Shown piece by piece: positions 1 to 64,000 of a stretch of 64,000 nucleotides of DNA. Origin of the DNA: Sclerodactyla briareus (Eukaryota > Echinodermata > Holothuroidea > Dendrochirotida > Sclerodactylidae); contig JAODTK010005911.1 in NCBI GenBank assembly GCA_026419785.1, forward strand, positions 593,001 to 657,000, given 5' to 3'. The position numbers and the translations under genes were made by a program. Below the pieces are notes generated by a model. That model saw only the letters and a program-made list of their open reading frames with translations, made no database searches and had not been told where the DNA came from. Every line of letters begins with the position of its first letter. Position 1 is the first letter of the stretch.

Positions 1-1499
1 CAATCTCCTTGGAAATGAACGAACCCCATTATAACAACCCCACTGGGCTACAATGGGAAGGGGTTGTTAATGAAGGTCAGCAGGTTTGCCTGCATTGGTG
101 AAATATGGCCAGGGTTCCTCAATGCGTCCATCCATAACTTGTGAACCTTATAGAAATCTAATCAAGGATCGACCATTCACCAGGTACAAGGAATAAAGCC
201 ATGCCTAATTTCAGATACCTCAATGCTAAATATGGTTTTGAACATGCAGGTGGCAGAATGGTAACTGCCTCTCCCTTATTTTTTTTCCACTTTCAGTCTC
301 TCATGGTAAATGCCCACAGAAGACGAACAACATTTTCAAATTCCTTGGTATGACCTGACTGAATCGAACGCTTTGGTGTGAGCTGAACCAGGAATTGAAA
401 TAGGGCCTATAAAAGAATCAACAAAAGTCAACAATAGTCTGTTATCCATGTAAAAAGAAACTTCACCAAGAACTTTGAAAAGAGGACAAAAGAAATTTGA
501 ATCACTAGAACAAGAAGAATAGGATAGAATATGCCCTAAATTCTGGGAGCTTGTAGAGTTTTGGCTGCATAACTTGGAATGTGCTAGAAATAAATTATAA
601 ATCTGGGTAGCTAGTAGGTTGGTATACCACACTCGTTAGTGGTAAAAAGTTGGGTAAAACTGTAAAAACCTGTGCTGACCATTCCTACGCAGGGTAGAGC
701 ATTGGCAAATCCCCACTCCCAACCCTAAATGTTGTCCCCAACCCCAAACTTCATGGAATTCACCTCTGAGTAAGACGGTCATCAGGGAAATATACCGGAT
801 CTTGTAATTAATATATACGTCACTGTCTCAGTGTCTGAGAGGGGCGGGAAAGCAGTGTTGGTAACGGTAACGATGATCTGGGTGGAAAAACAGGACAATG
901 GGCACTTGTATTTCATTCTCTGCTATAATGAATGACGAATCATGTTTGAATAAACAAAAATGATTAGGCACAGATTCATTATTCTGTAAAATGGAGTATG
1001 GGAGTCACAACTCATTGAACAAAGATTTTTTTATTCAGTCAAAAATATTGTACTGGGACAGCAATATTTGGAGAAAAAAATCAATAATATATTGGGTTCA
1101 CAACTAATTGAACAGATATCTATTTGCGTGAAGTGATAGAAAGTGAACTGCCACTTGCTAATGCTGTAGGTAAACTTACTTAAGTCTTTTGTACGCCTCG
1201 ATAAGGGATTGCCTACCTGGAGATTTACCATTTCTGATCATCCTATTTTTCTTGGCTGTGAAGAAACCATGAGATGACCGCATGTGGGTGGGTTCACCAA
1301 GATATTTCTGACACATTCCCCAGTCTGATCCAACCATCAATGCCAACAGGAAAAATCAACACCATTCCTCACTTGGATTTTAAAACGCAGTCTTCCATTA
1401 AACCTTCCTCTACACTTGGCCTCATAAGATCACATTGATTTGAGTGATCTACAATAATCTGTTATAGATGGTGTGACTCATGGAGTATACTGCACTGAC
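1..1499. other. Non-coding stretch, nothing recognised
   Basis: This is AT-rich sequence with short chance open frames only. It lies downstream of the last cadherin exon recognised and is presumably intron. No repeat array or RNA gene was seen. Confidence 0.4.
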
Positions 1500-1643
1500 C
1501 TGAATGTTTCCGCGGTGGTCAGCGGCACACCGTTGGCTGAGATGCTGAGCATATTTCCCTCCACTGTGAATTCAAAATTTTTGGTACATTCTCCTGATGA
1601 ACAGATTGCTGTGAAGTTGCCTGCCGCCCTATTTGGCAGGCGT
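1500..1643 (-). CDS. Cadherin-type exon U (cysteine-containing)
   Basis: The exon starts after a pyrimidine-rich tract ending in CCCTGCAG and ends at TTCAG|GTCAGT, so both splice sites are consensus. The open frame reads through without a stop and contains GNFTAICSSGECTKNFEF and then TVEGNMLSISANGVPL. The beta-strand-like pattern and the paired cysteines resemble the cysteine-bearing repeats in exons S, F and C. No DxNDN linker is present in this piece, so calling it cadherin rests partly on strand and context. Another extracellular beta-sandwich domain is possible. Confidence 0.5.
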
Positions 1644-1724
1644 CTGCAGGGGTCCAAGAGAAGAGAAAGAACAGAAAGACAAGCAGGATAAAGGATGTTG
1701 TGTCATCCCTCTGGCCAGTCTAGG

Positions 1725-2245
1725 GGAGGGTGTGTCACGTCAAACATCTGCAGTCTAAAGGGGGCATGTCATATCAACTTATGAGTAAAGAGGATTGTGT
1801 GTCACATCAACCTCTGTGTCAAGATGCAGGGTGTGTGTCAGTCGAACCTCGCAGTATAAAGGAGGGGTCACATCAAACTTATGCAGTATATAGGAAAGGT
1901 GTCACACTGACCCTATGTAGTATGGAGGAGGGTGTCACACCAAACCTCTGTAGTATGAAGGAGGTTGTGTGTCACACAAAACCTTATGTTGCAAAGGACA
2001 TTATATCACATCAAACCTTTGCAGTATAAAGGTGGGGTGGGTTACATTAAACATGCAGTATACAGGTGGGTGGTCTGCCAAACCTCTGCCAGTATAAAGG
2101 TGATGTGTCACATCCACACCTAGCAGAACAAGTGAGGGTATGGTTGTGTGTCACATTGAACCCTGCAGGACGGGGTGTGTCATGTCAAACATCTTCAGTA
2201 CGAAGGAGGTTGTGTCACAGCAAAATGCAGGTAAAAGAAGGGTTG
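1725..2245 (+). repeat. Minisatellite, about 15 units of ~34 bp
   Basis: The motif GTGTCACATCAAACCTCTGC followed by AGTATAAAGGAGG recurs about every 32-37 bases with many substitutions and indels. The short open frames read across it are periodic and are not taken as protein. It sits in the intron just upstream (minus strand) of exon U. Confidence 0.75.
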
Positions 2246-4490
2246 GCACAATTAATATTACATCCAGAGAGTGGTTGTCAAATTTGCCATTTGCATATGC
2301 TCAGTTCACTGTTACTAGTCATCATAGCAAAGTGCTGATAGCAACAATAACGGTGGGTGATAAAGTTACCCTGTGCATAGGATGGGCACAATGTGGAGGT
2401 GATCAGCATTAATGGGGGATTTCCCCTGGGAGAGAGGATGGAGTGACACATGGATGTGGCTCATCAGGGGAAGGATCAGGCAGACGGGTGTATTTCTAAC
2501 GGGCATGGGTTTGACAAGTCATAATGATCATGGGTTTAACCCCTGTTGTGGAGCGGTCTGTATGAGGACCATGGTAATCATGGAAAAAGTTATCAGATAA
2601 CAAGAGCACCAATGGGGATGGAGCTCAAACTGCACAATTGTACTAAGACAAATTCAAATTATGTGTTATGTTTGAGAGCATGAAGTCAAGAAGGCAGTTT
2701 CAAATGATAGCCTACGGGCCCCTGTAATTGTAACAACTTGCATTGATCTCTAGGGCCAAATGTGTCTTAGCAGTCAATGAACATTGCTACTCAGTTTGGT
2801 TAACATCCATCAACGAATAAACAACAATCTCAATATATATATTGAGAAGACTAGGTGAGGTATCGCCGGTGCTCAGCAAGATCAAAATACCCAGGATTCC
2901 TAGATGACAGGCTTGATGCTTCTGACGTCATTGAAAAGTTGGATTCAGGCAAGTAAGATCAGAAGAGCCGACTGCCCAGAGAAATTGTAGAAGGAGTGAA
3001 CTTGGTTAGTAACCACTGGTTTGCTACTTAACCAGTAGTCTCTTTTGTGTAGAGGTACCGAGATTAATACTGATAATATCGATGACAGATCAGCTAGTTA
3101 CATGGTTAAAGTATCCAGGATTTAGCTTCAAATTTATCATTGTAGTTTCTGTGTTCAAGCTATTACTCCCTGCCTTATAACCTTCCATGTGAGGTGTTGG
3201 TGCAATAGCCAATCGTCTGATAGACGATACAGTGGTGGCAATGTGTGCATCAGGTATGCAATAGGTGAATGTACGCCCGGAGGCCAGCAGGCCATGGCCA
3301 CGGCTTTGAGCAATTGGCCCCGCCCCAAAAATTAACTTCTTTTCAAGGCCAGTCTAAGTGGGAAAACCCCAGTTGTGCTTAGGGCTTGCAATTATACTTC
3401 AATATTACTGCATTTTTCTACAAAGCATGGCTACTGTGCACAGATGTCTAATAATGGAAGGGCACTTGCCTATCCCAGCCTCGGGGGTGGTGGGGGGGGG
3501 GGTCGCCCTTCATATTCATACAAGCATCAACACACAATACTGATCATCATCACAATTACACTTACTGCCATTGTCTTCGGTGGTGGTAGTTAGGGGACTG
3601 TGGGTTGGCAAGATTTTGCGGGGAAGGGCTTTCCATATCCTATATTGAGCATGTTCTTATAAATCTAAATGTATGGTGCCTTACACTTGCTAGGGTAGCA
3701 GTGGGGATGGTTGGCAGTTGCTGAATTGCAATTGCCCTGCTAATTTTCAAACACACTCATTCTATTTTCCTAAGAGGGAGGGGTGGCAATACCCATGGTG
3801 GGGAGAAGGAATTTGGTCAGAGTATTTTTTTTTCCTCTAATGCACTCATATTCAATAATTTTAAGAGGACGTAGTTCTCATATTCTAGTACACATTCACA
3901 CGATTATACATGTACTAAGATGGACTGGCAGTATGCGAAGGGAAGTAAAGCTGTAAACTGTAAATCCACAAGTACTTCACTAGCTAGGTATACTGCCACT
4001 TCAAGTGCCAAATCCTTAAGGGCTATTTGTTTATAGGGCATGGGGGTGATTTTTTTTATTTTGACATGTGTGGCCAAAACATGGTGCAAAAAAAACTACT
4101 GGGGAATTATGGGGAGTTTTGAATGGATTGGTGAATGCGAGTTGCACAAACTGTCATTTGGGAATCAGTATCCACATCATAGTAGTGGGGGGGGTAGGAG
4201 GAAAATGTGGGGGGGGGTTGCAGGCTGTGTGAATAGGGAAGTAATCCAGTATGGGGGGATTACCAGGGGAGCTCTAACACTTTTCAACATTTTTAATTTA
4301 GAAATCATGATGAAGAGGGAGGTGATTGGGAATGGGTTTTTGATTGCAGCCTAATGGGGGAAAGCAAGCAACCCAGTATGGGGAAAAAGAGAGTAATGAA
4401 GAATATGGGAATTTGGAATTCAAATTTGGAAGATTGTTGCTCCATGACCGAACATCATCACTGACATGTGCTCCAAAATTTGTAGCAGCA
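2246..4490. other. Intronic sequence, low-copy, no gene seen
   Basis: No coding signal or RNA gene is apparent. Positions 2,850-2,940 share an imperfect block (ATCGCCGGTGCTCA, then CCAGGATTCCTAGATGA) with 7,108-7,155, so this is probably an old dispersed repeat. A G-rich run lies at 3,485-3,503 and GGGG-rich patches at 4,185-4,260. Confidence 0.35.
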
Positions 4491-4494
4491 TTTT

Positions 4495-5345
4495 GCATGA
4501 TTTAACATGATGGGCCCTGGGGCAAACATGGGCTTTCAGCCAGAAGCTCCCAAACACCCCTGATGGACCCTTAACCAAGGAGCATTACATGTTAACTCCA
4601 AAGAAAAATCAATTGGAACTGTGGAAGGAGATGCATTCAGAGTGCCAATGTGTGAATTCCATGAAATTTCATAAAGGGGCCCTCGGGCCCAGTGGGACTG
4701 TGGATCGGAAGTTCCTGCAATGGAGGTCGGCCATATTGGTACCGAGGGTCAGTACTGGCACAAAACTTGTAAGAGAGAAGAGGCATTTTGCGTAATTCCA
4801 CATGATGGGCCCTCTGGGCCACACTAGGCCTTGGGTCCCATATCCCTGGGGGCACCCTGGAAGTATGGCTATTAGCCCATAATAGATCGAAAACTCAGCC
4901 ACTGTGCAACTAGATTTGTAGGAGATACTAGATTTCACAGTACTTCATGTAAATGAGGCCCTAGTGCTAAAATGGGCTTTGGGCCCCCAAAATTGAACAA
5001 GCACAAATGGCCCTCACCTACAAGAACCATAACATGTAATTTGAAGGGGAAACCAATGCAGCTACTGGGGATTGAGATGCATTCAGGCACCATGTGTGAA
5101 AATCATGAAATGGGCCCTAGGCCCAAAGCCGACCTTGAAACAAAAAAATATTCTGACAATACGAAAGGAAAGGAACAGCTGTTAGACCATCCAATTTGAC
5201 AAAAACCCATCAGCACCTGTGCATCCAAAATTTGTAGGAAAATAGTCGCATTCTTTGCAGAGTTTTCCCTTATGGCCCATTGTGATCCTTGACCTTGACC
5301 CTTCAGGGGTCAACGATTGACCCATCAGTCAATAAACAGTGTGAC
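4495..5345 (+). repeat. GGGCCC dispersed repeat family, copy 1
   Basis: The stretch contains several degenerate sub-units of about 150-180 bp. Each carries a near-palindrome around GGGCCC(TA)GGGCCC and the phrases CAAAATTTGTAGGAG and GCATTTTGCGTAATTCCACA. It ends with a TTGACCTTGACC motif and GTGACCAAGTCTGGTGGA. The same organisation recurs at 10,340-10,690 and 17,510-18,840 in the same orientation. No protein is recognisable in it. The type of mobile element is unknown. Confidence 0.65.
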
Positions 5346-5409
5346 CAAGTCTGGTGGAGATTCATCAAAGAACAAAACAATTTTGGGCCCAAAACAACAA
5401 AAGTTTACA

Positions 5410-5722
5410 GGACGGATGGATGATGGATGTGGATGGGGATGGATGGACGGACAGACAGACTGACGACAGACGGACGGACACGCGGAGGACAGACAGACAA
5501 GATTAGACAGACAGCCAACCAAGAGGGACCGAAGAAAGATAGACAGACAGACAAGATGGACCGAACAGACAGTGCCAGACAGTTGGACAGACAGACAGAC
5601 AGACAGACAAGACGAAGTTACGGGACGGAACGGCGGACGGATGGATGGGAAGGATGGAGGGATGGATGGATGTAGGAGGATGGATGGATGATGGATAGAT
5701 AGATAGATAGATAGATAGATAG

Positions 5723-5757
<35 letters not shown>

Positions 5758-5760
5758 GGT
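5410..5760 (+). repeat. Compound GGAT/GACA/GATA microsatellite
   Basis: Runs of GGAT, GACAGACA and GATA follow one another directly after the GGGCCC repeat copy. The long antisense frames rich in Ser-Ile-Tyr-Leu are translations of the microsatellite and are not genes. Confidence 0.9.
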
Positions 5761-8583
5761 TTTGAGTTAAAAACCAGATGTATCTTGAACTGAGACACTG
5801 TATACAGCAGTCCAAAACCCACCAAATCAACATAGAATATTCGGTGGGGACAATAACTCTCCTGCGATGGTCTCATTCGTATGAAATTCTGCAATCACCA
5901 ATGACGATCAGTTCAGGAGGTATATCGTTCACGTCTGATTGGACACCTCCCCGTTTCGGTTACCGTGTAAGGGAAGATTCCCTCTTCTGTTAGAGGCAGT
6001 GATCAGTCAAGAAAATATTCACATTGAAGGATAGCGTCAACATCAATACACTCCATTTTGGTGAGAACGCCACTAGTGCTTTGTCAATCTTAAATCGGGG
6101 GTCACCTGTGAAATGTGTAGAAGAAGAGAAATCAATTCTTAGATTTTGGGGGTTAATTATGGGCTAAAAGGAAACAACATCCTGAATATGGGAAAACTAC
6201 CCAAAACAAGAGCCTACAATCAAGTTTTTTGATAAGTTACAGCAAGAAGCTCTTCTGTGTGTATTACATAGCGTCTGTATAAAAGGAATCAGGTTGGCTA
6301 GTGGCGGGGGGGATACCGTTCGTTTTTTCTAATCGTGCGGTATATTTTGCTGGACTATTTTGTCTCAAAATTTATGATTAGATTCCATTTTCCAAAAGAT
6401 GCTAAAATCAATGATATGGCCATGGTAATGGGGTAAGAGTCAGGTTTTAAACATCAAAGCTGGTGATTTTGATATCAGTTGGGTCAGTTCTTATGAAATG
6501 CCTTGAAAAGTGAATCTACTGTCTTTGTATTCACAATATAAGACTTTCATGGGGAGCTTCATCACTAATAAATACATGATTCTCTTTATTACTCAGTATG
6601 ATAAACCTGTAGATTCAAATGAGAGTCATAAAATGGTAATATTCATGCTATAAGACATTTAATTACATATTTAATTTATAAATATTAACTCGCATCTCCC
6701 TGCAACAGCGGTTCAGGATTTCGGCGAATGCTCCATAGTAGACATTGGCACAGTGGCACAGTGGTATCAGTGAGGCTTTGCAAGCAACATTCCCTGCAGT
6801 CACCACACATTTCCCCTCCCCCTGCGGGTTGTACTCGCAGTATAGGCGATAGGCGAGATCTGGTCTTTACTTCATGGTTCCACACTAATGATGGGATTGT
6901 GCATGGGTTTTAAGAGTTAGTTTTAGCAGTCACGTTGGTCATAATTTTTCACTCTTCCAGGTTCCAAAAAAGTGGCTGTATCCTGGAGTTCACTGACCAT
7001 CTTTCCAGACAGGAGGTAAAATGGCAGTCTTGGGAGCAGGTTGGAAATGGTTGCACCCCTACCTGGATATCATCCAAGTACTAGTCAAGAAAAGAAGGCA
7101 ATTTATCGGCGATGCTCATCCATGATCAATAGTCCCAGGATTCCTAGATGAGCCTACTTGGTTTCCTGAACCTGTAGAAATGATCAAATAAAATAAAATA
7201 AGTAAAAAAATTTGGATTGTGTAAAGCAGATTAATCAATCCAAGTACCTGGGAGTACGATTGAGCGATCTCTACGGGGGGCCTCAGAGTTACAGTTAGAG
7301 CCAGAGTTGCCACAGCATGGATGAATGGAAGGAATTAGAAAGTGTAATTAACAGCTGAGATGCCGAGGTCAAGAAAGTTGGGAAATTCAAACTGTACAAC
7401 ATATTATTATTTTAATTTAAATACAAACTGACATGGAATACTCTATTCGTGAGTTTTGTCCGACCCATCATCATCTGTCGCACTACAACAAAGTAAAGCA
7501 GGCAATCATCCCAGTTATAATCTGACACATAAAAAACTGAGCCACTCTGAAAACAGAACATAAGGAGATAATGCTTTATATATAGTGTCACATGCAGATC
7601 AGAGCATCACAATGAATTGTCATCTATTGTCCAATGATCAATCAGTATTATGAAATGCATGTTTGGGAGTAAATCAATGGTTTAGCACAGTTCATCACAT
7701 GATAAACCCAGGGCATGGGTCAATGCATGCAAGCAGTAGCACAAAGATTCAGAGATCATGTCAAAAATCTACACTTAGTCAATTACTGCAGTTTATTCAT
7801 GTAAATCAGCACAGTCGTCTTATAATTCTGACATACCCACATGCCAACAAGGTGTAGTATTCTAGATTGGTATTATTCCTTCCGATAGGCAAGCCTTCAT
7901 GCATGATCAAGGAATAGTGTTCCAATGAAGTGACCATGTAAGGCCATTGGCTGTATCAACACACACTGATTGGGCAGAAATCATAACTGACATGAATAAA
8001 ATTGCTTTTTAAAGTGTAATAATTTCCATTTTTTCATGCCAAAAATTTGTGCACATTGCATTCAGGCAGCATCTGATCTGTGTATAATTTTAGTTCGGGG
8101 CTCTCTCAGTGATGATGCTACTGTTGCTACTGTACAATGTTTCTCGGATATGTCAGGTTTGCGTCTGTTACGAATATGTCCGCAGGGCTTGCTTCAACAC
8201 AGACCATTCATTTTGCTACCGTACTGTAGTCCTTGTTTTGCTAAGGTCTGTAGGTTTCATCCTTTAAAAAAGAAGTAAACCCTAGTTAAATTTATCAATT
8301 AAAAGTTTGTTTGTTTCCACATTCTCCATGGAATGTGTTGGGAATGAAAAATAAAAACATTTGTTGAGCATCCAGTTAATTCGACTTCTGCAAGTAATTA
8401 CACTATCTAGATATGAACAAAGGTTGATTAGAAAATAGGTTACAATCAACATAAAACTACTGGAATGAAAAATCTTTCGAAAATTAAAAGCCCGAGTTGC
8501 AACGGTTGGTATAGTGTGAATTCTGTATTGGTTCTCATCATTCGAGATATATTTTTTCATAAGCATATCAGAAGGACAAATAC
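5761..8583. other. Intronic sequence, no gene seen
   Basis: No exon meets both splice-site and domain criteria here. A weak tRNA-like patch lies at 6,750-6,845: TGGCACAGTGG, then a small CTGCG/CGCAG hairpin about 75 bases on. It may be a decayed SINE. The block at 7,108-7,155 resembles 2,850-2,940. Confidence 0.35.
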
Positions 8584-8681
8584 CTGAAAACACGGGGATT
8601 ATCATTGATGTCATCGACTTTGACCAGACTCTGTGTTGAACTACTGAGTTCGGTCGTAGACGTAGTTGCATTAAAAGTGAC
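8584..8681 (-). CDS. Cadherin exon T with DINDN calcium linker
   Basis: The exon runs from TTCTTACAG|GTCACT to TTTTCAG|GTATTTG. The open frame ends TELSSSTQSLVKV then DDINDNPRVF, the standard last strand and calcium-binding linker of an EC repeat (family consensus V.V.D.NDNPP.F). It has no stop or frame break. Its length, 98 bases, is normal for a small cadherin exon. The preceding protein segment may come from exon S at 13.8 kb, but the join could not be proven. Confidence 0.8.
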
Positions 8682-8834
8682 CTGTAAGAACAGTTGAAAG
8701 TCAATTAGGATGTCACTCTGTATGGTTCACGGATCATGTCCTTGCACTTTATAATCAAAATAACTTACGCCTCGGAAATCTTAGTATATTCCGTAATTTG
8801 GTAATCATGTTGTTATTTTGGTTGCTACCAATGG

Positions 8835-8866
8835 CCAGAACTATATATATATATATATATAGATAT

Positions 8867-8909
<43 letters not shown>

Positions 8910-8910
8910 T
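8835..8910. repeat. (AT)n microsatellite
   Basis: An alternating AT run with a few interruptions. It abuts the left arm of the palindromic element at 8,909-9,060. Confidence 0.9.
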
Positions 8911-9060
8911 ATATATAACCCCATTAGCTGGCGTCTTGTATATAACGTTCCGAACGTTTACGATAGGCAACCCAGCAGCTTATGTCACATATGAGGCACT
9001 ACAGCCGAAATAGGCATATAACCGAAGAAGGTCTCGCTTATTCAATGGGGTTATATATAT
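8909..9060. mobile_element. MITE-like palindrome-ended element
   Basis: The left end ATATATAACCCCATT at about 8,911-8,925 is the reverse complement of the right end AATGGGGTTATATAT at about 9,044-9,059. About 118 bases lie between the arms. (AT)n flanks both ends, which suits insertion at TA. No transposase frame exists, so this would be a non-autonomous DNA transposon. It could also be a simple foldback. Confidence 0.5.
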
Positions 9061-9479
9061 ATATATATATACAGCAGGGAGAATCCACACCCAACAAATA
9101 ATAAGGGGAACTTATAAACTCCATTACAGAAAAACTGAAATATTGGAAAAAGAGGACTTCATTATAACTGGACATTTCGAACAGCTAGATCTGCTGTTTG
9201 GATCACTAGGGTAATAATGGAACCTGTCAAGACCAACGAAAATGGATTACCTAATTAATGTTCTTGTGAAGTTACATGGATGCCTACTAATAGGGCATGA
9301 GTATTTGAATCTATAATATATACTTCTTTTCACCCATTTTACCCATTTTGATTCCTTGCCAAAGGCGAAAGGAATCTATGTGATGGTACAGGCACGTGTA
9401 TTGTGTGCGTGTGTATCTGTGTGCCATATATATGTATGTGTCTAATGCCCCTTGAAAACACAATAACTTTTGACAGCAA

Positions 9480-10150
9480 AGGTATTTGGATTCCATACTG
9501 GTATGTAGGATTAGCAATATGAAATAAATGATCCCTATTTGGGGGGGGGTGGCTTGCCCAAAGTAAATGGAGGTGAAGGTTCTGAAAACCTTGTAAACAT
9601 GATACTCTTGACCACCAAGGTGAGCATACTTGGTATGGGGTGGTCATATGAAGTAAATGATCCCTATTGTTCCGGTCTGATGCAATGTCATCTGAGGTGA
9701 ACAGAAGTCAAAACCTTAAAACATTGTAAAATAAAAAAAATAGTGAAGGAAAAGGTGCACTACAACCATACGTGGTGTGTAGCTTGACCCTATTGTTTGG
9801 GGGTCTGGTAAAGGTCATCTGAAGTCAACAGAGAACAAAGTCTGGAAACCTTGTAAATATGGGATAACTTCTTGACACACATAAGGGTAGAGGGTTGAAA
9901 CTTAGTATGTAGATTAGCTATTGAGTACATGATCCCTATTGTTCCAGGGTCAGATAAAAAATCATCTGAAGTCAACAGAGGTCAAAGACTGCAAACCTTG
10001 CAAACATGACAACCAGTGAACATGTGAACCAGTGAACAACACAAGTGTGGATGCTCCATACTTGGTATGCAGGCTGGCCATAAGTAATTCATAATCCCCA
10101 TTGTTTTTTTTTATCTGGTCCAAGGTCATCTGAGGTCAATAGATCAAACG
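9480..10150 (+). repeat. Degenerate ~130-165 bp tandem repeat, about 5 units
   Basis: The phrase ATGATCCCTATTGTTCCGG, then GTCATCTGAAGTCAACAGAGG, then AAACCTTGTAAACATGA recurs about five times with drift. Nothing coding is recognised. It is probably part of a dispersed repeat family. Confidence 0.65.
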
Positions 10151-10339
10151 GAACTAATCACCACATGCGTTTAGGTGAGTGATAATTTGGTTGCGCCAAG
10201 GTTGGATCAACTCGCCAGACTAGCAAAGGCTAGCAAAACTGGTCGCCACAGTATAATTCTGAGGCCTTCGTATATAGCACCACCATTATGACGACATCAG
10301 CACGTGCCACTAAATTGTATAAAAGGAGAATCATATTGA

Positions 10340-10690
10340 TTCTCACATAAGGGCCCTAGGGTCCCACATTGGGCCTTGAGCTAGGAGTTCGCAAACACCC
10401 AAGGGATTACTACCAAGGACCATGAAGTAACTGAAGAAAATCAACTAAACCTTGTAAGAGGAGATGCATTTCAAGCACCAATGTGTATAATTTCACCAAA
10501 TGGGGCCATATGGTCCCAAGTGGGACCAGTGGGCCGGAAAATGCCTGAACTTTCCCAGGACCGCTATTACACCATCATATGACCAAACACAAGCACTGTG
10601 CACCAAAATTTGTAGGAGAAGCCTTTTGTGTGATTCCACATGATGGGCCCCGTGAAGGCCCATTGGCTTGGTTATCAATGTGACCAAGTA
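10340..10690 (+). repeat. GGGCCC dispersed repeat family, copy 2 (short)
   Basis: The same phrases as copy 1 are present (GGGCCCTAGGGTCCCACATT, CAAAATTTGTAGGAG, ATTCCACATGATGGGCCC). It ends at GTGACCAAGTATCA, equivalent to the end of copy 1. Confidence 0.6.
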
Positions 10691-10757
10691 TCATTATGAT
10701 CCATCAAAGGATCATCATTATGATCCATCAAAGGATCATCATTATGATCCATCAAAG
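10686..10757 (+). repeat. Three copies of a ~26-bp unit
   Basis: ATCATTATGATCCATCAAAG repeats three times almost exactly. It arises at the tail of the GGGCCC repeat copy, where the homologous tail elsewhere is GATTCATCAAAG. Confidence 0.85.
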
Positions 10758-10784
10758 CCATTGGGCCATATGGCTTAGGAACCA

Positions 10785-12765
10785 GGAACGAAGCTGGAGC
10801 AAGGTTGCTTGACTTGGCAGCTAGCCACAACATCACGCCAGCTCCACACATGGTTTCTGGTCGGCGTTGAGCGGTTCACAAAAATACCTGGAACAATGTA
10901 CTGACGGCGCACCAAAAATGCTATCAATCACATTTTTGTTGATAGGTCAAAACGCAAACACCTTACTCACTGCAGGTCTTTTAGCTGCCAATTTGAGACT
11001 GACCACAGGATGGTACTGTTCAACATCAAGCTGAAGTTCTCTTCGCTGCACACCCAGACGCAGACATTCTTTAAACATCCACAGGCTTAGTGATGCTGCA
11101 GTAGGTCAACAATTCTGCCACAGTGTGAAAGAAGACCTAGCTAACACTAATGACCCTCCTCTCTGACAGATAGCCACCATCATTGCACGATCGAGTAACA
11201 GACACCTGTGGTACCCAGAAAGTTTCTGTCAACAAACCACATCTCCAGCCTGATACCATCGAGCTGATCAGAAGAAAGAATTCCTGCCAGGAACATCACT
11301 GAGCAGAGCATCTCCGTAATCTGGTGAAGCACAAGTGCGAGAAGGACATGGAAATGTGGGTCCTGGAACAAGTTTCTACCATTGAGACTGCCTACCGCAA
11401 CAATGACACAGCACGCTTTTCAAAACAACGGAAACTGCTGACCGGTAAGATCAATGCTCCAAATGTGAACTTCAAGGATGCAAACGGCACCACCTTGGAG
11501 AGTGGTCACTGAAGAAGGTCAAACCGTTGTCATGAATATGCTACCATCCTTTTCCAGTCAAGATCTTCAGTGCAGCGTGGATGGTCTACAATTACTTTAA
11601 CTACAATATTTCTGATGATGTCCTCCCAACACTGGGGGAGGTTGAGAAGCCATCACGTCACTCAAGAAAAACAAAGCTACTGGGCCTGGACAAACACATC
11701 CTGGCGGGACGGATGCATCAAGACCTGCTGCAACTGTAACACGCTTCTCAGCCCCATTCACAAGGCTGTGCGGCACATCTGTGGCCACAGGCATTATGGC
11801 CTCAGCGCTGACATCTTTAACCTCATCTCCACTCCATAAGAAGAACGACCGAGGGGTCTGTGAGAAATTATCACACATTGGCTCTCATTAGTCATGCCAG
11901 CAAAGTAGTGCTCAGCATCATGCAGTCACGCCTCCAGACTCACCTTGAAGATGTTAGCAAGGTGCAGTTTGGCTTCCGCTCCGGGAACGTCAACAAAGAT
12001 GCTATTCTGTCGCTCTCAAGAATCTCCTTCTGCCTAATACAGAGCCCAAACACCACTCACATCTTATTTTCGTGAATTACAAGAAAGCCTTCGATAGTGT
12101 AAAACATGCCTCGCTCATGGAGAAGCTGGAGCAGATGAGGGTGGATAAGGATCTCATCAGACTCACAGAGAGTCTTATCATGTGCTGGAGGGCGTTCTAC
12201 AATGAAGAAGAACGAGACAACAGATGCCTTCAACACTCCAGTTGGATGTAGACAGGGCTGCCCACTTTCCCCAATCCTCTTCTCTCTTTTCACTGAATGC
12301 CTTATGAAGGAATGGCATGCTAGGACTGTTGGTTGCCTGGTGCTACTATAGGTGAACGCACAGTAAAGGAACTGAGGTATGCCGAGATTTTCTGTCCTGT
12401 TTTTGCATTATCCGCTGTTGAAGCAGAAGCGGCTCTTAACATCTTGCGGACGTCTCCAGGCCGCTACCAGCTTGTGATTCACACCCTGGTAAAAAAACAG
12501 CTCACCTGGTCAGCCAGACAGACCCAACTCTGCCGACACTGTCCACATGGGGCCCTCCATTATCCCCAACGTTAACTCATACATGTACCTCGGATCCATC
12601 ATCACCCACAACATGGAGGAAGCAAAACACATGCTCTTTTCCCGGAATCGATGCAGATAAGAGCTCAACAACATGGTCCACCTATCGGTTCATTCGCATC
12701 GCTTCTGAGACAGGTCTACGGACTCTTCAGAGTCTTTGACGATTCACTACCACTACTAAAGGATG
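10785..12765 (+). mobile_element. Non-LTR retrotransposon (endonuclease + reverse transcriptase), decayed
   Basis: Read on the plus strand in shifting frames, 10,800-11,070 matches the end of an APE-type endonuclease: RLLDLAASHNIT, then a TW...DHIFVD-like region, then a TDHRMVLFNIKLK-like region. Positions 11,860-12,330 match a reverse transcriptase: LISHASKVVLSIM, FGFRSGN, NYKKAFDSVKH, then GCRQGCPLSPILFSLFTECL. Near 12,570 NSYMYLGSIIT fits the later RT motif. Many stops and frame shifts make it non-functional. The order EN-RT fits an autonomous LINE. Within LINEs the exact clade (RTE-, CR1- or L1-like) is uncertain. It is 5'-truncated and in an intron of the cadherin gene, antisense to it. 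Confidence 0.8.
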
Positions 12766-13727
12766 TAGGAGGAGGAGGAGGAGCAATTTACAACAATTGC
12801 GGACAATAAATAATTAAATAGATAACCATGCACGATCACAATAGCTCACCCCCCAGCCATATGATGAGGTGAGCTAGAAAATATTGGATGAACTTATGAA
12901 TTTCGTAAATAAAATTACATCTGCAGCATTCAGTGCACAATGGACTTACGCTATGTTCTTGGGTCATTATAGTCCAGTAATTCTTCAAGGTGATGGTTTC
13001 CTCCTTGTCAAGCAAAGGTTCATCTCCAGTGGTCAGATTTAATTACCTCTTTATCTGATGACACACCACAAGAACCTACCAACAGCTTCACCGGAAATTT
13101 CATGATAAAAAACCGTTTGACTCTTTTTCGTAAAATTTGAAATAACAGTATCATTTAGTTTTTGATTTTGCACCAACATTTTTTTTCATTTTCTGAATTT
13201 TTTTTGAGATCATTGATTTTGGTCAGCTTCGTAGAACATAGGGAATATTATTCTCGCTTGATTCCTAAAACTGCAAATCCTGCGGAAATTTCAGAATAAT
13301 TGGTGTTCCTCCAGATTTCCACAAGGCAGATATGGTCTGAAGGCTAAGGAGGCTGGCCATAGGGAGGGGGTTTAAGAGGGTTTTGCCTCATACTTGCTAA
13401 TTATTTGTAAAACTTCTCGTTGCAGCTTCGTGCCAGCTGAGGGAGGCACTCTAATTATTGTCACATTGTTTTGACGATCCCGAAATGTAGTTGAGAAGCC
13501 TGAAGAAGTGTGAACAACATTTTGAGACAGGCCCCAAAAAAACAGGCCCAAAATGTTCAAAAGGTAATCAAGCATGCTTTAATTGATTTTTTTAATGTTT
13601 TGAATGTTCCACACATTTTCATTCAACCTTATTAAAATGTGATGTTTCAAACTGGTTTGAATAGCATGAGGAAAACACCAACAAGAGAATGTCATCGAGT
13701 GTCTTGAAATTATACAAGAGTACATAC
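12766..13727. other. Intronic sequence, nothing recognised
   Basis: It opens with a (GGA)n run at 12,766-12,784. No exon or repeat was recognised after that. Confidence 0.35.
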
Positions 13728-13951
13728 CTCTGGTACTGTTACAACTTGCACCGCAGTCACTGGTCAGGATGGGGAGGGGGGGTGTGGCATAGAGGGGTAG
13801 AAGCAGCTCAACGAGGATGTATGAGTCGGTTTGGGAGTGGAGGCATGCCAGAATCGTCACAGAGAAGGTGAGGTTTACCATCGCATATGGGATCTCAGTA
13901 GGTTTTGCTTTGTAGTTACCATACCTGGCAGTACCAGTTGTTGAAAATAGT
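13728..13951 (-). CDS. Cadherin exon S, with apparent frame breaks
   Basis: The exon runs from TTTTTTTCTTTAG|ACTATT to CCAGAG|GTATGT, both good splice sites. Frame 1 gives TTGTARYGNYKAKPTEIP and AMVNLTFSVT. A neighbouring frame gives DSGMPPL, and frame 1 resumes with QTDSYILVELLLPLY and later SDCGASCNSTR. Put in order these match an EC repeat end (F.TTG... , LTFSVT.DSGMPPL). Two one-base shifts that cancel each other are required. The cysteines near the end recall exons F and C. Confidence 0.6.
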
Positions 13952-14624
13952 CTAAAGAAAAAAACATGTGGAGAATGAAAGTGCATTGCACATATGGTAG
14001 CAACAAGTATAACCTCGGGGATACGGTATATCATCACAATAGTATGTCGATGCAAATAATGTCTTCATTTTCTGCAACATTTTTGTCTGTAAACAGCCCA
14101 TACCAATATCCGCCAGGTGTTGCATGTTTTATGTAAAATAATACTCGGATAAGATGAGATTGAACTTTAAATTTGAGTTCAGGGCATAGCATGAAATATG
14201 CTCTTTTCATCTATGCAAGTTTTAAAGCAATCTCCTGCAAACTTGAGTGTGATTTCAAACTTCGACAAGCAAACGTCACTGTCCATTATTCACCAGGCGC
14301 AGAGGGCAGGAATTGTCTCTATAATGTTCGATATACTGAACAGTGCTCAGCGCGAGTGTTTGTCCTTCCAAAACCTCAGCTTTTGAGGCTGTTTATGCAC
14401 AAGCTGCAGAGCCTTGCCAGGACAGCAGTGTATACCATTGTGGACGAGGATGGACATGGATGAGGCTTGGCATTCTCTCTTGAAGAGCATCCAGGGTTAG
14501 AGATGAATAACTCCTGCTCCCTGCAGGACCACTGTATTACATCCTCATCTAATGGACGTGAGTGAGATGTCCCCATGCAGGAATGATGCAAGAATTGAAG
14601 GCATTGTAAAGCACCGTCTGTGAG

Positions 14625-14705
14625 TTCAGCAGATCTCAAACTCGTAACCTCCAGTCATGCGAGGAGACCACTCTACTGGTATACAACTCTTACAATGGGT
14701 CATGC
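14625..14705 (-). mobile_element. Possible tRNA-derived SINE head
   Basis: On the minus strand CAGTAGAGTGGTCTCC resembles a Pol III A box. About 35 bases on, GAGTTTGAGATC resembles a decayed B box (consensus GGTTCGANTCC). CTCGCATGACTGGAGG lies between them, as in tRNA-like SINEs. It does not fold as an intact tRNA. Confidence 0.3.
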
Positions 14706-15165
14706 CACAGATTTCTGTTTTTATACTTGCACAGGGTGAAAGGAGGACTGTCAAGACCCCTACTTTCAAATGATGGAGATGCTATTCCATTGCCTAGTTC
14801 AGTTAATTTGTTTTATTTGAAGAGAAAACATACGCCCAGGGAGAGATTGATGTGAAAGCACTCAGACTAAGAGCGGAATTCTGCCATTTTTTACATTGCT
14901 AAGATAAAGACAAGAGTGTTCCTCATTTTAGCTTTCCACAGGGAGGTAAACGTCCCAGGCAGTTTTGATCCTTATTGTGTCCTTCCATATTTCTAGATTA
15001 CAAAAATAGGCTTTGTTATTTGCTTCACCCTAGTAGCACTACATAACACTGTTGGAGTTGCAGTAGTGATTATGTCACCAACCTACCCTTACAAAAACTT
15101 ATTATTATCTTTAGGCAGTAGTGTTTTTGCCGGTCTTTACCCAATGGTGAAATACAACTGAACTT
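14706..15165. other. Intronic sequence, nothing recognised
   Basis: Unique-looking AT-rich intron sequence with no domain-bearing open frame. Confidence 0.3.
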
Positions 15166-15480
15166 TTTAGTACCATTCAACATATTGTACCCCAAAGAAC
15201 ACAACATGAGGCCTAATAGTACCCAGAAGTTGAACACAATATCAACTTGTGTTTTTTTTTTTTTTTTTTTTACTTAGTTAAGATGGACTCATTTAATCTG
15301 ACAGTTTGTTTACCCAACAGTTGGAGTATAACTGCCTGTTTGCAACCCAATAGTTGGAAATATAACTGACGGTTTGCACCCAGTAGTTGAGATACAACTG
15401 ACCAATTCATACCCAACAGATGATTGATATCAGTGAACTGTATTGTAACCAAATAGTTGAGATGCAATCTGAACTGTTTC
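15165..15480 (+). repeat. Degenerate ~36-bp minisatellite
   Basis: ACCCAATAGTTGGAAATATAACTGAC and variants recur about 6-8 times. A run of 20 T lies inside at 15,252-15,271. It lies just downstream (minus strand) of exon R. Confidence 0.6.
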
Positions 15481-15524
15481 TATCCCCGCTGCACTCTCAA
15501 ATGTCTTTGTGTAGGAAAGGATAC

Positions 15525-15677
15525 TGTTCCCGGAGATATACATTCGTCCGGGTCCACTGCAATTATCTCAAACAAATTTCTTCGCGGACGTACGGGTTGC
15601 ATTACTTGTTCTGTTTCTCCTTCATTTAGGACAGTTGGAGCATGGTTGGTGTCGTCAGTGACAGCCGTGATTATCAC
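15525..15677 (-). CDS. Cadherin exon R (linker and start of next EC repeat)
   Basis: The acceptor is TTTGTTTCACAG|GTGATA. The frame VIITAVTDDTNHAPTV corresponds to the last strand and a variant linker (D.T.HAPT in place of D.NDNPP). It is followed by RRNLFEIIAVDPDECISPGT, the start of the next repeat with the AvDPDe motif. The frame is open throughout. The downstream end is uncertain: a weak GTATCC donor follows PGT, and the frame stays open past it. The missing asparagines of the linker suggest reduced calcium binding at this junction. Confidence 0.7.
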
Positions 15678-16840
15678 CTGTGAAACAAAAGAAAATTATG
15701 TGATAGTTAATGATAATATAATTATGATAATATTAATAATATAATGACTACCACTAATAAATAATTATTCAACTATGACATGACCCTGGCGACTCAGGAA
15801 ATTAACTTCTCAGGAACCGTAGAGGACTATAACTATAAAGTCTTGTTAGAAGCAACACACACTATTATGTAAAATTAGTTGCATAAATTACCTCAAGGAC
15901 CTACATCCATTATTTACTTTTCGGGATTGGAAGGTTGACTAGTCTACAAAGTTTCGTGAAAATTGGAGGCTTTTTGGATATTGATGAATTGGGTGTAAGT
16001 CTCCTGTTTGGTCGACTCTTAAGTCAGACATGGAATATATAATATTCTACGACTACGAGGCTGTCTCCACCCCTCCCGTATCGCCTAACATGAGGATCAA
16101 CATATTAGTCTAACTTCTGATTAGAAGTAGATTAAACATAACCTCACATTAGGAAGCTTGAATATCGATATCAGAGAAATTTGTCATCGTTCAGAAATTG
16201 TTATAAATACTGATATTTTTTCATTAATCATCTACTGTGCATTTTCAATGTTGATCGATCATTATCGTTGCTGCTTATACGCTTACGACAGTTATTCGTA
16301 GTATCCAGGATTGACGGGGTCAGCACTGGATGATGAGTTGGCCACCCGAGAGCAGACGGGTGTCATCACAACCGTAAAGAATCTGGTTGGGGAATGGAAA
16401 TGGGTGAACCATTCTCTCGCGAGAAAACTGTAGCAATCTCGATGGGTGTTTCAGGATCTGCCTACTTTTGCAAAACCTATAATCCTCCAGCGTTTTTGTT
16501 GTCTTTGGGGGAGGGGGGGGGGTGGAAGGAGGGGATGGGTGAAGGGGTTTGACCTGTTGTACATCAGTGATCTCCATTGGTGATCAAGCTGCACCTTAAA
16601 AACACTGTAACTGGTGATGTTCCTGGGAAATATCTACGAAGGCGTGGCAGAAGAGGGCAGATATAGTAGTGGCAGATTGGAGGAGGGGTTTGGGTGCCAA
16701 AAGACCTGTACCAACCCACCTCCCTCTCTATTGGCAATTAGGACACGATTTGCATCACTCATCAACCTCCCTAGAAAATGTAACATAACCGACCCCACTG
16801 GATGGCATTAGACCATCCCGCTCACTGGAAGTGCCGGAGA
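15678..16840. other. Intronic sequence, nothing recognised
   Basis: No exon seen. A purine/G-rich stretch at 16,505-16,550 gives a proline-rich antisense frame that I do not take as coding. Confidence 0.3.
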
Positions 16841-16844
16841 TAAT

Positions 16845-17510
16845 ATGGTTTTGGGTGTGGAGCCGACCTGTCCCCTTCTGCCGCACCGGAACTTTAGGCT
16901 TAGCACAATAACTCTCTAACACTTCGTCCGATTGATCGAAACTTGGTAACCATGTCCGCCCTAGTGAAATCTCGGATGAGTCCGAAGTGGGGCATCATGC
17001 ACTGCTGGGGTCCGCTAATTTGCATAATTCCCTGTGACATTTCAGTTCTTCGATTCAACGAAATTGGTGGGTAGGACTATAGTTGATCCCGAAAACTGTG
17101 GTGGTCATGTCAGGTCTCAAGGTCAAATGTGCGGGGTTTATGCAATTGTTCAAACTCTGTCAGATTTGAACGCAACAAAGAAACTTGGTGGTGGGGACTA
17201 GAGTTGATCCCGAATATGTGGAGGTCATTTCAAGTCAATTTTTTGTTGGCGAAATTTATGCGATTTTTGAACGAAACTTGGTGGATTGAGCAATACCCTT
17301 TGGTCCTCACAAAGTTGAGAAGCTTTGAAAAGCCCTCGTGTGTCACCTTGGCTAATGGGGCCTATTTACTTCCATGGATTACAACAAAACTTGGTTTCTG
17401 ACCAATGGGGGTCTTTATGGGGTGTTAGATACTTCGTTCCCATGATTTCCAAAAGCGGGAATAACGTGGGCGGTTTACCCACCTACACATGTCTAGTTAT
17501 TACTGAACCA
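16845..17510 (+). repeat. Dispersed repeat family 2, copy 1
   Basis: It shares a block order with 45,075-45,695: TAACTC..TAACRCTT, ATCGAAACTTGGTAACCATG, AATCTCGGATGAG, repeated GAACAAAACTTGGTGG phrases, and a closing GGCGGTTTACCC then CTAGTT. Both copies have the same orientation and similar length. No coding potential is recognised. The element class is unknown. Confidence 0.65.
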
Positions 17511-18845
17511 CAGCACAATGCACCTAATTAGTAGGAGACATAAGATTTGGCAGTATTCCATATAGGGGCCCTAGGGTTCCCAATTCCCAAACACCTCCAT
17601 GGCCCTTTACCCCAGGACCGTTACATGTAAGTTTGAAGAAACAATCACACTTGGGGGAGGCAGTATGCATTTCAGGTGACCATCGGGTGAAATTTCATGA
17701 AAGGGCCCCCGGGCCCAAGTAGGACCTTGCCCAAAATTCCTGAACACCCCAAGGTACAGCTGATATACCATCATTATAACCAATGGTCAGCACTGTGGCA
17801 ACAAAATTTGTAAGAGGAGAAGCATTTTGCGTAATTCCACATGTGGTCCTAGGGCCCAACACGGGCCTTGGGACTTAAATTCCTGGGCACCATAGAGACT
17901 GCAATTGAACCACCATTATTAACGGAGACATGAGCACGTGCAACAAAATTTATAGGAGTACCAGATTTGCAGTATTTCATATGATTGGCCCTGGCACAAC
18001 CGGGCCTTGAGCAAAAATCCTGAACACCTCCAATGCCCTCTATCCAAGTGACTGTTCACTGTACTTTGGAGAAATCAAGTGAATCGTGGGGAGGAGATGC
18101 ATTTCACGTACCATTGTGTGAAATTTCTAAAATGGGCCCACGGGCCCCAGTGGGACCTTAGACCAAAAATGTCCCGAACAACCCAAATGTACAGCTGATA
18201 AACTATCTTATGAGAGAATGTCAGCACTGTGCATTAAATTTCGTTAAGAGGAGAAGCATTTTGGTAATTCTCATATGGGCGGGGCCAGGCCCACAACGGC
18301 CTTGATGACCTAAATTCCCTGGGTGTCCCTGGGGGACAGGTACAGCTATTAGACACCATTATGACTGAACTCAGCACTGGCCAACAAAATTTGTAGGAGA
18401 TACAGATTTTGCCCCCGGTATTTCATATAATGGGCCAGAGCCCAAACGTGGGCCTCGGAGTCCAAAATTCCCAAAACAAAAACATATGGCCCTCCACCCA
18501 CGGACCATTACATGGAACCTTTGTAAGGAGCATAATTGAATCTTGTGTGGGGAGGAGATGCATTTCAAGTAATTATGTGTGAAATTTCATAAAATGGACC
18601 ATCGGGCCCCAACTGGGGACCTTGGACCAAAAAATTCCTGAATACCCGAAGTAGGGCTCTTCCCATCATTATGACGCAACATCAGCACTGTGCATTCAAA
18701 TTTGTAGGAGGAAGATACATTCTGAAATTTCAAACGAACTGGCATTATACTGCCCCTTTCCGGACCTTTTGACCTTGACCTTCCCAAAGTCAAACATGTC
18801 CCATGGTCAAAAACATTGTGTCCAAAGTTTGGTCGACATCCTCAC
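17510..18845 (+). repeat. GGGCCC dispersed repeat family, copy 3 (long)
   Basis: At least six GGGCC-centred sub-units alternate with CAACAAAATTTGTAGGAG, TTTCATATAATGGGCC and CCAAAATTCCTGAACACC. It ends with TTGACCTTGACC and a GTCCAAAGTTTGGTCGAC tail, like the other copies. It directly follows family 2 copy 1. Confidence 0.65.
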
Positions 18846-18847
18846 AG

Positions 18848-21318
18848 AATTAGTTTAGTGTAGTTTAGTTTAGTTTGTGAATAAGGGTCAGGAAGGAACA
18901 ACCTCATAAACGACCCCGGAGCCACAACATCCAAGGAAAGAACAGGAAGAAAAATGAAACAACCTAACAAAATTCGATGTGATTCATGAAAAATACATCA
19001 AGACTGTCTTGAACGCATTAACAATCTTAGAGCAAACAACATTTACAGGAAAGACAATTCCACTCATTGATCACTCGTCGCCGAGAGAAATATTTAGAAA
19101 TGTCAATCTGCAGCGCTGCCACGAAGCTTGAGACAGTGGATTCTATTTGCAGTAACATTGGAAAATTCAAGAAGTAGTGGAAGGACAGGCCATCGGTCAA
19201 TGGACAATTTTGAAAACCTGGATCAAGTCACCGCGAATGCGCCTCAGCTCCCTGGTAGTTAGACGACGAAGCTTAATCTTCCTCGTAGGATAAATATTTT
19301 CAGACAGTGAATCATTCCAGCTGCCCTACGATGAACGTTTCAATAACCTGCTGTCTTTTGCAAAGTAGGGATTCCACACTTGTACAGAATATTCCAGTGG
19401 CGGTCCACCAGTGCTTAAACAGCCTGACAACAATATATTCTCAAGGGAAATGAATAGTAGTGACGTCTAATCAAGCCAAGAATCCAATTACTCGTATCAG
19501 CTTCGGCACACTGCTTGGAAAGTGCAAAAGAAGATCAAAACAAACCCACGATCTTTTCCGAAATCACCCCCTGAATATTTGGCCATTAACTTGAAGGAAG
19601 CATTGCGATTGTGAAAACCAATATGCTAACTTTGCACTGGTCGACATTGAAAAACAGTTGCCAATCGGAAGACCATTTGGAAATTATATCCAGATCCCTA
19701 TGAACAATTCAGCATCATCATTCGAATCAACCTCCTGATACAACTAGGTATCGTCTGCGAACTTCTTAACCTGAATGAACAGAACCTTCAAGAGCGCCAA
19801 TATACGCCAGAAAGAGTAACGGACCGAGAACCGATCCCTGGGGAAACACCACTTAGGACCTTCTGCAAGAAGACGGACCGCCCATTGCACGCCCATTGAT
19901 GACAACTCGTTGTTCCAATTATGAAGCCACTCACGAAATCCACTTAAGGACATTCCCCTCAATGCCCAAAGCTCTCCAAATTGAGCAAGAGACGCTCATG
20001 AGGAACCTGTCAAAGCTTTCTTGAAAGTCAGGAAATTATATCAACAGCATTGCGTTTCAGCAGACATGTAACATCGTCCATAAATTCCAGAGATGTCAAA
20101 ACGCGAACGATTTTACCTAAACCCATGCTGAGGAATCCCTACTCAGACTATGTCATTGAAATAATGAAACCATATGATCCGAATATTGATTCATTACTTG
20201 CAAACAACACAGTAAGGACTGACTGGCCTGAATTACAAGGAAGAGACCGTTACCTTTCTGAAATAGGTTGAGGAGAAACATTTGCTCTCCTCAATCATCC
20301 GAACATACCTTCTTGCAGAGTAAAATGAAAATAATAGCTAATGGAACAGACAACTCGTCGCAAAGGATTTTTAGTAAGACGATAAACTCCGGCAGGACCC
20401 GGAGCTTTATCACTTGTGAGCTTCTGCAGGTTCTCCTTCACTAAACCAGCGACGAAGATACAATATTACCAATACTATGCAGAGAAGGAAAACCCCGACA
20501 TCTAGGTCACCAAAATTATCCAAGTTCTCATGAGTAAAACAGACGAGAATGAGAACCTTAGCCCATCTCCTGGCCTATCGTGATTGTACTACCGAGTCGG
20601 AATCGATCAAAGGGACAAGCTGTCATGACTTTCTGCTTCCCCTCACATAAGAGAAAAATTGCACGAGGATTCTCCTTGATATTAGAGGCAATCTGCCTCT
20701 CAATCAAGGGGTTTTAGCACCCAGAAAACTAAACTGGAAATGCTTTTGCTGAACTTTGAAATGCCATAGATCAGACACGGCCCAGTTAAGAACGATTAAA
20801 AGTCGCCCTAAATGTCGCTTACGTTTAATGGACAGGAAAACTTCCCTATTCATCCAAGATGGCCCTCTTTTTCTTCTTACTGCTGACGTCCCCTCCAAGG
20901 AACGTAAACTTTCAAAACCTTGTAAACCTTTTCAATGAAACCGATTCTCCAAGAGTCACAGGCATTCGTAACTTTCTAAACAACGTACGCCATCGATTTC
21001 CGCTAAAAAACCTAGAAAGGCCATCGACATTGCCTTCGCTAAACAAGGAACAAGCCAACTCTGTGGGATATTGACGGACCAAGACACATTGAAAGCTAAA
21101 TATCGTGATCACTTCACGAGCTTACCAAGCTCTCTACATTATCTACAGAAAATCTGGATCACTGCTCAAACTAAATCCAAAATATTGTGCTTTCCTGGTA
21201 GGAAAATTTACATGCTGAGCAAGGAAACATCCTGCGTCTCGCAACTTAAAAAATCCAGATCCATGACTGCCAGTAGTACCATCAGACCAAAAATAGCTGG
21301 AATAATTGAAATCACCCG
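18848..21318 (-). mobile_element. Non-LTR retrotransposon (Jockey/CR1-like), 5'-truncated and decayed
   Basis: Read on the minus strand from high to low coordinate, the element starts inside an endonuclease domain (GDFNYSSYFW, SDGTTGSHGSGFF, NFPTR, SLSSDPDFL at 21,145-21,316). A linker with PSWMNREVFLSIKRKRHLGR follows at about 20,800. The reverse transcriptase includes SDKAPGPAGVYR, SLQEGM, TSLEFMDDVT, a PQGSVLGPLLF-like region and VKKFADDT (19,750-20,450). The C-terminal part has RRLTTRELRRIRGDLIQVFK and RRRVINEWN. The 3' end is a short (CTAAA)n run, typical of such LINEs. Many frame breaks are present. It does not encode a working enzyme. Confidence 0.85.
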
Positions 21319-21510
21319 ATAGATAGATCGATCGATCGATCGATCGATCTTCGATAGATAGATAGATAGATAATAATAGATAGATAGAGAGAGAGAGAGA
21401 CAGACAAGCCAGACAGACAGACAACAGACAGACACAGCAGACAACAGACCGACAGATAGTAGATAGATATATAGATGAAGATAGATAGATAGATAATAGA
21501 TCGATAGATA
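21316..21510 (+). repeat. Compound GATC/GATA/GACA microsatellite
   Basis: GATCGATC, GATAGATA, GAGAGA and GACAGACA runs begin exactly at the broken 5' end of the LINE. The Ser-Ile-Tyr-Leu-rich antisense frames are artefacts of the repeat. Confidence 0.9.
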
Positions 21511-22965
21511 GAGTGACATTGCAGATTTCCAATAAGCTCTGAACAGCATAGCTAGTATTGACTAAAATTAATCAAATATGGGCTGGAATTTTAGTTCCCC
21601 CCTCAGAAAAAATCATGTAATTTCAGAAAGAAAAAAATTCACTATACCACCTTCAGGAATTTTCAGCCAATCATTTGCTAGGGGAAACTCATTGTTTAAT
21701 ATTTTTGACCTTGTTCCTAAATCTGAAACTACTTAGTACTATTCCAATCTCTAATATGTTTGCGACAAGAAGATAATTAAAAATTCTGCCAAAAATAAGT
21801 TTCCCCCCTAAAAATGGACATTTTTCGTAATTTCCAACTGATTGCATGGTAAAAGTTGTAATTGGTGCCATTTTTATGTGTTACCGAGTCTGAAATCTTC
21901 TAGCCATAAGAATCAGTAAATAGTGTGGAAAAATAGTGGACAACTTTGCACTCTAAATTCCACAATTTTTGATGACTTTTGCTTTCAGAGAACAAGAAAA
22001 TGTGTTCTGGGGATGTCGGGGTGTGCCAAATGGAATTCATGTTTAGCCACACCAAACTGGAGACAGTTGCAGAGGCAAAAACATCGAAGAAAAGGTGAGG
22101 TACATGCAAAAACAACACTACAGACATATTTAGTGCACCACACTGGACCACACAAACACTCATGGGTTTCCCCCACCGTTAGGGTACTCCTCAGTGGGTA
22201 TTCTCAACCTCCACAATTGTATCTTAGTGATTATGGCAATCTTGCCAACAATATTTCATTTGGCTATTCAGGACAAATGAGATAATAAAGTGAATGTTGG
22301 AACATCAGAGTAACATAGTACATAGATGGGCTGACCATGGACCTTAGAAATTCATATCATCTTTCAAAGACAGAAAATACCCATATACCCCTACAGCCCA
22401 AAAATGACATTATTGGACATTCAATGGATTAATTCAAATCCAACGGTTTTATCTGCCCCAATCTGTTTTCCTCCCAGATATGTCCTTGGTTACAGGGGCA
22501 TAGTTATAAAGAGAACATCACCCCAAATGAACAACTGTGATGGACAAACCATTGAATAGTCTCCGGGTCTGACTGTCAATCTCCAGGAAAAAAGGAAAAA
22601 TTCATCGTTGCCACAGCTGCTGGTTGCACTGATAGTCAGGAATACCTCTTCTTCACAAATCAGTGGTGAAGTTCTTCAGTTCAGAGCTGCGTATCAGAAA
22701 AAAGGTAAACAATAACAGAAGGATCCGCTGACACTGTGATGGGGTAAAGTTGAGCTTCCAGTCTGCGTACGCTCTGGGTTGCTTGCCATCACATCAAGGA
22801 AATAATTGGTGTAGGACTCGTCTTGGGATAGGGTGTCGACAGAGGATGATGGAAGTCCCATCTGTGAGAGAGTAGGGAGATAATCTTTAGAATGGATGTA
22901 TTCACTCAGTGGTCAATCATCTGAATGTAATATTCCAGAATCAATACGAAAAGTGTTAGAAACTT
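21511..22965. other. Intronic sequence, nothing recognised
   Basis: AT-rich sequence with short chance frames. No domain or repeat was recognised between the microsatellite and the 87-bp array. Confidence 0.3.
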
Positions 22966-22969
22966 TTAC

Positions 22970-25900
22970 CATCGCTCTCACTGCTACTATGCTGGAGTGA
23001 AGATGATGATGTCATCAGGGGCCAGTACCTTGTGTGGTTTGAAGTGAGGAATATCCCATCTCTCCACTGTACTATTGATTGGAGTGAAGATGATGAGTCT
23101 CAGGGGCCATACTTGTGGGTTTGAAGTCCGAGAACATATCATCCCTCACTGCTACTATTGACTGGAAGTGAAGAAGATGATGATGTCATCAGGGGACATC
23201 CTTGTTGGGAGAAGTGAGAATCTATCCATCTCTCACTGCTACATTGACTGGAGTGAGATGATGATGTCATAAGGGGCCATACCTTGTGTGGTTCGGGGAA
23301 AGTGAGAACATACCCATCTCCAAGCTACTAAGTGATGCGGTGAAGATGATGATGTCATAAGGGGCCATACCTTGTGTGGATTGAAGTGAGAATATATCCA
23401 TCTCTCACTTGCTACATTGAGGAGAGTGAAGATGATAATGTCATCAGGGGCCATAACTTGTGTGGTTTGAAGTGAGAACATATCCCCATCTCGTCAAGAT
23501 ACTATTGACTGAGTGAAGAGGTGATGATGTCATCAGGGGCCTTACCTTGGTGGTTTGAAGTGAAGTGAGAACAATCCCATCTCTCACTGCTACTATGATT
23601 GGAGTGGAAGATGATGATGTAATCAGGGGCCATACCTTGTTGTGGTTTGAAGTAGTGAGTGAGAAAATATCCAATCTCTCACTGCTACTATGATTGAGTG
23701 AAGATGAGGATGCTCATCAGGGCATACCTGGTGTGGTTTGAAGTGAGAACAGTACCATCTCTATCACTGCTACTATTGATTGGATGAAAGATGTGATGTC
23801 ATCAGGGGCCATAGCCATTGTGTGGTTTGAAGTGAGAACATATACCATCTCTCTCACTGCTACTATTGATTGGGGTGAAGATTGATGATGTCATAAGGGG
23901 CCATTAGCGTGTGTGGTTTGAAGGAGAACATATCCCATCTCTCACTGCTACTATTGCTTGGAAGTGAAATGATGAGGTATCAGTGGGCCATACCTTGTGT
24001 GGTGAAGTGAGAGACATATACCATCTCTCTCACTGGGCTACTATTGATTGGAAGTGAAGAATGATGATGTCATCAGGGGCCATACCGTGTGTGGTTTGAA
24101 GTGAGAATATATTTTCCCGCTCCACGCTACTATTGATTGGGGTGAAAGATGATGATGTCATCAGGGGCCATCCATACATTGTGTGGTTGAATCTGAAGTG
24201 CGAACATATTCCAATCTATCACTGTTGTTTTTTTGTGCTTGTGCCCTCTTCTACTTTTGTTCTTTTGCTATTCTTTTTATTTTAATCTATATTTTTCTAT
24301 TATTCTATTCTGTAATTGATTGGGGGTGACGATGATGATGTCATCAGGGGCCATACCGTGTGTGGTTTGAAGTGAACATGAGAACCGTATCCCACCTCTC
24401 ACTGTACTATTGATTGGAGTGGTAAGATGATGATGTCATCAGGGGCCAACCTGTGTGGTTTGAAGGAGAGCATTATCCCCATCTCTCACTGCTACCTTAT
24501 TGTTGGAGTGAAGAGGACAGGATGATGTCATCCTAGGGGCAGACCTGGTTTGTTTGTTTGTAAGTGACGCATAATATACCACTCTCTCACTGCTTACTAT
24601 TGATTGGATGTGAAGATGATGATGTCCTCAGGGCCAACCTTGTGTGGTTGAAGTGATGCAAACAATCATCTCTCACTGCACTATTGATTGAGCTTGACGT
24701 GATGGATGTCATCTGGGGCCATACCGTGGTGTGGTTTGATGCTGAGAAACATATATCCATCTCTCTCAATGCTACTATTGAGGAGTGAAGATGATGAGGT
24801 CATCAGGGGCCAACCTTGTGTGGCTTTGGAAGTGCGAAAATAGTCCATCTCTCCGCTGTTACTAGATGGAGGAAGATGATGATGTTCTTCAGGGGCCATA
24901 TGCTTGTGTGGTTTGAGTGATGAACAAATACCATCTCTCACTGCTACTATTGAGGTTCGTGAAAGAGGATGATGATGTCATCAGGGGCCGACCTTGTGTG
25001 GTTTGAAGTGAAAACATAGCCATCTCTCATGACTATAGTGATTGGAGAGTGGAAGATGATGATGTCATCTAGCGGGGCCATACCTTGGTGTGGTTTGAAG
25101 TGAGAATATATTCCATCTCTACTGCTTACTATTGATTGGAGTGAAGATGTGTGTCATCAGTGGGCCATACTGGGGTGGGGTGATCAGTGAGAACCATATC
25201 CCATCTCTCACTGCTACTATTGATTGGGGTGAAGATGATGATGTAAAGGGGCCATACCTTGTGTGGTTGAAGTTAGTGAGAAACATATCAGTCCACCTCT
25301 TCACTGCTACTATTGATTGGAGTGAAGAGATGATGTCATCAGGGGCCATACCTTGTGTGGTTTGAAGTGAGACCTATCCCATCTCTCACTGCACTATTGA
25401 GTGCGAGTGAGAGGATGATGTCATCAGGGGCCAACCCTTGTGTGGTTGAAGTGGAGAACATATTACCATCTCTCTCACTGCGACTTTGATTGGGTGAATG
25501 ATGATGATGTCATCAGGGGCCAGTACTTGTGTGGTTTGAGTGAGAACATCTATACAATCTCTCACTGCTACTATGATTGGAGTGAAGATGATTGATGTCT
25601 AAGGGGCAAACCTTGTGTGGTTGAAGTGAGAACAGAATACCATCCCTCACTGCTACTATTGATTGGAAGTGACGATGATGATGGTGCATCAGGGGCCATA
25701 CCTCGTGTGGCTGAAGTGAGAAAAAAAAAAAAAAAAAAAAAAACCCATATCATCTCTCGCTGCTACTAGTGATTGGAAGTGAAGATTGATGATGTCTCAG
25801 GGGCCAGTAACTTGTGTGGTTTGAAGTGAGATCATATCCCATCTCTCACTGCTACATTGATGGGGAGTGAGATTGTGATGTCATCAGGGGCCATAGCCTT

Positions 25901-26135
25901 GTGTGTTTCTGAAGTGGCCCACATATCCCATACTCTCCGCTACTATTGAGTGGAGTGAAGATGATGTGTATCAGGGGCCCATACCTGTGTGGTTTTAAGG
26001 GATAACCATCCCCTCTCACGCTACTATTGATTGGATTGAAGGATGATTATGTCTCAGGGGCCAACCTTTGGTGGTTTGAAGTGAGAACATATTCCATCTC
26101 ACTGCTACTGTGAACTGGGTGAACAGAAGGATGTC
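22970..26135 (-). repeat. 87-bp tandem array (~35 units), coding-derived and possibly coding
   Basis: The consensus unit has 87 bases, exactly 29 codons. On the minus strand one frame reads GMAPDDIIIFTPI then NSSSERWDMFSLQTTQ without a stop. This resembles the middle of an EC repeat (DI.FTI... then F.L...TG). The frame is the one used by cadherin exon Q, which abuts the array upstream. Single units carry many one-base gaps and insertions, so no long frame survives in the text as given. A T-rich non-repeat insert lies at about 24,222-24,310 and a pure A run at about 25,721-25,743. Each unit also has a donor-like AAG|GTATGG. It could be an expanded exon or an intronic satellite made from one. 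Confidence 0.85.
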
Positions 26136-26177
26136 ATTCGGGTACTTTGCTTCGTCAGTGCTGAAATCGCCAATAAC
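26112..26177 (-). CDS. Cadherin exon Q, 5' part, running into the array
   Basis: The acceptor is TTTTTTTACCTGACAG|GTTATT. Exon P ends with two bases of a codon, and the join in that phase gives VEIW then LLAISA, the start of an EC repeat. The shifted frame then reads TDEAKYPNDILLFTQF, which fits the following DxD..NDI.F strand. One base must be lost between these parts. The frame goes on as VAVRWNMFSLQTTKG into the first unit of the 87-bp array. The exon end could not be fixed. Confidence 0.5.
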
Positions 26178-26914
26178 CTGTCAGGTAAAAAAAGGGGGGG
26201 GGGTGGGGTGATTATTGATTGTCAATGAAGAAGGAATTTTTTTCTAGATCAGAGGCAATGTTCGTTGGGGTTTATGGAGACATCTTTGAAATATTAAGAG
26301 CCATTCATAGCTGTCGGATGCTGTAGTCCTTATGCAATGGGTTTGTAAGACTACATTGAGTAAAAAATCTGTGAGAAACCTTCATTTAAATAAGTGGAGG
26401 TGTACATTGAATTTGAGATTTTCATTGAATTTCTATAAAGTATATTAAGGAGATCCAACCCTGATATTGACTGTCAGTCGATACAGTGCAAGAAGGGACA
26501 GATCCATCTTCCTGCAATGTCGAGTGGGACAAACAACGGTCCATTTCAAATCCTATTTCTGAAACTTTAGCTGTCACATAGGAAAGGATGATCTGATTTG
26601 ACTGGATTCACATATTATTTCCCATACGCATCGATGCAAGCACTCATTGACTTCAGGAACAGACAATTTAGGTGTACGTCAATCACTGTGTTAACTGTGT
26701 AAATAACAACATTTTCCCTTGTGGCATCACTGGACCCAGACATGCGATATCACACAACCTAGATCAACTAAATTGAGGTTTGTGGAAATATTCTCATTTT
26801 TTATCTATGACCAAAAGTTTCAAAGCATTGTCTGCAATGATGGAAAAGAAATCTGAATTTCTTCCAAAGAAAAGCAATGATAACGATTGGTCGAGAGGAG
26901 ACCTACATACATAC
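26178..26914. other. Intron between exons P and Q
   Basis: A short intron of about 740 bases. A (A)n(G)n run lies next to the exon Q acceptor. Nothing else was recognised. Confidence 0.4.
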
Positions 26915-27057
26915 CAGATTTCAACAGGAGTGGTTGATGCATGCATGGTGCTCTTGAAAGGTGCAGCGAAAACAGGCGGGTTGTCATTAATATCCAACAC
27001 TGTAACTTCAACAATCATTGAGCTGTTCAGACTCACTGGTGAACCCCTGTCAATTGC
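26915..27057 (-). CDS. Cadherin exon P with DINDNPP calcium linker
   Basis: The exon runs from TTCTTTTCTAG|GCAATT to AAATCTG|GTATGT. The intact frame begins AIDRGSPVSLNSSM, the A.D.G.P motif of an EC repeat. It continues IVEVTVLDINDNPPVF, a perfect calcium linker, and ends with the first strand of the next repeat (STMHASTTPVEI). Its length is 143 bases, leaving two bases of a split codon. Upstream exon O ends ..HTLTI, which joins AIDRG exactly as the family expects. Confidence 0.93.
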
Positions 27058-28050
27058 CTAGAAAAGAACATGGATGGAACTGCATTTTGTTTGAAGGAAT
27101 TAGTTTAGAATTATTGAAACAGCACCACATTAGTGTTATGAGGTTTCACTAGGATGAAGTGGATACCAATTAAATTCTTGTAAGACGGAGACAATGAGAA
27201 ACAAGGCAACCACTACAAGTGTCCCGCCCAGTGGGGCGGTCAGAATCAACGAAAGACCACATCCACTAAGCTCAATGAATCAGATAAACTCTAACATTTG
27301 CATAATTGATGCAAAATTGAACACTCCAACAAACCTCACAAAGATATTGCCTACATCATTTAAATCAGACTACATAATCAACAGGGATTAGCAGGGAATC
27401 TAATCAGTTTGGGTACACTCATAGTTTTATGCCATGATACCCTGTGGAACAAAACATAACAATTTTTTGTCTGCACAGCAAGAAATGGCAATTTCCATGA
27501 ATTCAATGAATTTGTTTCATGAATTTTAGGCAAATTAGAATGGTAAAAATGGTTTACAAAATGCAGCTGCATGAGTATACTCGATCATGCATAAAAAAAT
27601 CAGTTTGAGAGAACTCCAGAAGATGTTGCAATGCACATATAGACAGACGGATGGACAGACACACAAACACCAACGCTACACTATGCCTTTCATCGCCAAC
27701 ATTCAAGAGAGGCTTAAAGACATACTAAAAAGTATATATCCATCTTGAAAACAGTCACAAGAAATAGCAAAGCAGTGTTCATGGAAACGGTAGATTTGAC
27801 AACTTCGAAATAACAGAAACTTGTTAGCAAGAGAAGGCTTGCAAAATAAGATCAGCGTCACAAACCCCTCTTCAACAATGGGGCTGCCTGGCAAAATAAA
27901 AATGACTCCAGCCCCTTTGTTAACACTGGGTGCCAGTCGGGTTACCAGTACCTCGCTGTACACAGGACTGTAGAAGGCAGCACATTGGGGACATAAATTT
28001 TTATCCTTAGGATGATGAGAGGCTGGTGAAGATATGTGTAATCAGCAAGT
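27058..28050. other. Intron between exons O and P, unique part
   Basis: Nothing recognised. A frame at 27,703-27,961 has an acceptor-like start and PVYSEVLVTRLAPSV, but it is unlikely to be an exon because exons O and P already join in protein sequence. Confidence 0.35.
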
Positions 28051-28054
28051 GGAT

Positions 28055-28490
28055 CCCTTTAACTTTGCAAGACAAAATTGAGTATTTCTTACAAATGAGA
28101 AGAAGTCTATTTTACTATTAAGTTTAGTTATGGAGTGATATAAGCCCCTTAACTTTGCAAGACAAAATTTAGTATTTTTAACAGATAAGAGTCTATGTTA
28201 TTATAAAGTTTAATTATAGAGTGATATAAGCCCCTCAACTTTGCAAGACAAAATTGAGTATTTCTTACAAATGAGAAGAAGTCTATTTTACTATTAAGTT
28301 TAGTTATGGAGTGATATAAGCCCCTTAACTTTGCAAGACAAAATTTAGTATTTTCAACAGATAAGAAGAAGTCTATGGTACTATAAGATTAGGGTTAGGG
28401 GGTGATATAAGCCCCTTAACTTTGCAAGACAAAATTTAGTATTTTTAACAGATAAGAAGTCTATATACTATAAGTTTAGTTTTATGCAGT
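28055..28490 (+). repeat. ~90-bp tandem repeat, 5 units
   Basis: AACTTTGCAAGACAAAATT recurs at about 28,061, 28,151, 28,236, 28,326 and 28,416. Each is followed by ..AGAAGTCTAT.. and GAGTGATATAAGCCCCTT. The units are highly similar and intronic. The period is not a multiple of three. Confidence 0.9.
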
Positions 28491-28617
28491 GGATAAAGCT
28501 TGTTTGGCGACAGGGTGGAAACATGTTGAGAAGTGATTTTCTGCCATTCCAAGGTATGATACCAATGATAATGTTATGTAGAATTGGCCTGTCCGTATAG
28601 CAGAAACAAAGCTTAAA

Positions 28618-28709
28618 GATTATGGTCAGTGTGTGCGACGACGTGTCCTCACTGTCAAGGAGTTTGATGGTCCTCAACTCCCCAGTGCTACTACCGATGT
28701 CGAAATCAT
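28618..28709 (-). CDS. Cadherin exon O
   Basis: The acceptor is CCAATTTCAACAG|ATGATT. Exon N ends with a single G, which completes GAT here and gives ..KQS-DDFDIGSSTGELRT, then KLLDSEDTSSHTLTI. This is the classic F.I...TGEL.T...LD.E.....LTI core of an EC repeat. The frame is open. The expected donor after ACCATAATC is TTTAAGC, not GT, so the 3' boundary is set by the protein join to exon P only. A base error at the donor is the simplest explanation. Confidence 0.8.
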
Positions 28710-28799
28710 CTGTTGAAATTGGAAAAAAAATCACTGAAAATATTTTCATGGGATTATCAACTTTTTGAAAACTCATTAACACAGTTCAAGGAATAAATG

Positions 28800-29960
28800 C
28801 TCTTGTTGTTACTTCACAAGCTTAATGAGAAAGTCAGCAAAAAAACGGGGCTGAGCGTACCACGCCGCAGCGAAGAAGAAACTAAGCTTAAATAACAGGA
28901 AATAGAAAAAAAAAAGTACACTCTCAAACTTCATGAGGTGATAGAGAAATCCTTCCACGCAAACTTCCTCGAGAACGTGACGAAAAACGATTGTTCAAAG
29001 CGTGACAAACTGAAAACTCTAGATTTCGCCAGAAATGTGACTAACGACAGTGATTTGGCGAAAAAGATGAGAATTTGATGGAAAGGAAATTGCCAGTGAA
29101 CGGTAGGGTTTAATTTGCACAGAATAAGACTAGAGAATGAGAACGGTGTGGCAGTGTGAGTATGGTTAGGTTTTAATTTTTTCAACTTTTCTGATATTCT
29201 TGCGGAGCAGCGGATCGAACCTACTCGACCAGCAAGGGTGCAGACCTGGACGTTGTATGTTTTTTGTCAGCTGCGACTCCGTACCAGGCAAAGGAAATGA
29301 GGCACGCCTAAAGTTTCAAGTTTCAAGTTTACTCACCACTCTTTCTCAAATTTCAAGTATGTATTACAAACATTCAGGTTAATATATAAAAAATTAAAGA
29401 GTGAGGACCAGAAAATAAGTGAACACTCTTTCGAGACTGGCCCTTACAAAGAAAGAGACTGAATATAACAGCTAGTTAACATCATATGCTACCTATATAA
29501 CAAAAGAAAGTAAAGGAAGAGGAATCCAACAGATCAAGTGGGATGGAGAAGTGTAAATAAGACTTAATTATATTATGGGTCAAAGGTTTGCTAAGAAAGA
29601 TGCTGCCTAAATTTTCATTTGAATACATTTACTGAACTAGCATTTGTTTTTAAATCGATATTGAGAGAATTCACAAGTGAACACCAGTGCTACGAATGCA
29701 TTTTTTCGAACTGTCCTTGACTGTACCACTAATGTAGAGGTTCGGGCAAAAAGACAAAAGGTACCATTTTGTAAGTCTTTGTAGAATGCCCTAGGCAAAC
29801 TTTTGGGATTGAATTCTGTGCTATACAAGATTTAATATCATTATTAGGAATAGTTCTTATCAAGGTGTTTTATATTTTGTTTTTTCATATCTATCGTTTT
29901 TTTTTTTAACACATCGAATTAACAAAGTGAAAAGCTAAACAATGATGGAGACACCTCAAA
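28800..29960. other. Intronic sequence, no gene seen
   Basis: Short frames only. Nothing with a recognisable domain. Confidence 0.3.
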
Positions 29961-29967
29961 ATAGATC

Positions 29968-31938
29968 GCATGACACTACTACCCCATCATAAAGTACCTT
30001 ACACCATGATACAGTATTACACTACTACCCCATGATGAAGTATCTTATACCATGCTACAATATGACACTACTACCCCATGATAAAGTATCTTACACCATG
30101 ATACAGTATGACACTACTACCCCATGATAAAGTATCTTACACCATGATACAGTATGACACGACTACCACATGATAAAGTACCTTATACCATGATACAATA
30201 TGACACTACTACCCCATGATAAAGTAACTTACACCATGATACAGTATGACACGACTACCACATGATAAAGTACCTTATACCATGATACAGCATGACACTA
30301 CTACCCCATGATAAAGTGTCTTACGCCATGATACAGTATTACACTACTACCCCATGATAAAGTATCTTACACCATGATATAGTATGACAACTACTACCCC
30401 ATCATAAGTATCTTACACCATGATACAGTAAGACACTACTACCCCATCATAAAGTATCTTACACCATGATATAGTATGACACTACTACCCCATCATAAAG
30501 TATCTTACACCATGATATAGTATTACACTACTACCCCATGATAAAGTATCTACACCATGATAAAGTATCTTACACCATGATATCGTATGACAATACCACC
30601 CCATCATAAAGTATCTCACACCATGATACAGTATGACACTACTACCACATGATAAAGTACCTTATACCATGATAAAGTATGACACTACTACCCCATCATA
30701 AAGTACCTTACACCATGATACAGTATGACACTACTACACCATGATAAAGTATGACACTACTACCACATCATAAAGTACCTTATACCATGATACAGTATGA
30801 CACTACTACCCCATGATAAAGTAACTTACACCATGATACAGTATGACACTACTATTCCATCATAAAGTATCTTACACCATGATACAATATGACACTACTA
30901 CATCATGATAAAGTATCTTACACCATGATACAATATGACACTACTACCACATGATAAAGTACCTTATACCATGACACAGTATGACACTACTACCCCATCA
31001 TAAGTATCTTACACCATGGTATAGTATGACACTACTACCCCATCATAAAGTATTCACACCATGATACAGTGAGACACTACTACCCCATCATAAAGTATCT
31101 TACACCATGATATCGTATGACAATACCACCCCATCATAAAGTATTCACACCATGATACAGTATTACACTACTACCCCATAATAAGTATCTTACACCATGA
31201 TATAGTATTACACTACTACCCCATCATGAAGTATCTCACACCATGATACAGTGAGACACTACTACCCCATGATAAAGTATCTAACACCATGATATAGTGT
31301 GACACTACTACCCCATCATAAAGTACCTTACACCATGATACAGTATTACACTACTACCCCATATAAAGTATCTTACACCATGATATAGTATGGACACTAC
31401 TACCCCATCATAAAGTACCTTACACCATGATACAGTATTACACTACTACCCCATCATGAAGTATCTCACACCATGATACAGTGAGACACTACTACCCCAT
31501 GATAAAGTATCTAACACCATGATATAGTGTGACACTACTACCACTACCCCCTCATAAAGTATCTTACACCATGATTAGTATGACACTACTACCACATCAT
31601 AAAGTATCTACACCATGATATAGTATGACACTACTACCCCATCATAAAGTATCTCACACCATGCTACAGTATGACACTACTACCCCATCATGAAGTATCG
31701 CACACCATGATACAGTATTACACTACTACCCCATCATAAAGTACCTTACACCATGATATAGTATGACACTACCACCCCATCATAAAGTATCTCACACCAT
31801 GCTACAGTATGACACTACTACCCCATAATAAAGTATCTTACACCATGATACAGTAAGGCACTACTACTCCCTGATAAGTATCTTATACCATGCTACAATA
31901 TGACACTACTACCCCGTGATAAAAAGTAGCTCACCCAT
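29968..31938 (+). repeat. 46-bp minisatellite, about 43 units
   Basis: The unit CACCATGATACAGTATGACA, then CTACTACCCCATGATAAAGT, then ATCTTA recurs head to tail over nearly 2 kb. It has small changes and scattered one-base gaps. It ends about 170 bases below cadherin exon N. The period is not a multiple of three and the frames are full of stops, so it is intronic. Confidence 0.95.
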
Positions 31939-32113
31939 GATCCGGAGACATCCACTTGCACAGTCTCACCAACAACTGATGAAAATATGCCGGCAGTGAA
32001 AAGGATACTCAGGTACTGCGGGGTCGGTGGTGTTGACACACCTTGACCATAGACGGGAGAAAATTTGGTGGGGTGGCAGTGGGTGGGTTTGGATTCAGCT
32101 GGGGTTTCCATAC

Positions 32114-32292
32114 CTGATTGTTTTCCACCTTCCTCAAGCAATGTATGTGAGGTCATATATTCCATCATCTGGATCAGAAGCAGAGACAGTTGCTATGACA
32201 ACACCAGACTTGTATTCCTCGACTTGAACTTCTAGGTTATTGGATTCAAACACTGGAGGATTGTCGTTGATGTCGAGGATGGTAAGGACAAC
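32114..32292 (-). CDS. Cadherin exon N with DINDNPP linker; one frame break
   Basis: The acceptor is CACTAAAG|GTTGTC and the donor CAATCAG|GTATGG. The frame begins VVLTILDINDNPPVF and continues ESNNLEVQVEEYKSG, then VVIATVSASDPDDGIYDLTY. It then breaks. A second frame continues LLEEGGKQS to the donor, so one indel near 32,140 is needed. With it the exon joins exon M upstream (..SSSAT|VVLTIL) and exon O downstream (..KQS|DDFDI) in matching phase. Both joins are what an EC repeat requires. Confidence 0.88.
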
Positions 32293-32369
32293 CTTTAGTG
32301 ATGAGGAACACAAAGGAGAATTGTAGTTGGTTGTTACTAATTAGAGTTCTTCAAGGATTTATATGAGGA

Positions 32370-32377
<8 letters not shown>

Positions 32378-32400
<23 letters not shown>

Positions 32401-32480
32401 TCTATATATATATATATTATATATATATATATTATATATATATATATATAATATATATATATATATTTTCTTTCTTTCTT
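32378..32480. repeat. (AT)n microsatellite
   Basis: A nearly pure AT run followed by TTTCTTTCTTTC. It is intronic, between exons N and M. Confidence 0.9.
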
Positions 32481-32484
32481 TCTT

Positions 32485-33388
32485 GAGAGAGAAGTCATGG
32501 GGGTAACTCTTTACAAAGCACACCAGTGACACAAGTATCTCACACTGCCTACTGCTCATCAAGGGTGGGTATGTCCAGCACAGTGAATATGAAACATGAA
32601 CTATATCTTCACCGTATCTCTTGAGAATAAGTAGATGGATAATATTCAACTGTAGTATATTGCAAGAAGTTTTCTTCAAGGGAAGCATGCATTTGCTGGC
32701 AATAATATCATATGGAGTACATCTGCAGTGAGGGCCTGATTGAATTGAGAGCCCAATTGATTTAGTACAAGGCTCACTTTGTGAGGTTGGAAATTCAGAT
32801 TGGTGGCGCTGCATCCTGAATGCTGAATCACCTGTAAACTGCCACATGCTGACTATCATGGAAACTTGAGAGGAATTGGAGCAACTGAAGGTGGGGGCTC
32901 CTGGGATCTGCCATCCTTGGGTATTGCGTAGTTACACTCTCTCTATGCCTGGCTAGGTCTACTCCAGGATCAACAGCAGTCACTGGGGTTTCACATCTTT
33001 GCTCTTCACAGCCTATCTGAGAGGCTAGCTGAAGCAAAAACATGATCCCTTCATGGCTACCTCACTTCACTGCACGCTAGACTGTGTATCCAATGTGAGG
33101 GTGCACAAGGAAGGTGAGGGTCAGTCACCTGATTGGTGGTTGTGCATTAAGCCTCTTTGGGAATATGGGGCATCTACTGTCAGCGCAGGACAGGACAGGT
33201 AGGCAAGGGATGGCTGCAGGGATGGCCTTGTAGCTCATGGTGGACGCAGCTGAGCAGGTACCCCACAGACAGGGCCAGGGGCTTGCTCATAGAGGAGGCC
33301 AGGCAATCAGGAGCAGCAGGGTGAAGTGGGCAAGATACCAGTCAGTGATTTGCTCTCACAACTAAGAGAGGGAGCCCTCAATACTTAC
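32485..33388. other. Intron between exons M and N
   Basis: A 166-residue minus-strand frame crosses the AT run, but it shows no domain and is rejected as coding. Nothing else was recognised. Confidence 0.4.
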
Positions 33389-33505
33389 AGTTGCAGAGGA
33401 TGACAAAGGTGGATTTCCACCATCAGTAGCTGTTACAACTACTTCATAGATCTCTTCAACCTCTCTGTCAAAAGTCTTGGTCTCTGTGTTGATGGTGATC
33501 TTCCC
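33389..33505 (-). CDS. Cadherin exon M
   Basis: The acceptor is TTTATATTCTAG|GGGAAG and the donor GCAACT|GTAAGT. It holds 39 intact codons: GKITINTETKTFDREVEE, then IYEVVVTATDGGNPPL, then SSSAT. TFDREVEE carries the DRE calcium motif and ATDGGNPPLSSSA the A.DGG.PPLSS turn. Exon L ends ..SIVADT, so the join gives the canonical ADTG-KI. Phase 0 on both sides. Confidence 0.96.
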
Positions 33506-34237
33506 CTAGAATATAAATAACATAATAGGAAAAACATAAATTCATTTTTCTCTTATAACTCCCAATTATGGAGAAAACAAAGATCACCAATTTTATACTT
33601 GTAACCACGATTTGAGTGACAACATAAGAGAAGTTGCACTTTACATTCTCTCATCAATCTGCACTGAACGAGGACAACTTTCAACCCCCTGATCTAGGCT
33701 GAAGAAGCACTAGTCCATTCTCAGGGTTGTAAGGGGGTAAATGTGACTGGTCTCCGACAAGCCATTGGTAAATTTCGAGTTACTTGGTTTAGTCATGGTT
33801 CTGCCTGTCGAATGTTCAACTGAATGTCTGTCATATTGCTAATTACCGGCTGTTCAAATTATGGTAGAAACAAAGTCACCACCTTTCCACTTGTGATTCA
33901 TGACTCTCGCGTACGGCAGTGTACGAATTGTGCTCATGATTTTCATGAGGGATTAAATATTAAATGAATGGGACCAGATGTATAAAAGAATGTGCTCAGA
34001 AAAACTATTGACAAGCTCTTGCAAGTGAGGAAAGGAGCATTTGGTAGAATTGTTCTCACCCAGACTTTGTACTTGCTATAGTTGCCAAACCAGTCACTGA
34101 GGTAGAATAATGAATTCCTGACACTGTAGGGCTTTGGCTGTAAACTTTCACATAACTTCGCGTGGAAATGGAAGACTCATCCAAACAAACACGGCTTACA
34201 GTTGAGGAATTCTTGTTCATGTAATGATGATACTTAC
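33506..34237. other. Intron between exons L and M
   Basis: A short intron. Nothing recognised. Confidence 0.5.
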
Positions 34238-34336
34238 CGTGTCAGCAACAATACTAAGTCTGCCATCAAGCGTATCGTCTAGCATATATGTGATGTCGTA
34301 GTTGGGGGACATCAGATCAACATCAGAGGCGGACAC
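34238..34336 (-). CDS. Cadherin exon L
   Basis: The acceptor is TTTTGGCAACAG|GTGTCC and the donor GACACG|GTAAGT. It has 33 intact codons: VSASDVDLMSPNYDITYM, then LDDTLDGRLSIVADT. VSASDVD is the V.A.D.D calcium motif of an EC repeat and ITYML the following strand. It joins exon M in phase 0 and follows exon K, whose corrected frame ends NITENKQGNTIWSTGL. Confidence 0.93.
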
Positions 34337-34344
34337 CTGTTGCC

Positions 34345-35269
34345 AAAAGAAGAAAAAAAAGAGAGAAAATGCAGTTATGATATCAGAATGCTCCACAGAG
34401 TTTACCAAGACATGGTATATTATAAATTGCTGTTCCTGTACCAAATCAGCACCTGGTAGAAGAGGTCAGTGTTATTATATTTCTACAGTGCAGGAATATA
34501 AATACTTTGACTGTACTTTAATGCAATGAGCTGATGTTAATGCAGTCAGCACTAATGGCCAAGAATGTCACGACTGAGGATAGACAAATTAACACATATC
34601 ATGACCGGGCATGTTATATAACGTCTCATGGTTCATAAATGGATTCGTGAAATGCAATCTGCCCATGAAAAAATATGGGACGTATAGGACTAATAAGATT
34701 GTCCCTATTCACATTGATTCTTTAAACGGTGTTTGACGTATAACATATAATAAGGGATGTAGACTATTATGATTCTACTACTATTCTCTAAACATTGATT
34801 CTCTAAACAGTATTTGATGTATAACATGACAATTGGAACATAGACTAGATGCTTTGCCTCGATAGAGAAGCATCATTTTCAGGGCCACGGTTAGAGTCAA
34901 TGCCCAATGAGGCCTGCATGCTGAGGAAATTCAAAGAGCATCTGATTTAGAATTCAGGTTTAGAACCACTCCCATAATCATCTGCCATGGAATGCAGAAA
35001 ATACCATATGAATTATCTGCATCACCAAGCACCCAAGAGTGGAGAGGGGGGAGGAAGGGGGGGGGGGTAAACATGTAATAGTAACATCAGTAGTAAGTGT
35101 CAAACTAGCCATGGTGGGGAGAGCGTAATTGTTTACATACTATGAATGTGCTCAACCTGCCTTTATTGCTATTTGGCAGTAAAAAGCATCCCCTTCAGCC
35201 TTTTCCTACATTCTAACAACCCCCCCTCATGTAAACCTGCAGGGGTGAACATTTATGAATAAAACTATT
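34345..35269. other. Intron between exons K and L
   Basis: No coding signal. A G-rich run lies at 35,046-35,068. Confidence 0.4.
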
Positions 35270-35396
35270 TAAACCAGTACTCCAAATAGTATTCCCCTGC
35301 TTGTTCTCTGTGATATTCACGAAAACCAGAGTGGCAAACCACAGGTTCGTTGTCATTCACATCAACAATCGTAATGTTGCCTCTTGAAAAGTCAGA
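35270..35396 (-). CDS. Cadherin exon K with DVNDNEP linker; one frame break
   Basis: The acceptor is CTTCCTCCTTGTAG|TCTGAC. The frame SDFSRGNITIVDVNDNEP gives the last strand and calcium linker of an EC repeat. The frame then degrades. A frame shifted by one base reads VFVNITENKQGNTIWSTG, the first strand of the next repeat. One extra base near 35,330 explains this. The downstream border is approximate; the donor may be the ACTG|GTTTAA near 35,270. Confidence 0.8.
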
Positions 35397-35399
35397 CTA

Positions 35400-36500
35400 C
35401 AAGGAGGAAGAGAGGAAAGAGTCAGAACAATAGAAATTGTGAAAAGCTCACGAGGGAGGGACTGTCACGAAATCAACAGTACTCAAATGCCACAATTAAG
35501 TTTTCTGCCGCCAAGGGTTGTACGGGGCGCGGTTAGACACAGGGTTTGAACAACAATAGATGAAAGGTTCACGAGAAACATGTCGTGTTCGGAAGGCTCT
35601 TAGTTCTGACGTGCATATAAGTGTTAACCTGGACGGTTCTGGAAATGATTTGTTCAGAACTGTTGAATTGCGTATTTTAGAAAGTTCTGGACAGTGCTGA
35701 TCATTATTCAGGAAAAGGAATTCTGGAGGATTATTAGCGCTCGCATGAGATGAGGTCCACCGGTGGACTGATTATTCATCGAAAGATGATTACAAAGGAA
35801 GAATGCCATATTGTGGTGAACGGCGGGTTGAAATACGTATTTTCTAAACCATTTGAGGAATGTGGCGGGGACAATCGTTGCGAGATTCGAGAAGTAAATT
35901 TCGATTTGGAGAGAGACGTACATGAAGGAGGCTAGTTTTCCGATTGGGGTATAAATTGACTATGTCGGGCGTGGATTTTGATCAGTGCGGCACTGTATGG
36001 ACACAGGATATTCAACCACAGATAAAGGGCGGTTGAATGATGATTCAGGTTCAGCACAGTCAAGAAAGGACATCAAAAGCCGCACGCTTGCAAGTTGAGC
36101 TTAAAGCTAAGTTGTTGAGAAAGGCCGTATAGGTTTGTAAAGCTAGATTGTTCAAATTCTGGGATCAAAATTCTGAAATTTTGCAGAGGTCAATTATTGT
36201 TAATATACAGGAAGCTTGTGTCTTAAACTTTAGGACACCCCCTCAGTAGTTCTCTTTGAGTGCTTGTGTTATTCGTGATGTGTGATGGTGCGTCTAATTG
36301 AGGCCAGGGAAAAATCGGAGTCACAACCAGAGGGGAGGATGGTAAGCCTCTGTATATCTGGTGAACGTTGTGACAGAGAACAAGATGAGGGCCATCATCA
36401 ATTTTCCACTTTAGTGAGTTAACTGGTCCATGGCTGCACCATTATCACAACAGGGAATCCCTTTTACCAATCAAGTCGTAATGGCTACAAATCCACCACC
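35400..36500. other. Intronic sequence, nothing recognised
   Basis: No domain-bearing frame and no repeat. Confidence 0.3.
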
Positions 36501-39210
36501 ACAACATTCAATTATGGTTGCGAACAGCATCTGCTGTTGATTGAGACTGCATGGGCGGTATGCGTTGATGACCATATACAGGAACAAATGTGACCTAAGC
36601 TGATCTCTAACCTGACCACAAAAAAACAGTAGATATATAGAATTGCGACAGCAACACTGCTTCGCAACACCAACATCAAGAAGATACTATTTTTTGTTGC
36701 TGTACAACATATTTTGCTATTTACTTTATGGGAAAGATTCTGTAAAATTTCTTTATTCGTATGAATCTGACCTGTGGTCACTGTTTTTTTTTTCCTGTTT
36801 TGCAATCATAAGAGCGGCTGCCCCCCCATATGGATTGGGGCGAAAAATTTAATCGACCAGAACAGAATACGACATGATGTTTTAATGCAAACGGTTTCGT
36901 TGGGGGTAGGGTGAAGTGTCAAAATACGTTATTCCAACTTAGGTTATTTTTCTATTCGTTCTCATGAGACTCCAAATGGAGACTAAACTGGTACTGATAG
37001 TGTTCGCAAAAGTAGCATTCCTTTACCAGGGCAATAGCAAAGTGAGGAGCGGGGTGTCACCCTCCCAAATGTTTCAGCCTTGGCAAATTTCGGTAGTGGC
37101 CAAAAAAGGGAGAAAAGAGGGAAGGGAAAGAAAAGAAAAGAGGAGAGGAGGAAGAAAGAGGAAAAGACGAGAGAGAAAGGAAGAAAGAGGGGAAGGGAAA
37201 GAAAAAGGAAGTGAAGGGAGTGAAGGGGAAGACAGGGATGGAAAGTGATAGAAAGAAATACAACGGAAGCCAGACTTTATTATCAGGCTTTTCGACTTTT
37301 GGCTCTATCTAATTGACCATTCAGCGTCGGCAAGAGAATGCCACGTTGGCAAAAAATAGATACTGCGAGGCCCGGCGCTGTCGGTGGAAATGGGAAGAGT
37401 GACCCGAGTCTGTTAGCATTTCGGCAAAAGGGGGAATGCAGCGTACGATAATAGCGTTTGACATTCTATTTTTCTGAGTTTGTTCAGTTCTTCAAGGTTT
37501 TTTGTTTCCTATTTGTCATAGATTCCAGAATACATTAGTTCGGAGCATTTTGCTGAGAACAATTAAAAAAGAAATTTCCCCGGACCTTACCAATTGAAAG
37601 CAGTCGGTTTTAGGCAGGAAGTCATGCGAGTGGCAAAAGTGCAAGAGTGGAAAGATTGTCTGAAATTTGTACTGAATAGCTGAAAAAATTTGATCAATTG
37701 CCCCATTGAAGTGTTAAAATTTTTGGCACTCCGCGCTCAGTGTCAAACACTGTCTGCGGTCCTACCACAAAGAGTTGCAATAAAAATCGGGCATTGTTTT
37801 GGGATTAGGCAGATTTTCGACGTCCCAAATTGAAAGGGTCCGCGTACGTGGTGAGCAGGGTCGGGTAAATTACTGGATGCCCAATTTCACTAAAAATATT
37901 GCAACAGATTGCATCTGAAGGAATTAATATTCAATCCTCACACATATCAGTCACCATTGCCGGATCCGGTGGGCAAAAACATCATCTCTACACCCCCAAT
38001 AACCAAACCTTCGCTATGACCGATGTTTACTGTTTTGAGCCATTAGGAGCCACCGTTTGTTAAATTAGGTGAAAGGTCTCAATGTTAAATGCAAAATTCG
38101 CAGCACTTCTGCCTTATGTGTGACCAGGGGCATGCGTGCATCACCCGACCCAGCGATATTATATGCCATTAGATATCTTCGAATTTGCATTAGAAACACA
38201 AGTTTTTGCAAAAGTAAGCTGCCCTCCCTGTACAGGAAACGTGGGTACGGTTCATGGGTCTTTTTTTGTTCAGGGGTATGGGATAGAATGAAATATGACC
38301 TGCTGGAAAAAATTGTTCATGCATTTCAATTTTTTTCCAGACATTTATGGATATTGTACAAACTCGTTGTTGTAGATACACTTACAAAGTGTTATCAAAT
38401 GTGGCACCATTTTGAATCTAACATATTGATGACTCAAAAATCAGCAAAGGGGAGGTGGACCACCCTCCCCTTAGACTCTCCCCCATGTCAGACATCCATG
38501 CCAAATCTGCCCCCCATCATAAAACCCTGTTGCCGCCCCTGGTTCACAGAGTGATTGGGTAGGGAGAATTCAGGTAGGGGCTGGGAAGGGGGAAAAGGAC
38601 TAGAAGGTGGGGCATCCATTGGAGAGTAGAAGCAGTAGTGGGACAAACAGACCGATGAACCGACCGAACCAGACAGATTAAATAGATGAATTATGAATAA
38701 ATCATCAATCAATTATTATTGGTGGTAGCTCATTTGACAGATCAAATTGCATCACCAGGTGGTTATCTGTTACAGTGACGTCACTGTGTATTCAAGACAC
38801 AGGCTCTGCATGCTAGGGTACCGTTCGTGATGATCCGCCCCACGGCAACGACAGAAAAACATTAATTGAGTGACTTAACGCCATAACACTTTTTATAGGA
38901 ATTCCACCACTAACTATTAGAGTACTTGTTGCCTCCTTCAAACCCTTGACAGCCAGCATACTTTCACTTCATAAAAAAATAGAAGAATTGATGTTCAGTC
39001 ATCACAATATGCAATCAACAAAGATATTTTGTGGTAAAGCTATGTTTGTAGCCAGCTACCTGATTCAACTTCAAGAATATTCAATTACCACAGTGACCAC
39101 TACAGCAAAGGGACCGTCAATAGCCCAGCAATGGACAGCACCGGAGCTATGTGGTCAAACTAGCTTATTGACAGACACTATTTACTAGGCTGGTAGCGAG
39201 TGATTGATCA
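36501..39210. other. Intronic sequence with a purine tract
   Basis: Positions 37,105-37,250 are almost all purines (GGAAAGAAAAGAGGAG-like). The 161-residue plus frame at 38,069-38,551 has no recognisable domain and is not taken as a gene. A weak cadherin-like minus-strand phrase (AIDGPFAVVVTVVIEY) near 39,080-39,130 lacks splice support. Confidence 0.3.
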
Positions 39211-39221
39211 TTATAAGTCCC

Positions 39222-39668
39222 CATAGCTCAGGTGATGAAGAGGTCTAGAGATTGTGTTTTCTCTTATTCGTGCAGCTTTTTCAGGTTGATGAGGTGGTCG
39301 GAGATTGTTTCTCATCGTTGTAGCTCAGGAGATGAGGAGAGTCAGGAGATGTGGTTTTCTCTATCGTGGTAGCTCAGGGTGATGAGGAGTCTGGAGATGT
39401 GGTTTTCTCTATAACTGGCAGCTAAGGGTGATGAGGTCTGGAAATGTGGTTTTCTCTATTATGGCAGCTCAAGGTGTGGAGGTCTGCGAAATGTGGTTTT
39501 CTCTATTCTGGGCAGCTCAGTTTGATGAACAGGTCTGGAGATGTGGTTCTCATTTGGGTAAGCTTAGGGTGGATGATGAGGTCTGGAGATGTGGTTTTTT
39601 TCTCTATTAGTGGTAGCTCAGGGTGATGAGGAGGTCTGGAGATGTGTTTTTCTATTTGGGGCAAGATC
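39222..39668 (+). repeat. ~52-bp minisatellite, 8-9 units
   Basis: The motif AGCTCAGGGTGATGAGGAGG, then TCTGGAGATGTGGTTTTCTC, then TATTATGGC repeats with numerous one- and two-base gaps. It is intronic. Confidence 0.85.
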
Positions 39669-39954
39669 AGCTTCTTTTTTTTTCAGTGTGAAATTAATTC
39701 ATTATCCTCAGACACAGTTTCATGTCCGAATATGAATGCTTAGCACACGTGCGACAGGAATATCAAAAAAGCGGCGGCACTTCTCCTCTCTGCGACCTAT
39801 TCCGATATTATGAAATGATGCTGACCAATTATTAGATCATACCACATACTGATTAGGCATTGAGAAATATAGCTACATTTAGGACACACTTAGGGGGACG
39901 TGGTATCATTGTAAATAAGTTACCTAGTTGTCGTGTGGATGAGTTGGGTGTTGT

Positions 39955-39999
39955 CCCCCTCCCCCCCCCCCCCCCCCCCCCCCCCCCCACCCCCCCCCC
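39955..39999 (+). repeat. Poly-C run (poly-G on the minus strand)
   Basis: About 43 C with one A. On the sense strand of the cadherin gene this is a G tract able to form G-quadruplexes. The exact length is unreliable in sequence data. Confidence 0.9.
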
Positions 40000-41880
40000 A
40001 TCTACCACGGGGATATAGATTCATCATTATTCATTATTACTTTGAAGATTAAACAAGGATCTGCATCACTTTTTGTTTTTGGACTAACTAGCCTATGGAA
40101 TTGCACTGCAATTTGTGGCCCTAGTGGTACGTTGTGTATAGATGGCAAACGATCAGACAATGCTGAAAAACATCAACACACCATTTCAACAGGCTACATA
40201 TGGCACAGCATGTGTCATCCCTCACCCATTGAAATGGTGTTAAGGTGAATGTTTTCTCCAGTTAGGGGTCAAGTTAGCACTAGTTGAAAGCCAGCCTCAC
40301 ACTGTTCATAGTACTGTGCAAATAAACCATGAGCTTTCACAACGTGTTCTTGAATGCACACTGGAGAACAGGGATAACCACTACCATTCAAAAGGTCCAT
40401 AACTCGAGAAATAGGAAAGAAATATTGAAGTGATTACTCAGGTGTGAAAAGCGATTAATTCTTTCAACGATCCATCTGCCATTACAAAACTAGGTAGGTA
40501 AGAAAAAAAAAACACTTGTTGCAACCATCAGCCAGCCCCTTGGGTGGCTATATGGCTTGCTGGCCTCAGCGATCCCAACATCATGCCTTCCATGCAGATA
40601 TAAAGGCCACTATGTCTACATAACTTGCCCTATTGCTACCCTAACTAGCCGCCCTCGGTCCCTCTTTCAGTTACATACACTGAATAGTTCCCCTACTGAA
40701 TTATTTATATATTATCATCTTGACTGGTCTATTCTGAAGGTTCCCTGTGGGGTGATCAAGGGGCGTACACAAGTTCACCACTTGCCCGTCATCCATCATC
40801 CGCCTGCATGAAGAGGGAGGGAAAAAAAAACAATATCTAAAGATCAATTGTGTCCACACACATCTCAGATGGGAGAGTAGAGAATAACAGTCCACAGGCC
40901 CTCTAGTGCAAGGAATTCAACTGTGATACACAGCCTTCCCACTTATCTCTGTTGACCTAATCAATGTACTTTGTCTCCTTAGGGTGGTGATGAAAGAATT
41001 ACATGCTACAGTGTGGGTATCTTAAAGCTGCATCGCTCTTGTGCTGAGTAAGCATCCTGGCATACATACTCACCCAGGGACACACTTGTGCACCAGTTCG
41101 ATAACAAGGGGGTCATGCTCCAAGTTCTGCCCCCTGCATGTTAGGGGAAGTGGGGTCGGCAAGTCTTCTTCCCTTCATAAATAACTATAGCATCAGTTCT
41201 GTTTCTATCAACCCCCCGGCACAACTTTGGACTTTCAATTCCACAATATGGATTCTGCCATAGTGATGAAGCTTGTTCTGCAGGCATCCTCCACACCTTG
41301 GAACCTTTTAAAGAAGTAGGACAAAGCCTGTAATACCCAGTCTGTTAACAGATGTTATATCGAATTGGAGTCACTTCTCCCCTAAATCCCAGGTCCCCAT
41401 CCTCGTCCACACACGGCACGGTTTCTTAAACAACTCATATTGGTTTCATGGAGCCACAGTATCAAATGAATGTAAGCATAGTTCTTTGTAGGAAGTCTCC
41501 TATAATATGGATTAGAGAATAATGGTTCAAAAGCTTATCACATATATTCATAATATGTTCTATATTGTCCATGACTCAAAATCGACCCATGCCCCCTAAA
41601 TTCCTGAAGACAGTGAATGTGCCATGTGCAGTAATTCACAGTCCAGGATATATCCTATACACACCCACACACACAGCAGATGGACAGAACAGAAACACAC
41701 TATGACAAAGGACTTGATAAAAGTTCAGGCAGACATTCGTTAGCTTCAGCTCACTCATTCCATGTAGGTAGATCATAATACTCAAGGTTCAATTTTCAAT
41801 CTCTTTATTTTGAATGAGCACCTGTGGGAAGATCATTGTGGTTATTGAATGGGGTTGAATTTCTTGTATAGGTATGCGCA
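40000..41880. other. Intronic sequence, nothing recognised
   Basis: No convincing exon, RNA gene or array. Confidence 0.3.
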
Positions 41881-41889
41881 CTCCACGTT

Positions 41890-42037
41890 ACTGCTTTATG
41901 AACAAAATACGCACCCATGCTGTATATATGACGGTTCCATTCATAAGACGTTTCTGCATGTGATGAACAGGGGATATCAGCTAGCTCCAGGAATAAATTC
42001 ATCTATGTTTGTAACTGGTATTGTACAGTAACGTTGG
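41890..42037 (-). CDS. Candidate cadherin exon J, frame-broken
   Basis: The acceptor is CTGATTTTTCAG|GACCTC. One frame gives TSNVTV and the next TIPVTNIDEFIPGAS; together these match the final strand and a D.NEF.P-type linker. It follows exon I, which ends ASDARWEPE, so the repeat order is correct. One to three frame breaks are needed and the end is undefined. Confidence 0.45.
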
Positions 42038-42697
42038 AGGTCCTGAAAAATCAGAAAGAATTGGACTATCATAAACAGGACATGGAAGTTATAAAGTGCT
42101 GGCTCAATTATACCCGAGAATAATTTGAAACATTGGTGCTCGTCTGATTGAACGAAAAATAGTCAAACAGTGATTGCATTTGGTTTGTGCAGACTCTGGC
42201 ATTGAGCAACTCTAAGCAAGAACATTGATCAATAGCATCTTGCAATTGGTAAAATATTTACAATCGTCATTTTCCCAACTGTTGGAATGCTAAATGTGGG
42301 TTTATATGCAGGCTGGCAAGGCTCAATTGCTCATTCAGAAAGCACAAATGACAGTTGGTTTTGTCTAACCGCACTTGCCCGATTCCTCAACTAAGTGAAA
42401 ATGAAAAACCGTACCCAGATGCGAAGTTGCCTCAAGGTCCACCAAAATCTGTTCTGAGGGACCAGCGGAATAAGCCCTGGGCTAAGGGTTGTTCAATCCT
42501 TCATCAGCTGGGTGGCTACTAAGTCATCAATGACAGAGGTAACATTGTTACTGCTTACACTGATGTGTTTGTAGAGAGCACTGCACAACAGTAAATATGA
42601 GCACGCCTTTTATTCTATTAACATCTGAGGCAGTCGAAGAAGGCTCACCCTTTTGATGAAATACTTGTTCCCACCCCATCAACCATTGTCCTAATAC
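42038..42697. other. Intron between exons I and J
   Basis: Nothing recognised. Confidence 0.35.
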
Positions 42698-42904
42698 CTT
42701 CTGGTTCCCATCTAGCATCAGAGGCAATCACGACCTTGGTAAACTCTGGCGAGTTCATAGTCCAGACCTCTCTGACCAGTAAATTTCCCGGGTGTGAGCG
42801 AATGATAAAGAGAGATCTGATCTGCAAATCGTAGGTTATCACATCGGGGGGTCTCCATAAGCCAGTGGCGTTCACTACAAAAGTATCATAGGAACATCGA
42901 GGCA
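42698..42904 (-). CDS. Cadherin-type exon I
   Basis: The acceptor is CCTCCTCTTATAG|TGCCTC and the donor ACCAGAAG|GTATTA. The frame is open for the whole 207 bases. It reads VPRCSYDTFVVNATGLW, then DVITYDLQIRSLFIIRSHPG, then NLLVREVWT, then TKVVIASDARWEPE. This follows the EC pattern: first strand, ITY strand, LF.I...G.L.V, then VIASDA. A cysteine sits where the linker should lead into the repeat, as in exon F. Confidence 0.72.
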
Positions 42905-43157
42905 CTATAAGAGGAGGAATGTAAGAATAGGACATGCAGTTACATCAAATTCAGACCACATTTTAGATAAGAATATTTGGTAGGTTTTGGTTGAAACAAG
43001 CAATATATATCCACATTTTTACCAACATGTTACATTTGCCAGGCACTCTGAAAATCTCGTCAGCCTGTAAGTCGATTATATATATAACAGCATTCATTCT
43101 ATTATTAAACTGGACCTGGAGGGATATTGAAGAATTGCCAGAAGCAACTTTCAAATC

Positions 43158-43415
43158 GATGTTGGAAGCCGGCAACCTTCAAATCAGATGTTGGAAGCTG
43201 TCAACCTTCAAAATCAGCTGTTGGAAGCTGGCAACCTTCAAAATCAGAAATTTGGAAGCTGACGCAACGTCAATCATATGTTTGGCTGACAACCTTCAAA
43301 TCATAGTTGGAGCTGTCAACCTTCAATCATATGTTGGAACGGCACCCTTAAATCAGATTTGAAGCTGTCACCCTTCAAATCAGCTGTTGGACGCTGGCAC
43401 CCTTTAAATCAGATG
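43158..43415 (+). repeat. ~29-bp minisatellite, about 9 units
   Basis: GTTGGAAGCTGTCAACCTTC then AAATCAGAT repeats head to tail with one-base gaps. The plus-strand open frame across it is a repeat artefact. Confidence 0.85.
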
Positions 43416-43864
43416 GTGGAAGGGCAAGAACAATCTTGTGGTGTGGTGCACATCACACGTCTTAGAGTCAAAAGACGAACAATAAAAGACGTCCAGACTA
43501 TTGCAGGTCATACCATGATATTTAAACTCATACAACCTTGCCCTAAATACAACCTATTTGCCCTCTACCCAAAAAAAAAAAAAAAAAAATGATTTAACTA
43601 ATATCCAGTCATTCTTACATTGATTTTTCTTTACTTGTACACAAGCAAAATGCCAATTATTCATCATCTGTATATATTCACAATTAAAAAAAAATGGAAT
43701 TGTCTTTGCAATGACCGGGACCAATTGGTACTCTCTGGACAAGCCCATTCATAAATGGTCTCAGTAAGCTGCAGGCAATACTTTCAAGAATGTTGAATAA
43801 CTTGACCTTTAATGACCACTGATGACCTTGGAATAGACTAGAATTTATTTGTTCATTCCCACCT

Positions 43865-44240
43865 GAACAACTACTTCTTCCACTACTTAATCCTCCGTTT
43901 CAATTTCCACTCACAATAAACGGCTCCAGTCCATAAAACTCTCCACACAGACAGTAATTCCCACCCAACAATTCCCATCTTGACAAATCCCACCTAGACA
44001 AGTTTCTACGTGGACATCCGAACAGCTCTTACCAAGACAAATCCCACCCCGACATTCCTCGTTGACAATTCTTTACCAGGACAACAAACACCCAGGAAAT
44101 TTACCATGACAGACAACTACATTGATAAAATTATCACCCTGACAAATCCCACCCTGGCAACTGCCCAATTAAGCTGACAATTTCTGAACACAAAAGGTAC
44201 CATCTGGATACGATCCCTACTCTGACAACTGCACCAAGCA
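43865..44240 (+). repeat. Degenerate ~20-bp repeat (GACAAATCCCACC)
   Basis: GACAAATCCCACCTAGACAA and close variants recur over about 370 bases with irregular spacing. Confidence 0.5.
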
Positions 44241-45070
44241 CAATGGTAGCAGTTGTCTGAGGGTGGGGGTGTTCTGGTGGCATAAGCTGTCTTGGGTCAG
44301 AGGTGTCCAGTCACTCTTTGATAAACTATTTACCAGTGATGACATGCGTCCCGCATGTCAGGCATCTCTGGCACTGTTTGTAGATCGTAGAACACTTCCC
44401 CCCCCCAAAGACAGGGGGACAGGCTTAGACGGTTATCAAAGAGGTCACCGTTTGTAATCCGAAACGTGTGACGAGGCTGGGCATCAGGAGATTAACCTGA
44501 GTAAAAATGTTTGCATATAATGTCATATATTATAATTCCACCAACCCCAAGCTTCCCATTAATGTGAATAAGGATTTGATTGGCTAATCCATCACGTAGC
44601 TGTCGTGTTATTTTTGCAAGGACAGTCAGTGTTTATGCAATAAAACAGTCGCTGTGGTCAGAGTAAACACAACATCGAAATACTGCTCGATTTGATGCGT
44701 CTTAAGTGAACGCAGTAAGTACTTTTCAAACGCAAATGTAAGTTGCATGAGCCTTTGGAATTGCTTATGGTTACAAGGCACAGATTAGGGCTTCCGGTAT
44801 ATGCGCCTCGTAGGGCGTTACTGCCTCAATGGAAACGGGCAAAAAGACACATTGCAAGTGCAGTCGTTGAACGTCATGTTCCCACACGCGCGGGAAACTC
44901 TCCGGTTCGGCATGTGTGGTTTGTATTGCGTCTCCGTGGAAATACGCACAGTGGAACTGCCAATCTTTTGTGAATGCATGGTACACAATGCAATTTACTG
45001 CGATCAGATAATGCAGATGTGTGTCGGTGTGTGGTAAGACAGAATATATCTCCGAACCCTTTAGGTGTTC
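44241..45070. other. Intronic sequence, nothing recognised
   Basis: Several overlapping short frames on both strands, none with a domain. Confidence 0.3.
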
Positions 45071-45074
45071 GGGG

Positions 45075-45695
45075 GATATTATGGTTTTGGGGGGTGGTTT
45101 TGGGGGTAGCCGCCAGCTCCACGCACGCCGCCAGAAACTTTGTGCATTAGCGCATAACTCGGTAACGCTTTATCTGATACGATCAGGAAACTTGGTACAC
45201 ATGGCCGTCCCTAGCAGAATCTCGGATGAGATCGAAGTGGGCGTAACAGCATGTCTGCTGCCTCTATTTTGCGGGTTTTAAACAAAAAAAATTGAACTTG
45301 GTGGGTGGGGACAAAAAATGGTCCAAAAAACATGGACAGTGATTTCAAGTTCACTGGAGGTAAAATTGTGGGGTTTTTTCGGAATATACAGAGTAGTCGA
45401 TTATTAAATGAAATTAGTGAGGGGGACAAAACTTGGTCCGAAAACATGACAGTATTTCAAGGTCACCAGGGGGCAAATTTGCGTTTTGTTGCGTTTGTTC
45501 TAACTTCCGGTTTGAACAAAACTTGGGGAAAGGAACTTACAGTTGGTCCTGAACAACAGGTAGGGCATTTCAAAGTCATCAAAGGTCAATGGACATGGAA
45601 TTTTAATGTGCTTTCTTCAAACAAGGTCACGAAGGCCATTTCTGTGGGGATATACACGTTGGCGGTTTACCCGCCACCACATATCTAGTTTTCTT
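45075..45695 (+). repeat. Dispersed repeat family 2, copy 2
   Basis: It matches 16,845-17,510 in block order: ATAACTCGGTAACGCTTTA, AAACTTGGTACACATGG, AATCTCGGATGAG, AACAAAACTTGGGGA-like phrases, and GGCGGTTTACCC then CTAGTT at the end. Same orientation. Confidence 0.65.
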
Positions 45696-45754
45696 CAGTG
45701 AAAGTTTCTAAAGAGTGTTCCATACACTATGGTGAGGATGGAGTGTTTGTGTTG

Positions 45755-45840
45755 AATGTGTAATAATAAAAAACAATATTTTTCCTATCTTATAGCACGT
45801 TTCATGTCAAAGACATGCTCAAAGCGCTTTAACATTAAAG
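45755..45840 (-). mobile_element. Interspersed-repeat 3' tail (AAAGCGCTTT type)
   Basis: On the minus strand TTAAAGCGCTTTGAGCATG, then GTGCTATAAGA and a TTATTA tail closely resemble the 3' tail at 57,395-57,470. Such tails are common on SINEs and LINEs across animals. The body upstream (45,840-46,165) is not recognised. Confidence 0.5.
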
Positions 45841-46172
45841 ATGTGTAGCCAGTAGTTTGCATGTGTAACCAGGAATTTCTTCAGAAGAGTTCCAACGGTG
45901 TGCTAACAGCGTTCGAATAGCTGGGTAGATCGCGAAATGCCTCCTCAAATGAGCAAGATGCCTACATATTTTGGAAGGGTATAGCAGTCGGTTGTACACA
46001 AATCTATGGGAGCATGTTTCTACAATTCCTCTCCCAAATTGCTTACACAAGTGTTGGGCACTATTCCAAACCATATGTACAGTGAGTATTTGTGAACAGA
46101 CTTCTAACATACTCAGTGAGATGAGTTTTGGACAAACCTTGTATCATCTTGAATACACTGTTAATCAAGTAC

Positions 46173-46294
46173 CTGGATTGTGAAATTTCCAGGATTGCCG
46201 TGTTAATCATCACCATTACATTCTTGGTGTTAGGAGAAAGATCTTCAGCATCCAGAGAGAAATCCGAGTGATGACACCAAATTTCAGTAAAAAC
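46173..46294 (-). CDS. Candidate cadherin exon H
   Basis: The acceptor is TTCTTTTTCTCTTTCAG|GTTTTT and the donor AATCCAG|GTACTT, both strong. The frame is open: VFTEIWCHHSDFSLDAED, then LSPNTKNVMVMINTAILEIS. AEDLSPNTKNVMVMI resembles the A.D.S....V.V.V end of an EC repeat and recalls exon G (AADSNSSFPNYVNDK). No calcium linker follows within the exon. Moderate support only. Confidence 0.45.
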
Positions 46295-46299
46295 CTGAA

Positions 46300-49200
46300 A
46301 GAGAAAAAGAAGATGGGATCTGTTAAAGTGCACACAGTCCTGCCCAACAAAATGTGAACAAGAAAAGGAAGCTAAAAGGCTTAATGATTTCTGGCTCAAT
46401 ACTGTCCAGACGGATAAACACAAGGACATGACCAGATTTATGGGAAAAACCTATGACATTCTCATGAATTTCCCATTTTTCACAAGAAATACCACCATTC
46501 TTGACAAAACAACAGGTTCTCATACTCTTGTAAAAAGTTACCCACTGAAGTTCAACCTGATAGGCTTACCATTCTGGACTCTCATATTTGACCTCATGTG
46601 ACCTCAGATGGACCTATGACCAGACCTAAAACAATAAGGTCATGTATAATCAAGGGGAAACACACTATATGAGCTTCATCAAGTTCCATTCTCAATGGTC
46701 ATGGGTGAAGAGCCACTCTACCGTCTATCATTCGCATGGGTGATTGTTGGAAACATGGTCCTTCCATTTGACACCTAGCAGCCATCACCATGTGGTAAAG
46801 CCATAGGTCAACCAAGACATACTAGGGCTATGATAACCCAAATCTTAAAGTACATTGCAGGCTTGGATACAAAAGAGGTTATATGGAGAAGAATTGAAAA
46901 CTGCTCTGACTCTTGTGACTTTTTCTGCCAAATCGAAATCGGGGGCAGTAAGTAAGTAAGATTTAGGAAGTTAAATCTCCTTTTAGAGGACGGCTGAATC
47001 CCCCTCCTCCACTTCAGAGAAATGTTGGCATTTCAGGTGGCCTTAGATGCAGTTGAGTGCATTATGATACACTCCTACACCACCCTCATTTGTTCCCACA
47101 AATTAAATGTGAATTTTTCACGTCCTTAGATGACACTACTACTAAAGATCTCTTGATTTTTTCTGCCACATTGTACTGAGCTCCATGGGCGGTAAGAGTA
47201 GTAAGTGGACTCTTGGAAGTGGGTAATTCGTACCTAAAGCGACTGGTACCGGCGCTGGAAATGTTGGCATGTTTGTCGGCATTTTACCATGAATTTGGCC
47301 AGTCAGCTGAAGCATTCGGACATTCAGCTTTTTACTTTTGCCTTTTCGCTCCCCAAATTTTCATAAAATGTTTGTCATGTTTTTCCCCAATATTTCTTCT
47401 CAGAAAAATGTGTAAGGAAACCCCCCCCTCCCCCCACCCAGTCGTATAGAATAATTTGCATGTTCACAATGTCTTCAGATGCTGCCAAAGTTTGCTGCTC
47501 TGAATCTTGTGATGTTTTCTGCAAAATGTGCTGAGCACATGGGCAGTGCCCATCGTTGTAATGTGGTCGAAATCTCACTTTTCATGGGCCGTCAAGATCC
47601 TCCAGTCAGTACATACTACTAGATGAACCAGGTCATAGGATTTTTTTCCTGCCACACACGTTCCCCGAAAAATAATAAAGTATCGAATTTCATTGAGTTA
47701 CAGATGACGGGAACTGGTCGTCAAAATACACTCAGGATATTGCGGCGAAGCCGCTTCTTAAAAACTTTTGCACAATTGGTTATTATTTTAAAAATAATAC
47801 TTTGCCATCTTTTCCTGAATTTCGCAGGGTCCAGTTTGAAATTTTGATCCATCATGTCAGAATTCTTCCTCTCTCAAATTTTTGTTATTCCATGTTGGCT
47901 GTCTCTTTGTGGACCATGGTAAAACTCTTTCTTTTGTCCAAATTGGGTGCTAAGATGAGAGGCGGGAGCTTCCTCCTCGTCGGTCCATGCCTCAGCTGAC
48001 TAACCAGGACGCTATGTGTTATATTTTAGGTCACATGCAGAATTATTAAAATTGCACTAGTTATTATGAAAAAATTGCTTGAGGGCAATTTGCAGATTTC
48101 GGAACAAGATATTTCCGCGAATTGGTTGTACGAGAATTTAATCCTATACTAATCCCTAGGTCATAACAATATACAATATTGATTGCCGCTCAGGCCTCGA
48201 TTTTTAGATTTTGTTCTGGTTGTCGTTGGACAACCACCGAGCTGTTGCGATTTTTGGTTCTCCAAAGAGAAATAATGGTTGTCCGGCAAGGTACCAGTCA
48301 TGATTGAGCGCTCTCTCTGTTTCTGCGCTTCAATGTGCCAGGCTACCAATGTTTGGAGAGCCCTCCAAGCATTGGACATTCCCCTACACAACAACACCTA
48401 TAGATGCCAAATGAGTTTCACAGAATTTACAGAACATTAATTCACTCTCCTTGTAATATCATAGCAATGGTTTATAGGCAGGGTTTAACAGCCACAACTC
48501 TTGAAATTTGCGTTGCCGGTCTCTTCATTTTGTTTTTTTTTGTTATACTGGCCTTGGCTTATCCTTCCTGCTTTTTTTCTGGCTTCTTAATTGAGGAGCA
48601 GTAGTGCCAACATTGTTCAAAAGATAAAAAGACCAAGTCTAATTCACGCTGGTTACAGGGACTATTATTAGTTTACTATGATATTCTACACCAGTGTTTA
48701 GGCTAGGTTTCAAAATGTGGGGAATTCACCCCCTCACAATGTTCAAAGAGGGATTTTGAAATCTAGGGGGGAGGGATTCTCAGAAAAATGGATCAATGAG
48801 CAGCAGTTCTTAGATATGCATACCACCCGAACAGTTAGCAGAGTGCACCACATTAGCAGTTTTGAACAATAGGATGTATTTGATGAAGGGGTTACAGCCT
48901 CCCTCTTGGTCCAAGTTTGTCTCACTGACTCCCTCTATCCCAACTTTTTTCTGGCTGTATAGTGATGTTCTTCCCAGGCAAAATTGTATTTTGTGTGAAT
49001 AAATGAGAAAAAAAAAAATGATAAGTTTACAATGTTAGCTATTCCCACAAGGTAGACCGCAGTGGCCTAGCTACTGAACTTGCTATGATTTTGTACAGGG
49101 ACCACATATAGCCTAGATAGAAAGTGATTATCTGAAGACACTTGCAAATAACATGTTTTGATTTTTTGTGAAATGTGTGTTGTATCAACTTCATCTACCA

Positions 49201-51149
49201 GCCTCTTGTGTCCTTATTGATGTTTTTAAATGTTTGCAGATTGCAAATTTTATTTTATTTACAGTGAATTTGGCCCATTCCACATGGTAACATAGAATGT
49301 GTACATACACCAATCACAAAACATGCCAATCGAACCGTTTGTCGACATGGGTGGGCGCAAAATAGTGTGTTCTCTCATGTCTGCAGTGTTACGAGTCTGA
49401 CAAACAATGATATGAGGATGCATCCATCGTGCCTGAAGCCCCTGATCGTGATGTTGAAAACTTCAACGAAATCCAGTGGTAGTCAGCAAACAACCATCTG
49501 TCAAAAACTGGTTGGTCTGTGCAGAATTTAGTCGTCTCGGTGATCGGACCACGTAAAAAGAGAGCCCTTGGCTCCCAATACCAGACAGCAATCACGGTTG
49601 TCGTTTGTAAATAGTGTGTAATTGACGAACAAAAGATTAATTGTGAAAGTGGTGACACATAGAAAATAAAAAAGGGGTTTTGCCACCCAAGAGTAGGGGG
49701 GTGGCCTCCGCCTCACATTTCTCACTGGGGGGGGGGTTAACACCCCAGTTCCTACGCCCTTGGTCGAACTGTGCCTGATGAATTGGTTCGGGCAAAACCA
49801 AGAACAACGGACGTACGAATTTAGTGGAATATAAATGAAACTATATTCTTTAGGGATGCGGCCCCAAACTTTTGAGCAGTTTACATAAGTCAAGCAATAA
49901 CAAGGAAGTAGACACACTGATCTGTAGGTCAGTTGCCGGGATGGCTAGAATGAAGTGCCTAATTGATTGACGCATTGCAAATTGCAAATTGTTATGTTGG
50001 GTTATAACGCTATTTCTGCAATTGGGAGAGGTTGGTGAAGGTTACTATTTAATCAAGTTTGGAAACGTGAGTAAAATGCTGTTCAGATGGATTGGGCAAA
50101 GGATTAGTCGAGACAGGTCTGGGTTTGAATTATTCCGGAGTAACAGGTCTCGGTCAGACAGCCATACCTACAGGGTTATAGAATCAAGATGAAGCTGGTC
50201 CCGGGCTATCCGGTTCTCGACTTAATCCCTGGGAGGTAAGCTTAACTAAGGGTACATCTTGGAAGATAATGCACCAATCTAAAATCAAAGGTTGTTTCGA
50301 AGAGTTATGATTAGTTGAACGTTTTGAAGAAACATATATTCTTCAGGAAACGGGTTGACAAAACTCATGATCCATACTGGGGCTTGCAATCGTAGAAAAA
50401 AACAACCGCACGCAAAAGCGCGTACAGAAATAAGGGAACAAGCGAAATTCTAAGCGGTGAGGTACAGTGAATTGAAGTGAACTCTCCTGGGCTCAGGCAG
50501 CTCATTGAAGGGAGCATTTAGCGTGTACGTTCTGAGGTCAATGGGCCGGCAATTGTGGGGAGTTCTATGCAATTCAACTACTGTAGAATGTTGCGAACTT
50601 GATTCAGGGCCTTGTAAGTAGTTGATCTGCGATGGCTTATGCCTATTTCAAATACAAAAAGAATGAAGAATGATTTCAGAAGTTGAACGAACGTGAACAA
50701 GCCATTGGGGCAGAAACATCTTTGTGAAAAATTTAAATAGACGGAAACATAATTTGCACACTAATTGCGAAAATTTTTGCACTGAACTTGGGCATTCAAT
50801 GAAAAATTGGCCGGTCAGGACCTTATTGGCCCATCATCTTGCTATTGCCCAAAATGCTTCAACTCCCATGCCTAAAGGAATATCCCAACCCGAGGCAATG
50901 GCCAGCGACCTCATGTCCTCATGCGCCAAAAACAGGTGGGGACATTTGATATTGTGTCCCCCACCCATCGAAATGTGGGGGGGGACGTGTTCCCCTGTCC
51001 CCCCCCCAGATTGACGCAGGGAAGAGATGCTAGAGTCTTAAGTGAATGGTATATGAAGTGAATGGTGCAATGGAGTGAGTTGTGAGAGTAACGCTGCGTG
51101 GGGGTGTACATAAGTGAAGGTGTAAAATGTTCATGGTAAACACACAAAC
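46300..51149. other. Long intronic stretch, no certain gene
   Basis: Nothing coding is convincing over nearly 5 kb. Positions 49,385-49,520 on the plus strand read VENFNEIQW then SANNHLSKTG, a possible scrap of a reverse transcriptase. GGGG runs lie at 49,725-49,738 and 50,980-50,990. Confidence 0.3.
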
Positions 51150-51254
51150 CTGGTAGGCATCTACCGCTAAGCATCAGAATGTTGGGGAGTCTGTCTGCAT
51201 ATAAGATGGTATCTTTCCCTCAGCATAGACAGCACTCTTGTGTGTGTTGAGAAC
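51150..51254 (-). CDS. Tentative exon with internal stop
   Basis: The acceptor is ACACTGTCCAG|GTTCTC and the donor CTACCAG|GTTTGT. In the phase left by exon G the frame reads VLNTHKSAVYAEGKIPSY, then MQTDSPTF, then a stop, then CLAVDAYQ. DSPTF could be a linker variant. The stop and weak similarity keep this tentative. Confidence 0.25.
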
Positions 51255-51259
51255 CTGGA

Positions 51260-52493
51260 CAGTGTTGGTAATGTCAATGATGTGATTATAAGCGGGTGAT
51301 AAAACGAGAGTGAAAAAAAGATATTTCAATTCACATTCGATGTTGCTCATTCATATGATTGTCCATTTTCTCACTGCAGGTTTAACTAGCATCATCCAAA
51401 TGGTAAGAAGATCTAATTTCAGTTTTCTGAACCCCTGTACCTCAGAAAAAGGGCTAAAAATTTGTTTATTAAATCCAACCCAACCTCTATGCCATCCCAG
51501 TTTATAGTCATTCGAGACAGAGGAGGGGAATTCTGTGGCACCCAGTAGGTCAGGGCCTCGAGCAAAAAATCTGGCTGTGATTACGATTAGATATCACACA
51601 CCTGCGTTACCTGCCAGCTGGTCCCTTGACAGCTAATTTGTCAACCATTGATGAATGTCCAGTTGCCAAGAGTGCTAACTGTCAAATCATTTCCTAGGGT
51701 GCAGGCAGACCAGAATTAGAAATCGGGAAAAAAGCTGACATGCCCTCGTGGGACAAATTTCTCATGAGATACTCGCAGAGGGAAGACGGTCACACTGATA
51801 CAAGGCCCAGCATCAATACCGACTTAGATGCTGGTCATACTCATTTCAGCAGTACCTCATGGCAGAGGTGACAGTATCACATGGCAGGAAACAGGGTGCC
51901 ATTTGCCTACCCTTGTTTTTTTCCAACTGTCTAGTGCTGCATTGCCAGTTTTTAGTACCGTGTGTGCCTCGGGCAAGACAATTCATCTCCCTTGAACCAC
52001 CCCCTAACCATGTCCAAATTGAGAGAATACCTCACTCCCTTTTCAAATGGGGTACCTGCGGGCAGAGGATTAAGCTATACAGGGCAGGGCAAGGGTGCAG
52101 ACTGGATGCTGAACTTGATTTCAAATGAGATCCTATATAAACATGATAGGGACTGTGCCCCTACTGTCCACTATGCCCCGCCTTTAATGTGGAGGTGGGG
52201 GTGATTCACACATAGGTGGCAAAGTGACAGTTGCCTACCCTCTTTTTCCATGTTTCCAGTCACTCTTGCTGATTCCCTAGCCAGAAGGCAGATGGTACCA
52301 AGTATAAAGTCTTGGGTACCCAACAATGATCAATCCTGATTCATCCCAGGTTCACAGCTGTGCTGATCTCTCAGCTAGAGTAAAATCTGAGAAGTGCTTT
52401 TGCATCATACTTAGGTCACTTATGGATACAGAATAATTACCGGATGTTATAGTCATTGTTTCATACAGAATTGTTTTTTACTGTCAATCTTAC
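51260..52493. other. Intronic sequence, nothing recognised
   Basis: No exon or repeat supported. Confidence 0.3.
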
Positions 52494-52643
52494 CTTATCA
52501 TTGACATAGTTAGGGAAGGACGAGTTGCTGTCTGCTGCTTGTATTGTTAACTTCATATTTTCCAGACAGAGGGGATGTGGAATTGACTGATATATCTCCA
52601 CTCTTGTAATCAATGATGAACACGTCCACAGGCTCCGAAACCC
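52494..52643 (-). CDS. Cadherin exon G; one frame break
   Basis: The acceptor is TTTATTTTTCCAG|GGGTTT and the donor GATAAG|GTAAGA. Frame 1 gives VSEPVDVFIIDYKSGDIS then VNSTSPLSGKY. The frame one base on gives KLTIQAADSNSSFPNYVNDK. Joined, this is a textbook EC core: VFIID..SGDISVN.....GKYKLTIQAAD. One extra base near 52,551 explains the break. The split codon with exon F gives ..SAIS-G-VSEP, in phase. Confidence 0.85.
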
Positions 52644-52649
52644 CTGGAA

Positions 52650-53035
52650 AAATAAAGAAAGGAACAAAGTCCTATCACTTGAGAAAATAAAATGTTGCTT
52701 ACTTGTATAAAGTGCTGGAAAAGCTCATTTACTGTTCAGAGATTTGTGTTTGTTTTGTGGGTGGAGAACTGATCGGCTTTCCCCAGTATCTTGCAAACAA
52801 GCTAATTTGAATGAAAAAGAGGTAATCACTCCACCTCAGCTAGCGAACTTTCTGTGCCCAAAATCCATTCAGATTGTGTTCACCAGACCCCGACAATACA
52901 TTCAAAATTCATTAAAAATTCTGCTAACAAGAAATGGGAAAGAGTGATGGAGGGATGAACAATAAAGCGGATTGCTAAGTCTCTACGGCAACATTTTTCA
53001 GGCGAGACAAAAAGGACAGAGCTTCAGTAACTCAC
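52650..53035. other. Intron between exons F and G
   Basis: A short intron of about 390 bases, nothing recognised. Confidence 0.5.
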
Positions 53036-53327
53036 CACTGATGGCACTGGTGAAAATCTGTTCTGTGATGTTGAAGATGATATCTGTGGCATTGCAGCCC
53101 ACTGTAGCAAGACAGTGACAACGACGTTGCCAGCGTCGAGTTCTTCTTCGAGAAACTCAAGATCAGGACCCAACTCGAGGTCAATTGGGCAAGCAGAGGA
53201 ACTGATGACACGGACCGTAGAGACACAGTACTGAAGAGTGAATTGTCATCAATGTCTACAGCCTTCACGACCATCGTAAACTGATCCCTGTCAGAAAAAT
53301 CCAACGAGGTCCTGATCAGGCATATCC
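53036..53327 (-). CDS. Cadherin exon F, cysteine-rich linker; two frame breaks
   Basis: The acceptor is TTCTATGATCTAG|GGATAT and the donor ATCAGTG|GTGAGT. Frame 1 gives LDFSDRDQFTMVVKAVDI then DDNSLFSTV. Frame 2 gives RVISSSACPIDLELGPD, then LEFLEEELDAGNVVVTV. Frame 3 gives CLATVGCNATDIIFNITE, then QIFTSAIS. These follow one another as the end of one EC repeat, a cysteine-bearing linker (ACPIDLEL) and the next repeat. Two single-base indels are needed. The last piece joins exon G in phase. Confidence 0.82.
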
Positions 53328-53370
53328 CTAGATCATAGAAAGTAATCACAAAAAATATTATTTGGGGTTT

Positions 53371-54147
53371 TTAGTTTAGTTTAGTGAACCAGAAAAGCCC
53401 ACCAAAGGCTTAGTGATACTTGACTGATCCTACTCTTGATATAGATAAAGCCTTGTCAACTTCACATGCCTAAAAGATTTACGATAGGGATTATGTAGTA
53501 CCCATTATGAGGTCTGTTAACAAGCTAAAGTTAGCCAATATATCAATTTTCCACAATATTCAGAAATGGTCAGGAGAAGGACACATACGCATCATGAAGG
53601 ACCCTTAAGCCAAACATCCCAAAAGTGAAGAATAACCCAGATGCCTAAAAGATTTGCTACAAGTCTTGAAAAATTTAAATCAAGACTGTCCTTGAATGCA
53701 TTCACACTATTATGAGACAACATCGTCAGAAGCTATTCCACTCATCACTCTCTGTGAGAAGAAAGATTCACGCTATCCCAATCTACAGTGTTTGCCAGAA
53801 CCTTGAGGCAATGACCCCTGTTGGTGGTAACTTCGGGAAACTGAAAAAAATAGTGAAAGGAAAGGCCCTCTGGTCCATGAACAATTTTGAAAACCTTAAT
53901 CAAATAACCTCAACTTCGTCTCAGCTCCATCAAAGTTAGACCGAGGCGCCCTAATCTTTTCACGTAAGGAAATCTCCAAGACAGGTCATTAATACTAGTA
54001 GCCCTCCACTGAAAATTTTCAATTACCTTCCAATCTTCACACTGGCATGATGACTTAGGTACAGAAAGGCTATTGGAGTTTTGAAAAGTAGGAACGGTGG
54101 CTGCCACTATTACCATCAGACCAAGAATTATCTGGATAATTGAAATT
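53371..54147 (-). mobile_element. Internally deleted non-LTR retrotransposon copy
   Basis: On the minus strand it starts with the same endonuclease point as the 18.8-21.3 kb LINE (FNYPDNSWSDGN at 54,105-54,147). It then jumps directly to the C-terminal region (CEDWKVIENFQWRATSIND, LGRLGLTLMELRRS, then FKIVHGPEGLSFHYF) with no RT core. The 3' end is (CTAAA)n at 53,371-53,387, only about 45 bases from the exon F acceptor. It is a non-autonomous derivative or a deletion product. Confidence 0.75.
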
Positions 54148-54228
54148 AGAGGTGAAAATTGTCCTTGATATCAACAGCCTCTACACTCATCACAAACTGA
54201 TCCCATTTACTGCTGACAGGCATACACC
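54148..54228 (-). pseudogene. Truncated duplicate of cadherin exon F
   Basis: The acceptor TTTTATGCACAG|GGTGTATG is intact. The frame VSSKWDQFVMSVEAVDIKDN aligns with DRDQFTMVVKAVDIDDN of exon F, and the nucleotides match likewise (GG.ATATGCCTG). The copy stops abruptly where the LINE copy begins. It is therefore a second exon F whose 3' part was lost. If it were spliced in it would add an incomplete domain. Confidence 0.7.
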
Positions 54229-54284
54229 CTGTGCATAAAAAAAAGAATAACCACGATGATCACATTTTATATCATTTTTGTGTC

Positions 54285-54420
54285 GAGACCTGGGCACATC
54301 CGAAGACCGCGACCAGAGGGTGTCGAGACCGATACCGAGACCGAGACCAGGAGCACAATTCGAGACCGCGACCGAGACCAGCAAGGTCCGGACCGAGATC
54401 GAGACTGAGACCGAATGTAT
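54285..54420 (+). repeat. GAGACC-rich dispersed repeat, copy 1
   Basis: Short GAGACC/GCGACC units follow GTGTCGAGACC. A similar block lies at 56,320-56,450. Confidence 0.6.
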
Positions 54421-54424
54421 ATAA

Positions 54425-56310
54425 TGTATAGGGCAACAATTCGAAGTCCGAACTGTATTGTAGGCTATTTACACCCCACATGCTCTATTTTTGACATGAT
54501 ATACAGCCTCTGCTCATTGATACATTTGCTTTCTCTACGATCTGCAAAACAACAGCCAACACTTTCCGATCATTCTCCCATCGACCGAGGAATAGTCTCA
54601 CCACTGAGCTAAATCAAGTGTGGTGCCATATGAGCAGGCACGCCCCCGCCCATTCCGGTCAGGCACACCCCCCCCTCCTTATTTGCCACAATTTATCGGT
54701 GAAGCCATACCAAAAATACACACCCCCATGGCCTCATCACATTTAAAATAAAATGTAAAACTCAGATTGTGAAGACCCCCACCAGGATGCAGAACTGACC
54801 TCTATATCATTCAACACTACTGAAGATGGCACCAATACACAGTAAAAATTGCCACGCGACTCCCCTGGGAGCCCCTCCCCTCCCCCTCTTCACTTGTCTC
54901 CTCTCTTCCTTGGCCTGGGATCATTCTTTCCCTGCATCATTCATGCAGAGCATTCAGATACTACAGCTTCTTATGTTTCGTTTGCCCCCCCCCCTTCCCC
55001 CCCAGGACAACCCACTTTCCTTATGTGGCCAGTGCCATGGGGGCGCTATTGTGTCTCCATCCTAGCCCCATCCCTAGATTCCAAATCAAGCAATAACTTG
55101 ACCCCTCAAGGCAGTCCATTAGCTTTTGTCCTATGATTGGATACCAATTCCATACACCATGTACTGTAACCTTAGGCGCACTGTAAGTCAAAATGAGAAT
55201 TCATGTTTATGCCAGGTTTCCTACTTGTGACCCTTCTCCCAAATACCAGTAACAGTTTTAAGGTGGTCATTTTCTCTTCAACTAATCACAAGCTAGCAAA
55301 TACCCCCTGCCCAACCAATGCACCACTGGGGCAGGCCTAGTACTACTAGTACTTATAGGCCTGAATTGCTATGACGCTCTTAAATTACTCCATTGATTGA
55401 CATGGGCCTGACATCATGACGAAGTAGCCAATGGCATCCAGTACATGTTAATAAGTGTACTGAGAACACTTTCCTCATTCAAGGACTGTGCAGCCAACGT
55501 CGAATCAATTTTCGCGAATCTGGTACCAATGTCATAGGGTCTAACCCTCTTGAAAATCGAACACTCTGTTTCACAATTCATACATTTAAATTGATAGTCC
55601 CTTTAGCTACGGCAGTTTACTATCATAATTTCAATTACCATTACTGCTCCTCCTCCCCACTAATTGTAACTGCAATCACTAAATCTTCCTCTCCTTACGT
55701 TTTCCTGTCACAGTATCAGGGTTTAGTGCCTGCTTGAATTCTGTATCGTGGTAGCATACGTACGTGGTTCTCATGTTTATAGGCCCGGTCCTTTTTTTAT
55801 CATAGTTTTTTCATCATTAGCCGGGTTCATATATTAGGGTTGGCTAGAAATTAGGTTGAATAAGCCCTAACAATACTGCTTCGAAAATTGTGGAAGAACA
55901 GATACTATCCAGGTTTGAACAGAACATACAATTATTCCGAGCAATTTGATTGGCTATGCTATATTCCACTGTTCCAAATACGCATTCTTATAGTGGAGCA
56001 ACACCATAGGGAAGGAGCCAACATATATACCTTCTCTAGATCAACACAATTGAACCAGTTACCAGGCTGCTGACTCCTTGCCTACTGTACTTTGACTACG
56101 TGTGTGACTGCCAACATGGTGAAGCTAGAAACATCTGGGCCCTAGTACTAGGCCCTGGGCTGTTTCCCACATTGACCAAGTACTTAGGCCCACTCCACTT
56201 GCTAGTTCCTAGCAAAGCTCAACGCATGAGTTGCAGGATGATTTTTGGCTGAACTATGAATATTTCGATTTGTGATTGAAAAACGATGACACACAATATT
56301 TTTGGCGTGT
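54425..56310. other. Intronic sequence, nothing recognised
   Basis: C-rich patches at 54,660-54,675 and 54,985-55,000 produce proline-rich frames that I reject. No exon was seen. Confidence 0.3.
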
Positions 56311-56317
56311 TTGTTCT

Positions 56318-56545
56318 TGAATGCGAGACCGGAAGAATCTCAGAGACCAGAAGGGTTCGAGAGCGAGACCGAGGACAACAGGGGTGTCGAGACTGAAATC
56401 GAGACCGAGACCAGCACAAAGCTGGTCTCGAGACGGGTCTCGGAGCCTACAACAATGATATATATATATATTATATATATATATAATATATATATATATC
56501 TATATATATATATATACTATATATATATATATATTATTTATATAT
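56318..56545 (+). repeat. GAGACC-rich repeat, copy 2, with adjoining (AT)n
   Basis: GGTGTCGAGACTGAAATCGA then GACCGAGACC parallels copy 1. AGCTGGTCTCGAGACGGGTC contains a short inverted repeat. An AT microsatellite of about 85 bases follows at 56,457-56,545. Confidence 0.65.
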
Positions 56546-56549
56546 AGGA

Positions 56550-57280
56550 ACTGATGTGACCACTAGAAAGGTTTGTATCTAGAACCACTAATGGACGATC
56601 AGGCCTAAAATGGCTATAATTTGAACAACTGACTGAGTGAGCAAACGATGCCCAAAATTAATAACCTGTGGATCAACATGAAGAAGTTAGCAGCCTGAAA
56701 AAGAATTAAATGTGTTAGTCCAAACTAACGTTCAATGATTTCCTGTTATAGAGTTTTTTGCGCATGTGAAGGTTATTGATTGTGTGCAGAGAGGAAGACT
56801 GAGATGTTGGTTCACTACTAACTAGATAGTAATTGCAGATATAGAGATTGCTGTGCTAGAGGTGGTGGGAGACTAGAGACTTGGAACCTGAGGTTGTCCA
56901 GAAAGATTTACAGGAGAGGGAATTAGTTGGCATTCAGAGCAGATGGTTTGGAAGAGAGTCACTGTGTCCATCCAACCCATGTCAACATGGGGAACAGAAG
57001 TTAATAAAACGAAAATATGAAGATGATTCATGTGTTATTGCAAGGTAAAAAACAGAATCCCATCATGTAAAATAAATTAGGTTCATATCCGCAGATCCTG
57101 CAATTCTTCTTTTGTTCTAGTGTGTGAGAAAGGATTACTATAATGATTTGGTAAGTGCTGATGGTTCCTTTTGTGAGAGAGAAAGGACACTGAATTTGGA
57201 AACAAAAAGACATGAGGGAGTATATGGGGTTCAACTGTTATGTCGTCACACATTATTCGGCAAATGGAACATTGTATGAA
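56550..57280. other. Intronic sequence, nothing recognised
   Basis: No domain or repeat recognised. Confidence 0.3.
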
Positions 57281-57284
57281 ATGG

Positions 57285-57470
57285 GTTTGAGCCTTGGGAT
57301 TGAGTTTCCATCCCCCACAATAAGGGTTAACATTAGAGATCTACTCCAAACTCCACTTGCAGGTCGTGGTTATTGCATTATAGTAGCTATTCTGTAAAGC
57401 GCTTTTTTCTTGAGCATGTTTCAACGTGAAAAAGTGTGCTATATGAGAACACGATATTATTATTAGATAT
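57285..57470 (+). mobile_element. SINE/LINE-like element with AAAGCGCTTTTTT tail
   Basis: GTAAAGCGCTTTTTTCTTG, then GTGCTATATGAGAACACGAT and ATTATTATTA is the widespread 3' tail seen on animal interspersed repeats. It matches 45,755-45,840 on the other strand. Confidence 0.55.
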
Positions 57471-57782
57471 TTTAGTATTTCCATGCTCTGCTTCTAAGTT
57501 TAGTAGGACATTAATGGGACATTGATCTATTAATTATTATACATTTCCTGTTAATTAAAACGTTGTTCCCCCACCATGAATCACTTGAAAAGATTTCACA
57601 CCTGAATATGTTTGGGGCATATAACTTTTGTTTTGTTGGTTTAGTTGCTGGAAACAGGGATTGATGCCCATATTTATGAAGCTCATGTGAACACCGATAG
57701 TTACAGATCGGATTGTTCACGGCTTTGATCATAGCAGGAAGGTATCTGCCGTATTGGACATGGCGGGACCTAATAAACTCAC

Positions 57783-58053
57783 CTGACACTTCATTGCTGA
57801 TGGTAAAGTCCCCCATAAAGGTCTGAGGATCCTCTTGACCATGGCGACCTAATTAAACTCACATGACATCAGTGATGATGGAAAGTCCCCATACAGGGTC
57901 TGATGGATCTCTTGAAATGGCTACCTATAAACTCACCTGGATCTCTTTGATGATGGTAAACGTCCACCATACAGGGTTGATGGATCCTCCTCTACACATT
58001 TGGAGATATTGTACGGGGGGAAAATGATCATGTCGTGAATCCAGCTCAAAGAT
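57783..58053 (-). CDS. Cadherin-type exon D with triplicated 3' end
   Basis: The acceptor is TTTCTCTTTTCTGGCAG|ATCTTT. The frames IFELDSRHDHFPP and YNISKCVEEDPSTLYGG, then FTIIKEIQ, together look like an EC ITY-strand region. One or two frame breaks are needed. The last ~75 bases of the exon with its donor are present three times in a row (57,783-57,858, 57,859-57,934, 57,935-58,010). Donors are CAG|GTGAGT at 57,937 and 57,783 and a weak CAT|GTGAGT between. The exon may end at 57,937 or extend to 57,783. Confidence 0.55.
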
Positions 58054-58247
58054 CTGCCAGAAAAGAGAAATTTGGTCTGAAAATCTTTTACGGAAGAGGA
58101 AAAACTGAATACTGCGAGGGGGTGATAGTTCATTCAATTCAATGTCAGTGATGTCCATCAGCCATAGATATGAATGAGGATCGATTAGGTATTATGTGTA
58201 TAACCATAGGCTACAGTTAATATCCATATCTGCCTTTTCAACCTCAC

Positions 58248-58405
58248 CTCGATACCATGTGGGAGGTGCCATCAGGACAACTCCACTTTCGTCGGGTTGG
58301 CGCTGGGGGTTAGGAAGATCGGGCAGGCTCATCATTACATCCGTCACTATGTACAGTGATAGTGGTTTCACTTGAACTCAGTTGTGGGGTTCCTTCGTCC
58401 CTAGC
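58248..58405 (-). CDS. Cadherin exon C; one frame break
   Basis: The acceptor is CCAAATATCTCTAG|GCTAGG and the donor ATCGAG|GTGAGG. It opens with ARDEGTPQLSSSETTITV, an unmistakable A.D.GTP.LSS....V strand. HSDGCNDEPA follows where the calcium linker belongs, with a cysteine. A shifted frame continues LPNPQRQPDESGVVLMAPPT to the donor. One indel is required. Confidence 0.78.
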
Positions 58406-60235
58406 CTAGAGATATTTGGACAGGAAGAAATAAAGGCAGCATTCAGTAGTAGGTACATCTCTAAAAATATTTTTACTATTTCTTTCATCAGTGTTAACCA
58501 TCTGGCAAAATATTGAGGGAGGTAGTATGCAGTTTTTCACGAACCAAAGGATGAATTAACGAATCAAAACATTGTAATGTAAATTCGAGAAGGAAGGTAT
58601 CCAATGGATTATTCGACAGCCAAATGAGTGTAAACAGTGAATTTAGAGTGTTGTAGTGATAGAGGGTAAATCGATATATCTATATATTATATACGAATCT
58701 GCAAGTTTTAAACCGTTACATGTCCCCTTCCCTGTTGAGGAAGGTATGTATGAAAGACACAGAGAACATGTCAGGGTTAAAGCGAGTAATACCTTCACGA
58801 CACCAAAATCACGTCTAGGTCAACTTCAGGCTGGGAATCTCATGAAGATTGGTATTCAAGGAACAATGCCTGCGAGCCTGGAGAAAGAAATTTTGTAATT
58901 TGAACTTCCCACATGCCAATGTGGATCTAGGCAGCTTATCAAAATGACCGCACGTTCATACGTTCCAAGAAAAGAAAGCTCTCTGGAGAGATTATGCTCA
59001 AGGCACTGAAGGACCAGAAAAAAATTGTTACCCTCTTGACGATGGTATCATCAATTATTCTCTGAATGCTGATATTCAAACTGTGAATCTCTGTTTTATA
59101 AGACAATTCAGATAGGCCAGCTGGTGGGCAAATAACAGTAACGTGGACCTGTTAGCAGATAGAATCAGCAAATGCACCACTTGTGGATAATTTGCATGCA
59201 GGGCATGCTTCCATGGTATTCGCATTCGATACATTCTCATGTGCATTGGTAACAGTGCCACTGATATTACTTTAAGATTACATTACATGTAGGATATGAC
59301 AGAGTGGCAACCCAGAGCAATAAATAAATCATGGTTAGGATTAGTATTATGCAACAGAAAACTCACCACTACTATCAGCTCCTATACATCCTCTTATTCT
59401 CGATCGGCACCGTTTTAACAGTTTATTCACCAGATGCCATCGTAGCAATTTTGTCCGCAATTGAGAGAGAAGATTTCGTTTTCTTCGTGATTAATAGAGG
59501 TGCAATTCACTGGGGTGAGTCTATAACTAGAGCTGTCAAGAGCATAGTATGAGACATCTTGTCGATATCAGGCTCCAGGAGCTGAAAGTTAGAACCGGCA
59601 GGAGGAAACAGGGAACAATGATTGAGGAAGAATGATGGACATAGCTGGGCAGGCTGCAGGGGGCCTTAAGTCTACGTAACAAAATCGGGGGTGAACAATA
59701 AACCTGGTGAGTAAACAATTTTATCCGTGAGGAGCAGAAACTGGTAATTGCTCATAGGAAGAGTGAAAACTGTCACATATCTATGATGGGAGAGGCATTT
59801 CCATAGGCAATCACTTTTGTTTTCCTTCATTCTGTTCGCCTGACACCTCTGATAACTATACCGGTATTAAGTTTGCATATTGAAGTGACAGTGAAATATT
59901 AGGTGCAGAATCTTGAATGAATTGGCAATCCTCAGAGTTGCAAGATCTCATCAGCAGTTCTGTGAAATGATTTGTCCTTCTATTTGTTTGTCAGTTCGAC
60001 ACATGCAACTGAAAATCCATGATTTGTGACTTTTCACCTCATTTTGAAGTTTGAAGTTATTCAGGTCAGTCATTCCAAGTCTCAGAATATTTTTTGGAAA
60101 GGGTAAGCAAAGATCAAAATTTGGCCAGTTTTAATCCCCCAAATCTATATAATTCTCATTCAAATTCACCAGTGTGTTTTGACATTCTGTCTCGTCACAA
60201 AAAAGCCTTACTTCAAATCTCCAGAATCTTGAAAA
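58406..60235. other. Intronic sequence, no certain exon
   Basis: The EC repeat segment expected between exons B and C should lie in this region or near 60-61 kb, but I could not find it. A plus-strand phrase at 59,035-59,080 (DDGIINYSLNADIQ) looks cadherin-like but is on the wrong strand. Confidence 0.35.
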
Positions 60236-60239
60236 GTCT

Positions 60240-60391
60240 TCTCATGTCAAAATTGTTGCCAAAAACAAAAAACAGGTCTCTCTCTAGGTCATGGAGACCA
60301 ATCCAATACCAAATGAGGTTGCCATTGTCACCAACCAATCGATCAATATTTGGAGATATACATGTCGGCAGTTCACCAGCCTGCCCAGATG
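60240..60391 (-). pseudogene. C-type lectin-like domain fragment
   Basis: The minus-strand frame reads SGQAGELPTCISPNIDRLVG, then DNGNLIWYWIGLHDLERD. C-type lectin domains have C...GG.L..I.S.E......, then WIGL.D, so the order and spacing fit. The typical W.DG and the C-terminal cysteines were not found. Upstream there is a stop and no clear acceptor. It is either an exon of a nested gene or a relic. The sugar-binding part is absent. Confidence 0.45.
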
Positions 60392-60399
60392 TCTAGGTT

Positions 60400-61365
60400 T
60401 GGCTCTTTCAGCAGTATCTGTATGTCTCTGGCCTTGTCTCCCCTTTTTGCTGTTGAAACCGGCATATGTCAGGCTCAAAACCATCCTTCCATCTATTCTG
60501 CTATAATTCACCTTCAATTTGATAGAAACTGAGCAGCTCATCATCACTTGTATCAAAGCATGACAACCTTCCGATGTGTCAACAAGCTGTCTCTCCCTTT
60601 TCTAACTTTAATCACCATCCATATGTCCGCATCTGTTCTGTGTCCTATCCATGACTTGCGATTTTCATGGACACAAAAATAACATGGACGCTACCACGGA
60701 GTGCTATTGTGCAGATGGAGCACTGTTTGTGGAAAGCTGTGATGAATTATATGTATAATATGCAGAAATACAATCTTAAGTATCGTTTTCACACACATAA
60801 TAATGATAATAATAGCAACCATTTATATGACTATTGCAGGTATAATGTGGAGAAATGCAGTCAGAATAAATTCAAAAATCATTTCCCCTATTCCCTGCGC
60901 TCCAAACCAAGTAGATAATGGTGGTGCCCCCAATCCCCCTCCCTTTGACAGTCTGATGAAGCTGCTCAGCATCTATCTCCAGTTTTCTTTATATGTGGTA
61001 GTGAGTGTTATACTGATGACGGTTGTTCTGTAGTGATGTCATGCACCCAATATCTGTGTTCCATCACTTTCTTGTTCTGATTCCTTACAGTCAAAAATGA
61101 CTCCACAGTAATTCACAGGTGCATGGATAGCACACCTATATTCTCATGGACACATAGCAAGACACGGAACAGATGGTCATCCTTTGGTGTTTTCCATGCC
61201 CTGCCATGGTATAGAATATTCTTCACCCAATCATTAACCGATGACCGAAAGAAACAGAAACAAATCAACCAAGGGGGAAAGCCTTAGAATTCTGATGAGC
61301 CGAACTTCTCTTAGAGGCATTTCAAAAGTGCTCCCCAGCCCAGGTAAAAGTGGCTTTGGCCGCAC
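60400..61365. other. Intronic sequence, nothing further recognised
   Basis: No exon recognised between the lectin-like fragment and exon B. Confidence 0.3.
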
Positions 61366-61551
61366 CTTGCTCTGGGATGCTGTAAGTGATCTCTGAGTTG
61401 AGAGTTTTTTTTTGGTTTGTCATCATCAGTAGCGAAGATGGTACACACAATATCATCCTCTGCGGAATCTTCAGGTATTGAAATTTCGCGCCCCCATCTT
61501 GGATCTCTGGGGCCTCATCGTTGTTAACGTCGCCCAACAAACCAATTGCAC
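61366..61551 (-). CDS. Cadherin exon B with DVNNDEAPE linker; frame breaks
   Basis: The acceptor is TTTGTTCTCCAG|GTGCAA. Frames in order give GDVNNDEAPEI (calcium linker variant), EISIPEDSAEDDIVCTIF then ATDDDKP (first strand and DxD motif), and LNSEITYSIPEQ (ITYSI strand). Two breaks sit at homopolymers (GGGGGC and eight A), a third near the start. The donor is probably CAAG|GTGCGG. Exon A ends ..YLESSQL and its continuation VQLV matches the start here. Confidence 0.78.
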
Positions 61552-61559
61552 CTGGAGAA

Positions 61560-62280
61560 CAAAGGATGGCTGAAAGGTTAGATTCTGGATTCATTCATTA
61601 ACTCTTTGTTAGATGTTAGGAAAAATAATTCCAATTCACCACAACAATGGGGTGCACCACCGGTTTTATATTACACTTAATAGTGAGCAGGCATCATTAC
61701 TTGATTGGTGAAAATAGGGAATTCCTGAAATTTGGTGTTGGGGCGCCCCCACTAGGCTATGTATGGAGCCTGCAGCATGATAAGGTTTGATTGGAAGCTT
61801 AGAAATTAGGAAGCTAGACTCTTCCTATCTTCCCAGGGTCTGATGTCCCAGGCCCCAGGGCCAAGTTTCCAGGTTCAGGCTTCCGGAGGGGGCCCACTTG
61901 TCTGAATACAGGGAAATGTCTGAACCCTTAAATATCAAACCCTGGGAATATCAACCCTCGGGAATATTATATTGAGGTAGGATGCAGCTATTATGGTCAG
62001 ATCAGAATAACTGAAAGCAAGACCCAATCAAGAGCTAAAACTTGCTAAGGCTAGGATTCCATAGGTGTGAATGCAAGACGAGGCAGGAGGCTATCACAAT
62101 CAGATCAGACTCATCATAAGCGAGTCCTCATCATCTTCTAGCTATATTCATAGAGTGAACATAAATAATAGGAAGAATTGGAGAACATACACTGGGGCAA
62201 TGCCTTGCTGCGGTTGCTCAACCTCTGATGTCCTTTGCCTATGAAACTGCTGTTGATGCCTAAGCTGTATCAGGCTAGTA
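61560..62280. other. Intron between exons A and B, unique part
   Basis: Nothing recognised. Confidence 0.35.
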
Positions 62281-62284
62281 GTCC

Positions 62285-62705
62285 ATAGGTTAGTTTTAGC
62301 GAAAAAGAGTCAGGAAGACAAAAATTCTTATGAAATACCTTTGGGAGAGCCATAACATCCCAAAAGGGAAGATTAAGCCAGATGTCTGCAGAATTCGCCC
62401 ACAATTCTTGAAAAAACAAATCGAGACTGTCCTTATACGCATTCACAATCTTAGACAGAACAACATTTCCAGGAAGGCTATTCCAATGAATAATAACTAT
62501 CTGTAAGACAAAATATCTACGTGCAATCTACAGCTTTTGCTGTGAAGCTTGAGGCAATGACCCCCATTGGTGGTAATATGAAAACTCAAAGAAATAGTGA
62601 GAGGAAAGGCCCTCTGAGCCATGAGAAAGAAAATCCCGAATCAAATCACTACAAATTTGTCTCAGCTCCATCGGGATGTGCAGATGTGGGGTGCAGCATG
62701 ATCCT
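62285..62705 (-). mobile_element. LINE 3' fragment, same family as 18.8 and 53.4 kb
   Basis: It shares with the other two copies the blocks CTTGAGGCAATGACCCC, GAAAGGCCCTCTG, AATCGAGACTGTCCTTAT and ATTCCAATGA. It ends at a CTAAAACTAACC tail near 62,288. Only the C-terminal and 3' part is present. Confidence 0.7.
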
Positions 62706-62709
62706 ATGA

Positions 62710-63128
62710 GTGGATTCATGTGATTACTACCATGAAAAGCATCTGAACTATCTGCAATTGGCTTGTAGAGAAAATAGAATAGAGAAGTAGAAATAGAGAC
62801 ACAAAATTCAGTAGCAAGCAAATATATCCTAATAAAATAAATGAACCTTTGTGGCCAAATTCCATGTTTACGGATGGCGGACAACACGCAGCATCACATC
62901 AAAATAATGATGCTAAGAAGAGGATCTACATAAGATAAACAATTTAACATCTGATCAGAGGTTGTAGATATCAATGATCCTTGTTCATTACCATACAGTT
63001 GAATTTCTTCTGAAATATCAATCTCCCTCCCAAAATTAAGATTCTGCTCTGCATCTATGGACTCCTAGCCTGAGAATTTTAGACATTACAGACCACTATG
63101 AGATAACACATTATAAGATACCACGTAC
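62710..63128. other. Intronic sequence, nothing recognised
   Basis: No exon or repeat. Confidence 0.35.
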
Positions 63129-63237
63129 CAGCTGTGAGGATTCCAAGTAGGGTGGGGCAGTATTGACTGCTCTCACTGTGAACTGAATCTGGTCTTCCTC
63201 CTCTCGGTCAATGGTCCATGAATCCCGATTTGGTGCC
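63129..63237 (-). CDS. Cadherin exon A
   Basis: The acceptor is CCCTTTTGCAG|GGCACC and the donor CAGCTG|GTACGT. The intact frame reads APNRDSWTIDREEEDQIQ, then FTVRAVNTAPPYLESSQL. IDREEEDQIQFTVRAV is the LDRE....Y.L.V.A core of an EC repeat. It is followed by exon B, whose first strand and linker complete the repeat. Confidence 0.88.
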
Positions 63238-64000
63238 CTGCAAAAGGGAAAAATAGAAAAACGCTGATATTGATCGGCTGCCAATCACTATTTGACTTTT
63301 CCCCTGTGAATAATTTGCCATAAAATAGTGACGTGTGATTTGGGCGACATGATTTGCTTTTTGTCAGAATATTACAGGAGTTCGTTGACAGCCCCCTCCC
63401 GTCGAGCGTCACATAATAGCTCCAGTTCGCTTTGTTGGTGCTATACTCTATGCTCAGATGGTCTTTCTGCCAGACAGAATCAAGTTCTAATTAACTATAT
63501 GTTGTTTCTGTACTCCTGTAATGAATCAGCCAAACTCCAGTCTGTTATCAGAAGTGATCCGAAAGAAGAAACGGCCATGTTGTGACACTAGGTTAAATAC
63601 TATGGCGCAACAAAGAGATCGTTGACAAAATTGACAGAAAAAGGTGGATGTATTCTTCCACGATATTCACACAATATCCCGCCTTCTCACTTTTATCAAA
63701 TTCCAACAAGGCACACAATACACGGTTCATGCCTTCTCCAGTTAATATAATAGCTTGATGGGTATAACCTACTAGTCCTGTTATAAAATGTTGATATTAT
63801 CAACACACACATTTCTGCAGTAGGCCACGCCTGACCAGTCCGATTGTATCAACATCTCAGTTTTTATCAGAGATTATTTTCAGCCGCCTCCCAATTGTCA
63901 AACTGCTAAATGGCAATCAATGATGTCACACGCTGTTACGGTCAAGCCAATCATCCAAAAATTCAGAATTTTTGAAGTGGGGGTTCTCTATCGCTATGTT
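63238..64000. other. Upstream sequence, nothing recognised
   Basis: Likely intron, as no promoter or signal-peptide exon is visible. Short frames only. Confidence 0.35.

Follow-up and report, generated by a model that had tools for sequence, protein, structure and literature searches.

Organization of the cadherin locus

The window analysed here is a 64-kb stretch of contig C3154 (contig positions 593001–657000), and carries on its minus strand part of a cadherin gene. An exon at 26915..27057 (encoding ..VTVLDINDNPPVFAAPFKSTMHASTTPVE.. and ending at about 26915, before GTATGT) matched cadherins in a phmmer search, and is 87% identical over 158 bp to its counterpart in a paralogous gene described below. 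Exon Q follows on the same strand at 26066..26177; it spans 112 nt (ctgacag|VIGDFSTDEAKYPNDILLFT..RWNMFSLQTTK G|), its ends are placed from splice motifs and from the paralog, and its translation starts VIGDFSTDEAKYPNDILLFTQF. The initial annotation had ended this exon at 26112, which is too early, as both motif and paralog place the end at 26066. The exon Q donor reads CAAAG|GTTGGC as assembled.

Below exon Q lies a tandem array of 87-bp units, of which ~35 beyond the exon copy occupy positions 22971..26065 of the minus strand, read here as intron sequence. In the 64-kb window, TRF reports a period of 87–89 bp at 22975–25722, resumed at 25751–26109, and a wraparound alignment to the 87-bp consensus yields 37 rows, where row 1 is the exon copy (the 3' part of exon Q is array unit 1) and rows 0 and 36 are partial. 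The consensus is free of stops and translates to APDDIIIFTPINSSSERWDMFSLQTTQGM, in the same frame as the cadherin exon above it. The copy number, the open consensus continuing the frame of exon Q, and a donor-like AAG|GTATGG had all been noted in the initial annotation, and each is borne out by these alignments. The unit is composed of the last ~74 nt of the exon, the 5' splice site AAG|GTATGG and ~12 nt of the adjoining intron, as in the exon-boundary minisatellites termed “mirages”.

Within the array are an AT-rich island in rows 21–22 (24226..24318, ends approximate, minus strand; T-rich on the plus strand) and a run of 23 A (25721..25743, plus strand), where two TRF rows break. A comparison of the array to plasmid records gave no match. 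DOMON was rejected as the identity of the unit, its match to the tripled consensus (E = 0.003) lying below the DOMON cut-off.

The next exon region (22542..22861, minus strand, lower end approximate) lies beyond the array, and begins at the acceptor ctctctcacag|ATGGGACTTCC. It is entered in phase 1, giving FSLQTTQ-DGTSI, and its remainder requires indel corrections. If exon Q with one unit is spliced at AAG| onto the exon from 22861, the product would read ..DIIIFTPINSSSERWDMFSLQTTQ-DGTSI.., as the junction AAG| + |AT GGx ACx TCC ATC encodes FSLQTTQ-DGTSI. I also considered an exon Q end at GCA|GTGAGA (phase 0, then MGLPSSSVDT..), since the window reads open in that frame, but dropped it because only the DGTSI frame makes the first two exon differences between the paralogs (GGG/GGA and ACT/ACA) silent. 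By motif and paralog, what appears to be the authentic exon copy stands at the edge of the array, with the next exon beyond it.

A paralogous array on the same contig

I searched the genome (319 Mb in 3,171 contigs) with a piece of the array. At least 21 places were found among the matches listed, all on C3154 (two candidate loci were scored). A paralogous array is located at C3154:500815–501202, in reverse orientation and ~115 kb from the window array. The region C3154:456001–657000, which includes the window, contains a convergent, collinear pair of paralogous cadherin genes. The two are collinear across many exons, and the layout at the array is identical: in the paralog, six units including the exon copy lie between the homologous exons, with tgctgacag|GTTATGAGATTACAGCC.. 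at the upstream-side exon and catgcag|ATGGAACATCC at the next. The paralog exon's own donor reads GGGATGG, without GT. The codon before the donor is CAA in the paralog exon copy and TAA in three of the five paralog array units, and at that column C is found in 32/32 window units.

The array units differ little between the paralogs, despite the poor alignment of the introns, a likeness that could come from exchange, constraint or recent spread. An interspersed repeat, including a 308-bp tandem piece, is common to window positions 17500–18900 and to C3154 at ~499–500 kb. On the plus strand, the list of open reading frames for positions 11500–12500 of the window includes frames that are reverse-transcriptase-like by eye.

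With a single unit, an EC construct from the paralog (one-base indels passed over) matches the Pfam Cadherin profile over positions 8–91 of 93 (18.3 bits, E = 0.003), whereas with two units the match covers only 8–54 (18.4 bits), both being below the cut-off of 28.8 bits. The one-unit protein also matches PDB cadherins, with a best E of 1.5e-4. Since one unit spans most of the profile and a second shortens the match, a single unit seems to make a whole cadherin repeat. The window's conceptual cadherin repeat had no Pfam match and, alone, no cadherin match, with either the preferred junction or GCA|GTGAGA; a longer window construct matches cadherins (E = 2.8e-22), largely via LDINDNPPVF of the upstream exon.

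Sequence quality and coding potential

Substitutions and frames were analysed in 32 of the 37 rows, leaving out rows 0, 1 and 36 at the edges and rows 21 and 22 in the AT-rich island. These 32 rows (2,672 bases) contain 108 substitutions, 112 deletions and 162 insertions, with row 5, the one interrupted by the A run, contributing 3 to the insertion count. Over all inner rows the 87-bp array shows 5.0% substitutions, 4.7% deletions and 7.3% insertions, compared to 5.8%, 3.3% and 0.7% respectively in a 46-bp array of the window; insertions range from 1.2 to 5.2% in the other compared arrays (5.2% in a 48-bp array), and reach 4.9% in the paralog array. On the plus strand the substitutions are lopsided, with T>G accounting for 27 and C>A for 24 of the 108. 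In large part, the array stretch looks like unpolished read noise.

The 46-bp array itself (29970–31923, ~42 units) lies in an intron, below a cadherin exon, and its commonest substitutions are T>C and C>T. The 48-bp array (39224–39653) has the plus-strand consensus AQGDEESGDVVFSIVG, opposite to the gene strand, and is cadherin-like by eye.

Unit length modulo three is 0, 1 and 2 in 11, 9 and 12 of the 32 units respectively, and the array as assembled has 44, 63 and 57 stops in its three frames, so the single open frame across all units envisaged in the initial annotation is not seen in the assembly. Because of the read noise, stops and unit lengths as assembled tell little of the true sequence. 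The substitutions comprise 13 synonymous and 95 non-synonymous changes, and none creates a stop. Placing the same spectrum at random gives an expectation of 16.8 synonymous changes (P(≥13) = 0.89), and the comparison of synonymous to non-synonymous changes that had been recommended thus reveals no synonymous excess. For substitution-made stops the expectation is 3.1 (P(none) = 0.04), and their absence is a weak hint toward coding. Neither the frame-keeping nor the purifying selection of a coding internal repeat is observed, within the limits that sequence noise sets on such a test. The donor AAGGTATGG is intact 7 times, where the 9-mers of the unit average 12.0 exact copies, and it ranks 73rd of 87 from the cleanest; no selection on the donors is seen in 9-mer conservation within the array.

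Similar arrays at other exon ends

Across the 201 kb of C3154 surveyed (456001–657000), three more exon ends in the cadherin gene pair carry such arrays, with units of 33, 77 and ~82 bp. The 77-bp units (CAG|GTGAGT) are found at 57767..57989 of the window, minus strand, with the exon-proximal donor after 57937. A degenerate 33-bp array, whose consensus is without a good donor, lies below a cadherin exon at 15312..15402 (minus strand), and its clear form is in the paralog at C3154:505134–505434 (CAG|GTCAGT, 9.2 units). The ~82-bp array (AGG|GTAAGT) belongs to the plus-strand gene and is fairly clean, with 15 GGTAAG at contig positions 528987–530117, the first being the exon's own; its counterpart in the other gene has 7 GGTAAG at 583162–583677, six in the array and that at 583677 upstream of it. 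The unit length is a multiple of three in two of the four exon-end arrays (87, 33, 77 and ~82 bp).

I scored donors with an approximate matrix, which underlies both the threshold of 8.5 and the score of 8.7 for the consensus 87-bp unit. Among 32 arrays in the 201 kb, six reach at least 8.5 in the sense orientation, against one in antisense and 2.2 in shuffles (P = 0.02). Five of 33 arrays in the two genes lie within 60 nt of an exon 3' end and none within that distance of a 5' end, a count that omits the 77-bp case and is descriptive only, since the exon blocks were hand-set and four of the five touched ones came from those loci.

Patterns of three tandem donors occur at a minimum of 20 further loci outside C3154, of which 19 were examined (C3105:256277 was left out). 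Three tandem copies of AGGTAAGT gave at least 8 matches versus at least 47 for the reversed word, and three of AGGTGAGT at least 44 versus at least 15. At five of the 19 loci (C2492, C2911, C2735, C1968 and C3004), an open stretch resembling an exon leads up to the first donor and ends there; the first four are candidates by eye, and homology identifies the exon at C3004 only. No clear exon was seen at the array edge in the other 14 donor-bearing loci, 13 by inspection and C440, which was rejected as an exon edge, its open stretch sitting within the array.

The C3004 exon is that of RBBP4, matching residues 101–158 of chain 9kof_H with an E-value of 2e-33. By homology and alignment, its array consists of ~29 units of 97–99 bp at C3004:201501–204407, and aligns in 30 rows, of which the first is the exon copy and the last is partial. 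Some units are a near-perfect match to the exon copy. The next RBBP4 exon piece, PDIRLRGHQKEGYGLS, lies beyond the array at C3004:204624–204671. A junction-spanning query, which I take to be the human RBBP4 sequence, matches chains of RBBP4, RBBP7 and fly CAF1 over its full length, 46 of 46 residues. As these chains have no insert at the junction, the RBBP4 array is most simply intronic, and the window array is built like it. A Pfam search with eight exon pieces, including that of RBBP4, returned no match. Several genes of this genome are affected, namely the cadherin pair and RBBP4, with four candidate loci in addition, and this is a further trait of mirages.

Discussion

Tandem repeats spanning exon–intron boundaries have been described as mirages in lancelets, in Adh3, globins (BflGb6 and BflGb9), troponin C and PGBD5 (PMC3087553, PMC3902484), and I therefore assign the cadherin array to this kind. 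Common to both are boundary-spanning minisatellite units, many with splice signals, and the involvement of several genes per genome. In the lancelet, RT-PCR data for Adh3 and globins are said to suggest that regular splicing is undisturbed. Sizes differ, with ~35 units of 87 bp here, 150–160 bp in BflGb6 (6 units in one haplotype, 3 in the other) and 10–72 bp in Adh3. Lancelet mirages are reported at both exon ends, while the present cases are all at 3' ends, because the search used donors. Marker searches in the present genome gave 0 matches to the GFP family, a lancelet marker, and 0 to bindin, the controls being silent as well, and turned up no COX1.

Two other systems offer partial parallels. 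In the VNTR of human ABCA7 intron 18 (PMC5954066), the exon donor is the first GT in the array and use of the next donor keeps one unit, as could be the case here; it differs in its 25-bp out-of-frame unit that begins at the donor, and in that the following exon is skipped to an extent that depends on VNTR length. Introns gained when AGGT segments duplicate in tandem (Rogers 1989 and Hellsten 2011, cited in PMC4974935) likewise involve tandem AG|GT copies, and splicing can remove whole copies; in contrast, the array here amplifies the boundary of an existing intron.

I infer that a tandem duplication took in the final ~74 nt of the cadherin exon together with the 5' splice site and the adjoining ~12 nt of intron, and that this segment then expanded to ~35 units. 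Splicing would normally pair the exon-proximal donor with the acceptor before 22861, so the remaining units would leave with the intron and the product would retain one unit. The open 29-codon consensus would be an inheritance from the exon, and the divisibility of 87 by three a coincidence. An exon-boundary minisatellite of the mirage type, removed with the intron, is very probably what the window contains, and the alternative put forward in the initial annotation, a satellite in the intron that arose from the edge of an exon, is the better supported of its two readings. Counting against this are the imperfect exon donors, the lack of substitution-made stops, the unmatched window EC construct, the donor loci without an exon, and the likeness of the paralogous arrays, which could reflect constraint. 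If the imperfect donors (GTTGGC, and GGGATGG in the paralog) are real, a later donor would serve, and in the window its use would add 29-residue modules in frame.

Such use could be general, with any AAG|GT of ~35 in-phase donors usable, giving isoforms with 1, 2, 3 or more 29-residue modules without frameshift. The unit of 3 × 29 nt, the high-scoring consensus donor, the imperfect exon donor in both paralogs and the retention of a unit in ABCA7 (PMC5954066) are consistent with this, but the donor 9-mer is no better kept than the rest of the unit, and a second unit in the paralog would introduce TAA; I regard it as improbable. If true, splicing would set the number of modules inserted into one cadherin repeat, and changes in repeat number between individuals or cells would alter an adhesion protein without frameshift.

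Even less probable is that the entire array is exonic, adding ~35 copies of a 29-residue module, or ~1,000 residues, to the cadherin, as the initial annotation had favored. Its open consensus in the exon frame, the missing stops and the invariant C at the paralog's TAA column would fit. Against it stand the absence of a synonymous excess, the scatter of unit lengths modulo three (to which noise contributes), the TAA of the paralog units, the Pfam match shortened by a second unit and sister units, those of RBBP4 among them, that are not always divisible by three, and this proposal finds no support here. Least probable of all is a unit number invented by noisy reads, to which the high insertion rate and lopsided substitutions might point, since the 87-bp unit and its layout recur elsewhere on the contig, and the cleaner ~82-bp array of this type has its 15 donors evenly spaced.

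Under the preferred reading, removal of the array with the intron, the lesson is that an open, in-frame tandem array beside an exon may consist of exon-edge copies lying in the intron, and not of coding sequence. The cadherin (~35 units) and RBBP4 (~29 units) arrays are long examples of a kind of repeat that has been little described, and would provide a natural test of how splicing chooses one donor among dozens that are nearly identical. Should the host be something other than a lancelet, the mirage class would be wider than PMC3087553 and PMC3902484 describe.
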